Assembly: GCA_903901915.1 (NCBI GenBank)
Contig: CAIUSV010000017.1
Coordinates: 62,001 to 126,000 of the forward strand
Length of the DNA: 64,000 nucleotides
DNA from: an uncultured Rhodospirillaceae bacterium
Lineage (GTDB): Bacteria > Pseudomonadota > Alphaproteobacteria > Rhodospirillales > Magnetospirillaceae
Reading direction: 5' to 3'
Numbering within the stretch: position 1 is the first letter of the stretch; every line of letters begins with the position of its first letter. A program made the position numbers and the translations under genes. The notes below the pieces were generated by a model. That model ran no database searches and was not told where the DNA came from. It worked only from the letters and a program-made list of their open reading frames with translations. Shown piece by piece: positions 1 to 64,000 of the stretch.

Positions 1-2
1 CC

Positions 3-1253
3 GACACCCGGGCCTTGATGCGCCGAAGCATCGCCAGTGCCTGTGCCGCCTGGGAGGCGGGTACCCCCATCCGGGCGGAGGTCTATCTCTCGCTGCTGCC
101 ACGCAGCCTGTCCATCGGTGACCATTACCTGTCGGCCCAGTATATCGCTGTCGATGGCGGCGTTATGGTGGTTCTGTCGGACGTGACAGAGCGCAAGCGC
201 CTGAACGACACCGTGGAGCGCGAGCGCCATCGCATGGAGATGGTGCTGGCGGCCGTGACCGACCAGGATGACTTTTTCGCGGCGGTCGACGACTTTCGAC
301 GGTTTATCGCCGATGGTGCCGCGGCATGGGGTGACCGAGCACCCTCCGAGCTATACCGGGCCATACACACCTTCAAGGGCACCTTCAGCCAGTTCAGCTT
401 TGAACGCCTTCCCGCCCAGTTGCACGAGGTGGAAACACAACTGCGCGATCTTGCGGAGATGCCACCCTCTACCCAGGTGGCAGGGATGGTGTTCTCTGTC
501 GATTGGCTCAACCTGATGGAGGCGGACCTTGCCGTCATCACCCAAGCCTTGGGCGCGGATTTCGTTGAGCGCAGGGGAGTCGTCACCATCGATCCCGAGC
601 AGGCCATAAGCTTCGAGCGTTTCGCCAACCGCCATCTGCGGGCGGGCGATCTGCCGAATGACGAACAGCCGGTGTTGATGGACCTTTCCCGTATCCGTCA
701 GGCGTCGCTCAGGCATGCGTTGCTGGATTACGAACGCATGGCGCGTCGTATGGCGGAACGGCTGGGCAAGGAAATCGATCGGTTTGAGGTGTTCGGCACC
801 GATATCAGAATCGACCCGGATCGCTTTGGTCCTTTCCTGCGTAGTCTGGGTCACGTTTTCCGCAATGCCGTCGACCACGGCATAGAAGCGGCGGATATCC
901 GCGAGGATGTGGGAAAGCCGCCGGGCGGCGTCATATCTTGTTGTATTGGCAGAACGGCGGACGGAATCGTCGTGGAAATTTCCGATGACGGCGCAGGAAT
1001 CGACGAAGCGGGTTTGCGACTGCGCGCGCGGGATATGGCACTGGAGAACGCACCGTTGGCCGATCTGGTGTTCCACGACGGCCTGTCGAGTCGGAAGGAG
1101 GCCAATCCCTGGTCCGGGCGCGGCGTCGGCATGGCGGCCGTGCAGGCGGCGATTCAAGAGCTTGGCGGCAACATCATCATCGCCACGACCCCAGGTCAGG
1201 GGACGACCTTTACGTTCCGCTTGCCCGCTGAGTCCTGCCAAGTGGCGGCCTGA
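3..1253 (+). CDS. CheA-like histidine kinase with Hpt domain (5' end outside window)
   Basis: The reading frame is open to the left edge, so the start lies outside the window. After a PAS-like tail ending in a typical DVTERKR linker, the visible part carries an Hpt-like helix with IHTFKGTFSQF (the phospho-accepting His is about residue 118 of the visible part). A CheA-type ATPase domain follows, with N box FRNAVDHGIE, G1 box DDGAGID and G2 box GRGVGM. Unlike a true CheA it ends right after the ATPase domain, with no CheW-like P5 domain. Family knowledge says such proteins autophosphorylate the Hpt His and pass phosphate to a receiver. The CheY-like receiver that follows immediately is the obvious partner. 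The PAS tail suggests a sensory input, not identifiable from this fragment. Confidence 0.8.
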   Translation, partial: DTRALMRRSIASACAAWEAGTPIRAEVYLSLLPRSLSIGDHYLSAQYIAVDGGVMVVLSDVTERKRLNDTVERERHRMEMVLAAVTDQDDFFAAVDDFRRFIADGAAAWGDRAPSELYRAIHTFKGTFSQFSFERLPAQLHEVETQLRDLAEMPPSTQVAGMVFSVDWLNLMEADLAVITQALGADFVERRGVVTIDPEQAISFERFANRHLRAGDLPNDEQPVLMDLSRIRQASLRHALLDYERMARRMAERLGKEIDRFEVFGTDIRIDPDRFGPFLRSLGHVFRNAVDHGIEAADIREDVGKPPGGVISCCIGRTADGIVVEISDDGAGIDEAGLRLRARDMALENAPLADLVFHDGLSSRKEANPWSGRGVGMAAVQAAIQELGGNIIIATTPGQGTTFTFRLPAESCQVAA

Positions 1254-1269
1254 AATGACAGGATGCACC

Positions 1270-1671
1270 ATGCTCCCCACCTCTGTTTCGGTTCTTGTCG
1301 TCGATGATTCCCGTGTCGCCCAAAAGCGTTTGGCGGCGCTGCTGGAAGAGTTCGGCTATCAGGTTGTCGGATTGGCCAGTGACGGCGCCGAAGCCGTCGG
1401 CAAGTTCCAGGCCTTGCGGCCGGATATGATCACCATGGATATCACCATGCCGGGAATGGACGGAATTGTCGCGACCAGGCGGATTATGGAAGCCTGCCCG
1501 TCGGCGGTGGTGGTCATGGTGTCGTCCCACGGCCAGGAAGCCATGGTGCTCGACGCTCTCGATGCCGGAGCAAAGGACTACATCATCAAGACAGTTGAAA
1601 AAGAAACGTTGCGTGACACTCTGCAAAAGATTGTGATCCGCCACATCCTGAAGCCGTCCCGGCCAGCCTGA
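1270..1671 (+). CDS. CheY-like single-domain response regulator
   Basis: This 133-residue protein is a lone receiver domain. It has the acidic pair in LVVDDSR, the phospho-acceptor Asp in TMDITMPGMDG, the conserved Ser in MVSSHG and the conserved Lys in YIIKTVE. There is no output domain, so it should act by protein-protein contact or as a phosphate shuttle. The ATG at 1270 is preferred because AGGA lies about six bases upstream. An in-frame ATG at 1255, nearly touching the kinase stop, is the alternative. The gene sits 16 bases after the CheA-like kinase and 2 bases before the exported glycosidase-like gene, so all are probably one operon. Confidence 0.87.
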   Translation: MLPTSVSVLVVDDSRVAQKRLAALLEEFGYQVVGLASDGAEAVGKFQALRPDMITMDITMPGMDGIVATRRIMEACPSAVVVMVSSHGQEAMVLDALDAGAKDYIIKTVEKETLRDTLQKIVIRHILKPSRPA

Positions 1672-1673
1672 TC

Positions 1674-3380
1674 ATGGGCAATCCGGTGAAATGGGCGGCC
1701 TTTCTGCTTTTTCTGGCAGCGCCGCTCATGGCCGTTTCCGCCGAGGTGACCAGCTGGATCGGCTGGTGTCCGACCGCCGATGGCGGAGGGAGGGACGGCC
1801 AGTCCCGGCTTGTTTTCCAGCCGCGGGGCGGGCAACGCTGGCTGACCCTGGGAACAGGTGTCGCGGAGAAAGGGTGCCGGATTAAAAGCCTTCCCATCGC
1901 CGTGAAGCATGTGGCTTGGTTCGGTCCGCTTCCCGGAGGAACGGGGCGGTTCGAGCGGGGCGTCACTCTGCAAGGCCCGCCTAGCCCCGCGAAATTCGAT
2001 GTTTCCGAAATCCATTTCCTGGATGAGTCCGCCCCCGGTCCGTCGCCGCTCGAACCGATGCCGTTGGCCGTCGATATTTTTCCCATGCTCGATGTGCGGC
2101 CATTTGGCACCGAAGAGCGGGCCGCGTTGGAGCGGGGGGCGGACCAAGCAATCCTGTCCTGCCGTTCGGGCGACAAGCCGGCGGGCTTCATCCTTGATCA
2201 GGGGCGACGGACCATGCCGGTCCTGCCCGGATTATCCGTCCGCCTCCGGGTCGAAGGGGATGGGCATGGCTGGATGTTCGGCTTGTCCGACCCGCCTCGC
2301 CAGCAGCAACAGAATCCCCTGCTGCTCGGGGTGCTGGAGGGAAACTCGCCAGAATTTTCCGTTCCCGATGCCCCTTGGGGCGGTTTCTCCGCCATGATGG
2401 AATGCCCGCGCGCGGGCGGGACATTGATCGTTTCCGGCATGGAGCTTTTGGCGCAGGCGTCCGCCGGGGCAACCATCAGGTCGGCCTGGATGTGGCGGCC
2501 CGCCGAATGGCGTGAATCTGCGTCGGTGCTGTTTGACCGGTTGGTCCGCCACAATGCCGGGATCGTCTATATCACGGTTCCCATCCGTGAGGGGGCGGTC
2601 GAGCAATCGGATCGGCTGGGGGATTTCATCGCTTCGGCCGGAAGCAAGGGCATTGCCGTCTGGGCGGTGATCGGCGACCCGCATGCGGTCTTGGCGTCCG
2701 AGCGCGCCCGCTTTGAGCAATGGGCGAGAGTCTACGCGACCTACAACGCGGCCAATCCCCCGGAGCGGCGGCTGGCTGGTCTGCAACTGGATATCGAGCC
2801 TTATCTTCTTGCCGGCTATGCCCAAGATCCCGCCGAATGGGACGCCGCCTATGTGGACGCGGTCAACACAATAGCAAAGGCGACCTCGGGACTGCCGGTG
2901 GAAGTGGCGGTGCCCGTCTGGTTCGGTTCCGCCATCCGCCTGGGACGCATTCTCGATCACCTTGCCCCCGACATCCAAACCATAGCGGTCATGGATTATC
3001 GCACCGACGAACGTCAAATCATTGACGGTGCCGTCCCATTTCTGGCCTGGGCACAAGACAAGAGGAAAGGGATCCGGATCGCGGTGGAGTTCGGCGCTCT
3101 TCCCGACGAGGAAATCCGCGTCTACAGAGCCACTCCCGACCAGACCGGAGAATTATGGCGGATTCCTCTCGAGAGCGGAGATGCCCTGATCCTGCTGGAT
3201 CAACCCGTCCAATATCCGGCAGGAGCGCCGCTGTCTTTTGTTCGCAAGTCTGTCGTACCGGGAAATACCCTGACCTTTCATGGGGCGAAGGACCATATCG
3301 ACGATATTCTGCGCTCTTTGGAAGCTGAGCTTACGTCGTGGCCGTCATTTCTGGGGATGGCGATCCATGGCACGGATTGA
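1674..3380 (+). CDS. Exported TIM-barrel protein, GH18-like glycoside hydrolase
   Basis: The 568-residue product begins with a clear signal peptide (charged start, hydrophobic core to about residue 20, cleavage near AVSA-EV). The middle and C-terminal part alternate hydrophobic strands and helices. GLQLDIEPY (about residues 366-374) looks like the acidic strand-4 motif of chitinase-like barrels, and IAVMDYRT resembles their strand-6 Met-x-Tyr motif. The residues after the barrel look like a beta domain. The next gene encodes a polysaccharide deacetylase, so an extracytoplasmic glycan is the likely substrate, as in PgaB-like proteins where deacetylase and hydrolase domains are fused. The exact glycan cannot be read from sequence. 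No strong ribosome site precedes the ATG, which lies 2 bases after the receiver stop, suggesting translational coupling. Confidence 0.6.
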   Translation: MGNPVKWAAFLLFLAAPLMAVSAEVTSWIGWCPTADGGGRDGQSRLVFQPRGGQRWLTLGTGVAEKGCRIKSLPIAVKHVAWFGPLPGGTGRFERGVTLQGPPSPAKFDVSEIHFLDESAPGPSPLEPMPLAVDIFPMLDVRPFGTEERAALERGADQAILSCRSGDKPAGFILDQGRRTMPVLPGLSVRLRVEGDGHGWMFGLSDPPRQQQQNPLLLGVLEGNSPEFSVPDAPWGGFSAMMECPRAGGTLIVSGMELLAQASAGATIRSAWMWRPAEWRESASVLFDRLVRHNAGIVYITVPIREGAVEQSDRLGDFIASAGSKGIAVWAVIGDPHAVLASERARFEQWARVYATYNAANPPERRLAGLQLDIEPYLLAGYAQDPAEWDAAYVDAVNTIAKATSGLPVEVAVPVWFGSAIRLGRILDHLAPDIQTIAVMDYRTDERQIIDGAVPFLAWAQDKRKGIRIAVEFGALPDEEIRVYRATPDQTGELWRIPLESGDALILLDQPVQYPAGAPLSFVRKSVVPGNTLTFHGAKDHIDDILRSLEAELTSWPSFLGMAIHGTD

Positions 3381-3402
3381 ACACAAGCAAGGAATACAGG
3401 GA

Positions 3403-5286
3403 ATGCGACGGCATTTCCGTGCTGTACTGCTTGCGGTTATTGCCGTGGTGTTGGTGATCGACCCATGGGATGCCTCTGCGGAGAGTTCCATCTGGAGCAG
3501 AATCCAGGGTTTCGTCGGGGGGGCGAGGTATCGTTTCCAGGGCGTGGCCGGGCCGGACGGAGCCACCACTGTTTCTCAACCGGTTCCCGCCGATTGGCAT
3601 CGCTTCGATGAAGGGGCAAGCAGCCGCCTTGCCATTTTGCTGACCGATCCCGCTTCTGACTGGCTGGCCCTGGCGCATGGGCTACGGACCATCGGCGTGC
3701 CCTTCACCATTACCGATGATTATCGCAAGGCTTTGACCCATCGCGTTGTTTTCGTTTATCCGCGCGTCAGTGGCCAAGTGCTGTCGTCGCAGGCGCTGAA
3801 GGCGCTCGCCGACTTTCCCAAACAGCGCGGCACACTGATTGCACAGCATGTTCTGGGCGGCGGATTGAACGCGCTGTTCGGCTTCGACGAGGCGGAGCCT
3901 GAAGCCGCAACGCAATTGCGTTTCCTGGGGGATTCAGCCCTGACGCGAGGATTGGACGATCCCGCCGAAACGTCGATCCGCATCGGCGGTCGGCAGGTGG
4001 CGCCTGTCGGCAGCTACGCCTACTCGAACCCAAAACGCCCGCCTCTCGCCGTTTACCAGGATGGGCGTGCCGCGATTCTGAACGACGAGACCGGCCGTGC
4101 CTATGCTTTCGGCCCCGATCTTGGTTATCTTCTGGCGCGCGGATACAACAATCGCCAACAAGATATTGCCCGCGACTATGTCAATGCGTTCGAGCCCACA
4201 CTTGACGTTCTGTTGCGCGTCGTCCGCAATATATACCGCTCGGGCGAACCAAACGCCGTGACGCTGGCAACCGTTCCGGACGGCAAGCCGCTTTCCGTTT
4301 TGCTGACCCACGACATCGATTATACCCGCTCGCTGACTAATGCCTTGAACTATGCGGCATTCGAGCAGGCACGAGGGATCTCGGCCACCTATTTCATGCA
4401 GGTCAAATATGTCCGCGACTGGAACGACGACGTGTTCTTTACGGACGAAGGCGTGAAGACCCTGCAAAAACTACGGGCCACGGGAATGGAGATCGGCAGC
4501 CACACCATTTCCCATACCCGCGCCTTTCGCACCTTTCCCCTGGGCGATGGGACCGAACGCTATCCAGACTACGCGCCGTTCGTGCGCAGCAAGATCGTCG
4601 CAGAAAATGGCACGATCCTGGGCGAGTTGCGCGTCAGTCGCTTCTTGCTGGAGCATTTCCTGCCGGGTTACAGGGTTTCATCCTTCCGCCCGGGGCATCT
4701 GGCCAATCCATATGCCTTGCCGCAAGCGCTGACGGCCACGGGCTTCCGGTTCAGTTCGTCGGTCACGGCCAATGATTCGCTGACGCATTTGCCGTTCCAA
4801 CTGACCTATAGCCGCGAGACTGTCGCGGAAACACCAATCTTTGAATTTCCCGTGACCATCGAGGATGAGGCCGATGGACCGATGCTCGACCGTCTGCCAC
4901 AGGCGCTCGGGCTGGCCGAGCGGCTAAAGCGCTATGGCGGGCTGTTCGTGCTCCTGATCCATCCCGACGTTCTGGACCAGAAGCTGGAGTTTGAAAAAAA
5001 GTTCGTCGAGTCGCAGGGCGACGGTGTTTGGTACGGCTCGGTCAACCAGTTCGGGGAATGGTGGGGCGTGCGTGATCAGGTTCAGGTGGACGCCATCGAA
5101 AAGGGTGGGCGTGTGGTACTGACTCTCAGCGCTCCGCAGCCGATCAATGGCTTGACCCTGGACCTCCCGGATGCCTGGTCCTTGGTCGCGGCACCAGCGG
5201 GAGACCCAATCGTCCCGCAAGGGAACCGCCTCGTTCTTGGTTTCTTTTCCGGGAAATATGAACTGATTTTTAAAAAAACGCCCTGA
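3403..5286 (+). CDS. Exported polysaccharide deacetylase (NodB domain)
   Basis: The 627-residue protein starts with a signal peptide (MRRHFRAVLLAVIAVVLVI, cleavage near DASA). An N-terminal region of about 270 residues of unknown fold precedes a NodB-type deacetylase domain. That domain has motif 1 THDIDY (302-307), the metal-binding SHTISH (366-371) and a late motif LLIHPD. These are the metal and catalytic residues of carbohydrate esterase family 4, which removes acetyl groups from GlcNAc-type polymers. A beta-rich tail of about 90 residues follows. The ATG at 3403 is chosen because it directly precedes the signal peptide and has GGGA upstream. An earlier ATG at 3367 would overlap the glycosidase-like gene. 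The two genes are almost certainly co-transcribed and probably act on the same envelope glycan. Confidence 0.85.
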   Translation: MRRHFRAVLLAVIAVVLVIDPWDASAESSIWSRIQGFVGGARYRFQGVAGPDGATTVSQPVPADWHRFDEGASSRLAILLTDPASDWLALAHGLRTIGVPFTITDDYRKALTHRVVFVYPRVSGQVLSSQALKALADFPKQRGTLIAQHVLGGGLNALFGFDEAEPEAATQLRFLGDSALTRGLDDPAETSIRIGGRQVAPVGSYAYSNPKRPPLAVYQDGRAAILNDETGRAYAFGPDLGYLLARGYNNRQQDIARDYVNAFEPTLDVLLRVVRNIYRSGEPNAVTLATVPDGKPLSVLLTHDIDYTRSLTNALNYAAFEQARGISATYFMQVKYVRDWNDDVFFTDEGVKTLQKLRATGMEIGSHTISHTRAFRTFPLGDGTERYPDYAPFVRSKIVAENGTILGELRVSRFLLEHFLPGYRVSSFRPGHLANPYALPQALTATGFRFSSSVTANDSLTHLPFQLTYSRETVAETPIFEFPVTIEDEADGPMLDRLPQALGLAERLKRYGGLFVLLIHPDVLDQKLEFEKKFVESQGDGVWYGSVNQFGEWWGVRDQVQVDAIEKGGRVVLTLSAPQPINGLTLDLPDAWSLVAAPAGDPIVPQGNRLVLGFFSGKYELIFKKTP

Positions 5287-5344
5287 TACGAAACGATCGC
5301 TAAATGTCCTCTGTAAGCGAATTTTATGGGATCATCACGCTTGG

Positions 5345-6901
5345 CTATCTCAGGCGCTCTTCGATGTTCCGCAGTCCCATCAACGACGCCGATTCCATGG
5401 CACGGATTTTATCTGCAACGGCGGTCGCCCGGAATATTGCGTCCTTCAACGACGCGTTCACAACGTCGGCACCGCCAATGACGTTCACAAGGGTGACGAT
5501 GCCCGCCATCTGGAGAGCGACCGCGGCGCTGGCCCCAAGCGGAAAGCCATAGGTCCCGGAAATGATCGTGGTGCCGTAATCAATCAAGCGTCGCGCGGTC
5601 GCTTCCGCCAGGCTTTCGGCGTTAAGGGTGCTTGCCGCCCTGATCTCACCCAGTCGACGTAGTTGGGCGTCGGTGCATCCATGCGCCTGAATCCGGAAAT
5701 CGGCAAGAGCCATCAGGTTGATCAATCGTTCAGTTTCCTCACCGATCTGGCGCGATATCTTGGATCTGGAGGAGCACGCGGACTCGCCGCGCAAAGCAGT
5801 CGATAGTTTCCTTAAGCCGATCATTATAACATATGCGTTGTTAATAATTATTTCCATCTGGTGAGCGTGGGCGTCATTTCTAAATACGGAGTCATGCCCG
5901 GTGTTCAATTCATCGACCATCTTCCGGTCAATGCCGGTTATGTGGCGAATCCACCAATCATGAAAAAATTTAAATATGTCGTGGTCACATGATGGTAATT
6001 TTACTAGCTCATTAAATAGACATTCTGACTTGTCGTTGAATGATTTGTGATGTGTTTTGTGTTGTTCTCTTCCGCCATAGTCAAACTGACCCATGATGTA
6101 TTCTTCGTGTAAAAAGTGATCGTGTGTGTGTGACCTTATATTTTTATATGCGCGCCTTATCTCGTTTGTCGTACACTCCGTTTTGACCGTGTTAACCAGT
6201 ACGTCCATAAATCTGAAAATCTTCATGTGTTCGAGATCGATGTCTTTGCGTCCGGTCTCGATGGTCGTCGTCCACTCGAACCTAGGCTCGCGCTTGGCGG
6301 TGGTCGGGGCGGCGCAGTCGCCGGTCCGAGGCGTCGCCATGGTGGTTGTGCCGTCGGCGGGGCGGCGAGGGGAGGGAGGCCGTGCCGCCCCCGTCCTCTG
6401 GCGCGGTTCATCATCGGCCCGGCGCAACGGTCCTTTGTAGCCGGAAATGACCGCGCGCCGGCGGTCAGTTCCCCGGAAGGTCGGCGACATTACAAAGGCC
6501 TTCTTTCCGGACATGGCCGACGAAATCGCCATCTCAAGCGCATGCTTGGTGAACGGCGTGCGAAGCATCGCGGTGGCGCCGGCATCTCGGGCATCTGCCA
6601 GCTCGGCGGCGGTCCATTGATCGCTTATTCCGATGACCGGCAGAGAGGGGGGGAAGAGCGATTGCTCCCAGCGAACAAACTTCAATATGGCGAGCTGGCC
6701 GTCGTTCCCCAGGGTGTCGCAGAGCACCAGATCGATCTTGGAGACGGCGTGGCGAAGATGAAGGATTGAATGATCCACATCCTCGGTGGCGGTGATGTTG
6801 GCCACTCCCATCTCGTTCAGCCGCCGAGTGACGAATCGCCGGGTTGCGGCGCTTTGGAATGCGGCCAAAACATTCTGGGGGATAAGTGACGACGGAAGCA
6901 T
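5345..6901 (-). CDS. Pseudo-receiver/haemerythrin/helical domain protein
   Basis: The 518 residues divide into three parts. Residues 8-130 have a receiver-like fold with an Asp (D62, in VLCDTLG) at the phospho-acceptor place, but no N-terminal acidic pair and Arg instead of the conserved Lys (RTP). A Pro/Arg-rich linker spans about 160-205. Residues 207-330 are a haemerythrin domain with all seven di-iron ligands: H225, H262, E266, H281, H285, H320 and D325. The C-terminal 150 residues are helical, have the motif ERLINLMALADFR (391-403), shared with the upstream gene product, and include a hydrophobic segment around 450-478. Haemerythrins bind oxygen, NO or iron. The rest suggests signalling, but no output is recognisable. 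It is the last gene of a four-gene operon, and codon use is AT-richer than the neighbours. Confidence 0.75.
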   Translation of the reverse strand: MLPSSLIPQNVLAAFQSAATRRFVTRRLNEMGVANITATEDVDHSILHLRHAVSKIDLVLCDTLGNDGQLAILKFVRWEQSLFPPSLPVIGISDQWTAAELADARDAGATAMLRTPFTKHALEMAISSAMSGKKAFVMSPTFRGTDRRRAVISGYKGPLRRADDEPRQRTGAARPPSPRRPADGTTTMATPRTGDCAAPTTAKREPRFEWTTTIETGRKDIDLEHMKIFRFMDVLVNTVKTECTTNEIRRAYKNIRSHTHDHFLHEEYIMGQFDYGGREQHKTHHKSFNDKSECLFNELVKLPSCDHDIFKFFHDWWIRHITGIDRKMVDELNTGHDSVFRNDAHAHQMEIIINNAYVIMIGLRKLSTALRGESACSSRSKISRQIGEETERLINLMALADFRIQAHGCTDAQLRRLGEIRAASTLNAESLAEATARRLIDYGTTIISGTYGFPLGASAAVALQMAGIVTLVNVIGGADVVNASLKDAIFRATAVADKIRAMESASLMGLRNIEERLR

Positions 6902-6974
6902 AATTACAGTCCCGGTCGATTTTCAACAATGTGAATTATTGATTTATGCGAAATACTTGAGGTGCATGCCGTGC

Positions 6975-8216
6975 CTAGTGGGCTCTGTCGGCGGATGCCA
7001 TATTTATAATTTTTGAAACCTCGCGCTGAGATCCGACGGATCTATTTGTTTCTTGTTGTATGGTTCGTGATGCGTGTTTTTGTAAATTTGTATGTTTATT
7101 TGAATTTGAAAAGTCGTGTAGTTTAAACATTTCTGTCTCTGTCGCCTCAATCCTGGAAACGGCATCCCAAGCGGAAGCGAGTGAACGCCTCATGCTGTCA
7201 CTGAATTTTCTGCGTCCTTCCATCACAGAGAAGACCTCTTCAAGTCCTATCAACTTCCGCGCAAATAAGTCAGAGCATCCAAGCGATATTTCGTTGCGGG
7301 ATGTTACTGATAGAATATCAGTGTTGATTCTATCAAGCCGATGTTTCGCTATTTGTTCGATCATGTCGAAGAATATCTTCTGTGTTGATTCAATCGTTTT
7401 CCTTAGATTGTAATCTATGTCGTTATTGTGTTCTGTTCTCGTGTCGGCCAGTGCCATCAAATTGACCAGTCGTTGGGCTGCGTCGATCAGCTCGTTGTGC
7501 AATGCTTTTCTGGCGGGGCCTTCGTTCAAGGACGCCAGGGTCGCCCGCAGGCGTTCTATTGTTGCCACCACCTGACGTACGCCACCGATAAGGGTCTGCG
7601 TGCGTTCGGACACGGGGGCTTTTTCCCGGGAGGCAGCTTCGGCGGTTGGCCTTGTGGCGGCTTCCCGTGGGCGGACGGTTGGGGGCTCCGCCGGCTGGGG
7701 GCCGGCTCGGCCATCGGTGGTGTGGCGGAGTGGTCCGTCATATTCGGTGCCTCCCCGACGCCGGCACGGACCGCGGTCGTCTTCGGAGGCCACGAAATTG
7801 CGCCTGTCGCTCAAGGCGCGGTTCACGTTTCGCAACAGAATGCTGGAACTTATCGGCAGCGTGATGACGCAATTCGCCCCCGCATTCAGTATCGCTTCCA
7901 GTTGGTGCGGTATGACTTCGCCGATAACGCACATCACCGGCATGGACGAGGTTCTTTCCGAGGCATCGTTTCGGATGAGGTTGAGTAGACGCAGGGGCTC
8001 TGCTGCCCCGGTCGCCGCGCAAATGACGAGTCCGTGGTCGCTGCTCCACCGCGTGTCGTTGGAAAAGTTTTCTCCAGAGATCGATTCTATGTTTGTAAAT
8101 CCAATGTGCCGAAGGGACATCGTCAATAAGTTACAAAGTAACTTATCATCGCTAATGATTGCGCATGATGTAGTGGCAATGGATGTGTTGTTGATCCGCG
8201 GTGGAGCTATGGCCAA
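6975..8216 (-). CDS. Degenerate receiver protein sharing the NLMALAD motif; TTG start
   Basis: The 413-residue product begins with a receiver-like domain (about 15-135) that keeps the acidic pair (D23, D24) but has Ala at the phospho-acceptor position (VICAATG) and no conserved Lys (ITLP). It therefore cannot be phosphorylated in the usual way. A Pro/Arg-rich linker (145-205) leads to a helical region with QRLVNLMALADTR (248-260), nearly identical to a motif in the next gene's product, then a Ser/Thr/Gln-rich tail. The TTG start is supported by a perfect AGGAGGT five bases upstream. The upstream haemerythrin gene stops only two bases earlier. No known family was recognised. It may scaffold or regulate the haemerythrin proteins made from the same transcript (inference). 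Confidence 0.68.
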   Translation of the reverse strand: MAIAPPRINNTSIATTSCAIISDDKLLCNLLTMSLRHIGFTNIESISGENFSNDTRWSSDHGLVICAATGAAEPLRLLNLIRNDASERTSSMPVMCVIGEVIPHQLEAILNAGANCVITLPISSSILLRNVNRALSDRRNFVASEDDRGPCRRRGGTEYDGPLRHTTDGRAGPQPAEPPTVRPREAATRPTAEAASREKAPVSERTQTLIGGVRQVVATIERLRATLASLNEGPARKALHNELIDAAQRLVNLMALADTRTEHNNDIDYNLRKTIESTQKIFFDMIEQIAKHRLDRINTDILSVTSRNEISLGCSDLFARKLIGLEEVFSVMEGRRKFSDSMRRSLASAWDAVSRIEATETEMFKLHDFSNSNKHTNLQKHASRTIQQETNRSVGSQREVSKIINMASADRAH

Positions 8217-8218
8217 GA

Positions 8219-8692
8219 TTACCTCCTCAGCGCTGCTTCCTGGGCAATTACGCCTAGTGGCCTCTCGTCAATGCGTGTTCTTCCAAGCCAGCTTTGATAT
8301 TGCCGGTGATCCTCCAGGATGTGTTTGTAGAGCCATTTCATCGCAAATTCCGAATGGCTGGCGATGGCTGATTTCACCCCGCTGCGATACAGTTCCGACG
8401 CGGCGTCGATTTTTGCTCTGAATAGTCCATGCTTAAGGCGATATTCTGGAAGTCTATGGTATTTTGCCGCATGTAACGCTTTTTCTTCGCGGTATAAATG
8501 TCCTTCGCAATACTCCTTTAGGAGAAGCAGGGACCCAAATACAAGCTGGTCCATATGCTCATTGTCGCATTTATTAATTAGAGCTATAGTTTCAAAGAGT
8601 GCCTTGTGATCTTGGTCTAGCACGATCAGTCCGACCGTCAAATCGTCAGACCATATGTTGTTTGTTGAATTTATGTCCGTAGTTACTTCCAC
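8219..8692 (-). CDS. Single-domain haemerythrin with altered metal ligands
   Basis: This 157-residue four-helix haemerythrin keeps H29 (LDQDHKALF), H65 and E69 (EGHLYREE), H88 and H124. The position normally held by the first His of the H-x3-H pair is Tyr (Y84, in PEYRLKH). The final Asp ligand is replaced by His (H129), with an Asp one residue earlier (D128). Two of the usual seven di-iron ligands are therefore changed, so metal content or gas chemistry could differ from its intact neighbour encoded just upstream. The gene starts 33 bases after that neighbour and is followed after two bases by the TTG-started receiver-like gene, so it is the second member of the operon. Confidence 0.85.
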   Translation of the reverse strand: MEVTTDINSTNNIWSDDLTVGLIVLDQDHKALFETIALINKCDNEHMDQLVFGSLLLLKEYCEGHLYREEKALHAAKYHRLPEYRLKHGLFRAKIDAASELYRSGVKSAIASHSEFAMKWLYKHILEDHRQYQSWLGRTRIDERPLGVIAQEAALRR

Positions 8693-8725
8693 TATCCATT
8701 CCTCAGGTTTGGCCGCGTTCGACGG

Positions 8726-9181
8726 TTACATGTCGGCGTCCAGGAGAGGGAACGCTCGGTCATCTACATTCTGGCTGGTCAAGAGGCCGCGATATTGCGA
8801 GTCCATTGTCTGGATGTGATTGGCGAGCCACCTCGTGACTAGTCGACTTAGCGAAGTCAGTTCTGCTCTTTTGTGGGATGCCTTGTAATTCGCGATGGCG
8901 CGTTTGACGCGCTTCTCGAATTTGTCGTGGGCGTATATGTGCTCTGCCAGCAATGGGTATTCGGATTTTATCATCGCCGTTTGCTCGCGCAGAAAATGTC
9001 CGTCAATGTATTCTTCAAGAATATTTAGGGCGGTTTCGATCAGGCTCTCGTGTTCCTCGCCAGGCAGGCGCCGCAAATCTTCCAGCAGCGCCGACAGGCG
9101 GAAAAATGCCTGATGGTCCTCATCAAGGCAGCTTTCGCCGACGGACAGGTCTTTCGTCCATGTGGGAAGCGGCTTGGTCAT
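8726..9181 (-). CDS. Bacteriohaemerythrin, single domain
   Basis: The 151-residue protein is one complete haemerythrin domain with all seven expected ligands: H23 (DEDHQAFF), H62 and E66 (DGHFLREQ), H81 and H85 (EHIYAHDKF), and H122 and D127 (NHIQTMDSQY). Bacterial haemerythrins reversibly bind oxygen at a di-iron site. They serve as oxygen carriers for oxidases, as oxygen or NO sensors, or as iron/redox sinks. It is the first gene of a four-gene minus-strand operon. Upstream lies a 515-base AT-rich region shared with a divergent MarR-type regulator, the most likely place for its promoter. Confidence 0.9.
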   Translation of the reverse strand: MTKPLPTWTKDLSVGESCLDEDHQAFFRLSALLEDLRRLPGEEHESLIETALNILEEYIDGHFLREQTAMIKSEYPLLAEHIYAHDKFEKRVKRAIANYKASHKRAELTSLSRLVTRWLANHIQTMDSQYRGLLTSQNVDDRAFPLLDADM

Positions 9182-9696
9182 GAGCGTCCGGCCCCTGAGA
9201 TGGCGGTGTTATGACGGCCGCGGAGTCCTTGGCGGTGACGACGTCGGCCTCCGAGCCCCGTCCCTCCCGTGACACGATTACGTCCGGGTTAACGTAATAT
9301 GCATTATGCACCGAATTACCGGTGGTTGCGCGCTCACTTCGGTCTAGTGATTGCTATCCATTGGGTATGTCCGCTAGTCGTTTATCGCGGGAATGATCGG
9401 ACGATAAATGCGATATATGCAAGCAAATACATATATATGGCAATCATGGGGCGCGGATGGCTAATTTTTCCTGCATCTAAAGCGCATAACGATATCGATA
9501 CATATATCCCTCTTCGTGTATAAATTTATAGATGCAATACGCATATTACTAAAATGGGCGTATATGCCGTATAATCACGATATAGCGCCATGCTATATAT
9601 GTGCATAATCAAAGTAGCTATCGAGATCTTAATCGTTCTAGCTATTGCGCGTTTCTGCGTTGTGCGGCACTATCACCTCCCCTGAGGGAGGGGCGG
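9182..9696. other. 515-base AT-rich intergenic region between haemerythrin operon and MarR gene
   Basis: This is the longest clearly non-coding stretch in the window and is strikingly AT-rich from about 9290 to 9650. It is dense with short alternating-purine/pyrimidine words such as ATATGC, GCATAT, CATATATA and GATATA (for example near 9298, 9411, 9535, 9560 and 9593), several in inverted orientation. It should contain the divergent promoters of the haemerythrin operon (leftward) and the MarR gene (rightward). A TATAAT is present at 9570-9575, but no good -35 element stands at the right distance. The short open frame at 9299-9523 has no ribosome site and no recognisable protein character. Confidence 0.6.
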
Positions 9697-10215
9697 ATGT
9701 CCTGTAGTCGCGGTAGTCCACTCGCGACCGCCACTGCGACGATTCTCGAGCATTTGGCGCGGGTGTTTCAAAACATGTGTTTCACCGAGGATTTGCCGCC
9801 CGTGCAATGGTCGGCATTGCGCTTTTTGGCGCGCGCCGAGAGTGCCGCCCGTTCGGTATCGGGAATTTCCGCCTACTCCGGGGTAAGCCATAGTTCGGCT
9901 TCGCGCACGGTCTCCGCCCTGCATGGCAAGGGGTTGATCGAGGTGCACGTCTGCGACGAGGACGGCCGCCGCAAGCGGATCGATCTGACCCCGAAGGGCT
10001 GGGGCCTTCTTGGGTCTGATCCGCTTAATCATCTTATCGACAGTGTCGGCGACCTGGCGCCCGCCGATTTGATCACGCTTCGCCGCGTGGCGGAGGAGTT
10101 GGTGTCCCGACTGTCGGCGGTGCCCCAACCGGCCCTTTCCCCGGTGCTTCCGGGCGGCGGCGGCGGGGACTGGGGACCGGACGGTTTGGCGGGTTGCGGG
10201 AAGCCTCACCCGTGA
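9697..10215 (+). CDS. MarR-family transcriptional regulator
   Basis: The 172-residue product has a MarR-type winged helix: helices around LARVFQNMCF and VQWSALRFLARA, recognition-helix region SGVSHSSASRTVSALHGKGL, and wing DEDGRRKRIDLTPKG. A low-complexity Pro/Gly-rich C-terminal tail follows. MarR proteins bind as dimers to palindromic operators and usually respond to small ligands or oxidation. The ATG at 9697 is preferred over a longer frame because GAGGGAGGGG lies just upstream and the domain starts soon after. It is transcribed away from the haemerythrin operon and could control that operon through the AT-rich region between them, or itself. The target is not shown by the sequence. Confidence 0.78.
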   Translation: MSCSRGSPLATATATILEHLARVFQNMCFTEDLPPVQWSALRFLARAESAARSVSGISAYSGVSHSSASRTVSALHGKGLIEVHVCDEDGRRKRIDLTPKGWGLLGSDPLNHLIDSVGDLAPADLITLRRVAEELVSRLSAVPQPALSPVLPGGGGGDWGPDGLAGCGKPHP

Positions 10216-10252
10216 TGCCGAGGGCGCCCGCAATCGAGCGCCGCGTCAACCC

Positions 10253-10744
10253 CTAACGCCTTTGGTAGGACCACCACAGGCGGATCTTGTCGGGGGGAGG
10301 GGAGCGGGTCAGGCTCTTCCAGAGGGCCGCAAGGCTGGTTCCCTCGGGGAACCGGCATTTCAGGGTGTCCTTGTGCCCTACCCACACGCTGGTTTCACCG
10401 ATGCAGTATTGCTCGGCCGTTGGCGTCTCGGACGCCATGGAATCGGCGCAGCCTCGGGGTTCGGTGAGGACCCGGACATCATCCTTTCCGGTCTCCAGAT
10501 CCTTCAATGCGATATCCAGCCTCGGGAACCCGGCGCAACCAAAGCAGATGCTCCAGCGCTCCATCTCCAGCACCCGGCCGCCTTCCGGCCCGGTCAGCCC
10601 CAGCCGGTTCACTCCGTTCGGGCCGACCACCAGCAGCGGTCCGGCCTCGCCGGCACAGATCAGATCCGCGCCCTGGGCGAAAGCCGTATGTTGGGCCATG
10701 ACCACACAACATCCCAGCACGATCAAGGCAATCCGGGACGACAT
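10253..10744 (-). CDS. Small exported protein of unknown function
   Basis: The 163-residue product has an N-terminal signal peptide (MSSRIALIVLGCCVVMAQ, cleavage near AFAQG) and a secreted body with six cysteines spread over it, suggesting disulfide bonds. No family was recognised. The frame can begin with a GTG at 10762 that overlaps the stop of the preceding gene as GTGA. The ATG at 10744 is preferred because it directly starts the signal peptide and is preceded by GAGAAAGG. The near-overlap with the large VIT/VWA gene implies a two-gene operon and a shared periplasmic or surface role. Confidence 0.6.
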   Translation of the reverse strand: MSSRIALIVLGCCVVMAQHTAFAQGADLICAGEAGPLLVVGPNGVNRLGLTGPEGGRVLEMERWSICFGCAGFPRLDIALKDLETGKDDVRVLTEPRGCADSMASETPTAEQYCIGETSVWVGHKDTLKCRFPEGTSLAALWKSLTRSPPPDKIRLWWSYQRR

Positions 10745-10758
10745 GCCTTTCTCGGGGA

Positions 10759-13599
10759 TCACGGTGAAATCCCTTTGTCCGACACCTCGAAGGTGCCGAC
10801 CTCGATGGTTTCCCCCCGGCCGGACAGGCGCAGGACGATGTCCTGATCCTTCTGGTTCTCGGTGCCGAACTTGGTCGAAAGCCGCAGCATCAGGGTGGTG
10901 TAGGGCGAAAGGACCTGCTGGCGGTGGCCGTAGAAATTGGCCAGAACCTTGTACTGGCCCGGCTTGGCGTGCCGGAGCAGGAACTCCTCGGGCCCGAGGC
11001 CGGCGATGAAGTCACGCGACATGTGCCCACCCTGATAGGTAAGGCGGTTGCCGTAATAGGCCTTCTCGTCGTTGGGATCGACCACCCACAGATCCATGTC
11101 GGAATTGTCGGCGTCCCAGGTCAGGACCACCCGCAGGTCCACCGGCAGATTGCGGATCAGCCTGGGGTCGATGCGCGACAGATCCACGGTCTTGTGACGG
11201 GCTGCGAGGGCGTTCAGTTCTTCCAGGGAAATCAGGTCGATGTCGGCGAAACGGCTGTCCCACTGCTGCGAGGCGGTCCGCCAAAGGAGGTCGATGGCCT
11301 GCTGGATATTGCCGGCGGCCGCATTGGCCAGCGCGAGATCGCGCCAGGACTGGGGTTCCTCCGGTCCCAGGTCGCGGACGCGTTCGAGCAGGGGCAAGGC
11401 GGCGGTGATTTGGCCCGCCTGCTGTAGCCGGTAAGCCAGGATGCGCAACAGGGACCGGTTGTGCCAACCGACCTCGGCGATGTTCGACAGGATGCGCACG
11501 GCCAGGTCGGTCTGCCCCGCCTCGAAGAAGATATCGGCGGCATCGATGAAGAAGGCGGTGCTGGCGGCATAGGCTTTGCGTTGTTCGAGATAGGCCGAAT
11601 AGCGCTGTTCCGGGCCGGCTTCCTTCAGCGGGCGCATGTAGGGGGCGTTGGGCTCCCATTTGCGGAGATGAATCTGCGCATCGGTGGTGCTGGCGGCGCT
11701 GTCCGGGGCGGAGGCCGTGGCGCGGGGGGCGCTGGAGGTGGCGACGGGTGGCGGCATGGCGCTCGCGGTTCTGGCGCCGCTTTCTCTTAATTCCGGTTCG
11801 GGCTTGGGCTTTGCGTCCTTGGGAAAGTCGTGTTTCCACCACTCGGTCAGGTCGTTGAAGCGCTGGACCAGGGATTCGATCTGCGCCTTGTCGACCTCCA
11901 CCGTCTTGGTGCGCGGCCTCCTGGCCAGGAACTCAAGGCGGAGCGATCCTTCCGGTGGCAGCACATCGAAGCGGAGGTAATCCTCGATCCGCTCCAGTGC
12001 CAGCAGCGAAGTCTCGCCGGACAGGATGCCGAAGCGTTCGCCCAGGCGCAGAACCTCGGTTCGGTTCTGCGGACCTTCGCCTTCCAGGGCGGCGACCTTG
12101 AGTTCGGCCCAGCGCTTGGCGGCGAACGGGGAATTGTCGCCCGAACGAAGCGTGATGCGTCGGCGGCTGGTCTTGCCGGCGCCGTCGATCAGGTCCAGCG
12201 TCAGCGTGGCCGCTTCCGCCCGCGTCAGGTGGCCCGCCAGCAGAACCCGTCCGGATTCCGGATAGACCGAGCCGGACACCAACTGATCGGCGCCTTCGGC
12301 GATCAGCCCGGCGATGCGGGGGCCGATCGAGGTCAGTTCCGTCAGGGCCTGCTGGGGCGAAAGCCGGGTGAGGTCGAGATACTTGCCCTTGGCTCCCTCG
12401 GCCAGGGAGCGCAGTCGGTTGGCGTCGCCGCCAACGGCCGAGTTGATGGCGAACAGCGGCACGGGAGAAGGCTCGATCGCCGCCTTGCCCCAATTGGCCA
12501 GTCCGTCGGACATCAACAATGCCACGGCATCGTTGCCGCCGAAGTTCTTGGGCACGGCCCAGGCGGCCTGATTGCTGCCCCCGTCATAGGCGACGGTCTC
12601 GAGTGCTTTGCGCAGTTGCGACCAGTCGCCATTGGCGATGGCGAATTGCCGGGGTGGTTCGGCCTGATCGCGGGCGACGACCAGCGTGACCTCGGTATTG
12701 CCCAGTACTCCAAAGTAGCCGTCCAGCAGGGCGAATTCGGCGGCATGGTCGCGCCCCGCGCCTGATCCGGACGCATCCCAGATCAGCGCGACATGGTCGG
12801 GTTTGGGCCGCACCGCCACCGCCCCGGAAACCGGAAGGTCGGCGTAAAAGTAGGACTCGCCCTCGGAATGCCCCAGCAGGATCGAATCGCCGCCCGGCGC
12901 CGTCCAGTCGATGCGCACGTCGTTCAGCGGCTGGTCCAGCGGCATGGTGGCGATGAAATGGGTGCTGCCCGAGGCATCGGGATAGCTTCTGAGGCCCTTG
13001 AAGCGCAAGGCTCCGGACGATACGCCGATCGCCTCGCCCTCGACGACGAGACTGGTGCCCTTGGCGCCTTTGATGCCGGTGAACGCCGCCGCCGGGTTAA
13101 GGTGATTCTGCCCCTTGGCATCGGGAAGCAACGCCTCGACCGTTTCGATGAAAACCGCGCGGTCCTTGTTGGGAAGCAGGGGATAGACCCGTAGTGAATA
13201 GATGTTTCCTTCCGCCCGTTCCAACAGGCCGGGATCGGCGGCGGTCCGCTCGATCGCTTCAAACACCTTTGTCGCCTTGGCCTTGGGCACCGGCACCGCC
13301 GTCATGCCGCCTCGACCCGGCTCGGTGGCCCCCAATGTGAAGCCGGTGACCGTCTGGCCTTCGCGCAGGGGAAAGCTGAGGCTGCCTTCCAGGATCCGGT
13401 TGTTGGGATTTCTAAGGCAGATCTCGGTGACCGAGGTCATCAAGCGCGCATAGATCTGCGTCGTGACGGTGATGCCGCAGATCTGGATGGGCTGGCCGTC
13501 GGTGGACGAGCGGATGATCGTGTTGGAGATTTGTCCGAGGGCCGTATGGGAAAACGATAACGCCGTGATCAGGAATGTTACGGGAAGCCATCGACGCAT
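10759..13599 (-). CDS. Exported VIT/VWA/TPR/DUF2135 protein
   Basis: The 946-residue product has a signal peptide (MRRWLPVTFLITALSFSHTALG). A VIT domain (about 25-160) has the usual order of beta strands and a GxLxFPL segment. A VWA domain follows (about 270-410) with metal-site motifs DASGSG and LLMSDG. A long linker rich in Ala/Pro/Ser (around 620-650) leads to helical TPR-like repeats (about 680-790) and a C-terminal DUF2135 domain (about 820-900; LTWDADNSDMDLWV). VIT/VWA proteins are thought to act in adhesion or as chaperone-like surface complexes, but this architecture has no established role. The ATG at 13599 has GGGAG six to eight bases upstream and is preferred to the GTG just before it. 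It forms an operon with the small exported protein downstream. Confidence 0.78.
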   Translation of the reverse strand: MRRWLPVTFLITALSFSHTALGQISNTIIRSSTDGQPIQICGITVTTQIYARLMTSVTEICLRNPNNRILEGSLSFPLREGQTVTGFTLGATEPGRGGMTAVPVPKAKATKVFEAIERTAADPGLLERAEGNIYSLRVYPLLPNKDRAVFIETVEALLPDAKGQNHLNPAAAFTGIKGAKGTSLVVEGEAIGVSSGALRFKGLRSYPDASGSTHFIATMPLDQPLNDVRIDWTAPGGDSILLGHSEGESYFYADLPVSGAVAVRPKPDHVALIWDASGSGAGRDHAAEFALLDGYFGVLGNTEVTLVVARDQAEPPRQFAIANGDWSQLRKALETVAYDGGSNQAAWAVPKNFGGNDAVALLMSDGLANWGKAAIEPSPVPLFAINSAVGGDANRLRSLAEGAKGKYLDLTRLSPQQALTELTSIGPRIAGLIAEGADQLVSGSVYPESGRVLLAGHLTRAEAATLTLDLIDGAGKTSRRRITLRSGDNSPFAAKRWAELKVAALEGEGPQNRTEVLRLGERFGILSGETSLLALERIEDYLRFDVLPPEGSLRLEFLARRPRTKTVEVDKAQIESLVQRFNDLTEWWKHDFPKDAKPKPEPELRESGARTASAMPPPVATSSAPRATASAPDSAASTTDAQIHLRKWEPNAPYMRPLKEAGPEQRYSAYLEQRKAYAASTAFFIDAADIFFEAGQTDLAVRILSNIAEVGWHNRSLLRILAYRLQQAGQITAALPLLERVRDLGPEEPQSWRDLALANAAAGNIQQAIDLLWRTASQQWDSRFADIDLISLEELNALAARHKTVDLSRIDPRLIRNLPVDLRVVLTWDADNSDMDLWVVDPNDEKAYYGNRLTYQGGHMSRDFIAGLGPEEFLLRHAKPGQYKVLANFYGHRQQVLSPYTTLMLRLSTKFGTENQKDQDIVLRLSGRGETIEVGTFEVSDKGISP

Positions 13600-13757
13600 C
13601 ACGATCTCCCTACTCTTGGACTAACGACGTGCAAAGAGATGTGCTCCTCGCTGACCGTCCCCGGGACCGGTAACTCCATATCGGATTCAGTGAAGCACGG
13701 CTGAAGGCGTCTGGCTAGGTTCTCTACCCATAAACGTCTATGCCCAAGGGGCGGTAT

Positions 13758-14246
13758 TCAATGCAAGTGCGACAGGCGCCACCGCCATTCCTGGAGGGAA
13801 AGCGTCGATCTGTCGGCGGGAAAAGCCGGGGTCAGCTTGAATTCCGGGATTTGTTCGCGGCTGCGCCAAGTCGGAACCTGTAGCACCGGAAACCGCAGTA
13901 CCCTGGCGGAATGGGGAACAAGGATGGCGCCGGAAATCACCACATGACCGTCAACCGTCAGGGCGAAACAGCGGTCCCATAGGTCCCTTTCCTGGTCCTC
14001 GACCTCCGCCGTCCCCCGGAGCCGGACCTGTCCGCCCTGCCAGCTCACCACGGCTTCGGAGGTCAGCGGACGGGCGTCGGCCGAGCCGGCCTGCACCGCG
14101 TTGGCGGCACGCTCGGGGCAGTCCGACAGATTTCCGGCGGGGGCGGGCTTGACAATCCACAACCGTGTTTCCGCAGCCTGGGCCGCAAACGGCGGCAATA
14201 GCGCCAGGAGCGTCACGACGACGAGGGTACGCCAGAAAGTCCGCAT
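13758..14246 (-). CDS. Exported protein of unknown function
   Basis: The 162-residue product has a signal peptide (MRTFWRTLVVVTLLALLPPFAAQA, cleavage before AE) and a beta-rich mature part with two cysteines. No family was recognised. The open frame extends far upstream to 14567, but that extension is not protein-like. The ATG at 14246 starts exactly at the signal peptide, with a purine-rich stretch before it, so it is the likely start. It lies upstream of the VIT/VWA operon on the same strand with a 155-base gap, and could belong to the same envelope function. Confidence 0.6.
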   Translation of the reverse strand: MRTFWRTLVVVTLLALLPPFAAQAAETRLWIVKPAPAGNLSDCPERAANAVQAGSADARPLTSEAVVSWQGGQVRLRGTAEVEDQERDLWDRCFALTVDGHVVISGAILVPHSARVLRFPVLQVPTWRSREQIPEFKLTPAFPADRSTLSLQEWRWRLSHLH

Positions 14247-14696
14247 GCTATCTTGCCCCCGCACCGCCGTTGATAGCGATGACGGTACCTCAGGTGGATT
14301 GGCCGCGACCACTGTTCCGGCGCCGGACGAGATGTGTGTGGCTGGGGTCAGGAGGCTGTCTCGGACGGTCGGAGTGTCGCTGGCGACCGGCCCCGAGCGT
14401 TGCCGACCATGCGTATTGGAAGGCTCTTCCGATCTCAATAGTATTTGGATACCGCCGCGTCTGCTGGTCCCAAATCTGTTGCCGCCCTGTGATGTGTATA
14501 AATTTCTGAAGAATGTCATTTTCCCCGCGGCTTGACAAAATTTCCCCAACCCTTTTTGATGTAGCATCGTTGTCGGCGCCTCTGTTTTGCGGAGTTTTAA
14601 GAGATCGTCGGATGGATCGATGCGCGTAATGCATGTTTTTGGGTTGTTCCCAGGATGTTTTGCATATTTTTTCTGCTGAACCTGTAGGAGATGCTC
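14247..14696. other. 450-base intergenic region
   Basis: This lies between the leftward exported protein and the rightward small membrane protein, and should hold both promoters. A promoter-like element is at 14532-14560. The 13 bases at 14423-14435 are identical to the common Illumina adapter end, as described under findings. No protein-like frame or stable RNA structure was seen in the remainder. Confidence 0.55.
14532..14560 (+). promoter_or_regulatory. Sigma-70-like promoter for the small membrane protein gene
   Basis: TTGACA at 14532-14537 matches the -35 consensus exactly. After a 17-base spacer, TTTGAT at 14555-14560 matches four of six bases of the -10 box. It would give an RNA with a leader of about 130 bases before the ATG at 14697. 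Prediction from sequence only. Confidence 0.42.
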
Positions 14697-14999
14697 ATGG
14701 ATAACGTTTCTGGATCAGAAAAAGGCTCGGGAGTATCAAGTTCAATCGCCGCTCAGGTCGCCTTGTCTAACAAAAAGCCTCTTGGGATGGCGCTTCTACT
14801 TACTTTTCTTTTTGGCCCGCTGGGCATGATGTATTCGACGATTGTTGGCGGAATTATTATGCTTATAATATCTGTGCCTTTGGCGATTGTTACGCTCGGG
14901 ATAGGGCTGCTCGTTTTGTGGCCAATTCTTCTCGGGTGGACTTGGTTCGCTATAAAGAGCCATAATGATAAAATTGATCGTATGGTTCTTTCGGCATAG
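14697..14999 (+). CDS. Small multi-span membrane protein
   Basis: The 100-residue product has a short polar N-terminus, then two or three hydrophobic segments (about 28-45, 46-65 and 66-88: LGMALLLTFLFG, GGIIMLIISVPLAIV, GIGLLVLWPILLG). The C-terminus is short and charged. It resembles small uncharacterised inner-membrane proteins, and no specific function was recognised. The ATG at 14697 is chosen because AGGAG ends six bases before it. The ATG at 14691 directly abuts that ribosome site and is unlikely. A promoter-like sequence upstream and an intrinsic terminator downstream suggest a single-gene transcript. Confidence 0.7.
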   Translation: MDNVSGSEKGSGVSSSIAAQVALSNKKPLGMALLLTFLFGPLGMMYSTIVGGIIMLIISVPLAIVTLGIGLLVLWPILLGWTWFAIKSHNDKIDRMVLSA

Positions 15000-15042
15000 A
15001 CAGGTGTCAATGCTGGGTGGTTGACTTCATCCGCCGCCAATG

Positions 15043-15078
15043 AGACCCGTACATCACCTGATGTGCGGGTCTTTCCTT
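15043..15078 (+). terminator. Rho-independent terminator
   Basis: An inverted repeat with 14-base arms (15043-15056 and 15059-15072, one G.U-type mismatch, two-base loop) is GC-rich at its base and runs into CTTTCCTT. It sits about 45 bases after the stop of the small membrane protein gene and should end that transcript. Confidence 0.7.
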
Positions 15079-15148
15079 GGGTGGAGGGCGATTTTACTTA
15101 GCGCCACTAACTCGCCATGGAGCTGGACGGTCAGCCCCCCCGATCGTG

Positions 15149-15502
15149 CTAGGATTTTTTCACGAATTCAGATTTCAGATTCATCGCGCCGATACCATCG
15201 ATTTTACAGGCGATGTTGTGGCCATCGGTCCCGTCCACCAGGCGGATATTCTTGACTTTGGTCCCGCCTTTGACGACCAGCGACGACCCCTTGACTTTCA
15301 GGTCTTTAACGACGGTCACGGTGTCCCCGTCGCCGAGCAAGTTGCCGTTTGCATCCCGGACGACATCTGCTCCCTCGGCCGCGGAATCGGTCGCGGCGGC
15401 ATGCTGCGCCCATTCGTGGGCACATTCCGGGCAAACCCAAAGGCTGCCGTCCTGATACACATGTTCACAGCCGCACTTCGGGCATTTCAAGTCTTTGTCC
15501 AT
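15149..15502 (-). CDS. phnA: PhnA/YjdM-family zinc-ribbon protein
   Basis: The 117-residue protein has an N-terminal zinc ribbon ([10 protein letters not shown] and CPECAHEW, two Cys-x2-Cys pairs) and a C-terminal SH3-like PhnA domain with [13 protein letters not shown] and [10 protein letters not shown]. The length and both domains match the PhnA/YjdM family. Despite the name, most members are not phosphonate hydrolases and their role is uncertain. The ATG at 15502 has CGAGGT about six bases upstream. It appears to be a single-gene unit between the terminator on its left and the chemosensory operon on its right. Confidence 0.9.
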
Positions 15503-15629
15503 TATCGACCTCGTTGTTTGGTCGGGGGAGACTAATGCACCAATGTGCCGTTAGGAAACGTAAACCGATGGTGGGGGGGATTCGCCGACGGGTTGCGACG
15601 GGGCGGCGCGGGCGGACTGACTTGCCAAG

Positions 15630-16004
15630 TCATAACTTGGTCGGATCGATTACCAGGATCACGCCATCGTCCTCCAAGGCAAGGGCGGCCACGCCTCTAA
15701 GGCCAATGCGGGCCCGCACCAGGTCGGGTAGGGGATGGATGGCATCCACGGGCAGGTCTCGCATGGTGACCTCGCCCGGCACCCTGATATTGGTGTCGGC
15801 GCCATGGATCCTCAGGGTCAGGATGCGGCTGGGTGTCTTCCCGTCGGGGGCCAAGCCCAACAGATCCTCGACACTGCCGGCCGCCTCGCCCTCCAGCGCC
15901 ATCGCGGCCACCGCCCCGGCGGGAATGGCCAGCCGCACCCCCGCGATACAAAATCGCACCACCGGGATGGAGGCGACATCAATCATCCCCGGTTCTTCCG
16001 CCAT
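15630..16004 (-). CDS. CheW-like coupling protein (short)
   Basis: The 124-residue product looks like one CheW-type beta-barrel domain: VVRFCIAGVRLAIPAGAV at the start, and GVAALALEDDGVILVIDPTKL at the end, as in CheW chains. CheW domains bridge chemoreceptors and CheA. Two CheW proteins encoded together are typical of Wsp-type systems (WspB and WspD). The ATG at 16004 has GGGGTGG five bases upstream. A GTG at 16013 is also possible. The gene overlaps the end of the preceding cheW by about 26 bases and is the last gene of the chemosensory operon. Confidence 0.65.
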   Translation of the reverse strand: MAEEPGMIDVASIPVVRFCIAGVRLAIPAGAVAAMALEGEAAGSVEDLLGLAPDGKTPSRILTLRIHGADTNIRVPGEVTMRDLPVDAIHPLPDLVRARIGLRGVAALALEDDGVILVIDPTKL

Positions 16005-16527
16005 CAAGTCCACCCCGGTAATCGGTGAAGATGCGCTCCAGATCCAGCACCGTCACCAGTTGTCCGGCGAAATGGACGATGCCCAATACCAGCAGCTTGC
16101 GGCTTTCGGCGATGGTATGGGGCGGGGGCTGGAGACGGCTTTGCACCACGTCCGTCACCTCTTCCACCGCATCGACGCGCAGACCGCTCCGCATATCGGC
16201 GGTCTGGCACAACAGAATGCGTGAGTTCTGGTGGTCCGGCCCCGGCGGGTAGCCCAGAACGGCCCGCAGATTCACCACCGATTCGATATCGCCGCGGACA
16301 TTGATCACCCCTTCCAGGGATTGCGGGCAACCGGGCAAGTAGAAGACCGGGCTGTCGGGCAGAACCTCCTTCACCTTCTCGCCCAAAAAGGCAAACCAGT
16401 CGCGGCCCAGGGTGAACACCACCAGCTTGATCAACGGCTCGTCCACGTTGATGATGGCCCTGGCTTCGCCCCGGTGGGCTTCCAGGATTTGGTCCAGTGT
16501 GGGATCGGCGCCAGCGCCAGCGGTCAT
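15979..16527 (-). CDS. cheW: CheW chemotaxis coupling protein
   Basis: The 182-residue protein has a CheW domain from about residue 35, with LIKLVVFTLGRDWFAFLG, the receptor/CheA contact region SLEGVINVRGDIESVVNLR, and SGLRVDAVEEVTDV. A 30-residue N-terminal extension precedes it. CheW links the receptor tips to the CheA P5 domain. The ATG overlaps the stop of the upstream GGDEF gene as ATGA, so the two are translationally coupled. This is the fuller of the two CheW-type proteins of the operon. Confidence 0.9.
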   Translation of the reverse strand: MTAGAGADPTLDQILEAHRGEARAIINVDEPLIKLVVFTLGRDWFAFLGEKVKEVLPDSPVFYLPGCPQSLEGVINVRGDIESVVNLRAVLGYPPGPDHQNSRILLCQTADMRSGLRVDAVEEVTDVVQSRLQPPPHTIAESRKLLVLGIVHFAGQLVTVLDLERIFTDYRGGLDGGRTGDD

Positions 16528-18212
16528 GGCAGTGGCTCCAGCCTGGCGATCTCGATGCAGTTGCGGCCCGCCCGCTTGGCGGCGTAAAGCGCCTTGTCGG
16601 CGGCGTCCACAAGCCGGTCGGCCGGAATTTCGGGAAAGCGCGAGATGCCGCCGGAAAAGGTGCACGAAAAACTTCGGTCCCCGGCGTGGAATTTCATCTG
16701 CGAGAAATCGTTGCGCAAGGTGTTGATGACCCCCAACGCCTCCTTCATGCTGATGTTCTGCATGACGATGGCGAATTCCTCCCCGCCATATCGTCCGATC
16801 AGATCGGTATTGCGCAACCGCTGCTGGAGCATGCGGGCCAGCCCGACCAGAACCTGATCGCCCGCCGGGTGGCCATAGGTGTCATTCACGCCTTTGAACA
16901 GGTCCAGATCGATCATCACCATGCAGACCTTGCCGCCGTCGCGCCGGGCCTGAGCCACGGTGGTGTCGAGGTACTGGGACAAGAAAGTGTGGTTGACCAG
17001 ACCGGTCAAGCCGTCCTTGACCATCAGGGAGCGCAGCGTGCGCGTGCGTTCGGCACGGATGGCGACCGCGCTGATCAGGTCTTCGGGCTGGATGGGTTTG
17101 GTCAGAAAGGCTTCGGCGCCGACACGCAGGGCTGAAACCTGGGTCACCTTGTTGGTTTCGCTGGACAGGAACACGATGGGCAGGCTGATGAAGTCGGGAA
17201 TCTGGCGGATAAGCCGCGACAGATCGCGTCCGGAACACTGGGGCATGTACATGTCCATCAGCACCAGATCAGGGCGGAATTCGGCCAAAGCCTCAAGGAT
17301 GCCACTGGGGTTGTGCAGCAGGCGGGTGACCATGCCCGCTTCTTCCAGAATCAGGCTGTGATATTCGGCCACTTCCGGCTCGTCATCCACCACCAGAATG
17401 CGGAATGGGTCGGGGGCGTCCCGCGATGTCAGCGAATCCAGGACCTCGACCACATCGATGGTCCTTACCGGCTTGGTGAAATAGGCTTGACCGCCGGCGA
17501 CCACCGATCGCAGGCGGGCATCGAAGTCCCGCCGCGAAGATACGAAAATCACCGGCGGCGGATTTGGGATATCGTGTCGCAACGAGGCGATGATGTCGGG
17601 GCCGGCATTGTTGCTGCCGGGAAATACGATATCCATGATGACGGCGTCGGGGGGATTGGCCAGTACGGCGGCCCTGAGCGCGTCGGGCGAGGTGAAATTG
17701 GCCACGCCATAGCCGAAGCAACCGAGTTGCGAGGCTATAGCGTCAGCCGCGATCTCGTCGTCATCACACATATAGATGCGCTTGCGGGGCTGACCGCCGA
17801 CGGACCCGACCTCCGTCAGGTCGAATGCGGCTGCCTGGGGGCGGATTTCGAGTTCGATGTCCAGCGCCTGGGCGGCCAAGGTCTGGACATGGGCCAGTAG
17901 GGCGATCATCTCGGCCGCTACCGCCGTGGCCGAGACCGGGCGCGCTTCTTCGTCCAGGGCGCGATATGCCAGCAGCATTTCCTCACCGAGGCCGCCTTGG
18001 GCGCTGATCTTCTCCAGGCCGAACGAGGCGGCGGACCCCTTGAGGGAATGGAAGACACGGTACAGATCGTCCAGCAGGCCCGCATCCTTGGGCGAGACCA
18101 TCAGGCGTTCGCACATCTGGCGGCCCACGGCCACGGTGGTGGGAACCTTGGTCAGGAAGGTGTGGCGCAGCTTCTGGATCTTTTCGCGCAAGGTCGGCTT
18201 GCGAGCGTCCAT
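16524..18212 (-). CDS. Hpt-REC-REC-GGDEF diguanylate cyclase
   Basis: The 562 residues carry four domains. An Hpt domain comes first (about 15-120, phospho-accepting H55 in FHSLKGSAASFG). The first receiver (145-262) has an acidic DDD, acceptor D194 and Lys in FTKP. The second receiver (271-388) has LVVDDEP, acceptor D320 and TKP. A GGDEF domain (about 395-560) has RYGGEEF (474-480) and an intact RxxD inhibitory site (RNTD, 467-470). It should make cyclic di-GMP with product feedback and be switched by phosphorylation from the CheA of this operon, like WspR. The extra Hpt and second receiver mark it as more elaborate than WspR. It lies 3 bases after the preceding receiver gene. Confidence 0.92.
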   Translation of the reverse strand: MDARKPTLREKIQKLRHTFLTKVPTTVAVGRQMCERLMVSPKDAGLLDDLYRVFHSLKGSAASFGLEKISAQGGLGEEMLLAYRALDEEARPVSATAVAAEMIALLAHVQTLAAQALDIELEIRPQAAAFDLTEVGSVGGQPRKRIYMCDDDEIAADAIASQLGCFGYGVANFTSPDALRAAVLANPPDAVIMDIVFPGSNNAGPDIIASLRHDIPNPPPVIFVSSRRDFDARLRSVVAGGQAYFTKPVRTIDVVEVLDSLTSRDAPDPFRILVVDDEPEVAEYHSLILEEAGMVTRLLHNPSGILEALAEFRPDLVLMDMYMPQCSGRDLSRLIRQIPDFISLPIVFLSSETNKVTQVSALRVGAEAFLTKPIQPEDLISAVAIRAERTRTLRSLMVKDGLTGLVNHTFLSQYLDTTVAQARRDGGKVCMVMIDLDLFKGVNDTYGHPAGDQVLVGLARMLQQRLRNTDLIGRYGGEEFAIVMQNISMKEALGVINTLRNDFSQMKFHAGDRSFSCTFSGGISRFPEIPADRLVDAADKALYAAKRAGRNCIEIARLEPLP

Positions 18213-18215
18213 GCC

Positions 18216-18584
18216 TTATCCCTTCGCCCGCGCGGCCATGGCCGCGTCGATGGCTTCGATCAGCGAGGTTTCCAGCGAGAAGTCCTTGGTCAAACAGCCG
18301 TCCAGGCGGGGTTCATCCGCCAGAAGCGGGCCGGGCTCGTCCCCGGTCAGCAAGATGAACGGAATCTCTTCTCCCTGGTCCCGCCAGGAGCGGAACAGGT
18401 CGATGCCGCTGATCAGAGGCATGTTCATGTCGGACACCACCAGATCGAACGGGCCGCCGTCGGACAGCGCGTCGGTGGCATCGACGCCATTTTCCGTCAG
18501 CACCACCTCGTGGCCGGCATCTTCCAACACCGCACCGGTCATTTCGCCCGCCATGGGGTCATCGTCAACCACCAATATTCGCAT
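18216..18584 (-). CDS. Single-domain response regulator
   Basis: The 122-residue receiver starts directly with MRILVVDDDP, has the phospho-acceptor at D52 (VVSDMNMP), Thr in LLTGDE and the conserved Lys in LTKDF. There is no output domain. It lies between the CheA hybrid and the Hpt-REC-REC-GGDEF protein, 25 and 3 bases away, so it is probably a CheY-type output or phosphate sink of this pathway, or a shuttle to the Hpt domain of the cyclase (inference). Confidence 0.88.
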   Translation of the reverse strand: MRILVVDDDPMAGEMTGAVLEDAGHEVVLTENGVDATDALSDGGPFDLVVSDMNMPLISGIDLFRSWRDQGEEIPFILLTGDEPGPLLADEPRLDGCLTKDFSLETSLIEAIDAAMAARAKG

Positions 18585-18609
18585 CGTTCGTCCACTCTGT
18601 CTCGGGTCT

Positions 18610-20700
18610 TTACCCTAGCAAACCCCGCAAGGTATCGACTAGGGAGCTTTGATCGAAATCGCCTTTCACGATATAGGCATCGGCGCCCACCTGGATGCCG
18701 CGCCGCCGATCCTCGTCCTTGGATCGCGAGGTGACGATGATGATCGGGCGCTCGCGGTAGCGGTCTTCCTGGCGTAGCGCCGCCGTCAGCGAGAAGCCGT
18801 CCATGTTGGGCATTTCCACGTCGGTCAGCACCGCGTCGAAATCGCCGGCCCTGGCTTTTTGCAGCCCGTCCAGCCCATCCTCCGCCAGGGTTACCACATA
18901 GCCATGGGCTTCCAGTACATCCTTTTCGATTTCGCGGGTGTTAAGCGAATCATCGACCACAAGAACCCGGAAGGCGCTGTCCTGGCCGGCGGGGGCGTCA
19001 TCGCCGGCCTCGCCCCGGACGAGGCGGGCCATGTCCAGCAGTACCGGGGCATGCAGCACGCTGACCAGCGCGTTGCGCCCGGTCATCACCATGCCGGCCA
19101 CCAGGGGCAGGTGGCGCAGATGAATGGGCAGTGGCTTGATGACCATGTCGCGTTCATCGACAAGGTCATCGACGCGCAGCGCCAGCTTTTCATTCCTGAC
19201 CCGAACCACCACCAGTAAAAGGCCGGATTTGGCGCGGCCCGTGTCCGCCATGCCCAGAAGCCCGGCCAAGGAGACCACCGGGATGAATTCGTTGTCGATC
19301 ACCACCGCGTCGCGCCCGGTCACGTTCAGCAGCCGGTCCGGGGGCAGATCCAGCAGTTGCGCCACGTATTGGGCGGTAAAGCCGAAGCTTTCACCACCGG
19401 CCTGGACCACCAGGACCCGCATCACCGCCAGCGAAAGGGGCAGGCGCAGCGAGAAGGTCGTGCCCTTGCCGGGTACGGTCTCGACACCGATGACGCCTTG
19501 CAGGTCGTCGACGATGGTCCTCTTGACCACGTCCATGCCGACGCCGCGCCCGGAGACTTCGGTGATGATGGAACTGGTGGAGAAGCCGGGCGAGAAGATG
19601 AGGTCGATGGCCTCGGAATCGGGCATGGCGGCGGCCTGCTCGGCGCTGACCAGTCCCTTGCGCACGGCTTTGTCGCGGATGGCGCCCAGGGGCAGTCCGC
19701 CGCCATCGTCGGCGACGTCGATCACCACCCAGCCCCCGTCCTGGCGGGCACCCAGGCGGATGGTGCCGTAGGCTGGCTTACCCGCAGCCCGGCGGATGGC
19801 GGCATCCTCGATACCATGATCGACCGAATTACGCAGCAGATGGACGATGGGGTCGTTCAGCCGATCGATCAACTGGCGGTCCAGCTCGATGTCGGTACCG
19901 GTGAGCTGGCATTCCACATCCTTGCCCAGGGACCGCCCCAGGTCGCGGATCAGCCGGGATGCCGGTTCCAAGACGATGGACAGAGGCAGCATGCGCATGA
20001 CCAGCGCCTTGGCATGCAACTCGTCCATCAGCAGTTCCTGAGAGAACACGTCCTCGCGAAGATCGCGGGCGAACGGGCCAAGGGCCGACGGGTCGGCACC
20101 TTCCACCTCGCGCTCGATCTGGCGGATATCGATCAGGCGCTGGCGCAGCCGGGCATGGCTGGAGACCACCTCGCCCATCAGTCGGATCAATTCGTCCAGC
20201 TTGGTCAGCTGTACCCGCACCGTATCGGCGGATTTGAGCTTAACCTCCGCCTGTCGCGGGATTTCCGTGGCGGTGTGAGGCGGCAGCGCGGCGGGAGGGG
20301 CGGGCTCGTTGCCGTCGCCGGTCAGAACGGCGGCCAGCGCCGCGCACACCCCCCTGTCGGGTTCGCCCGGCGCATCGCCATCGGCGACCTGATCGACCTG
20401 GGCGGCGATGGCATCCACGCCCTGTTGCAGCAGCCGGCGCAAATCGGCACTCCAGGCGAGGCTGCCATCACGCAGCGCGCCCAACACGTCTTCGACGACA
20501 TGGGCGGTCTCGGTGATGGGGATCAGTTTCAGCATCCGAGACGAGCCCTTGACCGTATGAGCCGAACGGAAGATGGCGTTCACGGTCTCGTGATCGGCGG
20601 GGTTGGCCTCCAGGGCCGCCAGACCGTCCTCGACCTTGCGAAGGTGGTCGCGGGCCTCGTCGACGAAGCGGGCGGTGAAGCGCTTGATGTCGAGGGCCAT
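18610..20700 (-). CDS. cheA: CheA-receiver hybrid histidine kinase
   Basis: The 696 residues follow the CheA/WspE plan. An N-terminal Hpt domain has AHTVKGSSRML (H48). A Pro-rich linker leads to the dimerisation domain (about 170-240) and the ATPase domain with N box LLRNSVDHGIED, DDGGG and SGRGVGMDVV. A CheW-like P5 domain spans about 435-560, and a C-terminal receiver from about 577 has acceptor D627 (LTDVEMPNMDG). No separate P2 CheY-binding domain is evident. It should autophosphorylate H48 under receptor control and phosphorylate its own receiver, the operon's receivers and CheB. It lies 3 bases after cheR. Confidence 0.95.
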   Translation of the reverse strand: MALDIKRFTARFVDEARDHLRKVEDGLAALEANPADHETVNAIFRSAHTVKGSSRMLKLIPITETAHVVEDVLGALRDGSLAWSADLRRLLQQGVDAIAAQVDQVADGDAPGEPDRGVCAALAAVLTGDGNEPAPPAALPPHTATEIPRQAEVKLKSADTVRVQLTKLDELIRLMGEVVSSHARLRQRLIDIRQIEREVEGADPSALGPFARDLREDVFSQELLMDELHAKALVMRMLPLSIVLEPASRLIRDLGRSLGKDVECQLTGTDIELDRQLIDRLNDPIVHLLRNSVDHGIEDAAIRRAAGKPAYGTIRLGARQDGGWVVIDVADDGGGLPLGAIRDKAVRKGLVSAEQAAAMPDSEAIDLIFSPGFSTSSIITEVSGRGVGMDVVKRTIVDDLQGVIGVETVPGKGTTFSLRLPLSLAVMRVLVVQAGGESFGFTAQYVAQLLDLPPDRLLNVTGRDAVVIDNEFIPVVSLAGLLGMADTGRAKSGLLLVVVRVRNEKLALRVDDLVDERDMVIKPLPIHLRHLPLVAGMVMTGRNALVSVLHAPVLLDMARLVRGEAGDDAPAGQDSAFRVLVVDDSLNTREIEKDVLEAHGYVVTLAEDGLDGLQKARAGDFDAVLTDVEMPNMDGFSLTAALRQEDRYRERPIIIVTSRSKDEDRRRGIQVGADAYIVKGDFDQSSLVDTLRGLLG

Positions 20701-20703
20701 GGC

Positions 20704-22140
20704 CTATCTCCCGGCCATGCGCGCAGGACGCGCCTGGCGTTCACACAGGAAGCGGATCTCGGCCGCGGGCAGGCCCAGGGGCAGCACCAGGCCGCCATCG
20801 GGATGGGGGTTGACCTCGCCCAGTTGCTGGAGCGTTACCCGATAGCTGCGCTGGGCCGATTCCATCATGCCCAGGGATTTTTGGACATCGGCCAGATAGT
20901 AATGGGCGGGCCAGCACTCGTGCCGGACATAGACCGCTTTCTTCAGCCAGGCGGCGGCATCTTCGAGCTGGCCCTGCCACTTGGCCGCCAGACCCAGCAG
21001 TACCAGGGCATCCACCGACCATTCATCGGCAGCCAGCGCCTTTTCTCCCAATTGCCGCGCCGTCTGGAAATCGCGGCCCAGCAGCCGGACGTAGCCTTCC
21101 AGCGCCAGAAGGTCGGCGGCGGGCCGACCTTGGCGGTTGCGGGGGCCCAGGATCAGGTCGACGCGATCGAATCGCTTGTCGCGAATAAGCGAGCGGATCT
21201 CGTCCAGGTCCGGTTCGGGGGGGGCGGGTCGGGGAATGGGCAATTTGGGTAAAGGCGCGGGGGCGCGGCTTCTCTCCGGGCGGGAAGCGGGAACGGGATG
21301 CGGGGCGGGGACCGCCCGGGGCGGTGCCTTCCGGTGGAAGAAGAAGGCTCCGTCTTCTTCCGCCAAGGTGAAGACGCCGAGATCGTTGGCCAGGGTCTCG
21401 GCGGAGCCGGTCACCAGATGGCCGTGCTCGCACATGGCGTGGGCGAAGCCCTGCTGGATCTGGCGGCGGGTGGCTTCGTCGAAATAGATGGAGACATTGC
21501 GAAAGAACACCACGTCCAGATCGCAAAGCGCCGGAGGGAAACCGCGGGACAGCAGGTTCAGCGGATGAAAGCTCACCATGGCCTTCACCTTGTCGTCCAC
21601 CACCATGGTTCCTCCCGCCAAGGGGTGGAAATAGCGCTGGCGCAGATCGGTGTCGAGGCTGCGGAACGAGAATGCTCCGTAGCGTCCGGCGCGCGCCTTG
21701 GCAAGCGCGTAATGGTCGATGTCTCCCCCCAGGATTCGCACCATGCGGGCCGCCGCCTCGCCATATTTTTCGAGCATGGCGATGGCGATGGAATAGGGCT
21801 CCTCCCCGCTCGAACAGCCCGCCGACAGGATGCGGATGGGAAGTCGCCCGTTCGCCTCGGCCAGCAGTCGCGGCATCAGCCTGTCGGTCAGCAGCCGAAG
21901 CTGTTCCGGCTCGCGGTAGAAATAGGTTTCGTTGATGGTCAGCAAGGTGACGAGTTCCTGGAATTCGTCTTCGTTGGCCACCAGCCTGGCGAAATAGGTC
22001 GGGGCATCGTCCAGCCCCAGGGCGGCAACCCGCTTGTCGATGGCGGCCACCAACGGCTCTTGGCCTAGACCGTCCGACTGTAGACCGCAGTGGCTGCGGA
22101 TCAATTCCTTGAAGCGGGCCAGGGTGCCGGCGTCGATCAC
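20704..22140 (-). CDS. cheR: CheR chemoreceptor methyltransferase with TPR tail
   Basis: The 478-residue protein has an N-terminal CheR all-alpha domain (FKELIRSHCGL) and the SAM-binding domain (about 70-275) with INETYFYREP and SAGCSSGEEPYSIA. After a Pro-rich linker, the C-terminal 170 residues form TPR-like helices (LLALEGYVRLLGRDF and following). CheR methylates glutamates of the MCP. A C-terminal TPR is the hallmark of WspC-type CheR proteins in alternative chemosensory systems. The start overlaps the cheB stop by four bases (ATGA). Confidence 0.95.
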   Translation of the reverse strand: MIDAGTLARFKELIRSHCGLQSDGLGQEPLVAAIDKRVAALGLDDAPTYFARLVANEDEFQELVTLLTINETYFYREPEQLRLLTDRLMPRLLAEANGRLPIRILSAGCSSGEEPYSIAIAMLEKYGEAAARMVRILGGDIDHYALAKARAGRYGAFSFRSLDTDLRQRYFHPLAGGTMVVDDKVKAMVSFHPLNLLSRGFPPALCDLDVVFFRNVSIYFDEATRRQIQQGFAHAMCEHGHLVTGSAETLANDLGVFTLAEEDGAFFFHRKAPPRAVPAPHPVPASRPERSRAPAPLPKLPIPRPAPPEPDLDEIRSLIRDKRFDRVDLILGPRNRQGRPAADLLALEGYVRLLGRDFQTARQLGEKALAADEWSVDALVLLGLAAKWQGQLEDAAAWLKKAVYVRHECWPAHYYLADVQKSLGMMESAQRSYRVTLQQLGEVNPHPDGGLVLPLGLPAAEIRFLCERQARPARMAGR

Positions 22141-23195
22141 GGCCGCTCTCCCTCCGCCAGCAGATCGGCCAGCGCCGCCGCGAGGTCGTTCAGCGGCAGC
22201 ACACGCTGCACCCAGCCCTTGTCGATGGCGATGGCGTTCATGCCGAAGATCACCGAACTGGCCTCGTCCTGCCCCAAGGTGGCACCGCCAGCTTTGGATA
22301 TGGCCTCCATCCCTGCCACCCCGTCGCTGCCCATGCCGGTCAGGATCAGGCCGATGGCATCACGGCCCGCCACGGCGGCGACGCTGGAGAGCAAGGAGTC
22401 GCAACTGGGCCGGTAGATCTGTCCGGACTTGCGCTCTTCCAGCCGGATCAGCCGATCCGGCGTTACGGTCATGTTGGCCTCGGAGGGTGACAGATAGACG
22501 GTGCCGGGCGCCAGTCTTTCGCCATCCCGGCCCAGGCGAACCGGCAGGGGGCAGACACTGTTCAGCCATTGGGCCATACCGGACGCAAAACCGTCCGAGA
22601 TATGTTGGGCCACCACCACCGGGCATTCCGGCGGGCCCGCCATGCCACCCAGCAGGGCGGCCAGCGCCTGGGGACCGCCGGTGGAGGACGCGATGGCCAG
22701 TATCCGCAGGCTTTCGCACCCGGACAGCGGCGGGGCTGGGGGCAAAGCGGCCACTCGTGCCGGCGAGGTGGCGGTAGCCTTGGTACGCGGCATGGTGATG
22801 ACGGGAATCTTGGACACCAGCCGCGCTTTGTCGATGAAGTCCTCTATCGCCTTGGCCGACCTCATGTTGGGCTTGTCCACCACCTCGATGGCGCCCTTGG
22901 AGATGGCCGTGAATGCTTTTTCGGCATCGGCAACACCGCTGACCACCAGGATGGGCCGCGCCCTGGAGCACATGATCTCCTCGATAGCCGCAAGCCCGCC
23001 CATCCTGGGCATTTCCAAGTCCATGGTGATCAGGTCCGGGCGCAGCCGGCGGGTCATTTCCACGGCCTGGACACCGTCGGGCGCCTCGGCAACCACCTCG
23101 AAATCGCCATCGGACTCAAAGATGGTGCGCAGCAACGAGCGCGCCAGCGAACTGTAATCGACAATCAGGACCGAGATCTTGCCGTCACTAGCCAT
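22137..23195 (-). CDS. cheB: CheB chemoreceptor methylesterase/response regulator
   Basis: The 352-residue protein has an N-terminal receiver (acceptor D59 in TMDLEMPRMGG) and a C-terminal methylesterase domain. The catalytic serine is in ASSTGGPQ, the His in VAQHISDGF and the Asp in GMGSDGVAG. It removes methyl groups from the MCP when phosphorylated by CheA. The usual acidic pair reads VDYS instead of VDDS, so one of the two Mg-binding acids is Tyr. The start codon overlaps the MCP stop by one base (TAATG). Adaptation enzymes in the operon show that the receptor is methylation-tuned. Confidence 0.95.
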   Translation of the reverse strand: MASDGKISVLIVDYSSLARSLLRTIFESDGDFEVVAEAPDGVQAVEMTRRLRPDLITMDLEMPRMGGLAAIEEIMCSRARPILVVSGVADAEKAFTAISKGAIEVVDKPNMRSAKAIEDFIDKARLVSKIPVITMPRTKATATSPARVAALPPAPPLSGCESLRILAIASSTGGPQALAALLGGMAGPPECPVVVAQHISDGFASGMAQWLNSVCPLPVRLGRDGERLAPGTVYLSPSEANMTVTPDRLIRLEERKSGQIYRPSCDSLLSSVAAVAGRDAIGLILTGMGSDGVAGMEAISKAGGATLGQDEASSVIFGMNAIAIDKGWVQRVLPLNDLAAALADLLAEGERP

Positions 23196-25114
23196 TAGGA
23201 CTGGGTGGCATCGAGGGAGAAGCTGCGCACCCGTTCACCCAGTTCCCCCGACAGGGCCGTCATCTCGTGGCTCACCTCGCGGATGCGCCCCAGGGACTGG
23301 GCGGTATGGGAACTGGCCGAAACAATCTCGCGAAGCGCGACCACCACCTGGTTGCTGGCGGTCTTCTGCTGCTGGGTGGACAGCGAGATTTGTTGCGCCG
23401 CGCTGGTGGTCTGGCGCGCCGCGTCCACCATTTCGCCCAGCAGGGCGGCGGTGTTGCTGGTGGCCACCAAGCCATCGGTGATACCGGCACCACCTTTTTC
23501 GGAGGTGATGATCAGCCGGCTGATGGAATCCTGGATTTGCGACACCTTGGTTTCGATCTCGCCGGTGGAGTTGGTGACGCTGTCGGCCAGACGGCGGATT
23601 TCGGCCGCCACCACGCCGAAGCGGCGGCCCGCCTCGCCGGCGCTGGCCGCTTCCAGCGCCGCATTGAAGGCGATCAGCTTGGTCTGGTCGGCGATCGTGT
23701 TGATGATGGACATCACCTTGCTGATTTCCTTGGACCGGCTGCCCAATTCCAGGATTTCGCTCAGGCTGTTCTCGTTGTCTTGCTGGATATCGGTCATCTT
23801 GGTCATGACCAGATCCATGGCATCGGCGCCACGCTTGCTTTGCTCCCAGGTCTGGTTGGCGATGTCCACCACCGATTTGGAATGCTCGGAAATCTGGGTC
23901 GACGATGCCGACAGTTCTTCCATGGTCGAGGTGATCTCGGCCACCGACGCCGACATCTGTGTGGACGTGGCCGCCTGGCCCTCCACCGCGCCGTCGATTT
24001 CGTGGATGGAATCAATGGCCGCCAGCGCGTGCGAGCGTACCTGGCCGACAAGGTTGTGGAGACTTTGCCGCATGGCCTCGACCGCATGGGCAAGCTGGCC
24101 GATCTCGTCGCCGCCGCCGCCTTCCACCGGTTGGGCCAGATCTCCCCCCGCCACTCGCGCCACCCCCTGGGCCAGACGGCCGATGCGCCGGGCCAGATGG
24201 CGGGCGGTGGCGGCCGCCAGGCCAAGCCCCAGGGCCAGCGCCAGACCGGCCACCAGCAAGGCGGTGTCGCGGGCCCCGGCCGCGGCGGCCACATAGCGGC
24301 TGCGGTCCATGGAGACCTCGATCACGCCGATGCGCTTGCCGGAGAAATCGGCGATGGAGGCCCCATAGACAGCGTGGGGGACTCCTTGCGCCGTGGTGTG
24401 CATCATCTGGGGTTCACCGGCCAGTGCCTTGGACAGGGCTGTTTCGTCGAAGCCGGCGGTCTTGCCCATTGTCGAGGCGAAGGTCTGGAACTTGCCGTCC
24501 TCGGCCAGATACAGGGCGATGTCCACGTTGTGCTCGGCCTTGAAACTATCGAAGAAGCCCTGGCCGAACGTCAGGCCGATTTCCACCGTGCCGAGATAGC
24601 GGACGCTGTTGCCGACCGGCACGACGCCCCGAATGCCCAGACCGGCGACACCGCCTTCCAGGCCGCGGGTGGGTTTGCGGCTCTCGTTGGCCATGACCAC
24701 GGTACGGCGGAAGGCCGACAGGTCGTCGCCGAACTTCTCGGGCTTGTGCAGGCGAAGGAAAGAGGTGGCCGGCGCGGTATGGAACTGGAACTGTTCGACG
24801 CCGAATCCCTGGGCGATGGACTTGAAGCTGGGTAGCAGCGCCGCCAGCAGCGCGGTACGGTCGCCGGCGCCGAACTTGTCTTGCACGAAGGGAAGCGAGG
24901 CGGTGAAAGTGGCCAGGGATTCCGCCGTGCGGCTTTCCAGCCCGATCCGGTCCGAGACGGCCTTCATATGCCCTTCCAACTCGGCGCGTTCGGCTTGGCC
25001 GATGACGTCTTCCATGGCGCGCAGGTTGGACAGGGTGAGCATGAGCGCGACCGCGATGACGGTCGCCCCCATGGCCAGCATCAGCTTCATCCCAAGCCGC
25101 AAATTATCGAACAT
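23195..25114 (-). CDS. Methyl-accepting chemotaxis protein with periplasmic Cache domain
   Basis: The 639-residue receptor has transmembrane segment 1 (about 10-30) and a periplasmic domain to about 275 that resembles the double-Cache dCache_3 type (FQFHTAPATSFLRLHKP). Transmembrane segment 2 (about 278-300) is followed by a HAMP domain and the long signalling hairpin, with the conserved tip region EAASAGEAGRRFGVVAAEIRR split around position 475-495. The ATG at 25114 is chosen because GGGGAT is seven bases upstream. A TTG at 25126 is less likely. As first gene of the chemosensory operon it supplies the signal input. dCache_3 domains of this kind bind small extracellular ligands, here unknown. 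Confidence 0.92.
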   Translation of the reverse strand: MFDNLRLGMKLMLAMGATVIAVALMLTLSNLRAMEDVIGQAERAELEGHMKAVSDRIGLESRTAESLATFTASLPFVQDKFGAGDRTALLAALLPSFKSIAQGFGVEQFQFHTAPATSFLRLHKPEKFGDDLSAFRRTVVMANESRKPTRGLEGGVAGLGIRGVVPVGNSVRYLGTVEIGLTFGQGFFDSFKAEHNVDIALYLAEDGKFQTFASTMGKTAGFDETALSKALAGEPQMMHTTAQGVPHAVYGASIADFSGKRIGVIEVSMDRSRYVAAAAGARDTALLVAGLALALGLGLAAATARHLARRIGRLAQGVARVAGGDLAQPVEGGGGDEIGQLAHAVEAMRQSLHNLVGQVRSHALAAIDSIHEIDGAVEGQAATSTQMSASVAEITSTMEELSASSTQISEHSKSVVDIANQTWEQSKRGADAMDLVMTKMTDIQQDNENSLSEILELGSRSKEISKVMSIINTIADQTKLIAFNAALEAASAGEAGRRFGVVAAEIRRLADSVTNSTGEIETKVSQIQDSISRLIITSEKGGAGITDGLVATSNTAALLGEMVDAARQTTSAAQQISLSTQQQKTASNQVVVALREIVSASSHTAQSLGRIREVSHEMTALSGELGERVRSFSLDATQS

Positions 25115-25269
25115 GCTTATCCCCAACTTATCTTCCGCTTTATTGGATCATCGCGGTCGATAGGTATCTTGGCAAGTGATTCCCTGTATTTCCAAGGTAC
25201 TGGGGCGATCAAATCATGACTAACGTCGTGGCCGCAGTTCGTATCGTCGCAACCGTCAGTTACTGGTCG

Positions 25270-26259
25270 CTAAGGCTTGTCGAGGCTGACCGGCGACGCA
25301 CCCGGCTCGAAGTGGGCATGGACCGCGCGCTTCAGGCCGTCCGGATCGCCGCCCCGCTCCGCTATCCGTCCGGCCAGCGCGGCATAGGCGGCCTCGGGGT
25401 CGCCGGCTTGGACGAAGCGCTTGTAAAGCGGTGGAAACGGCCCCAGCCCCAGCGCTTCGGCCAGCAGTTCCACGTAGTTCAGCCATTCGATGCCGTGCTC
25501 TCCCTCCGCCCACAGCAATTCGCGGTAGCAGGTATGGTAGACGGTGGCCAACCCGTCGCAGCCGAGAGCCTTCGCCTTGGCGACGGTTTCGGCCACCATG
25601 GCGCGGTGACGCTCGGTCCCGATCTTGGCGATGATTGACGGGGAGCAGATGTACCCCCATTCCTCGTCCGCCGGCAGTTCGACCACGTCGAGGCCGGGGA
25701 TCGCCCGCAGAATCGCCAGCGTATGCTTGGAATCATTCCGCGACAGGGCGGTGCCCTGATGGCAGTGCAGCCCGATGCGCCGGCGGATTGGCGTCTTGAA
25801 TGCCAGCCGGTCAAGGTTTTCGGCGATGAACTGGGTGACGTGCAGGTAAGGCAGGCCGAAGGCCAGCGCGCCCGAGCCGATTTGCTCGTCAAAGAACACG
25901 TTGCAGGAGGGGCAATAGGTCAGCACCGCCTTGGGCTGGACACGGGCGAACTTGTCCAGGGTACGCTGGGCGATTCCCTTCGCCGCCTTATCGTCGCCGA
26001 CGACGTGATGGACGATTCCGCAGCAATTGCCCGCGCCGCCCAGGGTGATGAAATCGACCTTCATCGCCCCCAGCACCGCCACCATCGCCTCCGCCAGATT
26101 CATCGTGCGCAGCACGTTGCAGCCGAGAAACAGAACGTAGTCGTGAGGCTGGGCGAGCTTTGCCGGTGTCGCTTCCCAGAACCGCTCGGGGCTTTGCCGC
26201 AGCGCGTCCGCCAGCGGCAGGATCGGGCCGAAATAGGCATTGTAGTTGAACTTGCTCAT
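25270..26259 (-). CDS. CCG-domain Fe-S protein (HdrB/GlcF-like)
   Basis: The 329-residue protein has one complete CCG cluster motif: C47, then C79-C80-G, then C116-x2-C119. The spacing is that of heterodisulfide reductase subunit B and glycolate oxidase GlcF. The second copy is degenerate, with single cysteines (LHCHQG, YICSPS, HTCYREL) instead of the pairs. In this superfamily CCG domains bind an unusual Fe-S centre and reduce disulfides or pass electrons. No partner flavin or ferredoxin subunit is next to it. The ATG at 26259 has GCGAGGAG upstream, better than the longer open frame. A LysR regulator is transcribed divergently. Confidence 0.75.
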   Translation of the reverse strand: MSKFNYNAYFGPILPLADALRQSPERFWEATPAKLAQPHDYVLFLGCNVLRTMNLAEAMVAVLGAMKVDFITLGGAGNCCGIVHHVVGDDKAAKGIAQRTLDKFARVQPKAVLTYCPSCNVFFDEQIGSGALAFGLPYLHVTQFIAENLDRLAFKTPIRRRIGLHCHQGTALSRNDSKHTLAILRAIPGLDVVELPADEEWGYICSPSIIAKIGTERHRAMVAETVAKAKALGCDGLATVYHTCYRELLWAEGEHGIEWLNYVELLAEALGLGPFPPLYKRFVQAGDPEAAYAALAGRIAERGGDPDGLKRAVHAHFEPGASPVSLDKP

Positions 26260-26327
26260 GGCACTCCTCGCCAAAAGATCGCAGGGACATCGCCGGGACT
26301 TTACGGCGGCGCATGCATTTGGAAAAA

Positions 26328-26345
26328 TGATTTGAAAATATATCA
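26328..26345. promoter_or_regulatory. Possible LysR-type operator
   Basis: TGAT at 26328-26331 and ATCA at 26342-26345 form an inverted repeat with a 10-base AT-rich centre, in the T-N11-A style of LysR binding sites. It lies between the divergent CCG-protein and LysR genes, where autoregulation by the LysR protein is expected. Confidence 0.35.
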
Positions 26346-26366
26346 ATGATAACGGAATAAAATGAT

Positions 26367-27227
26367 ATGCGTCCGCTCGACATCGATGCCGTCCAGGCTT
26401 TCGTACTGGTGGCCGACTTTCTCAGTTTCACCCGGGCCGCCGAGGCCTGCGGGACGACCCAGTCGGCGATTAGCCTGAGGCTGAAGCGGCTTGAGCAGCG
26501 GCTGGGCCGGCGGCTGGTCGAGCGCAGCCCGCGCCTGGTGCAGCTTTCGGCCGAGGGCGAGGCGTTCCTGCCTAAGGCCCGCGATCTGCTTGCCGCCATG
26601 GAACGGGCGGTCGCCCGCTGCGATCAGGCGCCGGGCCACCTTGTCCTCGGTATCAGCGACCATGTGGCGGGGCCGGAATTTCCCGGCCTGCTCGGCCGTC
26701 TGGCCAGCCATCACCCGGAACTGGCGCTGGAGGTCGAGGTCGGCATGTCGCCCCGCCTCGCCGACGAATTCGATGCCGGCCGCTTCGACGCCGTGATCGT
26801 TCGCCGCCAGAGCGGGCGGCGCGATGGCGAAGTGCTGTTCACGGACTCCTTCGGCTGGTTCACCCTGCCGTCGTGGCGGCATCGGCCGGATCAACCGTTT
26901 CCGCTGGTGTCGCTGTCAACGGTGTGCGGGGTGCGCAACGCGGCGGCGCGGGCTCTCGACGATGCCGGGCTGTCCTGGCGCGAGACCTTCGTCGGCGGTG
27001 GCACCGCCGCGGTGGCGGCGGCGGTGATGGCCGGACTGGGCGTCGCCCCCTTGTCCCGGCGCATCGCTCCCGCCGGCTTCATCGATGCCGGCCCGGCCCT
27101 TGGTTTGCCTCTCGTGCTACCCGGTTCGGAAATCGTCCTGCTGTCGCGCGTCTCCGATCCCCGCTCGGCCTCGGCGCTGAGGACGGTGACGGCGGCGTTC
27201 CGGGGCGGTGGCGCCGATGCATCCTGA
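26367..27227 (+). CDS. LysR-family transcriptional regulator
   Basis: The 286-residue protein has the LysR N-terminal winged helix (LDIDAVQAFVLVADFLSF, TRAAEACGTTQSAIS as the recognition helix, then LKRLEQRLGRRL) and a periplasmic-binding-like effector domain from about residue 90. It is transcribed divergently from the CCG Fe-S gene with a short shared promoter region, the classic LysR arrangement, so that gene is its likely target. The effector is unknown. Its 3' end faces the CoA-transferase gene (51-base gap). Confidence 0.88.
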   Translation: MRPLDIDAVQAFVLVADFLSFTRAAEACGTTQSAISLRLKRLEQRLGRRLVERSPRLVQLSAEGEAFLPKARDLLAAMERAVARCDQAPGHLVLGISDHVAGPEFPGLLGRLASHHPELALEVEVGMSPRLADEFDAGRFDAVIVRRQSGRRDGEVLFTDSFGWFTLPSWRHRPDQPFPLVSLSTVCGVRNAAARALDDAGLSWRETFVGGGTAAVAAAVMAGLGVAPLSRRIAPAGFIDAGPALGLPLVLPGSEIVLLSRVSDPRSASALRTVTAAFRGGGADAS

Positions 27228-27278
27228 GCCTGCTGATCGTCGTCGGGTTTCCAACTGGTTGCGGCCGTCTTCAAGGTC

Positions 27279-28499
27279 TCAGATCACCCCCCTGGCCCGG
27301 AGGTCGGTGACCGCCTCTTCATCGAGGCCCAGCATGGAACGCAGCACCTCGTCGGTGTGTTGGCCGAGCAGCGGCGGCCCGCGGTCGTAGACCACCGGCG
27401 AGTCCGACAGACGCAGGGGGCTGGCGACGGTGGGGATGTCCCCCGCCACCGGATGGGGGACGTTCCGGCGCAGGTGGCGGGCTTCGACCTGGGGATCGGT
27501 GAAGACGTTGTCCATGGTATTGATGGGGCCGCAGGGAATCTGCCGCCGCTCCAGGGCGTCCAGCAGGCCCGCCGAGGTGTAGCGCCGGGTTTCGGCCTCA
27601 ATCAGCGGAATCAGGGCGGCGCGGTTCTCCACCCGGGCGCGGTTCAGGGCGAAGCGTTGGTCGGCGGCCCATTCCGGATGCCCCAATTCCCCGGCCAGCT
27701 TGGCGAACTGTCCGTCGTTGCCCACCGCGATGATCAGGTGGCCGTCGGCGGTGGGGAAGGCCTGATAGGGGACGATGGCGGCATGGCCGTTGCCGGCCCG
27801 GCCGGGTACCGCGCCACCGACCAGCCAGGTCATGGCCTGGTTGGACATCATGGCGACCTGCACGTCCAGCAAGGCCATGTCGATGTACTGGCCCCGTCCG
27901 GTGCGATGACGCTGGTTGAGCGCCGCCAGCACCGCGATGGCGGCATGCAGTCCGGTGGAAAGATCGGCGACGGCGATTCCCGCCTTCTGCGGTCCGCCGC
28001 CGGGCAGCGCATCCTTTTCCCCGGTGACGCTCATCAGCCCGCCCATGGCCTGGATCATGAAGTCGTAGCCTGCCCTGGGCGCATAGGGGCCATCCTGGCC
28101 GAATCCGGTGATCGAGCAATAGATCAGCCGAGGATTGATCGCCTTCAAGGCATCGTAGTCGAGGCCGTATTTGGCAAGGCCGCCGACCTTGTAGTTCTCG
28201 ACCACCACGTCGGCCTTGGCGGCGAGGCGTCTGAGCAGATCCCGACCTTCAGGCGCCGACATGTCGACGGTGATCGAACGCTTGCCCCGGTTGGCGCCCA
28301 GGTAATAGGCGGCGTCGCCCCTGTCGCCCGTCACGGGATCGGCGAGGAAGGGCGGACCCCAGCCCCTGGTATCGTCGCCGGAACCGGGCTTTTCCACCTT
28401 GATCACCGTGGCGCCCAGATCGGCCAGCATCTGAGTGCACCAGGGACCGGCCAGAACTCTCGAAAGGTCGAGGACCAAGATGTCGTCAAGTGCCCGCAT
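27279..28499 (-). CDS. Class III CoA-transferase (CaiB/BaiF family)
   Basis: The 406-residue protein matches class III CoA-transferases: LDLSRVLAGPWCTQMLADLG at the start, VIKVEKPGSGDDTRGWGPP, and the catalytic Asp in MALLDVQVA. Such enzymes move CoA between carboxylic acids. It is the last gene of the minus-strand catabolic run, 12 bases after the membrane permease gene. It probably activates the imported acid, or recycles CoA from a pathway intermediate. Confidence 0.9.
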   Translation of the reverse strand: MRALDDILVLDLSRVLAGPWCTQMLADLGATVIKVEKPGSGDDTRGWGPPFLADPVTGDRGDAAYYLGANRGKRSITVDMSAPEGRDLLRRLAAKADVVVENYKVGGLAKYGLDYDALKAINPRLIYCSITGFGQDGPYAPRAGYDFMIQAMGGLMSVTGEKDALPGGGPQKAGIAVADLSTGLHAAIAVLAALNQRHRTGRGQYIDMALLDVQVAMMSNQAMTWLVGGAVPGRAGNGHAAIVPYQAFPTADGHLIIAVGNDGQFAKLAGELGHPEWAADQRFALNRARVENRAALIPLIEAETRRYTSAGLLDALERRQIPCGPINTMDNVFTDPQVEARHLRRNVPHPVAGDIPTVASPLRLSDSPVVYDRGPPLLGQHTDEVLRSMLGLDEEAVTDLRARGVI

Positions 28500-28511
28500 C
28501 AGTGTTTCCCC

Positions 28512-29921
28512 CTAGTGAAACCATCCAGCCAGAACGGTCAGCCATCCCGCCAGCGCCACGAATCCGGCGAAGGTGAACAGGCCGTTCCAGCGCAGCACGA
28601 TGGTCGTGGCGGGCTTGCCCACCAGTTCGCCCAGCAGCATGGCCGACGCGGTCATGGCCGAGGAGTTGATGGCCAGGCACCAGCCGGCGATCAGGCCCAG
28701 GGCAAGCGATTCGGCGGCAAGCGGCAGGCTGGGTGCGGCGCTGAGCGCCGAGGCGATGATGGTGGCGGAGACGATGGGGTTGATGCCGACCAACGCCGGA
28801 CCGGTCACCGCCACGATCGCCAGTACCGGCAGCAGCAGGGGCGGCAGCAGTGGCGAGCTGATCAGCGCGCCAAGGGTCTCGGGCGGGACCATGGTTGAAA
28901 ACAGGGTGCCGATGAAACCGGCCGATGACAGGATGGCGATCTCGGTACGATAGGCGGGGAAGGTGGCGCCCGCCTGGGCGACCACCCGCCGGGCCACCTG
29001 GGTGGTGCCGCTGGCGATGCCGCCCCCCAGGTACTGGCGGGCCAGCCAGCCCAGGCCGACCAACGGGGTGGACACCAGCATGGCGCGGCTGAGCGGCGCG
29101 CCGAGGCCATATTCAAAGGCCAGCGCCGTCAGGAAAACCAGCAACACCAGACCGGCAACCCCCGCCAGGGCGGCGAGGTCGCGGGCCGGTACGGTCGGGG
29201 GGACCAGATGGCGCAGATGGGCCGGGGCCTGAAGACGGTCCTGCAACCAACCCAGGGCCAGCACCATGGCGCCGGTCAGCATGCCCAGCGGCAGCATGGA
29301 ACTCCAATGCAGGCCGGGCAGCGCGGTCAGCAGAACCGCCAGCGAGATGGAAAGCGGCGACGCCAGCGGGGTTATTGAAAAGCCGCGCAACAGCGCCAGC
29401 ACCATGCGGCGCTCGCGGATGTCCCTGATCTCGCGGTTGCCGCCCGCCGCCTCCAGCGAATTGCGCTGCTTGATCATGATGCCCAGCAGGCTCAGCACCC
29501 CGATGTTGAGGATAATGCCGAACAGATAGCCGCCCACGGTCAACAGGGCATAGCGCCGCCCCGGCGGCTGGTTGACGAAGAAGGTGGAACAGCGGCTGAC
29601 CAGGGGCGAGGTTCTGGCGGCTTCGCGCAGGAAGAACTGGTTGGCGAAGAAGGTGGCGAAAAAGGCGCCGGTGTCCAGCGAGCTGGCCAGCACCCGCGCC
29701 GGATCGGCGGTGCCGGTCAGGGCGGCGCTCACCGTGAGTCCGATCGCCAGGCCGATCATTACCTTGGCGTTGAGTGCCATCTTGCGCCACTCGGCCAGCA
29801 GGAAGGCAATCAGCAGGATGCGGGCGCCCAGGCGGGGGAATTCCGCCGGCACGATCACGTCGGCCAGAACGCAGACGATCATGCCGAGCAAAAGCAGGGC
29901 GGAGGGGCGGGGGGCCATCAT
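28512..29921 (-). CDS. Multi-span membrane permease
   Basis: The 469-residue product is almost wholly hydrophobic, with about a dozen predicted spans. Two similar halves are suggested by FGIILNIGVLSLLG in the first and GINPIVSATIIASAL in the second. This resembles ion-transporter-superfamily permeases of the ArsB/NhaD or dicarboxylate type, but the family was not firmly identified. Its place between a CoA-transferase and a flavin oxidoreductase in the catabolic run suggests it moves an organic anion. It would duplicate the Liv-type uptake system further upstream. Confidence 0.55.
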   Translation of the reverse strand: MMAPRPSALLLLGMIVCVLADVIVPAEFPRLGARILLIAFLLAEWRKMALNAKVMIGLAIGLTVSAALTGTADPARVLASSLDTGAFFATFFANQFFLREAARTSPLVSRCSTFFVNQPPGRRYALLTVGGYLFGIILNIGVLSLLGIMIKQRNSLEAAGGNREIRDIRERRMVLALLRGFSITPLASPLSISLAVLLTALPGLHWSSMLPLGMLTGAMVLALGWLQDRLQAPAHLRHLVPPTVPARDLAALAGVAGLVLLVFLTALAFEYGLGAPLSRAMLVSTPLVGLGWLARQYLGGGIASGTTQVARRVVAQAGATFPAYRTEIAILSSAGFIGTLFSTMVPPETLGALISSPLLPPLLLPVLAIVAVTGPALVGINPIVSATIIASALSAAPSLPLAAESLALGLIAGWCLAINSSAMTASAMLLGELVGKPATTIVLRWNGLFTFAGFVALAGWLTVLAGWFH

Positions 29922-29949
29922 CGCCGCTCCGCCCGGCTCATTTCCGGGG

Positions 29950-30939
29950 TCATGGCTTGACCGACAGCCGATCCAGTCGGGCCAGCGCCGCCCGGGCCTC
30001 GTCCTCGAAACGATGGATGATGACGGCCAGTGGCTCGATGCGGTCGGCGAAGGCCACCGACTGGCCCACCGACAGGGCGGCCCGGGTCCAGTCGCCGGTG
30101 CGGTAGGCCTCGCGTCCGACCTTGCCGGAAATGTGGGGCATCAGCGCGTCGATGCCGGCGCCATCCCTTTCCAGACTCTGCACCGTGGATGCCGCCTCGT
30201 TGCGCAGTACGCGGGCGGTATTGCGCAGCGAGGACAGGATCAAGGTGGTCTCTGTCTCGTCGGCGGCGATCAGGCGTTGCTTATAGTCGGCATGCGCCCA
30301 GATTTCCTCGGCCACCAGGAACCGGGTGCCGACCACCACGCCGTCGGCGCCCAGGGCCAGGGCGGCCACCAAGTGGGCACCGGTGCCGATGCCGCCGCCC
30401 ACCAGCAGCGGAATGGACAGCTTGGCCGCCGCCACGTTGGCTTGAACGAAGGTGCCGACCATCTCCATGCCGGGATGGCCGCCGCATTCGGCGCCGACCA
30501 CGGCGACGGCGTCGACGCCCTCGGCCTCGGCCTTCAGCGCGTATTTCACCGCCGGCACCTTATGCACCACCTTGATTCCCGCGGCCTTGAGGGGGGAAAG
30601 GTAGGGGGCGGGGTTGCGGCCCGAGGTTTCGACGAAGCGCACCTCTTCCTCGACGATCAGGTCGAAGACCGCTTGGGCGCGGTCGCCCTGGACCATCTTG
30701 GGCAGCATCGAGACGTTGACCCCGAACGGCTTGCCCTCGGCCAGCTCGCGACAGCGGCGGATGGCGGCGCGGAGATCGTCCAACTCCTCGTAGCTGGCCG
30801 CGGTGATGAAGCCGCAGATGCCGGCGTGGGCGGCGGCGGCGACGTACTCGGCCGTCGCCAGCCACTGCAATCCGCCGGCCAACACCGGCAGGCGGATGCC
30901 GAACAGTTCGGTGATCCGGGTATGGAACAGCCGGTTCAT
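29950..30939 (-). CDS. Nitronate monooxygenase-family flavin oxidoreductase
   Basis: The 329-residue TIM-barrel protein belongs to the 2-nitropropane dioxygenase/nitronate monooxygenase family: LPVLAGGLQWLATAE, GVNVSMLP, GAECGGHPG with the conserved His, and LLVGGGIGTG and GADGVVVGTRFL for FMN phosphate binding. Members oxidise nitronates or reduce enoyl substrates. In acyl-CoA gene clusters the true substrate is often unknown. The ATG at 30939 overlaps the thioesterase stop by four bases (ATGA), fixing both start and coupling. Confidence 0.85.
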   Translation of the reverse strand: MNRLFHTRITELFGIRLPVLAGGLQWLATAEYVAAAAHAGICGFITAASYEELDDLRAAIRRCRELAEGKPFGVNVSMLPKMVQGDRAQAVFDLIVEEEVRFVETSGRNPAPYLSPLKAAGIKVVHKVPAVKYALKAEAEGVDAVAVVGAECGGHPGMEMVGTFVQANVAAAKLSIPLLVGGGIGTGAHLVAALALGADGVVVGTRFLVAEEIWAHADYKQRLIAADETETTLILSSLRNTARVLRNEAASTVQSLERDGAGIDALMPHISGKVGREAYRTGDWTRAALSVGQSVAFADRIEPLAVIIHRFEDEARAALARLDRLSVKP

Positions 30940-31367
30940 AGCGGTACCCCTTCTGGCGATTCGCTGCCGGTGCGGTAGCGGAAGGTGCCTTCGCCCATGG
31001 CGATCAGCGTCCCGCTTTCGTCGAACACCTCGGATGCGCAGAACACGATGCGGCTGCCACCCCCTTTCTTGCGGCCGATGGCACGGAGCGTGCCGTGGCG
31101 GGCTTGGCCGGTGAAGCTGGTGGTCAGTTGCAGCGTCACCACCCGCCGCACCCGGCCGGGATGGGGACAGAAGGTGGCGGCGAACCCGCATGACGTGTCG
31201 ATCAGGGTGGCGAGCACGCCGCCATGGACGACGCCGGCACGGTTACAGTGGCGCCGGTCGACGGCAAGGGTGAGGACGGCGCGATCCTCCGACCATTCGG
31301 TCAGGTGGTAGCCCAGCATCTCCTGGAACCCCGATCGGGGCTCACCGTCGAGCAGGTCACTCGGCAT
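30936..31367 (-). CDS. PaaI-type hotdog thioesterase
   Basis: The 143-residue single hotdog domain has the family motif VVHGGVLATLIDTSCGFA and the late strand VFDESGTLIAMGEGTFR. PaaI-like thioesterases hydrolyse aromatic or short acyl-CoAs that would otherwise trap CoA. The ATG at 31367 is placed nine bases after AGGG. The ATG at 31376 abuts that site. The gene overlaps the end of livF and the start of the flavin oxidoreductase gene, so it is inside the operon. Confidence 0.85.
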   Translation of the reverse strand: MPSDLLDGEPRSGFQEMLGYHLTEWSEDRAVLTLAVDRRHCNRAGVVHGGVLATLIDTSCGFAATFCPHPGRVRRVVTLQLTTSFTGQARHGTLRAIGRKKGGGSRIVFCASEVFDESGTLIAMGEGTFRYRTGSESPEGVPL

Positions 31368-32085
31368 GAAGGGCATCCCTGGCGAAATACAGGTCGTGAA
31401 GACGCCCGAGATCGACGGAAGCGGCCGCTTCGGACAACACCACCTTGCCGCCTCGGATCAGATAGACGTGGTCGGCGATCTTGAGCGCCTTGTTGGTGTT
31501 CTGCTCGACCAGGACGATGGTGCGGCCCTCGCCGCGCAAGCGGTCGAGGATGCCCATCACCTCATCGACGACGACGGGCGCCAGACCCAACGAAGGTTCG
31601 TCGACCAGGATCAGCTTCGGTTCTTCCATCAGGCCGCGCCCCATGGCCAGCATCTGCGCCTCGCCGCCGGAAAGCGCACCGGCCAACTGGTCGCGACGCT
31701 CGTAGAGGCGGGGGAACATGTCGTAGACCATCTTCAGGTTTTGAGGCGCGCGGGCACGGCACTTCTTCGGGAACGCGCCCATCAGCAGGTTGTCGGCCAC
31801 CGTCATGTCGCGGAATACCATGCGTCCCTCGGGGATCATGGCGATTCCGTCGTTGACCATGGCCCAGGTGCTGGCGTTGGTCCGGTCGTTTCCCTGGTAG
31901 GCGACGGTGCCGCCATCGGTTCTGACCAGTCCCATGATGGCCCGCAGCAGCGTGGTCTTGCCGCCGCCGTTCGGCCCCAGGATGCAGGTGAGCTTGCCCT
32001 CCTCGACGGAAAGCGACAGATCCCACAGCACGTTGATCGAGCCGTAGCCTGCCCTGAGAGATTGGATGTCAAGCAGCTTCGCCAC
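31357..32085 (-). CDS. livF: Branched-chain-type ABC transporter ATPase LivF
   Basis: This 242-residue ABC ATPase has Walker A GPNGGGKTT, signature LSGGEAQML, Walker B LILVDEPSLGL and the switch His region VLVEQNTN. Its length and its position after livG mark it as LivF. With LivG it powers the LivHM permease. It overlaps livG by 17 bases. Confidence 0.95.
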   Translation of the reverse strand: MAKLLDIQSLRAGYGSINVLWDLSLSVEEGKLTCILGPNGGGKTTLLRAIMGLVRTDGGTVAYQGNDRTNASTWAMVNDGIAMIPEGRMVFRDMTVADNLLMGAFPKKCRARAPQNLKMVYDMFPRLYERRDQLAGALSGGEAQMLAMGRGLMEEPKLILVDEPSLGLAPVVVDEVMGILDRLRGEGRTIVLVEQNTNKALKIADHVYLIRGGKVVLSEAAASVDLGRLHDLYFARDALHAE

Positions 32086-32785
32086 CGGTATAGCTCCTGA
32101 TGACTTCGGGGTCGTTGAAGACGTGATCGGGACTGCCCTCGGCGATGAGGCGGCCGAAGTTGAGAACCACCACCCGAGGGCAAAGCCGGGTGATGGTCTC
32201 GATGTCGTGCTCGATGATCAGCAGCCCCAGTCCATAACGCTGGCGGACCTCGGCCAGGGTGTGCATGAAAGCGCGCTTGCCCGCCGTCTCCAGCCCGGCC
32301 AGCACCTCGTCGAGCATCAGAAGCTTCGGGTTGGTGGCCAGCGCCTTGCCGACCTCCAACGCCTTCTGCTCGGTCAGTGCCAGCGAGGTGGCGGCATCGG
32401 CATCGGCCTTGTGGCCCAGCTTCAGCAGATCAAGGATTTCCGCGATGCGTTCACGGTCGATGCGCCCGGTGGCAAAGCGGCTCGCCACCATCAGGTTCTC
32501 CCTGACCGTCAGTTCGTGCATGGGCTGGGGCACCTGGAAGGTGCGGCCGATGCCAGCCCTGGCCCGGGCGTGGATGGGCATGGCGACCAGATCGCGGCCC
32601 AGGAACCGGGCCTGTCCCCGGGTCGGCCGCACCAAGCCCGACACGGCGTTGAACAAGGTGGTCTTGCCCGCCCCGTTGGGGCCGACCAGCCCGAGGACAT
32701 CGCCTTCGGCCATGGCGAAGGTGACGTCGCCAACCGCGATCAGGCCGCCGAAGGCGACGGTGATGCCGTCGAGATCAAGCAGCAT
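32069..32785 (-). CDS. livG: Branched-chain-type ABC transporter ATPase LivG
   Basis: The 238-residue ABC ATPase has Walker A GPNGAGKTT, a signature region reading TSLALTEQKALEVG in place of LSGGQ, Walker B LLMLDEVLAGL and IIEHDIE. The altered signature is usual for LivG-type subunits. It pairs with LivF as the ATPase heterodimer. It overlaps livM by 11 bases. Confidence 0.93.
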   Translation of the reverse strand: MLLDLDGITVAFGGLIAVGDVTFAMAEGDVLGLVGPNGAGKTTLFNAVSGLVRPTRGQARFLGRDLVAMPIHARARAGIGRTFQVPQPMHELTVRENLMVASRFATGRIDRERIAEILDLLKLGHKADADAATSLALTEQKALEVGKALATNPKLLMLDEVLAGLETAGKRAFMHTLAEVRQRYGLGLLIIEHDIETITRLCPRVVVLNFGRLIAEGSPDHVFNDPEVIRSYTGGEAA

Positions 32786-33734
32786 GGGACGCCTCCTTGC
32801 GAAGGAATTTGGCGGTCAGCATGGACATCATCCCGCCCGGGTTGAACAGGATCATGGCACCCAGCAGCACGCCCAGCACGATCTGATGGCCCTGGGGCAG
32901 GATCGGCTTGAAGGCCAATTGGTCAACCAGATAGACCACCAGCGCGCCGGCCAGCGGGCCGGAAACGGTGCGGTAGCCGCCGAAGATGGCCGAGACGATG
33001 GCCAGCATCGTCCACTGCCCGGCAAAGGCGTAATCAGGTTCCAGGAAGTTGATGTAGTGGGCGTTGAAGGCGCCCACCATTCCGGTGATGAAGGCCGAGA
33101 CCATCAGCATCCAGGCTTTCAGCACGATGGAATTGACACCGACCACCCGGGTCGCGTCCTCGCTGTCGTGCATGGCCTTCAGCGCCAGCCCGTAGGCCGA
33201 GCGGCGGATCAGGTGATAGGCCGCCATGGCCGCCACCACTATGGTCAGGATGACGAAATAGCCGCCCAGCTTGGAGCCGAAATCGAGCCCCAGCACATTG
33301 GGTAGGCGCGGGATGGACAACAGTCCGGCCGCGCCGCCGGTGACCGGCTTCAGCTCGGTGGCGAGGATGCGGAAGATTTCGGCATAGGCCAGGATGGCCA
33401 GCGCGAAATATGGCCCCCTCAGCCGCAGCGCCGGCATGGTGGCGACCGAGGCGATGGCCGCGCCCACCCCCGCCATCAGCATGGCCGGGAACACCGGCCA
33501 ACCGCCCCTGAGCGTCAACAGGGCCGAGACATAGGCGCCCACCCCGAAGAAGGCGGCGTGGCCGAAGCTGACCATGCCCCCAAGGTTGCCCAACAGCGCC
33601 CAGGCCACGGCGATGCCGGCAATGGTCAACGCCGCGACGATCAGGCCGATGACGTAGGTGTTCGACCCCAGTGCCAATGGTACCGCGACATACGAGAGGG
33701 CCAGGAAGACGGCGATCTTGACGGAATTGTTCAT
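32775..33734 (-). CDS. livM: Branched-chain-type ABC transporter permease LivM
   Basis: The 319-residue permease has about nine hydrophobic spans and the LivM hallmarks GMVSFGHAAFFGVGAYVSALL and RLRGPYFALAILAYAEI; positions roughly 50-130. It forms the membrane channel with LivH. It lies 2 bases after livH. Confidence 0.93.
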   Translation of the reverse strand: MNNSVKIAVFLALSYVAVPLALGSNTYVIGLIVAALTIAGIAVAWALLGNLGGMVSFGHAAFFGVGAYVSALLTLRGGWPVFPAMLMAGVGAAIASVATMPALRLRGPYFALAILAYAEIFRILATELKPVTGGAAGLLSIPRLPNVLGLDFGSKLGGYFVILTIVVAAMAAYHLIRRSAYGLALKAMHDSEDATRVVGVNSIVLKAWMLMVSAFITGMVGAFNAHYINFLEPDYAFAGQWTMLAIVSAIFGGYRTVSGPLAGALVVYLVDQLAFKPILPQGHQIVLGVLLGAMILFNPGGMMSMLTAKFLRKEASHAA

Positions 33735-33736
33735 GC

Positions 33737-34612
33737 TTACCCTCGCCGCTTGGCCCGGCCGAACAGGCCGGACGGCATCAACAGCAACACCACCAGGAAC
33801 AGCACCATCCCCGCCAGTTCCTGCAGCGCCGACGAGGCCAGTGTCACCGTCAGGCTTTCGACCACGCCCAGCAGCACCGCCCCCAGCAGCACCCCCGGTA
33901 CCGAGCCCATGCCGGCCAGCACGGTGATGATGAAGGCCTTAACCGTCAGGTGATGGCCGAGCGACGGCTGGATCACCTTGGCGGTGTAGATGGCGACGCC
34001 GGCCACGGTGGCCAGCAGGCCGGACACCGCAAAGGACAATACTTCTGTCAGCTGTGGGTTGACGCCCATCAGCTTCGCCGCATCCCGATTGGAAGCAACG
34101 GCACGTAACGCCCTGCCATACCAGCTTTTTTCCAGCCACCACCACACCGCGCCGACCAGGACGATACCGAGTGCGGCGAACACCAGTTCGGCCTGCATGG
34201 CGAACAGCGTATCGAACAGGATGGTGGCGTCGTGATACCACGGCGTGGTGGTGGAATGGATGTCCGCCGACCAGATCATCAGGACCGCGTTGGTCAGGAT
34301 GACGCCGATGCCGAAGGTGAGGATCAGCGAGTTCAGCTCGCGGTCGGTCTTGATCAGGCTGATCAGGTAGTAGACCGCCATGGCGGTGGCCACCACCAAC
34401 GTCAACGCCAGGGGCAGCGAAGCCAAGGGATCAAGGCCCAGCTTTTCCTCGGCGGTGTAGCTGATATAGGCACCCAGCAGCACAAGTTCGCCATGGGCGA
34501 GATTGATGACCCGCATGGTCCCGAACACCAGTGCCAGGCCGAGTGCGATCAGGGCGTAATAGGCTCCCGACAGCACACCCGAGAACAGGGATTGGGCGAC
34601 AAGGTCGATCAT
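33737..34612 (-). CDS. livH: Branched-chain-type ABC transporter permease LivH
   Basis: The 291-residue permease has the LivH signature GLALVFGTMRVINLAHGEL near the N-terminus and about eight spans, ending in FGRAKRRG. The ATG at 34612 has GAGGTGG eight bases upstream. Longer in-frame extensions run into an intergenic palindromic repeat and are rejected. It is separated from livK by 139 bases containing that repeat. Confidence 0.93.
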   Translation of the reverse strand: MIDLVAQSLFSGVLSGAYYALIALGLALVFGTMRVINLAHGELVLLGAYISYTAEEKLGLDPLASLPLALTLVVATAMAVYYLISLIKTDRELNSLILTFGIGVILTNAVLMIWSADIHSTTTPWYHDATILFDTLFAMQAELVFAALGIVLVGAVWWWLEKSWYGRALRAVASNRDAAKLMGVNPQLTEVLSFAVSGLLATVAGVAIYTAKVIQPSLGHHLTVKAFIITVLAGMGSVPGVLLGAVLLGVVESLTVTLASSALQELAGMVLFLVVLLLMPSGLFGRAKRRG

Positions 34613-34635
34613 TGGACGGCCACCTCTATTTCCGC

Positions 34636-34730
34636 CATGCGCGGGCTTGTCCCGCGTATCCGTGCCCTGTCGCGAAACCGGACGGTGCCGGTGCGGAGCG
34701 GCGTGGGTGGCCGGGACAAGCCCGGCCATG
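34636..34730. repeat. Palindromic intergenic repeat (REP-like)
   Basis: Two hairpins, CGCGGG-CTTGT-CCCGCG (34640-34656) and GGCCGGG-ACAAG-CCCGGCC (34709-34727), are also imperfect inverted copies of each other, so the 95-base unit can fold as two hairpins or one long one. Repeats of this kind, with a GGCTTGTCCC core, are widespread between genes in alphaproteobacteria. It lies within the liv operon between the binding-protein gene and the permease genes, where it could stabilise the upstream RNA. Confidence 0.7.
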
Positions 34731-34751
34731 ACGAGGAAGATATGCTAGGGA

Positions 34752-35918
34752 CTACCACGGCAGAGCCGGATACTTCATCTTGCCGGTGGCGGCTTCCAAC
34801 GGCCATACCAGCTCCACCTTGCCGGCCTGGTGCTGGCCCATGCGGTGGGTGAACTCGGGGTTGTCGCCGGCTTCGTCGAAGCTGACCTTGCCGATAACCG
34901 ATTCGGTCTTGGTCTTGCGCAACTCGGAGGCGACGCCGCCCTTGTCGATGGTGCCGGCATCGGCGGCGCGGGCCACCGCATCGAACAACAGCTTGGACTG
35001 GACGTAGCCGAAGATGCCCAGATAGTCCGGCGCCTTATTGAACATCTTCTGATAGGTCTCGGCGAATTCCTTGGCCTCGGGCGTGGTGAACACGGCCGGG
35101 TAGGACAGGGTCGAGGTGCCGGAGACGTTTTCCATCAGGTCGGGAAACTCGGCGGCCATCTTCGAGGTGGCCAACGACCAGACGCCGGCGATGGTCTTGA
35201 TGTCGGGCTTCAACACCTTGGCGGCGCGCAGGATGCCGACATAGTCGTTCTCGTAGCCGATCATGGCGATGGCTTCGGGACGGTCCTGCAACTTGATCTT
35301 GTGGACGATCGGCTTGAAGTCGTTGGTGGCGGGGTCGAAGGCGTGCATGGTGACTTTGACGCCCTTGGCGCCGAGGCCGGTTTGCAGCATCTTGGCCACC
35401 TCCTCGGTGGCTTCCTTGGTCGAATAGACCACCGCCACCGACTTGATCCCCACTTCGGAGAACATGCCCATCAGGGCGCGGGCATAGCCTTCCGAGCTGT
35501 TGATGCGGAAGAAGGTCTTCAGGCCCCGCTTGGTCAGTTCGGAGGCGACGCCGCCGGAGGTGATGTAGACCTTGCCCAGCTTTTCGGCGGCTTCCGAGGC
35601 CGGGCCGATGATGTTCGAGCCGTAGCCGCCGGTGTAGGCGATCACCCCGTCGGCGGCCAACTTCTCGACCGCGCCGACCGCCTTGGCCGGCGATGATTCG
35701 TCATCGACCACCAGGACCTTGACGGTGTGCTTGCCGTTCTTCTTGTTGAACATCTCGGCGGCGACCTGGATGCCCTCGTTCATGGCGGAGCCGACCCGGG
35801 CGAGGTTGCCCGACAGCGGGATTTCGGCGCCGATCTTCAACTCGGCGGCATCGGCCGGTGCCAGGCCCAGCATCAGCGACAGGGCGACGGCGGAAACGCA
35901 AAGCGTGCTTTTGGACAT
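34752..35918 (-). CDS. livK: Branched-chain-type ABC transporter substrate-binding protein
   Basis: The 388-residue periplasmic protein has a signal peptide (MSKSTLCVSAVALSLMLGLA, cleavage after ADA) and a type I binding fold starting LKIGAEIPLSGNLARVG. Other family marks are VLVVDDESSP and AYTGGYGSN. The ATG at 35918 follows GGGAGGA by seven bases. In this setting the ligand is more likely an aromatic or aliphatic carboxylate than an amino acid. It lies 19 bases after the acyl-CoA ligase gene. Confidence 0.9.
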   Translation of the reverse strand: MSKSTLCVSAVALSLMLGLAPADAAELKIGAEIPLSGNLARVGSAMNEGIQVAAEMFNKKNGKHTVKVLVVDDESSPAKAVGAVEKLAADGVIAYTGGYGSNIIGPASEAAEKLGKVYITSGGVASELTKRGLKTFFRINSSEGYARALMGMFSEVGIKSVAVVYSTKEATEEVAKMLQTGLGAKGVKVTMHAFDPATNDFKPIVHKIKLQDRPEAIAMIGYENDYVGILRAAKVLKPDIKTIAGVWSLATSKMAAEFPDLMENVSGTSTLSYPAVFTTPEAKEFAETYQKMFNKAPDYLGIFGYVQSKLLFDAVARAADAGTIDKGGVASELRKTKTESVIGKVSFDEAGDNPEFTHRMGQHQAGKVELVWPLEAATGKMKYPALPW

Positions 35919-35937
35919 GATTGCTTCCTCCCAACTT

Positions 35938-37491
35938 CTACAAAGTATCATAGGCATGGTTTCTTGCCGCCTCGGCCAGGCGGTTTTTCAGGATCTTGCC
36001 GGTGGCGCCGGCGGGGAGGTGCCCAAGCACCACCACCTCGCCCGGGCGCTTGTAGGGCGCCAGCCGGGCGCTGGCCCAGCTTTCCAGATCGGCGGCCGAG
36101 ACCGGGGTGCCGGGGGCGACCTGGACGAAGGCTACCACTTCCTCGTTGCCATCGGGGGCGGGGCGTCCCACCACCGCCGATTGGGTGACCAGCGGATGAG
36201 CGTTCAGCGCCGCTTCGACCTCGGCGGGATAGACGTTGAAGCCCGAGCGGATGATCAATTCCTTGGCGCGCCCGACAATGAACAGGGCGCCGTCCGGATG
36301 CCGGCTCGCGAAGTCTCCGGTATTGAGCCAGCCTTCGGAGTCAATCACTTCGGCGGTCATTTCCGGGGCGCGGTAGTAGCCCTTCATGGTGCCCGGCCCC
36401 CGGCTCCACAGCTCACCCACTCCGCCGGCCGTGACGTCCTTGCCGTCGGGGCCGACGATGCGGACCTCGACGCCGGGCAGGGCGTGGCCCACCGAGCAGT
36501 CGCCGCGAGGCGCTTCCAAGCGGGTCTGGCAGATGGTCGGTGCCGATTCGGTCAGCCCGTAGCCGTTGTTCAGTACCCGGCCGAACAGCGCTTCGGTCTC
36601 GGCCTTGATCGCCGGGTCGAGTGGCGAGCCGCCGGCCGACAGGAAGCGCAAGGCCGGAGCCTCGATCGCCGCGCCGGTCAACCTGATGTGTTCCAGGAAC
36701 TTGGCGAACATGGCCGGAACACCGTTCCACATGCTCAATCCGGCCTTGAGATCGGCCAGCACCTGGGAGGGAGCGAAGCGCGGCGCGACGTGCAGGCAGG
36801 CGCCGCCGTAAAGGGCGCCGACCAGGACCGAGGCCAGGCCGAAGACGTGGGACATGGGCAGCACGCCGTAGACCACGTCGCCCGGTCTCACGTCGCGCAG
36901 GCCGCCCGAGACCGCGCCCACGAACATGATGTTGCGGTGGGTGAGCATGACGCCCTTAGGGGTGCCGGTGGTGCCCGAAGTATAGATCAGCGCCGCCACC
37001 TGCCCGTTGCCGGTCTCGACCGGTTCGGGGCTGCAATCGGAGTTGAGCGGCCCGATGGCGATGGCCCCCAGGCGGCCGAGGGTCCGGGTCTCGGCGCCGT
37101 GCCGTTGGGCGTGGGTGGCGGCCTCGGCCGAGACCTCGATGGTGAAGATGACCCGCCGGGCGCCGCAATGGTCGCGGATGGCGTCGATCTCGGGGCCGGA
37201 GAGGCGGGCGTTGATGATGGCCGCCCAGGCGTCGGCCTCGCCGGCGGCCAGGATCAGGGCGACGAGGGTCAGGCAGTTTTCGCCCACCAGCATCACCCGG
37301 TCGCCGGGGCGCACGCCCAGAGACCGCAACAGCGCCCCGGCCTCATCCACCGCCTCGGCCAACTGGGCATAGGTCCAGCGCGTGCCTCCCTGGATCATGG
37401 CGGGAGCCTGGGGCGCCACCAGCGCCCGGTGACGCACCAGATGCGGCAGGCGGGCGGGCAGGTCCGCCAGGATGTCGGCGACTGGCCGCAT
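35938..37491 (-). CDS. Acyl-CoA ligase (AMP-forming)
   Basis: The 517-residue enzyme has the AMP-binding signature IYTSGTTGTPKGVMLTH, the A5 motif NNGYGLTESAP, GWLNTGDFA, and the C-terminal catalytic Lys in GATGKILKN. It makes acyl-adenylate, then acyl-CoA, and so probably activates the acid imported by the Liv system. The substrate cannot be read from sequence. Its start overlaps the acyl-CoA dehydrogenase stop by one base (TGATG). Confidence 0.9.
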   Translation of the reverse strand: MRPVADILADLPARLPHLVRHRALVAPQAPAMIQGGTRWTYAQLAEAVDEAGALLRSLGVRPGDRVMLVGENCLTLVALILAAGEADAWAAIINARLSGPEIDAIRDHCGARRVIFTIEVSAEAATHAQRHGAETRTLGRLGAIAIGPLNSDCSPEPVETGNGQVAALIYTSGTTGTPKGVMLTHRNIMFVGAVSGGLRDVRPGDVVYGVLPMSHVFGLASVLVGALYGGACLHVAPRFAPSQVLADLKAGLSMWNGVPAMFAKFLEHIRLTGAAIEAPALRFLSAGGSPLDPAIKAETEALFGRVLNNGYGLTESAPTICQTRLEAPRGDCSVGHALPGVEVRIVGPDGKDVTAGGVGELWSRGPGTMKGYYRAPEMTAEVIDSEGWLNTGDFASRHPDGALFIVGRAKELIIRSGFNVYPAEVEAALNAHPLVTQSAVVGRPAPDGNEEVVAFVQVAPGTPVSAADLESWASARLAPYKRPGEVVVLGHLPAGATGKILKNRLAEAARNHAYDTL

Positions 37492-38642
37492 CAGGCGATG
37501 TCCTTCAACATGTTGCGGGCGATGACCAGCTGCTGAATCTGGGTGGTACCCTCGTAGATGCGGAACAGCCGGACGTCGCGGTAAAAGCGCTCGACGCCGT
37601 AATCGGCGATGTAGCCGGCGCCGCCGTGGACCTGCACCGCGCGGTCGGCGATGCGACCCACCGCCTCGGACGCGAACATCTTGCAGCAGGCCGCCTCGGT
37701 CGAGACGTTCCGGCCCTCGTCCTTCTTGCGCGCCGCGTCCAGCACCATGCAGCGCGCGGCGTAGGCCTCGGCGCGCGAATCGGCCAGCATGGCCTGGATC
37801 AGCTGGAACTCGCCGATGGGCTTGCCGAACTGGACACGCTCGGCGGCGTATTTCACGCTGTCGCGGATCAGGCGCTCGGAGACGCCGACGCAGGTAGCCG
37901 AGATGTGCAGCCGCCCGCGGTCCAGCACCTTCATGGCGGTCTTGAAGCCCTGGCCTTCCTTGCCGCCGATGATGTTGGCGGCCGGTACCCGGCAGTCCTC
38001 GAAGATGACGTCGCAGGTATGGGCGCCCTTCTGGCCCATCTTCTTGTCGATTTTGCCCAGCGACAGACCGGGGGAGTCCTTCTCGACGATAAAGGCCGAA
38101 ATGCCGCCGGCGCTCTTGTCGTCGGGGTTGGTCCGCGCCATCAGGGTGAAGATCGAGGCTTCGGGTGCATTGGTGATGAAGCGCTTGGTGCCGTTGATGA
38201 CGTAATGGTCGCCGTCGCGGCGCGCCGTGGTGCGCAAGGACGCGGCATCCGAGCCGGCATTGGGCTCGGTCAGCGCGAACGAGGCGATCAGTTCGCCGGT
38301 GGCCAGTCGGGGCAGATAGGCGGCCTTCTGCTCGGGCGTGCCGTCGATGATGATGCCTTGCGAGCCGATGCCGTTGTTGGTGCCGAAGATGGAGCGGAAG
38401 GCCGGAGAGGTCTGGCCGATCTCGAAGGCGCACAGCACCTCCTCTTCCATGGTCAGGCCAAGCCCGCCGTATTCTTCCGGGATCGACAGCCCGAACAACC
38501 CGAGGTCCTTCATCTCGGTGACGATTTCTGCGGGAATGGCGTCGTCCTCGGCGATCCGCTCTTCGTTGGGTACGAGACGTTCGCGCACGAAGCGCGACAG
38601 GGTGTCGGTCAATTGGTCGAGAATTTCCTGGTCGCGGATCAT
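37491..38642 (-). CDS. Acyl-CoA dehydrogenase
   Basis: The 383-residue flavoenzyme has the acyl-CoA dehydrogenase signatures ALTEPNAGSDAASL and QVHGGAGYIADYGVERFYRD, and the catalytic Glu in RIYEGTTQIQ. It oxidises an acyl-CoA to the 2-enoyl-CoA, the substrate of the hydratase encoded across the IclR gene. The ATG at 38642 matches the usual N-terminus of the family. A longer frame upstream is not conserved-looking. Confidence 0.93.
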   Translation of the reverse strand: MIRDQEILDQLTDTLSRFVRERLVPNEERIAEDDAIPAEIVTEMKDLGLFGLSIPEEYGGLGLTMEEEVLCAFEIGQTSPAFRSIFGTNNGIGSQGIIIDGTPEQKAAYLPRLATGELIASFALTEPNAGSDAASLRTTARRDGDHYVINGTKRFITNAPEASIFTLMARTNPDDKSAGGISAFIVEKDSPGLSLGKIDKKMGQKGAHTCDVIFEDCRVPAANIIGGKEGQGFKTAMKVLDRGRLHISATCVGVSERLIRDSVKYAAERVQFGKPIGEFQLIQAMLADSRAEAYAARCMVLDAARKKDEGRNVSTEAACCKMFASEAVGRIADRAVQVHGGAGYIADYGVERFYRDVRLFRIYEGTTQIQQLVIARNMLKDIA

Positions 38643-38679
38643 GTGCGTGTCGTCCCGTATCTGAGGGGTAGAAAAAGGG

Positions 38680-39477
38680 TCAGCGGCGGCCCAGTGCCGC
38701 CTCGATCTTGCGGGCCACCGCAACCAGGCGGGGCCCGAGGTCGTCCTCCAGGCGCTCGCGCGGCAGCAGGAAGGCGGCCCCGCCGCAGTTCAGCGCCATG
38801 ACGACGCCGGTCGCCGGGTTGGTCAGCGCCACGCCCACGGCGTGGACATCGCTTTGCCAGTCGCCCACCGACATGGTGAAGCCGCATCCGGCGTATTCGC
38901 GAAGCGCCCGGTCCAGGCCGGTCTTGATGCGCGGCCAGTCGTCGGGGTGACGCCTGCGCACCTCGTCGAGGATGGGGCCGCGTTCGGCCTCGGCCAGTGC
39001 CGCCAGATAGGCGCGGCCCATGGCGGTGGTCGCCACCGGAATGCGCGATCCCACCGACAGGCGGATGGTCAATGCGCCTTTGCCCCGGCAGGACTCGATG
39101 TAGATCATGCTGGTGTGGTCGTGGCTGCCAAGCGACACCGCCACGTCGGAATAGTCGGCCAGTTCCTGCATCAACGGCCGGGCGACATGGCGGATGTCCA
39201 TGCCGGCCAGCGCGGTGTAGCCCAGCGACAGTACGGCGGTCCCCAACTGGTATTTTGCGTAGCGGTCGATGTAGGCGAGGTAGCCCAGCTTGGTCAGCGT
39301 GTGGGTCAGGCGCGACACCGTCGGCTTGGGCAGGCCGGTGCGCGCGGCGATCTCCTGATTGCCCAGCATGGCGTCGTTGGCGCGGAAGCAGCGCAGTACC
39401 TCAAGGCCGCGCGACAGGGCCACCACGAACTGGCGGTCCTGGGTCTCTTCCCGCGGGGACTCCTCGGTTTTGCTCAC
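38680..39477 (-). CDS. IclR-family transcriptional regulator
   Basis: The 265-residue protein has an IclR winged helix (LSRGLEVLRCF, NQEIAARTGLPKPTVSRLTHTLTKLGYL) and the effector domain with VGSRIPVATTAMGRAYLAAL. The GTG at 39477 is chosen because GGGAGA lies about eight bases upstream. IclR proteins bind short palindromes and sense aromatic or acyl metabolites. It sits between the two arms of the catabolic cluster and probably controls both through the palindrome at 39582-39600. Confidence 0.85.
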   Translation of the reverse strand: MSKTEESPREETQDRQFVVALSRGLEVLRCFRANDAMLGNQEIAARTGLPKPTVSRLTHTLTKLGYLAYIDRYAKYQLGTAVLSLGYTALAGMDIRHVARPLMQELADYSDVAVSLGSHDHTSMIYIESCRGKGALTIRLSVGSRIPVATTAMGRAYLAALAEAERGPILDEVRRRHPDDWPRIKTGLDRALREYAGCGFTMSVGDWQSDVHAVGVALTNPATGVVMALNCGGAAFLLPRERLEDDLGPRLVAVARKIEAALGRR

Positions 39478-39581
39478 TGCCGTCTCTCCCGGGCCCTCGT
39501 TATATGATCGGGGCGCATGATTTTGTTTGCCAAGGGACCAAAACACGACTTAGGTTTCGGTGTCAACAAAATGTGAAATCA

Positions 39582-39600
39582 AATTTCGCACAGCGAAATT
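39582..39600. promoter_or_regulatory. Perfect palindrome, likely IclR operator
   Basis: AATTTCGC-ACA-GCGAAATT is a perfect 8-3-8 inverted repeat ending 9 bases before the hydratase ATG, between divergent IclR and hydratase genes. A second overlapping repeat (GAAAT-CAA-ATTTC) shares its left half. Palindromes of about this size are typical IclR-family sites, and at this position a bound repressor would block the rightward operon. Confidence 0.6.
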
Positions 39601-39609
39601 GGGGGCGAG

Positions 39610-40380
39610 ATGACCGAAGTTCTGCTGGAAAAACCCTTTGATTCCGTGGCGTTGCTGCGCATCAACCGGCCCGAGGCCAAGAACGCGCTGAACGGCGAGG
39701 TCCGTCGGCAGCTGGCCGAGCACATGACCGTGCTGGGGGCCGATCCGGCGGTGCGGGCGATCGTGCTGACCGGCAACGACGAGGCGTTCGCCGCCGGGGC
39801 CGACATCAAGGACATGGCCGAAGTCGGCGCCATCGAGCTGATGCAACGGAACAACCACCTGATGTGGCGGGCCATAGCCAGCTGTCCCAAGCCGGTGATT
39901 GCCGCGGTCAACGGGTATGCCTGGGGCGGCGGTTGCGAACTGGTCATGCACGCCGACATCATCGTGGCGGGCGAAAGCGCCAGCTTCTCCCAGCCCGAGG
40001 TCAAGGTCGGCATCATGCCGGGGGCCGGCGGCACCCAGCGCCTGACCCGGGCGGTGGGCAAGTACAAGGCCATGCTGATGGTGATGACCGGCCAGGTGAT
40101 CAGCGGTGTCGAGGCCGGGCAGATGGGGTTGGCCAGTCTGGTGGTGCCCGACGCCGAGGTGTTGGACCGGTCCTTGGACATCGCCAAGACCATCGCCCGC
40201 ATGCCGCCGGTTGCCATCGCCCAGATCAAGGAGGTGTTGCTGGCCGGGCAGGACGCCTCCCTCGAAACCGCCCTCATGCTGGAACGCAAGGCATTCCAGC
40301 TGTTGTTCGCCGGTGCCGATCAGAAGGAAGGCATGAAAGCCTTCATCGAAAAGCGCAAGCCCACCTATCAGGGGAAGTGA
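39610..40380 (+). CDS. Enoyl-CoA hydratase/isomerase family protein
   Basis: The 256-residue crotonase-fold enzyme has the oxyanion-hole loop FAAGADIKDM, and the two catalytic glutamates in WGGGCELVMHADI and SQPEVKVGIMPGAGGTQR. These are the residues of true hydratases. It should add water to the 2-enoyl-CoA made by the cluster's dehydrogenase. It starts a three-gene rightward operon (hydratase, hydroxyacyl-CoA dehydrogenase, thiolase). Confidence 0.93.
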   Translation: MTEVLLEKPFDSVALLRINRPEAKNALNGEVRRQLAEHMTVLGADPAVRAIVLTGNDEAFAAGADIKDMAEVGAIELMQRNNHLMWRAIASCPKPVIAAVNGYAWGGGCELVMHADIIVAGESASFSQPEVKVGIMPGAGGTQRLTRAVGKYKAMLMVMTGQVISGVEAGQMGLASLVVPDAEVLDRSLDIAKTIARMPPVAIAQIKEVLLAGQDASLETALMLERKAFQLLFAGADQKEGMKAFIEKRKPTYQGK

Positions 40381-40382
40381 TC

Positions 40383-41903
40383 ATGAGTCTCGACGCCAAT
40401 CGTTCCGACCTCGTCCTCGGCCTTGTCGGCACCGGCACCATGGGGCGTGGCATCGCCCAGATCGCCGTGGCCTCGGGCGTTTCCGTAATTCTGGTTGACG
40501 CCCGGCCCGGTGCCGCCGCCGAGGCCCGGGACGCCGTCGCCAGGATGCTGTCCAAGTTGAGCGAGAAGGGCAAACTGACCCCGGAGGCCTGCGCCAACGC
40601 CACCGCACGGCTGACGGTGGCCGCCAGCATGGCCGATCTGGCGCCGTGCCATGTGGTGGTCGAAGCCATCGTCGAGGACATCGCCGTCAAGCAGGCGTTG
40701 ATGCGCGACCTGGAAGCCATTGTCGCCCCCGATTGCCTGATCGCCACCAACACCTCGTCGCTGTCGGTGACCTCTATCGCCGCGGCGTGCCGGTTGCCGG
40801 GCCGGGTCGGTGGGTTCCACTTCTTCAATCCGGTTCCGCTGATGAAGGTGGTCGAGGTCATCGACGGCGTGATGACCGAAAGCTGGGTGGTTGATGCCCT
40901 GACCGCCCTGGCGCGACGCATGGGCCATGCGCCGGTCAAGGCCAAGGATACGCCCGGTTTCATCGTCAACCATGCCGGGCGCGGCTTCGGGACCGAGGCT
41001 CTGAAGCTGGTGGGCGAGGGCGTCGCCGACTTCGCCACCGTGGACCGCATCCTCAAGGGAGCGGCCGGCTTCCGCATGGGGCCGTTTGAATTGTTGGACC
41101 TTACCGCGCTGGACGTCTCCCACCCGGTGATGGAAAGCATTTACGACCAGTATTATCAGGAACCGCGCTTCCGCCCGTCGCCGATCACCCGACAGCGATT
41201 GGTGGCCGGACTGCTGGGCCGCAAGACCGGACGGGGCTTTTATGCCTATGAGGGGGACAAGGCGGTGGTTCCGCCGGTTCCGGCCGTTCCCGCCGCCTGG
41301 ACCGGCCCGGTCTGGGTCGCTCCCGGTGAGGGGGAGGAGGCGGTCTCCGCCCTGGTGGCCAAGTTGGGGGCCACGCTGGAAAAGGGTGTGATGCCGTCCA
41401 ACGAGGCGTTGTGCCTGGTTCCCATCCTGGGCGAGGACTGCACCACCGCCGCCGTACGGCTTGGCCTTGATGCCACCAGGGCTGTGGCCGTCGATCCGCT
41501 GTTCGGGCTGGAGACCCACCGCACGCTGATGACCAATCCGGTGACCTCGGCCGCGATCCGTGACGGCGCCCACGGCCTGTTGGCCACCGGCGGCGTGTCG
41601 GTCGGCGTGGTCGGCGACAGCCCCGGCCTGATCGCTCAACGGGTGGTGGCGACCATCATCAATATCGGCTGCGACATCGCCCAGCAGCGCATCGCCACGC
41701 CCGAGGACATCGACAAGGCGGTGACGCTGGGCCTGGGTTATCCCGCCGGGCCGCTGGCGTGGGGTGATCGCATCGGCGCCGACAAGGTGGTGGCTATCCT
41801 GGACGCCATGCTGGCCATCACCCATGACCCCCGTTATCGCGCCAGCCTGTGGCTGAGGCGCCGCGCCCTGCTGGGCGTTTCCCTCCTGACCCCGGAGTCC
41901 TGA
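40383..41903 (+). CDS. 3-hydroxyacyl-CoA dehydrogenase (PaaH-like, two C-terminal domains)
   Basis: The 506-residue protein has an NAD-binding domain (LGLVGTGTMGRGIAQIAV), the signature GFHFFNPVPLMKVVEVI with the catalytic His, and KAKDTPGFIVNHAGRGFGTE. The C-terminal helical domain is present twice, as in PaaH-type enzymes. Family members oxidise 3-hydroxyadipyl- or 3-hydroxybutyryl-CoA. It follows the hydratase stop after 2 bases and precedes the thiolase by 3. Confidence 0.92.
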   Translation: MSLDANRSDLVLGLVGTGTMGRGIAQIAVASGVSVILVDARPGAAAEARDAVARMLSKLSEKGKLTPEACANATARLTVAASMADLAPCHVVVEAIVEDIAVKQALMRDLEAIVAPDCLIATNTSSLSVTSIAAACRLPGRVGGFHFFNPVPLMKVVEVIDGVMTESWVVDALTALARRMGHAPVKAKDTPGFIVNHAGRGFGTEALKLVGEGVADFATVDRILKGAAGFRMGPFELLDLTALDVSHPVMESIYDQYYQEPRFRPSPITRQRLVAGLLGRKTGRGFYAYEGDKAVVPPVPAVPAAWTGPVWVAPGEGEEAVSALVAKLGATLEKGVMPSNEALCLVPILGEDCTTAAVRLGLDATRAVAVDPLFGLETHRTLMTNPVTSAAIRDGAHGLLATGGVSVGVVGDSPGLIAQRVVATIINIGCDIAQQRIATPEDIDKAVTLGLGYPAGPLAWGDRIGADKVVAILDAMLAITHDPRYRASLWLRRRALLGVSLLTPES

Positions 41904-41906
41904 TCC

Positions 41907-43103
41907 ATGCTCGACGCCTATATCTATGACGGTCTGCGTTCCCCCATCGGTCGCCATGCCGGCGGATTGGCCACGGTACGACCAGACGATCTTGCCGCCG
42001 AGGTGATCCGCGCCCTGGTGGCCCGCTCGGCGTTCAAGCCCGGGGACATCGAGGATGTCATCCTGGGCTGCACCAACCAGGCGGGCGAGGATAGCCGCAA
42101 TGTGGCGCGCCATGCCGCGCTGCTGTCGGGGCTGCCGGTCGAGGTGGCGGGGCAGACCATCAACCGCCTGTGCGCCTCGGGGTTGGCCGCCGTGCTGGAC
42201 GCGGCACGCAGCGTGACCTGCGGCGAGGGCGAACTGTTCGTTGCCGGCGGGGTGGAAAGCATGAGCCGCGCCCCCTTCGTGTTGGCCAAGGCGGAAAGCG
42301 CCTACTCCCGCGAGGCGAAGATCTTCGACACCACCATCGGGGGGCGCTTCGTCAATCCTAAGGTGTCCAAGGGCTTCGGCAATCACTCCATGCCGGAAAC
42401 CGCCGACAACATCGCCAGCGACCTGGGCTTGACCCGCGAGGCCTCGGACGCCTTCGCCGCCGCCTCTCAGGCTAAATACGCCAAGGCCAAGGCCGACGGC
42501 TTCTACGACGGCGAGATCCACCCCATCACCATCGCGGGCCGCAAGGGTGATACGGTGGTCGCCGCCGACGAGCATCCCCGTCCCGAGAGCGATGCCGCCG
42601 CCCTGGCCAAACTGCGGCCGCTGTTCGAGGGCGGGGTGGTGACCGCCGGTAACGCATCGGGTATCAACGATGGCGCGGCGGCGCTGTTGGTCGGGTCGCG
42701 CAAGGCCGGCGAGACGGCGGGGGTGAAGCCCGTCGCCCGGATCGTTGCGGGGGCCTGCGCCGGGGTTCCGCCCCGGGTCATGGGCTTGGGGCCGGTGCCC
42801 GCAATCACCAAGGCGTTGGCCCGCGCCAAGCTGACGCTCGGGGATATCGACCTCATCGAGATCAACGAGGCTTTCGCCGTGCAGGTGTTGGGGTGCGTCA
42901 GCCAATTGGGGGTTGCCGCCGACGATTCCCGGCTCAATCCCAACGGTGGGGCGATCGCCATCGGTCATCCCCTGGGGTGCTCGGGGGCACGTCTGGCGCT
43001 GACCGCCGCGCGGCACTTGCAGCGCAGCGGCGGGCGTTACGCGGTGGTGTCCCTATGCATCGGCGTCGGCCACGGGTTGGCCGCCGTGATCGAACGGGTC
43101 TGA
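41907..43103 (+). CDS. Thiolase (acetyl-CoA/3-oxoadipyl-CoA acyltransferase family)
   Basis: The 398-residue thiolase has the nucleophilic Cys in NRLCASGLAAV, the motif NEAFAVQVLG, the His in NGGAIAIGHPLGCSGAR and the second Cys in SLCIGVGHG. Its beginning (YIYDGLRSPIGRHAGGL) resembles 3-oxoadipyl-CoA thiolases (PcaF/PaaJ). Together with the PaaH-like dehydrogenase this hints at a dicarboxylyl-CoA intermediate, but the chain length is not proven. It ends 18 bases before the convergent DUF411 gene. Confidence 0.92.
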   Translation: MLDAYIYDGLRSPIGRHAGGLATVRPDDLAAEVIRALVARSAFKPGDIEDVILGCTNQAGEDSRNVARHAALLSGLPVEVAGQTINRLCASGLAAVLDAARSVTCGEGELFVAGGVESMSRAPFVLAKAESAYSREAKIFDTTIGGRFVNPKVSKGFGNHSMPETADNIASDLGLTREASDAFAAASQAKYAKAKADGFYDGEIHPITIAGRKGDTVVAADEHPRPESDAAALAKLRPLFEGGVVTAGNASGINDGAAALLVGSRKAGETAGVKPVARIVAGACAGVPPRVMGLGPVPAITKALARAKLTLGDIDLIEINEAFAVQVLGCVSQLGVAADDSRLNPNGGAIAIGHPLGCSGARLALTAARHLQRSGGRYAVVSLCIGVGHGLAAVIERV

Positions 43104-43121
43104 GCCGCCCCGGCATCCGGT

Positions 43122-43553
43122 TCAATATCTGCCGACGACGGAACTGCCGTTGGGGCCGAAGGTGTGGACCACGTTGTCTTCCTTCGGCCCCTCCATGCCG
43201 GGCGCGCCCGACGGCATGCCCGGCGAAGCGATACCGGTGACCCTCGGCCGTTCCTTCAGCAGCCAGTCGATGGCCTGCACCGGGACGTGACCTTCAACCA
43301 CGTAGCCGTCGATCCGGGCGGTGTGGCAGGATTGCATCGACGGGGGAACGCCAAGCAGCATCTTGATCTGGTCGACGTCATCGACCTTGACGGTCTTGAC
43401 CTTGTAGCCGTTGTGCTGGAGGTAGGTGGCCCAGCCCTCGCAGCACCCGCATGTCGGCGACATCCAGACGGTGATCTGTTTTTCCGCGGCGAACCCGGTG
43501 GTTCCCCCACCGATCAGAGTGGCAAGAACGAGAAGTACGGCGAGAATTTTCAT
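43122..43553 (-). CDS. DUF411 metal-binding exported protein
   Basis: The 143-residue protein has a signal peptide (MKILAVLLVLATLIGGG, cleavage near FAA) and the DUF411 core: TVWMSPTCGCCEGW with its CxCC thiols, then VPPSMQSCHTARIDGYVVEGHVP, and the end GMPSGAPGME. DUF411 proteins are recurrent members of copper and silver resistance loci and are thought to bind or reduce metal. The ATG at 43553 has GAGGGC eight bases upstream. It is the last gene of the metal-resistance run. Confidence 0.88.
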   Translation of the reverse strand: MKILAVLLVLATLIGGGTTGFAAEKQITVWMSPTCGCCEGWATYLQHNGYKVKTVKVDDVDQIKMLLGVPPSMQSCHTARIDGYVVEGHVPVQAIDWLLKERPRVTGIASPGMPSGAPGMEGPKEDNVVHTFGPNGSSVVGRY

Positions 43554-43563
43554 TTGAATGCCC

Positions 43564-44316
43564 TCAGTGATGTGACATGTGGCCGGAGTGGTCCATTGGC
43601 ATGCCGCCATGTTCCGCCGTCGCCGCCGCCGGCGCGCTGCTGGTCCCGGTAAGGCCGTTGGCCGCCTGCATGGCCCGGATATAGACCAGGATATCCTTCT
43701 CCTGACCGGGCTTAAGCCCTTCGGGCTTCGGCATGTCGCCGAACTTCCACATGTGGCTTTGCGCCCCTTTGGTCGCCGCCGCGAGGACGACGTCGTCGCC
43801 GTGGCCCGAACCGGGGGTATAGAACGGATGCAGCAGCGGCGGGGCGGTGTCGGAGCCACGCAGGGCGGTGCCGTGGCAGATGGCGCAGATCTCATCGAAT
43901 ACCTGTTTGCCGGCCAGGGCCTGGGCGCTGAGTTTGGGCACCACCACCGCTTCCTGACTGAACCGGGCGGAGACGGTCTTGCCGCCGATGGTCAGCGCCA
44001 GAATGGCGGCGACCTTATCGGCGCTCTTGACCGCAGCCTCGGCGACCAGGGAATCGCCGTCGGCCTTGAAGGCGGCATCGATCTTCTTGCCGCCGACCAG
44101 CAGCGTCACCTTGCCGGTGGCGGCTACCGCCTTTTCATCATGATCGCGGACCCAGGCGCGGATAGCGCCATCGCGAACGGCGAATTCAATGCGCCAGCCC
44201 TCGGCGATCTCGGCGATCTGGCCGCCATACCAAGCCGTGGTGGTGCCATGGGCAAGGGCGGGGGGGGCTGCAACGCACAGGGTAAAGGCCACGGCGATGG
44301 CCGCGAAGGTCTTCAT
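43564..44316 (-). CDS. Exported c-type cytochrome-like protein with His-rich tail
   Basis: The 250-residue protein has a signal peptide (MKTFAAIAVAFTLCVAA, cleavage after ALA) and an N-terminal beta-rich domain of about 115 residues. A cytochrome c domain follows, with haem motif CAICH and a later Met (FGDMPKPEG) as likely sixth ligand. The His/Met-rich tail (GGMPMDHSGHMSHH) looks copper-binding. The ATG at 44316 follows GGAGA by eight bases. Its place between an RND pump and DUF411 suggests periplasmic metal handling or metal redox chemistry. Confidence 0.75.
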   Translation of the reverse strand: MKTFAAIAVAFTLCVAAPPALAHGTTTAWYGGQIAEIAEGWRIEFAVRDGAIRAWVRDHDEKAVAATGKVTLLVGGKKIDAAFKADGDSLVAEAAVKSADKVAAILALTIGGKTVSARFSQEAVVVPKLSAQALAGKQVFDEICAICHGTALRGSDTAPPLLHPFYTPGSGHGDDVVLAAATKGAQSHMWKFGDMPKPEGLKPGQEKDILVYIRAMQAANGLTGTSSAPAAATAEHGGMPMDHSGHMSHH

Positions 44317-44354
44317 GATCGTCGTCTCCATGTCGTATGAAAGGGGTATCACGG

Positions 44355-47300
44355 TCATATGGCGGCTTCCCGCCGGCGGGTGGACCCGACCACCCGTTCC
44401 ACCGAGGAACGGGCAACCAGCAGGAAGACCACGGGGGTCAGGATGGTGTCGAGGATGGTCGACGATATCAGGCCGCCGAAGATCACCACCGCCACCGGGT
44501 GAAGAATCTCCTTGCCGGGTTCACCGCCGGCCACCACCAGGGGAACAAGGGCGAGGGCCGCGACCAAGGCAGTCATCAACACCGGGGTCAGGCGTTCGAG
44601 CGAGCCACGTACGATCATGGCCGGCCCGAAGTTTTCTCCTTCGCTTTCGACCAGATGCAGATAGTGCGACACCTTCATGATGCCGTTGCGCGCCGCGATG
44701 CCGGTCAGAGTAATGAAGCCGACCAAGCTGGCGACCGACAGGGTTTGGTCGGTTAGCCAAATGGCCGCGACGCTGCCTACCAGGGCCATGGGAATATTGG
44801 CCATGATCACCAGGGCCAGCTTGGCCGATCTGAAGTGGCTGTACAGCACCACGAACACACCGGCCAACGCCATCAGTGCCAGCAGGGCGATCAGGCGGCT
44901 GGCTTCCTGTTGGCTTTTGAACTGCCCCTCATAGGACAGGTAATAGCCCTGGGGTAGTTTCATGGCCCCCAGCTGGCCTTGCACCTCGGCGATGATGGCC
45001 GCCATGTCGCGGCCGTGGGTGTTGGCCAGCACCACGATACGCCGCTGCATGTTGTCGCGGTTGATGACGTTGGGTCCCTTGGTCTCCACCACCTCAGCCA
45101 ATAGCGACAGCGGTACCCGGCCTGCCGGGGTGTCCACCAGGATCTGACGGAAGTCGGCGGTGTGGGCGCGCCAATCCTCGGCCAGGCGCAGCACCACGTT
45201 GAAGGTGCGTTGGCCGTCGCGGACCTGGCTGACCGTCTTGCCGTTGAGGGCGGCTTCCAGCGTTGCGGTGAGTTGGTCGAGGGTGAGGCCGTATTTTCTG
45301 GCCTCGGTACGATCGAGACGGATCTGCAACTGCGGAATAAGCACCTGCTTTTCCACCTGAAGATCGGTCATCCCGGCGATTCCCGCCATGCGTCCGCGCG
45401 CTTCTTCCGCCAAGGTCCGCAGGGTATCGAGATCGTCGCCGAATATCTTGACCGCGATCTCGGCCCGTACCCCCGACAGCAGGTGGTCGAGACGGTGGGA
45501 AATAGGCTGGCCGATATTGACCGCCACGCCGGGAATGCGGGCCAGCCGGCTGCGCAGATCGGCCAGGATGGCTTGGCGGCTGCGTCCGGACGGTTTCAGG
45601 TCGACATCGATCTCGGTGTAGTGGACGCCCTCGGCGTGCTCGTCCAGTTCCGCCCGCCCGGTGCGACGGCCGGTGGAGAGGACCTCTGGAACGCCCAGCA
45701 TCAGCGTCTCGGCGATGGTGCCGATCCGGTTGGATTCGGACAGCGAGGCGCCGGGGGGCAGGATGACGTTGACCGTCACCGTGCCTTCGTTGAACGATGG
45801 CAGGAAGGCGCGGCCCAGAAACGGCACCGAGGCGGCGGCAATCGCCACCAGAACCAAGGCGGGCAGGATGACCTTGCCGGGATGGATGAACGACCAGTGC
45901 AGCAGTCCGGTATCCCACTTCTTGAGCGTGCGCACCAGCCAGCCATCGCCATGGGATACCGCCTTGGCCTTGGGCAGCAGGTAATAGCTCAGCGCCGGGG
46001 TGACGGTCAGCGATACCAGCAGTGACGCCAGGATCGACACCACATAGGCGATGCCCAGCGGCGTGAATAGTCGCCCCTCGATCCCCGTCAGGGCGAATAG
46101 CGGAATGAACACCAGGACCACGATGACGGTGGCGTAGACGATGGAATTGCGGACTTCGCTCGACGCGCGGCGGATGACTTCGGCGACGGGGCGGGGCGTC
46201 GCCAGAAGGGCGTTTTCGCGCAGGCGCCTCAGGATGTTCTCGACATCGACGACCGCGTCATCGACCAGTTCGCCGATCGCCACCGCCAAACCACCCAGCG
46301 TCATGGTGTTGATGGACAGGCCCATCTGGTGGAACACCAGGGCGGTGGCGACGATGGACAGCGGAATTGCGGTCAGGCTGATGAAGGTGGTCCGCATGTT
46401 CATCAGGAAGGCGAACAGGACGATGGTGACCAAGATGGCGCCGTCACGCAGGGCCTGTTCCACATTCTCCACCGCCCGTTCGATGAAATCCGCCTGCTTG
46501 AACAGAATGTGGTCGGCCCTGACATCGGCCGGTAGCGCCCGCTTCAGTTCTTCAAGCGCTTTTTCAACCTCGCGGGTCAGCGTGACCGTATTGGCGCCCG
46601 GTTGTTTCTGCACCGCCAGAATTACCGCCGGAGCGGCGTTGACCGAGGCGTCGCCGCGCTTGATCCCGGCCCCGAAGCGGACCTCGGCCACCTGTCCCAC
46701 CGTGATCGCGGCATTGCCGCGCCAGGCGACGACGGTGTTTCGGAGGTCGTCGAGTTCGACGGTCTGACCCAGATTGCGGATCAGGAATTCCGAGGCCCGC
46801 TGTTCGAGGAAGCCCCCGGTGGTGTTTCTGGCGAAGCCGGCCAGAGCCGTTTCCAGATCGGCATACGACAGGCCCAGGGCCGACAGCCGCGATGGCGACA
46901 CCATCACCTGATATTGCTTGACCTCGCCGCCGATGGGGATGACTTGGCTGACCCCGGGGATGGACAACAGCCGTGGCCGGATCAACCAATCGGCCAGGGT
47001 ACGGGTCTCCATGGGGGATGTCGCCCCGCTCTCCGAGCGCATGCCGATCAGCATGATTTCGCCCATGATCGAGGAGACCGGCCCCATCACCGGTGAAATA
47101 CCGGCGGGGAGTTGCTCCTTGACCGTGGACAGGCGTTCGGACACCAGTTGCCGGTTGCGGTAGATCTCGGTGCCCCAGTCGAACTCCACAAAGACGATGG
47201 ACAGCCCGATCCCGGATGTCGAGCGCACCCGTGTGACACCGGGGGCGCCGTTCATGGCGGTTTCCACCGGGCGCGTGACCAGGGTCTCCACCTCCTCCGG

Positions 47301-47471
47301 GGCGAGGCCGGCGGATTCGGTCATGATGGTGACGGTGGGGCGGTTGAGGTCGGGAAAGACATCCACCGGCAGCCGGCTCATGGTGATCGCGCCATGGATC
47401 ACCAGCACCAGCGCGAAAACCAGGACGAACAGCCGATGGGTCAGGCTAAAGGCGATGATGCGGTCGAACAT
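44355..47471 (-). CDS. Heavy-metal RND efflux pump (CusA/CzcA family)
   Basis: The 1038-residue inner-membrane transporter has 12 predicted spans with the two large periplasmic loops of RND pumps. HME-family marks are [16 protein letters not shown] near the start, and [17 protein letters not shown] in the proton-relay region of span 4. The repeat half has [16 protein letters not shown]. It exports Cu/Ag- or Zn/Co/Cd-type cations. The copper-type neighbours favour Cu/Ag. The ATG at 47471 follows GGGAGA. It lies 4 bases after the adaptor gene. No outer-membrane factor gene is nearby. Confidence 0.9.
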
Positions 47472-47475
47472 GCCA

Positions 47476-49119
47476 TTATCTCCCGGCACGAAGCTGTTCG
47501 ATGCCCTGGGTCACCACTCGATCTCCCGGACTGACTCCCTCGGAAATCTCGGCCAGCGGGCCGACGACGCGGTCAATCTTGACTGGTCGCGCCTCGAATA
47601 CTTCCGGGGCGGTGCGGACGAAGACCACCTGACGCCCTCCCATTTCGGCGATGGCGTCGCGCGGCACCGCGGTGCGTAACCGGGTCGCGCCCGTGGCCAG
47701 GAAGACATCGACCGGCATGCCGATGCCGAGGTCGGCGGCCTGCCCACCCTCGACCCGGAACACGGCGTGCACTCCCTGATCCTGCGGGTCCATTCGCGGC
47801 GACACCCCAAGCAGGGTCAGGGGAAATATCTTACCGGGCAGCAGCTTGGTCGCCGCCTGGGCGCCGGAAACGCGGCGGGCCAGCGCCATGTCGAAGATGA
47901 CGGCCTCGACCCGCACCCGGGCCGGATCGACCACCTCGATCAGCGCCTGGGTTGGACCGACCACCTCGCCCGGCACCACATGGACATCGGTGACAATTCC
48001 GTCCACCGGCGCGGTCAGCAATTCCCGTCCCAACGACGTGCCGGCGATCTGAAGGCGTTCACGGCGCAATTGATTCACCTGAATGCGGGTGGCCTCCACC
48101 TGCTTGGCGGGGACCAATGCGCCAAGGGCCTCCTCTCGGGCCAGATCACGCTCGGAAATGGCCAGTTGGCTTTCAATCCGTGACAGCGCCGACCGCTTGT
48201 CGCCTCTTTCAAGGTTTGACAGCGTCGGTTCCAGAACGACCAGAATCTGGCCTTTTTTCACCCGCTCGCCGGGAACGGGAATGGGAAAGGCGGGGTCGGC
48301 CACGATGCGGGCCGCCTGCGAGGGTTGAATGCGGGCATAGCCGGACGGATCGGGAATCACTCGGCCGACGACGCGCACCGTATCGACCGCTTCGCGCGGT
48401 TCGATCTTTTCCGTCCGGATACCGAGCAGGAACTGTGTCGGCTTCGACATGGCAATCGGTTGGCCCGGTTGGATTTGGGGCTGGGAGGGCTGGGGGGAGC
48501 CATGATCCTCGCCGCCGTGGGCAAAAGCCGGTGACGCGGTCGCCACAAAGACCAGCGCGGCAACAACCGGCGTGATGTCCTTGCGCCGACGCCCCAGGAG
48601 TAGCAGGGCCACCAGAACCGCACCGATCACGCCGCCGCCGGTCCAGTGGGTCCAATGGGCGATGGCCGGTTGGGCGGCTGATTCAGAGCCGGGCGGGGGC
48701 AGTACCTTGACCCCTTGGAGCAAAAGCAGGTCGTCCTTGCCACCGCCGGATACGATCAGCGACAGGTCGCCGCCCTCGGGCGGCGGCATCCACGGCAATT
48801 CATAAACGCCTTCTTCGCGGGTCGCTCGAGCCGAACCCTGCCAGGCCCCGGATTCCGCCTCGATGGTCGCTCCGGCGATCGGTGCATTGCTGTCGACATC
48901 GGCGAGGTACAGCTTGGTCGTTCCGTCGGTGGGGAACACCGCCACTTGGAATGCGCTGCCCTCGGTGGCAAAGCCGGTCGGTCCGAACGTTGCCGGGGGT
49001 GCGGCGATTGCAGCCGGCGCGCCGTGGTCCTCGCCGCCATGGGCCAGGACAACGGACGGCAACATGGCCGAAAACAGCAATGCGCACAGTCCGGTTCGGA
49101 CATAACTCACGGTGGTCAT
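47476..49119 (-). CDS. RND periplasmic adaptor with extra N-terminal exported domain (fusion)
   Basis: The 547-residue product has two export-like modules. The first is a signal peptide ([19 protein letters not shown]) ending [10 protein letters not shown], a beta-rich domain (about 35-150) and a transmembrane helix ([18 protein letters not shown]). A second signal-like stretch follows at once ([19 protein letters not shown]), again ending AHGGEDHG. After it comes a normal CusB/CzcB-type adaptor: beta-barrel/lipoyl strands ([20 protein letters not shown]), a helical hairpin and [16 protein letters not shown]. Adaptors join the RND pump to an outer-membrane channel. The duplicated HGGEDHG may bind metal. 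Confidence 0.82.
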
Positions 49120-49292
49120 GGCGGAAATCCCTATCCGATCAGTCGGCTGAGCCGGAACGGGTGTAAAGACCCGCGCCCGGATTCCAAGCCGTCTCGGCTT
49201 CACGCACCGTCCGTGCGGGGGCGATGGAAACCAGCGAACGCTCGAATTGATCCGGACCGGCGATGATTGATCGCCAGTCCGGCAAGGCGGCG

Positions 49293-49667
49293 TCAGACCC
49301 GGGGGGGTCTATGCGGTGGGGATAACAATTCCGACGACAGTCTCTGCGTCGATTCCGGAACCGGCAGCGCTTCGATGGTCGGCTGCGGCGCAATGATCGT
49401 GGCGACGGTGGGAAGGGCAAGGGCGCCCATATTGGCGACCACGCAATGGCAGCCATGTTCCCCGGCCTGGGAGGATGCCGGCTTGTGATGTCCGGCATGC
49501 TCGCATGGCATTTCGGACGTCGACGCATCGGCCACCACGTGGTGGGACGACACATCGGGAGCCACATCGGTGACCGCCAAGGCGGGGGCGGCGGAAAAAG
49601 AGAACAACAGGGCCAGAACGGTAAACCGTCCTATCCAGCGTCCCGTCATCATCCGCACCCAAAGCAT
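49293..49667 (-). CDS. Small exported His/Cys-rich protein
   Basis: The 124-residue product starts near a signal peptide (TGRWIGRFTVLALLFSFSAA, cleavage after ALA). The mature part has clustered His and Cys (SSHHVV, MPCEHAGHH, EHGCHCVV), then a Pro-rich tail. Such proteins are common in copper loci as periplasmic metal binders, but no exact family was recognised. Start choice is uncertain: ATG at 49667, or the ATG pair at 49649-49652, which would give a tighter signal peptide. It precedes the adaptor gene on the same strand. Confidence 0.55.
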   Translation of the reverse strand: MLWVRMMTGRWIGRFTVLALLFSFSAAPALAVTDVAPDVSSHHVVADASTSEMPCEHAGHHKPASSQAGEHGCHCVVANMGALALPTVATIIAPQPTIEALPVPESTQRLSSELLSPPHRPPRV

Positions 49668-49850
49668 CGTCGGTAGTTCCCAACGGTCATCCCGGTCCCG
49701 CATCCGCAGATGTACCATATCTAGCTTAGAAGTGGGGCTGGATCATGTAAAGTCTTGTAACAAGGCGGTGTGATTCCCGAGGTGCCGCCGTCGCCTGGCG
49801 CCCGCTGTCGGCGCGGTCTCGGCGGCGGCGGTGGTTCTCGGCCTCACCGG

Positions 49851-50408
49851 TCAGTGGGAGTGTCCCCGTCCCATCATCGGACCACCCATGCCGGCCTGCA
49901 TCGAGCCGGGGGATGCCAGGCCGGGGAGGGTGGCGCTGGCCTTGCCTTTCTGGAAGTCGGTCAGCGATGGCAGAAGAGTCTCGGCCGCCGCCTTGAGCTT
50001 GTCGAAATGGGCTTGGCGCTGTTCCATCATCTGGCTCATGAACTTCGCCCGATCGTCCTGCGACATGGCGCGGATACCGTCGGGATCGACACCTTGGCGC
50101 ATGGCCTGCATCGAAGCGGTCTGCTCTTGCAGCGTCTTGGCATAGGCGTTCCAAGCCGGTTCCTGGGCGGCGGTTATGGCGAGATCGGATTTGAGTGCGT
50201 CGATGGCGGCGGTGCCGCCGAAGCGCGCCGATGCCCCCATTCCCATCATGCCCTGGCCCATCATGCCGGGGCCCATCATCCCGGGGCCACCACCATGCAT
50301 GAACGGTGGCCTGAAATCGGAGGTGCCTTCGGCCATGACGGTGCCGGCCAGCAGTCCCGAGCCGACGAGAACGATCGCCAGCCCCACCAACGTCTTGTGA
50401 ATTCGCAT
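49851..50408 (-). CDS. CpxP/Spy-like periplasmic protein with Met-rich segment
   Basis: The 185-residue protein has a signal peptide (MRIHKTLVGLAIVLVGSG, cleavage after VMA). A Gly/Met-rich stretch (GPGMMGPGMMGQGMMGMG) looks suited to Cu(I)/Ag(I). A helical domain with two LTxxQ-like elements (LAITAAQEPAW and LPSLTDFQKGK) is typical of CpxP/Spy proteins, and the tail is Met/His-rich. It is probably a periplasmic chaperone or metal buffer. AGGAGG five bases before the ATG makes the start certain. It is divergent from the two-component system, which probably controls it. Confidence 0.85.
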   Translation of the reverse strand: MRIHKTLVGLAIVLVGSGLLAGTVMAEGTSDFRPPFMHGGGPGMMGPGMMGQGMMGMGASARFGGTAAIDALKSDLAITAAQEPAWNAYAKTLQEQTASMQAMRQGVDPDGIRAMSQDDRAKFMSQMMEQRQAHFDKLKAAAETLLPSLTDFQKGKASATLPGLASPGSMQAGMGGPMMGRGHSH

Positions 50409-50466
50409 GTGATCCTCCTGAATGGATGACGGCAACGCACCGTGTTCCGAAGAGTTAGCCCCTAAA

Positions 50467-50545
50467 CTGTCACCGAAGTTTTTCCGCCGACCGCTGATTT
50501 GTGACAGGGTTTGTCAGACCGGCCCCGGGAAACAGACGGTCACAA
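50467..50545. promoter_or_regulatory. Repeated TGTCA/TGACA motifs in divergent promoter region
   Basis: CTGTCAC (50467-50473) and GTGACAG (50501-50507) are inverted copies. TTGTCAG follows at once, and GTCACAA stands at 50539-50545. They lie between the divergent CpxP-like and response-regulator genes and could be sites for the OmpR-type regulator encoded here. No experimental box is implied. Confidence 0.35.
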
Positions 50546-50588
50546 TTTTTTCCGGCCCCTCCACCCCATGACGACGTACAGTCTGGCC

Positions 50589-51311
50589 ATGAGCGAGATG
50601 CCGCACATCCTAGTCGTCGATGATCACCGCGAGGTCCGCGAGCTTGTGGCGCGCCTGCTGGCCAAGGAGGGGTTTCGCGTCAGTCTGGCCGCCGAAGGCA
50701 AGGCCATGCGCCGGGTGCTGGCCGACAGCAGGATCGACCTTATTCTGCTCGACCTGATGATGCCCGGCGAGGATGGTCTGTCGCTGTGCCGTTCGGTCAG
50801 GGCCGAATCCGCCATCCCCATCATCATGCTGACCGCCAAGGGCGAGGAGATCGACCGGGTGATCGGGCTGGAAATGGGGGCCGACGATTATCTTGCCAAG
50901 CCCTTCGGCAGTCGGGAACTCATCGCTCGCATCAAGGCGGTGCTGCGCCGCACCCGGATGGCGGCGCCGCTGCCCGAGGAAGCGGTCGGGCACAAGCGCT
51001 ATCGCTTCGACCGTTGGGTCCTCGACACCGACGCCCGCGAACTGGTACGTGAAGACGGCGTGGCGATTCCGCTCAGCACCGGCGAGTATGATCTGCTGCT
51101 GGTGCTGGTACGCCGCCCTCAGCGAATGTTGAATCGCGATCAACTCCTTGATCTGGCCCGAGGTCGCGCCGCCGTTGCCCTGGACCGCAGCATCGACACC
51201 CAAGTGAGTCGGCTACGCAAGAAAATCGAGATCGATCCCGCTTCGCCCACGATCATCAAGACGGTGTGGGGGGGCGGGTATGTGCTGACCTCGTCGGTGA
51301 CCGAGGAATGA
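50589..51311 (+). CDS. OmpR-family response regulator (metal-responsive type)
   Basis: The 240-residue protein has a receiver (LVVDDHR, acceptor Asp in LLDLMMPGEDG, Lys in LAKPFG) and an OmpR winged helix with STGEYDLLLVLVRR, NRDQLLDLARGR and VWGGGYVLT. It should be phosphorylated by the kinase encoded next and regulate the metal-resistance genes. The start is uncertain: ATG at 50589 (MSEMPHILVVDD) or 50568, neither with a strong ribosome site. Its end overlaps the kinase start as ATGA. Confidence 0.88.
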   Translation: MSEMPHILVVDDHREVRELVARLLAKEGFRVSLAAEGKAMRRVLADSRIDLILLDLMMPGEDGLSLCRSVRAESAIPIIMLTAKGEEIDRVIGLEMGADDYLAKPFGSRELIARIKAVLRRTRMAAPLPEEAVGHKRYRFDRWVLDTDARELVREDGVAIPLSTGEYDLLLVLVRRPQRMLNRDQLLDLARGRAAVALDRSIDTQVSRLRKKIEIDPASPTIIKTVWGGGYVLTSSVTEE

Positions 51312-52711
51312 AACGCCTGCTGCCGCAAAGCCTGTTCGGACAGACCATCTTGATCCTGTTGCTCGGGCTGGCGTTGTCCCACGCCATCGGAGCCTGGTTC
51401 TATGGTAGCGATCGTGAACAGGCGGTGCGGTCGGTCGGAGGATTGGTGGTGGCGCAACGTATCGCCAACAATGCTCGCCTTGTCGAGGATGCACCGCAGG
51501 ATTGGCGCTCCCGGATCGTGGACGCGCTCAGCGATCCGGGATTTCGGGTGTCGCTTTCGGCGACCGAGCCACCCTTCTCGCCGGACGAAGAGGGTGGCGC
51601 CATTTCCAGCGTCATCCGAGAGTTCATTGCCGGCCGATTGCCGACGCGGGTGGGGCGGCAGATCCATGTCGCCATCGCGCAGTCGCCGGCGGCCGGCGGT
51701 CCTCAGTTCGGCTTTCGCGGGCCGATGGGATCGCCGCCCGCGCCGATGATGCATCGCGGCATGCATGGTCCGGGGGCGTGGCGCGGCCTGCGGGCGGCGG
51801 TGCCATTGGCCGACGGGCTTTGGCTGGAATTTTCCACCGTGCTGCCCGACAGCGCGCCGGGAGCATCATTCCAGTTCATGCTGTCGATGGCGATCATGGC
51901 CGTCATCGTACTCGTGGTTTCGATTTGGGCCGTCCGCCGGCTGACGGCGCCGCTTGGTCTGTTGGCGCGGGCGGCCGAACGGCTGGGCCGCGACGTCGCC
52001 GCCGAGCCGATCACCGTGACCGGATCGGCGGAAATGCGTCGGGCGGCGGCGGCGTTCAACCGGATGCAAGACCGTCTCCGGCGGTTGATCGAAAATCGCA
52101 CGCTGATGTTGGCGGCGATCTCCCATGACATTCGTACGCCTCTGACCCTGCTGCGGCTGCGGGCGGAAGCCATCGAGGCGGGGGAAGATCGCGACCGCAT
52201 GCTTGCGACCATCGCCGACATGGATGCCATGTTGGAAGCGACGCTGGGCTTTGCCCGCGACGAAGCCAGGACCGAACCGCGGCGCCGGGTTGATGTCGCG
52301 GCCCTGGTGGAAAGCCTGGCCGATGATATGGCCGATGCCGGATTCCCGGTATCCATGGAGCCGGCGGCCCCCGCCATTTGCGATTGCCAGTCGCAGGGGC
52401 TCAAGCGGGCAGTGACCAATCTGATCGACAACGCCGTCAAGTATGGCGGCGCGGCACGGATCAGCCTGCGCCCGGTGGCCGAGGGGGTGGAGATCTCGGT
52501 CGATGATGACGGCCCCGGAATACCGGAAGAGGAACTGTCACGGGTGCAGCAGCCGTTCTACCGGCTGGAGGGCTCGCGCAGCCGGGAAACCGGCGGGGTT
52601 GGGCTGGGGCTTGCCATCACTCTTTCGATCGTTCAGGCCCATGGCGGCACCCTGAGCCTTGGCAATCGGCCGCAGGGCGGGTTGTCGGCCCGCATTCTCC
52701 TGCCCCTTTGA
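51308..52711 (+). CDS. Sensor histidine kinase (HAMP-HisKA-HATPase)
   Basis: The 467-residue kinase has transmembrane helix 1 (about 12-30) and a periplasmic loop of about 150 residues with a Met/His-rich part (PMGSPPAPMMHRGMHGPG) that may sense copper or silver. Helix 2 is followed by HAMP, the phospho-accepting His in AISHDIRTPLTLL, and ATPase boxes NLIDNAVKYGG, DDDGPGIP and GGVGLGLAI. It pairs with the preceding regulator by a four-base overlap. Confidence 0.92.
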   Translation: MKRLLPQSLFGQTILILLLGLALSHAIGAWFYGSDREQAVRSVGGLVVAQRIANNARLVEDAPQDWRSRIVDALSDPGFRVSLSATEPPFSPDEEGGAISSVIREFIAGRLPTRVGRQIHVAIAQSPAAGGPQFGFRGPMGSPPAPMMHRGMHGPGAWRGLRAAVPLADGLWLEFSTVLPDSAPGASFQFMLSMAIMAVIVLVVSIWAVRRLTAPLGLLARAAERLGRDVAAEPITVTGSAEMRRAAAAFNRMQDRLRRLIENRTLMLAAISHDIRTPLTLLRLRAEAIEAGEDRDRMLATIADMDAMLEATLGFARDEARTEPRRRVDVAALVESLADDMADAGFPVSMEPAAPAICDCQSQGLKRAVTNLIDNAVKYGGAARISLRPVAEGVEISVDDDGPGIPEEELSRVQQPFYRLEGSRSRETGGVGLGLAITLSIVQAHGGTLSLGNRPQGGLSARILLPL

Positions 52712-52828
52712 GACCGTCGACGCTCGCTCCTCCTCCCCAAGTACGGGGGCGGCGTGTTGGCGGTTATCGGTATCCATCCATGCCGCCGAAAATTTCGGGG
52801 TCAATCACACATTGTAATGCCGGGGGTG

Positions 52829-52848
52829 AGAACCTATCTCCAGGTTCT
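52829..52848. promoter_or_regulatory. Inverted repeat upstream of coxB
   Basis: AGAACCT-ATCTCC-AGGTTCT has 7-base perfect arms and lies in the 224-base gap between the kinase gene and coxB. It has no T-run, so it is more likely an operator or RNA hairpin than a terminator. Confidence 0.3.
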
Positions 52849-52935
52849 AAGACCTGAGTCAGTCGCCTTTCAGTGTTCGAGCCGTTCTTTGGGGGCCGTG
52901 CCCCCGTCAGGAAACGCCGGCGGATGGGGTGCGAC

Positions 52936-53853
52936 ATGTGGAAATGTCTCGGCAATGAATCAACTTCGGCAGGATTTCGGGCGCTGGCCGTGGCTTTCGC
53001 CGCCGCCTGGGGCGTACCGTCGCCGGCCTGGGCTGATGGCGGGCCGCGACCTTGGGGGATTGGGCTTCAGACCGGCTCGGCGACGGTAATCGGGGCGCGT
53101 ATCGACGCGTTCCACGACGTGCTTCTGGTCGTCATTTCGGCCGTGGTGGTCCTGGTTCTGGCGCTGCTGGTCTATGTCATGCTGCGCTTCAACAAAACCA
53201 GAAACCCCCAGCCGGATGGCACCACCCACAACCTTCGGCTGGAGGTCACCTGGACGCTGATTCCGTGTCTGGTGGTGCTGGGGATCGCCGCGATTTCGTT
53301 TCCGCTGCTTTACGACATCGACCGGATGCCGATTCCGGACCTGACCCTGAAGGTCACCGGTCATCAATGGTACTGGTCGTACGCCTACCCGGATCGTCAG
53401 GATGTTTCCTTTGACAGTACGCCGATCTGGGATGCCTCCGAGCCCAGCGACGAGCAGGCGGCCGATGCCGTCAGGGTGGCTTCGGCCAAATGGCTGATCA
53501 AGAGCGATCCGCTGCGTCTTTTGGAGGTGGATAACCGGGTGGTGCTGCCGGTGGGCAAGGTCATCCGGGTCCAGATCACCGGCTCGGATGTGCTGCATTC
53601 ATGGTTTCTGCCATCCCTGGGAATCAATCGGATGGCGGTGACCGGACGCCTCAACGAGGTCTGGTTCAAGATCGAGCAGCCGGGCCTGTATTACGGCCAG
53701 TGTTCCATGATCTGCGGGCTTGGACACGGTTTCATGCCCATCGTGATCGAGGCGATCCCGGCCGACCGCTTCGAGGATTGGGTGTCGGGACAAAAGAGCG
53801 CCGGGCTTCGCGACGGCGCGTCGCCGCACCAGTCCGTGGTCGCCGCGCGATAA
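52936..53853 (+). CDS. coxB: Cytochrome c oxidase subunit II
   Basis: The 305-residue protein has a signal-like N-terminus, two transmembrane helices (about 50-80 and 100-120: LLVVISAVVVLVLALLVYVM; LIPCLVVLGIAAISF) and the CuA cupredoxin domain. Ligand regions are SDVLHSWFLP and YGQCSMICGLGHGFMPI. The Glu usual between the two cysteines is Met here. GHQWYWSYAYP is the electron-entry aromatic motif. It accepts electrons from cytochrome c. The start is ATG 52936 (GGGGTG upstream), with ATG 52924 possible. First gene of the oxidase operon. Confidence 0.93.
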   Translation: MWKCLGNESTSAGFRALAVAFAAAWGVPSPAWADGGPRPWGIGLQTGSATVIGARIDAFHDVLLVVISAVVVLVLALLVYVMLRFNKTRNPQPDGTTHNLRLEVTWTLIPCLVVLGIAAISFPLLYDIDRMPIPDLTLKVTGHQWYWSYAYPDRQDVSFDSTPIWDASEPSDEQAADAVRVASAKWLIKSDPLRLLEVDNRVVLPVGKVIRVQITGSDVLHSWFLPSLGINRMAVTGRLNEVWFKIEQPGLYYGQCSMICGLGHGFMPIVIEAIPADRFEDWVSGQKSAGLRDGASPHQSVVAAR

Positions 53854-53877
53854 GTCGTTGTAGTCAGGGGAGGATGA

Positions 53878-55494
<1,617 letters not shown>

Positions 55495-55522
55495 CGCCGA
55501 GATGGAATTAGGGAGGCCGAGC

Positions 55523-56443
55523 ATGGAGCATACCGTCCTTCTGACCGTGGAGAACCCAGCGCCATCGCTCGGTGGCGCCCGGGTCGGCGATTATCTGGAG
55601 TTGGCCAAGCCGCGGGTGATGTCGCTGGTGGTGTTTACCGGTCTGGTGGGGGTGACGGTGGCGCCGGGCGCTATTCATCCGCTACTGGGCGCCATCGCCG
55701 TGCTGTGCATCGCCCTGGCCGCCGGCGGCAGCGCCGCCGTCAACATGTGGTACGATCGTGATATCGACGCCATCATGAGCCGCACCCGCCGCCGGCCTTT
55801 GCCGCAAGGCCGCATCGAGGCGCCGGCGGCGCTGGAATTCGGCGTCGTGCTGATTTTCGCCGCGGTACTGCTGATGGCGCTGGCGGTCAACTGGCTGGCG
55901 GCGGTGCTTTTGGCGACGGCGGCGGCGTTCTACATCTTCGTCTACACCATCTGGCTGAAGCGCCGCACCCCTTGGAACATCGTCATCGGCGGGGCGGCGG
56001 GCGCCTTTCCCCCGCTGATCGGTTGGGTGGCGGTGACCGGACGGGTGGATTGGCCGGGGCTGGTGCTGTTCCTGATGATCTTCTTGTGGACGCCGCCTCA
56101 TTTCTGGGCGCTGGCGCTCTATCGCAACGAGGATTACCGGCGGGCGGGCATTCCCATGCTGCCGGTGACGGCGGGAGCGCGGCGTACCAAGATCGAGATG
56201 CTGCTTTATACCCTGGTGCTGTTTCCGCTCGCTCTGACGCCGGCCTTCACCGGTATCGCCGGGACGGCCTATCTTGCGGGGGCGGCGGTGTTGGGTGTCT
56301 TGTTCGTGATCTGCGCCTTGCGCGTGCTGATGGATACCACTCATCGGGCGGCGCGGCAGATGTTCGGCTATTCCATCTTGTATTTGTCGCTGCTGTTCAG
56401 CCTGCTTCTGGCCGAGCACGCGGCAAAGGCATGGGGATCATGA
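55523..56443 (+). CDS. ctaB: Haem O synthase (protohaem farnesyltransferase)
   Basis: The 306-residue UbiA-family enzyme has the prenyl-diphosphate motif NMWYDRDIDAIMSRTRRRPL and the second Asp motif YRNEDYRRAGIPMLPV, with about nine spans. It farnesylates haem B for the oxidase; CtaA then makes haem A. The ATG at 55523 is preceded by GGGAGG. The ATG at 55502 lies upstream of that site. Confidence 0.95.
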   Translation: MEHTVLLTVENPAPSLGGARVGDYLELAKPRVMSLVVFTGLVGVTVAPGAIHPLLGAIAVLCIALAAGGSAAVNMWYDRDIDAIMSRTRRRPLPQGRIEAPAALEFGVVLIFAAVLLMALAVNWLAAVLLATAAAFYIFVYTIWLKRRTPWNIVIGGAAGAFPPLIGWVAVTGRVDWPGLVLFLMIFLWTPPHFWALALYRNEDYRRAGIPMLPVTAGARRTKIEMLLYTLVLFPLALTPAFTGIAGTAYLAGAAVLGVLFVICALRVLMDTTHRAARQMFGYSILYLSLLFSLLLAEHAAKAWGS

Positions 56444-56586
56444 TGCCCGGAACGGCTTTGCCCTTAGACGCTGGGCAGCGTCGGCGGCGGTGGCGTAACT
56501 GGGCGGTTCTGCTGTCCCTGGCGGCGTTCGTTGTCCTGATCTACGCCGTCACCATCGTGAAGATTGGACAAGGATACGGCGGATGA
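56440..56586 (+). CDS. Small single-span membrane protein of the oxidase operon (CoxF-like position)
   Basis: This 48-residue protein has a basic stretch (QRRRRWRN) followed by one transmembrane helix (WAVLLSLAAFVVLIYAVTIV) and a short tail. It starts as ATGA on the ctaB stop, and its own stop overlaps the ctaG start in the same way, so it is clearly translated in the operon. Small proteins of this form (CoxF or CtaG-adjacent) sit at this exact place in many alphaproteobacterial oxidase clusters. They are thought to aid assembly. Confidence 0.75.
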   Translation: MMPGTALPLDAGQRRRRWRNWAVLLSLAAFVVLIYAVTIVKIGQGYGG

Positions 56587-57131
56587 CACCCTCTGGCCGC
56601 AACGGAGCGACACTTTTCGTGCTGGTAGCCTGCGTGGCGGTCATGGCCGGGCTGGCCTATGCCAGTGTGCCGTTGTATCGGCTGTTTTGCCAAGCCACCG
56701 GCTTTGGCGGCACCACGCAACGGGTTGCCGATGCGCCCGCTTCACCGCGCGAGCGGTGGGTCACCATCAGTTTCGACGGCAATGTCGATTCCGGCCTGCC
56801 CTGGGACTTCACCCCCACCGTCAAGAGCCTGCGGGTCAGGCTGGGCGAGATCGTCACCGTGTCCTACCTCGCTCGCAACCACGGTCCCCGCGCGGCGGTG
56901 GGAACGGCGACGTTCAACGTTCAGCCCGACAAGGTCGGCGGCTATTTCGACAAGATCCAGTGCTTCTGCTTTTCCCGACAGGAGCTTGAACCCGGCCAAG
57001 CCGCCGAGTTGCCGGTGCAGTTCTACGTTGACCCGGCCATGGCCGACGACCGGCAGACCGAGGACGTGCGTAACATCACCCTGTCCTACACATTCTTTCC
57101 CGCCAAGGACCAAGGCGGCGTCGCCTATTAG
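56583..57131 (+). CDS. ctaG: Cytochrome c oxidase assembly protein CtaG/Cox11
   Basis: The 182-residue copper chaperone has an N-terminal anchor helix with the conserved YASVPLYRLFCQATGFGGT region and an immunoglobulin-like periplasmic domain. Its Cu(I)-binding CFCF motif is in KIQCFCFSRQ, and the conserved PVQFYVDP is present. Cox11 delivers copper to CuB of subunit I. Confidence 0.97.
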   Translation: MTPSGRNGATLFVLVACVAVMAGLAYASVPLYRLFCQATGFGGTTQRVADAPASPRERWVTISFDGNVDSGLPWDFTPTVKSLRVRLGEIVTVSYLARNHGPRAAVGTATFNVQPDKVGGYFDKIQCFCFSRQELEPGQAAELPVQFYVDPAMADDRQTEDVRNITLSYTFFPAKDQGGVAY

Positions 57132-57153
57132 GCCCTATCTTGGAGAAGCGGCC

Positions 57154-58002
57154 ATGCATCACCACGGCCCCCATCATGAAGACAGCGGCATGCCGCAGCC
57201 CTGGCATCTGGTGCCGCCTTCGCCCTGGCCGGTGCTGGGGGCGCTGGCCGCCGGAGTGCTGGCGGCGGCGGCGGTGATGTATCTGCACCAGGATACCATC
57301 GCCATCGGCGCTCTGGTGATCGCGCCCAAGCTGACCGGGGTGGTGGCGGGAGCCCTGGCCCTGGTCGCCGTCATGGCTCTGTGGTGGCGCGACGTCATTC
57401 GCGAGGCCAATGCCGCCAAGGGCCACTCACCGGAGGTGAGGGTGGGGCTGCATTACGGTATGGCCCTGTTCATCAGCTCGGAGGTCATGTTCTTCGTCGC
57501 CTTCTTTTGGGCCTACTACAGCGCCGCGCTGTTTCCGCCGGCCATCCTGGGCGGGATATGGCCGCCTGCCGGCATCTCCCCACCCGACCCGTTCGAGATG
57601 CCGCTGCTCATGACCGTCATTCTGCTCAGTTCGGGAGTAACGGTCACCATGGCTCACAAGGCGGCGGCCGAGAACGGCTGGCGGGCGGTGGTGACGTCGC
57701 TGGCCTTTACCGTGGCCCTGGGCTGTGCCTTCACCCTGTGCCAGGCTTACGAATACCGTCATGCCGACTTTTCCCTGAGCAGCGGCATGTTCGGGTCCAC
57801 CTTCTATATGGCTACCGGCTTTCATGGCGCCCATGTGATCATCGGCACCATATTTCTCGCGGTTTGCCTGGTGCGGGCGGCCATGGGGAAATTGACGCCG
57901 GACAGCCATTTCAGCCTGACCGCCGCGGCGTGGTACTGGCATTTCGTCGATATGGTCTGGCTGTTCCTGTTCGTCTCCGTCTACTGGTACGGCGGGCGGT
58001 GA
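57154..58002 (+). CDS. coxC: Cytochrome c oxidase subunit III
   Basis: The 282-residue subunit has a His-rich start (MHHHGPHHED) and seven spans. Family features are WPVLGALAAGV, SSEVMFFVAFFWAYYSAAL, FHGAHVIIGTIFL and YWHFVDMVWLFLFVSVYW at the end. It stabilises subunit I and binds lipid. The ATG at 57154 follows GGAGAAG. It overlaps surf1 by one base (TGATG). Confidence 0.96.
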   Translation: MHHHGPHHEDSGMPQPWHLVPPSPWPVLGALAAGVLAAAAVMYLHQDTIAIGALVIAPKLTGVVAGALALVAVMALWWRDVIREANAAKGHSPEVRVGLHYGMALFISSEVMFFVAFFWAYYSAALFPPAILGGIWPPAGISPPDPFEMPLLMTVILLSSGVTVTMAHKAAAENGWRAVVTSLAFTVALGCAFTLCQAYEYRHADFSLSSGMFGSTFYMATGFHGAHVIIGTIFLAVCLVRAAMGKLTPDSHFSLTAAAWYWHFVDMVWLFLFVSVYWYGGR

Positions 58003-58757
58003 TGAGATGGCGTCGGCATGTCTGGCCGGCGGCATTCACCGCGCTGCTGCTGTCGGTCCTGGTGGGACTCGGCGTATGGCAGTTGGAGCGTTTGCGGTGG
58101 AAGCGGGACTTGATCGCCGCCATGGAGGTGCGGATAGGGGCCGCGCCGGTTCCACTGGCCTCGCTGTCCGGCCGGGACGATGCCGAGTACCGCCAGGTGA
58201 TCGCCCATGGGGTCTTCGCCCACGACCACAGTTTCTTTCTCTTTGCGCTCGCGGCCGGGTCGGGGGCGGGCGGCTATCATCTGTTGACACCGCTGCGGCT
58301 GGAGGATGGCGATCATATCCTGGTCGACCGCGGGTGGCTGCCCTATGACCGCCGCGCCGGCCCGGAGGCCGATGTCTTTCGCCCCAAAGGAGCGGTACGT
58401 ATCGTGGGCATTCTGCGCCGGCCGGCGCGTCATTGGAGCCAACCGGCCGATGATCCGGCGCGTAACGACTGGTATGGGGTGGATCTGGAGCACATGGCCG
58501 TCATCGCCGGCGTTGCCCATTTCCTCCCTTATGTGATCGAGGTGGACGCGACCCCCAACCCCGGCGGCTTTCCGGTCGGTGGTCAGACACGACTGGTGCT
58601 GCCTAACGATCATCTCGGCTACGCCCTGACCTGGTTCGGGCTGGCGGTTGCCGTGGCGGTCATCTTCGCCCTGTGGCTGGTGCGTGGTAGCGCCGCAGAT
58701 TATACAGCAGCAGGGTCAGCACCGTCATGGCCCCGGCCTGATGCGCCACGGCGATGA
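58002..58757 (+). CDS. surf1: SURF1-family oxidase assembly protein
   Basis: The 251-residue protein has the two-helix SURF1 plan. Helix 1 runs into GVWQLERLRWKRDLI, the periplasmic domain has GYHLLTPLRLEDG and ILVDRGWLP, and helix 2 is LTWFGLAVAVAVIFALWL. SURF1 helps insert haem a into subunit I. The last 25 or so residues (after VRG) are not family-like and overlap the 3' end of the convergent ctaA gene by 98 bases. Confidence 0.92.
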   Translation: MRWRRHVWPAAFTALLLSVLVGLGVWQLERLRWKRDLIAAMEVRIGAAPVPLASLSGRDDAEYRQVIAHGVFAHDHSFFLFALAAGSGAGGYHLLTPLRLEDGDHILVDRGWLPYDRRAGPEADVFRPKGAVRIVGILRRPARHWSQPADDPARNDWYGVDLEHMAVIAGVAHFLPYVIEVDATPNPGGFPVGGQTRLVLPNDHLGYALTWFGLAVAVAVIFALWLVRGSAADYTAAGSAPSWPRPDAPRR

Positions 58758-59709
58758 GATGTTCGACCTGGGACAGCAGGGTGGCGAGTCCAAGCCCGAC
58801 CTGAGCCAGGGTCGCCGCCGCCAGCAGTCCCAAGCCGATCCCTCCGTCCGGGGCGGCCCTCCGGCAGCGCCAGACCCAGCCTAGGATCATCACCAGGGTA
58901 AACGGCCCCAACCAGCGGTGGATAAACTGAACCATCGCCGGATTTTCCGTTGGATTCAGCCAGATCGGGTCCATGGCCGTCACCGCCGCGGGCAGCAATT
59001 CATCGGCCATGAGCGGCCAGGTGGTGTACATGCTGCCCGCCTGCAATCCGGCTACCAGGGCGCCCCAGGTCATGGTCAGCACCAGACAGGCGAAGGCGAC
59101 CCAGCCGTGGCGTCGCGGCCCGGCGCCGGAGGAAAAGCGGGTATTCGTCCAGCCCGCCAGGGCTTGCCATAGCAGCAGGGAATAGATCGCCACCGCCATA
59201 TCCAGATGCAGGGCGAGGCGGATCGGGCTGACGCTGGTCCGTTCGACCAGTCCGCTTTGGACCATGAACCAGCCGACGAAGCCCTGGAATCCACCCAGCG
59301 CCAGGATCATCGTCAGCCGGAGTCCCAGGGACCGGCCGATCCTGCCCCGCGCCCAAAAGACGGCCAGGGGAACGGCGAAGACCAGACCGATCAGGCGTCC
59401 CCATAGCCGGTGCAGCCACTCCCAAAAGAAAATTTCCCTGAATGCCTCCAGGGTCATGCCCGGGTTCAACAATCGGTACTGGGGAGTGGCTCGATAGGCG
59501 TCGAATGCCCGTCGCCAACCGGTTTCGTCCAGGGGGGGGACAACGCCGATGATCGGGTCCCAACTGGTGATGGACAGTCCCGATTGGGTCAATCGGGTGA
59601 TGGCGCCCAACTGCATCATGGCGATCACCATGGCGCAACAGAGTGTCAGCCAGACGGTCACAGAACCGGCGCCATGCTCCGACGCGGTGGTGTCGAGGCC
59701 GGTGTTCAC
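58660..59709 (-). CDS. ctaA: Haem A synthase CtaA
   Basis: The 349-residue enzyme has eight spans and the four haem-binding His of CtaA (WEWLHRLWGR, RLALHLDMAV, QFIHRWLGP, IAVAHQAGA). It lacks the paired periplasmic cysteines of the Bacillus type, as usual for alphaproteobacterial type 2 enzymes. It converts haem O to haem A for the aa3 oxidase. It is encoded convergently to the oxidase operon and overlaps surf1. Confidence 0.95.
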   Translation of the reverse strand: MNTGLDTTASEHGAGSVTVWLTLCCAMVIAMMQLGAITRLTQSGLSITSWDPIIGVVPPLDETGWRRAFDAYRATPQYRLLNPGMTLEAFREIFFWEWLHRLWGRLIGLVFAVPLAVFWARGRIGRSLGLRLTMILALGGFQGFVGWFMVQSGLVERTSVSPIRLALHLDMAVAIYSLLLWQALAGWTNTRFSSGAGPRRHGWVAFACLVLTMTWGALVAGLQAGSMYTTWPLMADELLPAAVTAMDPIWLNPTENPAMVQFIHRWLGPFTLVMILGWVWRCRRAAPDGGIGLGLLAAATLAQVGLGLATLLSQVEHLIAVAHQAGAMTVLTLLLYNLRRYHAPATGRR

Positions 59710-59887
59710 GAGTGGGTCTCCTTTCGTCTCCTCAGGAGCGGAGGAACCTGATCACGGGGAAGGGGTCTTCTTCCGCCTTGCGCCAAGGATACTCCCATCG
59801 GCACACGCCATTGCGTATTTGGGTGCGGTGACGGCTGTCCGCTTGGTACCAGCGGTGGCGACAACCCGATATCCGTCGGGCCGAGCG

Positions 59888-61678
59888 CTACGGCTGCACG
59901 GGTTCTGTCAGTCTGAGATACGGAAAGAACTTGCGGTCTTCCGACAGCATGTGTTTGGACACCACGTCATAGGCGAGAAAGTTGAAGAGTGAGCCGACCT
60001 CCAACCTGCCCGAGGTGAAGTTATTCCCCATTTCCTTCGCCTGCGCCACCAAATCCCGGTGCAGTTCGACATGGTGGTCGGCTTCGGGATAACCCGCCGC
60101 CCGGAAGACCATTTCCTCGTCGGCGAAGTGTGCCAACAGATCGGCAAGCAGGGCGTCGATCAGCGGAACAATCTCGTCCTTCGGCCGGTCGCCTATGACC
60201 GCGCTGAGCAGGGCGTTGGCATGCTCGAACAATCCCTTGTGCTGCGCATCGAGGTTGAGCTGGCCGGATTCGTAAGCACCGCGCCAGACCAGACGCAAGA
60301 AGGTGTGATCGATCAATTCCGCCACGTCGGCTTCCCGCTCGGCGGAGGAATCGGAGATCACCCGGTTGCGCCCGGCCTGTTTGGCGGCGTACAGGGCGCT
60401 ATCCGCACGGGCAAGCCATTCTTCCCAGGTTTCTCCAGTCCGGCATTCGGCGACACCGAAACTGGCGGTGGCGTCTCCCACCTGGGGGAAGGTGTATGCC
60501 ATCATGGCGGTGCGGATGCGTTCGGCAAGCAGGTTGGCGATCACCAGACCGCTGTTGGGCAGGGCAATCACAAACTCCTCGCCGCCCCAACGCCCCAAGA
60601 CATCGGTGGCCCGCATGCCTTGCCGGGCGATGGCGCAGAATTGGCGTAGCACGTCATCACCGACCGCATGGCCGTGGGTGTCGTTGATATTCTTGAAGTG
60701 ATCAAGATCGATAAAGATCAGTGAAACCGGATGACCATAGCGTTCCTTTCGCAACATTTCCTGGCGGACAATCTCTTCCAGACGGCGCCGGTTCCACGCT
60801 CCGGTGAGGGGATCGCGCATGGCCAGCTGCTTGAGATCTTCGTGGGCGGCGGCAAGGCTGGCATTTGAATTGGCCAGTTCCCGGTTGAGAATCTCCAGTT
60901 CGCGGCTACGGTCCGCCAGTGCCTGTTCGGCGCTCTTGCGTTCGGTGATGTCACGCACGACGGCTTGGATGACCTTCCGTCCATCCAGTTCCATGGCGCT
61001 GAGATATACCTCCGCCGGATAGACCCTGCCGTCATCGACTCGCCGATGCATCCACTCGAAGTGATGGCGACCGTTGGCCATCGCGACGGCAATCATCCGA
61101 TCGGCAAGGGACAAGGAGCTTTCATTGTTGGGCTGTACCGGAGGGGATAAGTCGGCCGGGTGCTTCGAGCATAACTCCTCTCGCGTTTTACAGCCGAAAA
61201 TCTCCAGGGCGGATTTGTTGCAGTCGAAGAAACCGTTCTCATCGAGCAGCAACACCGCGTCGATGGTGGAATCATAAATGGCGCGGAGCTTGGTTTCGGA
61301 ACGGCGCAGAGCCTCTTCCGCCCGCTTACGCTCGGTGATATCGCGCCAAAGGGTGTGCAGAATGAGTTCGCCACCCACGGTTATGGGGGTCAGGGAGACC
61401 TCCACGGGGATGCTTGTTCCGTCTGCCCTGAGATGGCTCCATTCAAACCGATGGAAGCCCGCCTGCAAGGCCGTGGCGATCATCTCGGCCGCCTTGTCCT
61501 CGGAGGGGCGGCCATCGGGCTGAACGGCGGGAGATATCTCGCTGGGGCGTTTGTTGATGAATGCCGCCTTGGACGGATAACCGAGCAATTTGAGCGTGGC
61601 GGTGTTGCACTCGACGAACTGACCATCCCGGATCAGCAGGATCGGATCGTTCATGCCCTCGAAGATGCCGCGAAACAA
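59888..61678 (-). CDS. PAS-PAS-GGDEF-haemerythrin protein
   Basis: The 596 residues carry two PAS domains (about 1-115 and 125-248, each ending in the RDITERK linker) and a short coiled coil (250-283). A GGDEF domain (about 285-445) has RWGGEEF and an RxxD inhibitory site (RATD, 356-359). The C-terminal haemerythrin domain has all seven ligands: H480, H517, E521, H536, H540, H576 and D581. It should make cyclic di-GMP under control of oxygen, NO or redox state. The PAS domain begins right at the first residues; the start codon is TTG 61678 with GGAG just before it. ATG 61654 or a start further upstream is possible. Confidence 0.9.
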   Translation of the reverse strand: MFRGIFEGMNDPILLIRDGQFVECNTATLKLLGYPSKAAFINKRPSEISPAVQPDGRPSEDKAAEMIATALQAGFHRFEWSHLRADGTSIPVEVSLTPITVGGELILHTLWRDITERKRAEEALRRSETKLRAIYDSTIDAVLLLDENGFFDCNKSALEIFGCKTREELCSKHPADLSPPVQPNNESSLSLADRMIAVAMANGRHHFEWMHRRVDDGRVYPAEVYLSAMELDGRKVIQAVVRDITERKSAEQALADRSRELEILNRELANSNASLAAAHEDLKQLAMRDPLTGAWNRRRLEEIVRQEMLRKERYGHPVSLIFIDLDHFKNINDTHGHAVGDDVLRQFCAIARQGMRATDVLGRWGGEEFVIALPNSGLVIANLLAERIRTAMMAYTFPQVGDATASFGVAECRTGETWEEWLARADSALYAAKQAGRNRVISDSSAEREADVAELIDHTFLRLVWRGAYESGQLNLDAQHKGLFEHANALLSAVIGDRPKDEIVPLIDALLADLLAHFADEEMVFRAAGYPEADHHVELHRDLVAQAKEMGNNFTSGRLEVGSLFNFLAYDVVSKHMLSEDRKFFPYLRLTEPVQP

Positions 61679-62105
61679 TTCTCCGCTCGTACGTCGGGAA
61701 TGTTCGGCGTGTTTGTTCCGGGATGCGTCACGTCGGGCAATCTGGCTGATCTCGTACCCTCCTGGTCGGCGACTCGTGCCCCTACGTCCTACGGGGTAGA
61801 TCTATAGTCCTATGTGAGCGATATAGTCACGTAGAACACATCTCGGCGTCGGCGATCCACCCACTAATATGGCCTGAATGTGACGGAATCATCCGGTGGT
61901 CGTTCAACGGCGCCGTATCGAAGGGGGGGGACGGGCAAGTGACTGTAAGGTGGAGCGGTTGGCGCCCGGCAGCGACAGTGACGAATCTAAGGGCCAGCCC
62001 GCCGCCGCCTCTCGTTTCAAGTCCACCGGTGGATCAACCGAGCGGTAATGGCAATTCACGACGTATCGGTACGGCCGTAGACTTAAATCTCGGGCGGATT
62101 ATGCC
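61679..62105. other. 427-base intergenic region
   Basis: This lies between the 40-residue peptide gene and the GGDEF-haemerythrin gene, both leftward. It contains the direct repeats listed at 61803-61828. Otherwise no protein-like frame, strong terminator or RNA structure was recognised. Confidence 0.5.
61803..61828. promoter_or_regulatory. Direct repeat TATAGTC upstream of the GGDEF-haemerythrin gene
   Basis: TATAGTC occurs at 61803-61809 and 61822-61828, 19 bases apart, about two helical turns. The pair lies about 125 bases upstream of the gene's start and could be a paired regulator site. Confidence 0.28.
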
Positions 62106-62228
62106 CTAACCCCACAATGCGACCAGACTTGCCAGAAAAAGTATCGCAAATACCCCCCAGAACACCCTGGACGATGTGCTGCGCTGGGGGCGAACCCGCG
62201 GCGGCGCGGACAAGCCGAAGTGAGTCAT
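62106..62228 (-). CDS. 40-residue single-span membrane peptide
   Basis: A very strong ribosome site (AGGAGGG, four bases before ATG 62228) precedes a 40-codon frame. It encodes a basic N-terminus (APPRVRPQRSTSSR) and one hydrophobic helix (VFWGVFAILFLASLVALWG) reaching the C-terminus. The ribosome site, the charge pattern and the clean stop make it a credible small membrane protein, like the small subunits that accompany terminal oxidases or transporters. No family was recognised. It lies upstream of the GGDEF-haemerythrin gene on the same strand, and divergent from the sulfonate-type transporter. Confidence 0.6.
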   Translation of the reverse strand: MTHFGLSAPPRVRPQRSTSSRVFWGVFAILFLASLVALWG

Positions 62229-62560
62229 TATCCCTCCTTTTGGTTCGGCTGACCGGGGAGGCTGTCGAAAGCGGCCCGGCCAGCCGGTGGGGACTGCACT
62301 GGCGAGAACAATCCCCATTGCCACCGTTATACAACCAAAGGAGTAGGTCAAGAGTATTGTTCGGCGTCGATTTCCCATTGGGCCGGAAGGCCGCATTTTC
62401 CCGGAAATTCTGATCGACCTTGCCGGGTAGAGCGCTTTCATGTGCCATATCCCCATAAATTCCGTGTTGTTATGGATTGGGCTTGACGGCGCCATCGGTG
62501 ATTTATAGTGTTAAATAAGAATCTAACACACAAAAATATTGTTAATAAGGAGTGCCGCCG
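62229..62560. other. 332-base divergent promoter region
   Basis: This separates the leftward 40-residue peptide gene from the rightward transporter genes. It holds the promoter/operator elements described at 62483-62529. No further gene was seen. Confidence 0.5.
62483..62529 (+). promoter_or_regulatory. Promoter with overlapping inverted repeat before the transporter operon
   Basis: TTGACG (62483-62488) and TATAGT (62504-62509) resemble -35 and -10 boxes with a short 15-base spacer. GTGTTA (62508-62513) and TAACAC (62524-62529) form a perfect inverted repeat with a 10-base centre that starts within the -10 box, a typical repressor site. Confidence 0.42.
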
Positions 62561-63550
62561 ATGTCATTTGCCAAGCTGTGGGGTTCCGTCGTCCGCGCCG
62601 GTCTGGTTGCGGTGGCCGCGTTCAGCCTGTCCGGAACCGCCTTTGCCGCCGACAAGGTGGAGGAGATCCGGATCGACTACGCCTACTACAACCCGGTCAG
62701 CCTGGTGTTGAAGGACAAGGGCTGGCTGGAACAGGAATTGGCCAAGGACGGCATCAAGGTGCGCTGGGTGCTGTCGCTGGGGTCCAACAAGGCGCTGGAA
62801 TTCCTCAACGCCAAGAGCCTGGATTTCGGATCAAGCGCCGGTGCCGCCGCGCTGCTGGCCCGCATCAACGGCAATCCGGTGAAGTCGGTCTATGTCTATT
62901 CCAAGCCGGAATGGACCGCCTTGGTCGCCGGCAAGGATTCGGCCATCCAGAAGGTCGCCGACCTCAAGGGCAAGCGCATCGCCGCTACCCGCGGCACCGA
63001 CCCCCATATCTTCCTGATCCGCACCCTGGCCGAGCACGGCCTGACCGAGAAGGACGTCAAGATCGTGCTGTTGCAGCATCAAGATGGCCGTCTTGCTCTG
63101 AGCAAGGGCGACGTCGATGCCTGGGCCGGTCTTGATCCGCTGATGGCCCAGGCCGAATTGGACGACGGCGCCCGCCTGTTCTATCGCAACGCCGAGATCA
63201 ACACCTGGGGCGTGCTCAATACCCGCGAGGACTTCATCACCGATCATCCCGATCTGGTGACGAGGGTACTGGCGGTCTACGAGAAGGCGCGTGCCTTTGC
63301 CATCAATAATCCGGCGGACCTGAAAAAGACCATCGCCGAGGCGGCGAAGCTGAATGATGCCGTCGCAACCCGTCAGTTGGAACGTACCGACCTGTCCACC
63401 GCCGCCATCGGCGAGCGCCAGAGGAAGACCATCGAAGGTGCCGGTATCGCGCTTCAGCAGGCCGGGGTGATTCCCGCCGATGTCAATGTTTCCGCCGTTG
63501 CCGCTTCGCTGGTAGACTCGTCGTTCGTTTCCAAGCTGGGCGTCAAGTGA
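62561..63550 (+). CDS. ssuA: Sulfonate/taurine-type ABC transporter substrate-binding protein
   Basis: The 329-residue protein has a signal peptide (cleavage after TAFA) and the SsuA/TauA-type binding fold: IRIDYAYYNPVSLVLKDKGW, LSLGSNKALEFLNAKSLDFG, LKGKRIAATRGTDPHIFL. It captures an alkyl sulfonate or a similar small anion in the periplasm. The exact ligand is unproven. The ATG at 62561 follows AAGGAG by eight bases. It is followed after 9 bases by the permease gene. Confidence 0.85.
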   Translation: MSFAKLWGSVVRAGLVAVAAFSLSGTAFAADKVEEIRIDYAYYNPVSLVLKDKGWLEQELAKDGIKVRWVLSLGSNKALEFLNAKSLDFGSSAGAAALLARINGNPVKSVYVYSKPEWTALVAGKDSAIQKVADLKGKRIAATRGTDPHIFLIRTLAEHGLTEKDVKIVLLQHQDGRLALSKGDVDAWAGLDPLMAQAELDDGARLFYRNAEINTWGVLNTREDFITDHPDLVTRVLAVYEKARAFAINNPADLKKTIAEAAKLNDAVATRQLERTDLSTAAIGERQRKTIEGAGIALQQAGVIPADVNVSAVAASLVDSSFVSKLGVK

Positions 63551-63559
63551 GGTCTGATC

Positions 63560-64000
63560 TTGTCATCGGTTGATAGTGTCGCCGTCCCCTCCCGGGGGGC
63601 GGCGCTTCCGCCGCGACGCGTCGGCGCTAAATGGCTGATCGGCTTTATCCTGCCGCTGGGGCTGGCGCTGGCGTGGGAAACCGCTGTCGCGCTCAAATGG
63701 GCCGACGGTCGGTTGCTGCCGACACCGTCACGGGTGATCGGCACCCTGGTGGGACTGGCCCGCACCGGGGAATTGACCGCCCATGTGCTGGCGACCTTGC
63801 AGCGGGTGGCGCTGGGCTTCGGCTTCGGAGTGACAGCGGGCACCGTGTTGGGGGCCGTCAGCGGCTACTGGACGCTGGCCCGGCGGTTGATCGACCCCAT
63901 GCTTCAGGCCTTGCGCAACATTCCCTCCATCGCCTGGGTCCCCATGTTCATCCTGTGGTTCGGCATCTTCGAGACCTCCAAGGTGATCCTGATCGCGGTG
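63560..64000 (+). CDS. ssuC: Sulfonate-type ABC transporter permease (3' end outside window)
   Basis: The frame is open to the right edge (147 codons visible). It begins at a TTG preceded by GAGGT seven bases upstream. The visible part has a first span (LIGFILPLGLALAWETAVAL), LPTPSRVIGTLVGL, LQRVALGFGFGV and the SsuC/TauC region PMLQALRNIPSIAWVPMFIL just before the EAA-type loop. It forms the membrane part of the transporter whose binding protein precedes it. The ATPase gene is expected beyond the window. Confidence 0.85.
   Translation, partial: MSSVDSVAVPSRGAALPPRRVGAKWLIGFILPLGLALAWETAVALKWADGRLLPTPSRVIGTLVGLARTGELTAHVLATLQRVALGFGFGVTAGTVLGAVSGYWTLARRLIDPMLQALRNIPSIAWVPMFILWFGIFETSKVILIAV

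Follow-up and report, generated by a model that had tools for sequence, protein, structure and literature searches.

The four-gene operon described here, which encodes two small haemerythrins and two larger proteins, may act as a haemerythrin-based signalling module for oxygen or redox state (or NO), belonging to a family tied to magnetotaxis and working through protein contacts of a helical domain, named MALAD here; we put about equal weight on this reading being right or wrong. There is no settled account of how magnetotactic bacteria couple oxygen sensing to magnetic alignment, nor of what the many haemerythrins inside and near magnetosome islands do; on the latter, the available portions of the literature speak of speculation and call for more work. 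The MALAD family offers concrete genes and proteins to test, having its strong matches nearly confined to genomes with mam genes, containing members with a complete di-iron site and, in relatives, sharing an operon with a chemoreceptor implicated in magnetotaxis.

Operon layout and setting

As the preliminary description of this DNA had proposed, the four genes form a tight run on the minus strand of the window (the whole stretch analysed, 64,000 nucleotides). The features are as follows.

8726..9181, minus strand: HrA, 151 aa, single-domain haemerythrin (PF01814) with C-terminal tail LLTSQNVDDR
8219..8692, minus strand: HrB, 157 aa, single-domain haemerythrin (PF01814 and alignment) with tail WLGRTRIDERPL
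6975..8216, minus strand: P413, degenerate receiver, GPCRR linker and MALAD domain; TTG start
7131..7604, minus strand: MALAD domain of P413, residues 205-362, motif at 248-260
5345..6901, minus strand: P518, degenerate receiver, GTDRR linker, haemerythrin domain and MALAD domain
5903..6286, minus strand: haemerythrin domain of P518, about residues 206-333, 7/7 ligand positions present
5387..5878, minus strand: MALAD domain of P518, residues 342-505, inside five long predicted helices, motif at 391-403
9182..9600, no strand: AT-rich intergenic stretch 5' of HrA, presumed promoter region (48% GC versus 63.5% for the window)

The gaps are 33 bp between HrA and HrB, 2 bp between HrB and P413, and 73 bp between P413 and P518, and the TTG start of P413 is preceded by AGGAGG. 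No convincing sigma-70 site was found upstream of HrA (scan near chance, 6 vs 4.0), and the terminator scan was also near chance (4 vs 6.1). An FNR box was rejected, because the upstream region contained just one site with two mismatches (9347-9360), of 33 such sites in the window. A plasmid origin was rejected as well, P413 having no match in PLSDB, from which near records were perhaps absent.

Haemerythrins, pseudo-receivers and the MALAD domain

The PF01814 model matched HrA (46.7 bits), P518 (35.4 bits) and HrB (27.4 bits), all above the curated cut-off of 25.3 bits, as expected from the haemerythrins recognised earlier. HrA showed 53% identity to the HrA of L078. In P518, all seven di-iron ligand positions (five His, one Glu and one Asp) were present, and they were invariant across 12 aligned proteins with receiver, haemerythrin and MALAD domains (REC-Hr-MALAD); we take these alignment positions to be the di-iron ligands. 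The haemerythrin part of the AlphaFold2 model of P518 superposed on DcrH-Hr with Z 19.9 and rmsd 1.8 over 130 residues. The full ligand set was not found in HrB, where the alignment showed replacement of the helix-3 His by Tyr and of the last Asp by His, and its di-iron site looks impaired. These replacements had been missed in the preliminary description. The type of tail seen in HrA recurred among haemerythrins, as judged by eye. A VD tail was present in 7 of 51 haemerythrin domains of the source genome (the count leaving out P518 and the two lowest-scoring of 54 PF01814 matches), and five of these seven had a MALAD gene at most about 5.5 kb away, those on contigs C41 and C12 being the others.

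The receivers of both large proteins were degenerate, in agreement with the earlier view. PF00072 scored 16.9 bits on P518 versus a cut-off of 30.2, and no receiver model passed its cut-off on P413. The N-terminal regions of the two proteins aligned with a score of 119, versus a maximum of 52 in shuffles, and the receiver part of the P518 model (AlphaFold2, residues 5-135) matched CheY chains with Z up to 18.8. In P413, the phospho-acceptor Asp is replaced by Ala and the conserved Lys by Leu; each residue was absent in 14/14 aligned proteins of the P413 type. In the P518 type, the acceptor Asp was present in 12/12 aligned proteins and the Lys absent in 12/12. Read by eye against CheY, the acidic pair is Phe-Gln in P518 and is retained as Asp23-Asp24 in P413. 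The set for phospho-competence (acceptor Asp, acidic pair and Lys) was incomplete in both proteins. No DNA-binding or enzyme domain was found in either with Pfam and NCBIfam, nor a match to MCPsignal (PF00015). The GPDRR linker was rejected as a novel part: it was present in 162 of 385 genomes of the class sample (source genome included, up to 20 candidates scored per genome), mostly, among the matches listed, in open frames some 165 to 250 aa long.

The shared motif was located where it had been reported, as ERLINLMALADFR at residues 391-403 of P518 and QRLVNLMALADTR at residues 248-260 of P413. It forms the centre of a helical domain, roughly 160 residues long, that is homologous in the two proteins. 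The C-terminal regions of the two proteins aligned over about 157 residues with a score of 110; because the maximum in 2000 shuffles was 59, the sharing of the motif is not due to chance. Nothing convincing was found for the region in Pfam, NCBIfam or PDB sequences. A model of the domain (pLDDT 83.4) gave a best Foldseek E of 0.12 against solved folds, and a best VIA Z of 10.5, which is below the level quoted for helical bundles; the t-SNARE, STAT and 14-3-3 bundles in the top structural rows (Z ≤10.5) were taken as generic helix packing. These results agreed with the earlier opinion that the motif region was unrecognised and the system unnamed, and the operon would fit the oxygen, NO or redox sensing role suggested there. 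On sequence and fold comparison, MALAD appears to be a protein domain not described before. An interpretation as a phosphotransfer (HPt) domain was rejected, since the invariant MALAD columns contain no His. Both window proteins and five paralogues belong to profile A1, giving at least seven MALAD proteins in the source genome, and standalone MALAD relatives matched this profile (hhalign probability 98.9, E 3.9e-17). P413 fell in an 18-row clade (91/90, open fork), together with a type of 453 aa whose gene lies near mamV.

The genes might be passengers linked to the magnetosome island, with little selected function and a decaying window copy. This is consistent with the GC content of the operon (53% versus 63.5% for the window), the lost HrB ligands, the degenerate receivers and, according to the available portions of PMC3197154, the lack of a magnetosome phenotype in the island deletions A3, A4 and A5. 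However, the haemerythrin ligand positions are invariant in the 12 aligned proteins, core MALAD residues are kept across subfamilies, paralogues persist outside the island, and the long open reading frames in the window are intact. We consider such a passenger status very unlikely.

Association with magnetosome genes and chemoreceptors

Strong MALAD matches (E<1e-20, every one in an open frame of at least 258 aa) were found in 20 of the 21 family genomes with a match over cut-off to the MamB or MamM model, and in 1 of the 34 others, namely G011 (80% complete); the MamM model was applied to 11 of the 35 MamB-negative genomes. The association gave a Fisher p of 8e-13 with kinship ignored. In genus g15, MamB was found in 4 of 13 genomes, and MALAD in exactly these 4. 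Among the 385 genomes of the class sample (up to nine candidates scored per genome), MALAD was found in two, the source genome and G014 of the same family. The MamB-model match in each of G034 and G037 is probably MamV, because its 412 bits are typical of a MamV protein with this model. MamQ in L078 was a partial open reading frame below the cut-off. MamF gave no NCBIfam match, and its name is presumptive.

The genes were also clustered. In four genomes of one or two contigs each (G039, presumably strain AMB-1; G021, presumably strain MSR-1; G043 and G044), 15 of 19 MALAD genes, with one weak fragment excluded, had a mam gene no more than about 35 kb away, and MALAD relatives lay near mamV or mamFDC. 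In the source genome, the MALAD paralogues on contigs C11 and C84 share those contigs with mam genes. Around the operon itself, none of 18 magnetosome-region queries (among them those we take to be MmsF, Mms36, Mms48, MamK, MamA, MamP, MamO, MamE and MamS) matched in the window or in positions 1-75000 of contig C17. Some genomes without a MamB or MamM match contained standalone MALAD proteins, and therefore the domain itself is not specific to magnetotaxis.

The clustering with mamV and mamFDC would also fit a role in biomineralisation, in which the haemerythrins would regulate oxygen or the redox state of iron around magnetite as it grows, with the MALAD proteins as adaptors associated with the magnetosome. 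In M. gryphiswaldense, membrane or magnetosome fractions contained some magnetospirilla-specific island proteins whose genes lie outside the mam operons (PMC3197154); none of these could be matched to a MALAD gene. Against this role, the available portions of the same report give wild-type Cmag, crystal size and crystal number for deletion A3 (mgr4079-4088, between mamGFDC and mamAB), which includes two haemerythrin-like genes. In the equivalent interval of G021, scanned up to about 1.6 kb from its mamAB side, the haemerythrin genes were HrB149 and REC-Hr-MALAD525, and A3 probably removes this pair of HrB and P518 types. The normal magnetosomes of A3 thus argue against biomineralisation, although its authors noted, in those portions, that homologues elsewhere may compensate (PMC3197154). 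We hold this role to be quite unlikely.

The preliminary description had regarded the system as self-contained, which did not hold: the two proteins belong to the paralogous family described above, this family tracks magnetosome genes, and relatives encode the P518 type together with a chemoreceptor. The lack of a conserved four-gene order, which had been named beforehand as grounds for refutation, was literally borne out, although parts of the operon recurred. Among 84 MALAD genes from 21 genomes, obtained with a simple gene caller (a set apart from the C36 paralogue, G005:C77, the fragments on G034:C129 and L130, and 13 standalone proteins), the exact order HrA-HrB-P413-P518 occurred once, in the window, whereas the pairing of haemerythrin and MALAD genes recurred. 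Eighteen of 31 MALAD genes with a haemerythrin domain followed an upstream haemerythrin gene in a same-strand run, and HrB-type genes recurred upstream of P518-type genes; for MALAD genes without a haemerythrin domain, the count was 6/53.

In close relatives, the operon runs PAS > MCP > Hr/Hr-receiver > REC-Hr-MALAD, with the P518 type last; by position, we take the MCP to be of the Amb0994 type. This MCP was in the same run for 6/31 of the genes with a haemerythrin domain and 0/53 of those without. Its N-terminus has 10 close copies, nine of which were within about 4 kb of a same-strand REC-Hr-MALAD gene. No PAS or MCP gene was found upstream in the operon run, and no Amb0994-type receptor in the window. 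No close Amb0994-type MCP was seen in the source genome, where the best by E-value had 39% identity. A 60-residue match of 52% was truncated by the end of contig C25, and therefore a nearer Amb0994-type MCP is possible in this genome.

The operon could instead handle or detoxify oxygen, with HrA and HrB carrying or scavenging O2 or NO, and P413 and P518 regulating respiration or another process unrelated to taxis. Haemerythrins are very abundant in the genome (54 PF01814 matches), the five standalone-MALAD loci that were inspected have unrelated neighbour genes, and anoxic growth raises some haemerythrin genes of M. gryphiswaldense, according to the available portions of PMC9549626. But the near limitation of strong matches to genomes with magnetosome genes and the MCP operon of relatives argue against it, and we regard it as unlikely.

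Proposed mechanism and known systems

In the signalling module that we favour, which would serve magneto-aerotaxis in this organism, HrA and HrB would be small soluble haemerythrins passing a ligand or redox signal to P413 and P518, which would serve as pseudo-receiver scaffold proteins. P518 would add its own complete di-iron site, placed between receiver and output. The receivers would be docking domains, probably without phosphorylation switching, and the output would come from the five-helix MALAD domain through protein-protein contact. Its target would most likely be the chemotaxis machinery, because the Amb0994-type PAS and chemoreceptor genes share the operon in close relatives. The mam-free surroundings, the apparently impaired HrB site and the unique gene order count against this mechanism, as does the deletion of amb0994-0995, for which the available portions of PMC12442639 report no detected disruption of aerotaxis. 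No paper on amb0979, 0980, 0983, 0991, 0992 and 0993 was found in the literature collection searched.

A more specific form of the mechanism is tentative and somewhat doubtful: a dedicated, undescribed branch of magneto-aerotaxis, in which an O2 sensor with a di-iron site, carried by a pseudo-receiver scaffold, would set the behaviour of a MamK-linked, Amb0994-type chemoreceptor and so join oxygen sensing to magnetic navigation. In the source species, this branch would also exist outside known magnetosome clusters, without a receptor gene of its own.

Among known systems, DcrH is a single MCP. The haemerythrin domain of P518 is like that of DcrH-type chemoreceptors, but P518 has no MCPsignal match. 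The receiver of P518 shares the CheY fold, whereas the conserved Lys is gone in all aligned proteins and the acceptor Asp in the P413 type. The linkers of P413 and P518 are like that of class receivers with a GPDRR tail. Three haemerythrin genes (HrB149, REC-Hr-MALAD525 and HrA163) were found in the scanned island stretches of G021, and are probably the same as the three haemerythrin-like genes counted in the M. gryphiswaldense island; the available portions of that report call them haemerythrin-like only, with no mention of the receiver, the MALAD domain or the family (PMC3197154). In contrast to Amb0994/Amb0995, the MCP and PAS proteins of M. magneticum AMB-1, the window operon lacks genes of both kinds. 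Relatives have a run with genes for a PAS protein and an MCP of this type, and the P518-type gene closes it; the comparison is with Amb0994/Amb0995 and with CetA2/CetB2 of M. gryphiswaldense, as far as these are described in the available portions of PMC12442639 and PMC6056624.

The MALAD domain and its protein context

The operon at 5345-9181 on the minus strand contained four open reading frames located where the preliminary description had placed them, in the order HrA, HrB (both single-domain haemerythrins), P413 and P518. The intergenic gaps were 33 bp between HrA and HrB, 2 bp between HrB and P413, and 73 bp between P413 and P518, and the GC content of the operon was 53%, compared with 63.5% for the window. 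P518 comprised a receiver, a linker, a haemerythrin and a C-terminal helical domain, in that order, and P413 had the same layout without the haemerythrin. The shared motif was confirmed by sequence check at residues 391-403 of P518 and 248-260 of P413, and the likeness was found to reach past it: the C-terminal regions gave an alignment of ~157 residues scoring 110 (shuffle maximum 59), and the N-terminal regions one scoring 119 (shuffle maximum 52).

The motif forms the core of a ~160-residue domain, here named MALAD, which is a new domain family within a haemerythrin signalling context, strongly tied to magnetosome-bearing genomes. Modelled alone, the P518 MALAD domain was predicted to form five long helices (pLDDT 83.4). 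It was confirmed that the region is unrecognised, as Pfam gave nothing convincing (1 of 16 members matched, at E 0.051), PDB sequences gave no match, and structure searches gave no clear fold match. Seven MALAD proteins were found in the own genome, together with an eighth match that was a short fragment on C36.

MALAD proteins of the own genome (C, contig)
Window operon, 5345-9181, minus strand: P518 and P413
C11, C84, C28 and C74: one MALAD protein each
C36: a haemerythrin-MALAD protein with an extra C-terminal region beyond MALAD

In the paralogue at L015:3915-5444, haemerythrin and MALAD were accompanied by another C-terminal region, which we take to resemble a C-terminal domain of some chemoreceptors. 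Over all contigs of the own genome (4.1 Mb), there were 54 haemerythrin (PF01814) matches. Thirteen standalone MALAD proteins of 185 to 236 residues from other family members were aligned, and the profile of ten of them matched A1, the MALAD family profile, with an hhalign probability of 98.9; standalone genes had unrelated neighbours in the five loci listed.

The receivers of both types were degenerate, each differently. In P518-type receivers the acceptor Asp was present and the Lys lost in all 12 aligned proteins, and in the P413 type both residues were lost (14/14 aligned). At the acidic pair, P518 reads Phe-Gln and P413 Asp23-Asp24, as judged by eye from the sequences. Across the 12 aligned P518-type proteins, all seven ligand positions of the haemerythrin were unchanged; in HrB, two were altered. 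The linker F...GPDRR...Y.GP.RR was widespread in the class (162/385 genomes). Pseudo-receivers with the GPDRR linker and without MALAD were observed at L012:5300-6518 and L014:4135-5313, the latter with a long Pro/Ala-rich tail ended by the contig edge.

Distribution and position relative to magnetosome genes

By profile search, A1 matches were present in 29 of 55 family genomes, and strong matches (E<1e-20) in 21; every strong match lay in an open frame of at least 258 aa. The MamB model, a magnetosome CDF marker, scored above cut-off in 20 of the 55. The MamM model, run on 12 genomes of which 11 were MamB-negative, added G003, so that 20 of 21 CDF-positive genomes had a strong MALAD match; the exception, G012, carried standalone forms. 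Among the remaining 34 genomes, one had a strong match (G011, 80% complete, of the same genus as G012), and none of the ten searched for MamM was positive. The association gave a Fisher p of 8e-13, uncorrected for relatedness, and the pattern was repeated within genus g15 (4/4 vs 0/9). In the class sample, A1 matched 2 of 385 genomes, namely the own genome and G014 of the same family.

Where the mamAB cluster ends in G039, G043 and G044, four MALAD genes were located no more than ~15 kb from mamV. A REC-Hr-MALAD (P518-type) gene adjoined mamD or mamC in G008, G049 and the own genome (C11), and lay ~4 kb from mamC in G021. In G039, G043, G044 and G021 together, 15 of 19 MALAD genes were within ~35 kb of a mam gene, and the other four were elsewhere. 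In the own genome, mamB was on C77 and mamV on C84. No mam match was obtained in the window or in positions 1-75000 of its contig C17, and the copy in the window thus belongs to none of the known clusters. A 188-aa protein that Pfam did not match (L078:10191-10757) is encoded next to HrA and a MALAD gene close to mamV; a 58% relative comes after the C74 MALAD gene.

Operon partners in related genomes

In the tree of 88 MALAD domains, two clades held the window proteins at open forks: one of 18 rows (91/90), with P413 and a 453-aa type located near mamV, and one of 42 rows (90/85), with P518 and nearly all P518-type proteins but also a 409-aa type and others. By eye, HrA and HrB belonged to two separate tail types. 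This placement means that the window operon unites HrA, HrB, P413-type and P518-type genes, which elsewhere in the loci examined were found singly or in different pairings. Conservation of the four-gene order, which the preliminary description had raised, was not borne out; among 84 MALAD genes examined the order was seen once, in the window.

A same-strand run of PAS, MCP (Amb0994-type chemoreceptor), HrB, Hr-receiver and REC-Hr-MALAD genes was found in G034, and in G039 when L078 and L132 were combined by coordinates. In a second G039 copy and in G043, G048 and G038, a 459-aa Hr-receiver replaced HrB and Hr-receiver; the replacement protein was 461 aa in G040. Pfam confirmed MCPsignal, PAS and haemerythrin domains in the partner genes, and the receiver in a 285-aa protein; in the 459-aa protein it matched haemerythrin alone, the receiver-like part being read by eye. 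Ten close copies of this MCP were found (at least 88% over the N-terminus), six of them within the run of a REC-Hr-MALAD gene. Three more (G039, G043 and G044 islands) were on the same strand within ~4 kb of such a gene, and the surroundings of the tenth (G034:C116) fall outside the neighbourhood comparison. G049 had an additional 60-residue MCP fragment (87%). A haemerythrin domain was present in 31 of the 84 MALAD genes, 18 of which had an upstream haemerythrin gene in the run and six this MCP; for the 53 genes without the domain the corresponding counts were six and zero. The observation in the preliminary description stands; its proposal of a self-contained device does not.

The window also encodes the following, on the operon's strand and separated from it by ~7 kb:

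16524-25126, minus strand: chemotaxis cluster of dCache MCP, CheB, CheR, CheA with receiver, receiver, and Hpt-receiver-GGDEF protein

Sites resembling TTGATNNNNATCAA with at most two mismatches numbered 33 in the whole window, compared with 13.8 expected in shuffles, a surplus perhaps due to codon usage.

Proposed mechanism and known systems

Alongside the observed domain make-up, residue status, family distribution and neighbourhoods, a mechanism can be proposed in which the P518-type di-iron site would sense O2 or redox state, HrA and HrB would act together with P413 and P518, and the receivers would serve for docking rather than phosphate switching. The MALAD domain may relay the signal through contact, probably onto chemotaxis proteins. 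This mechanism is favoured by the lack of a DNA-binding or enzyme domain and by the MCP operon of relatives, and is limited by the MCP being missing from the window.

Searches of the literature library for haemerythrin joined to pseudo-receiver, for haemerythrin together with response regulator, receiver domain and Magnetospirillum, and for amb0979, amb0980, amb0983, amb0991, amb0992 and amb0993 found no paper. Excerpts of earlier studies describe three haemerythrin-like genes in the M. gryphiswaldense magnetosome island, two inside deletion A3, which left magnetosomes wild-type (PMC3197154); 26 haemerythrin genes, some raised under anoxia, with role undetermined (PMC9549626); a magnetotactic coccus in which haemerythrins lie close to mam genes (PMC5088516); and one haemerythrin gene named as upregulated in an iron transcriptome comparison (PMC5459824). 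Amb0994 is treated in connection with magnetotaxis in part of PMC6056624. According to passages of PMC12442639, it likely belongs to a bipartite PAS/MCP system, aerotaxis disruption was not detected upon its deletion, and its proposed MamK-linked magnetoreceptive role was not seen in M. gryphiswaldense mutants. The P518 model from AlphaFold2 has a mean pLDDT of 70.7 and a pTM of 0.35; its predicted receiver fold matches CheY and its predicted haemerythrin fold matches DcrH-Hr.
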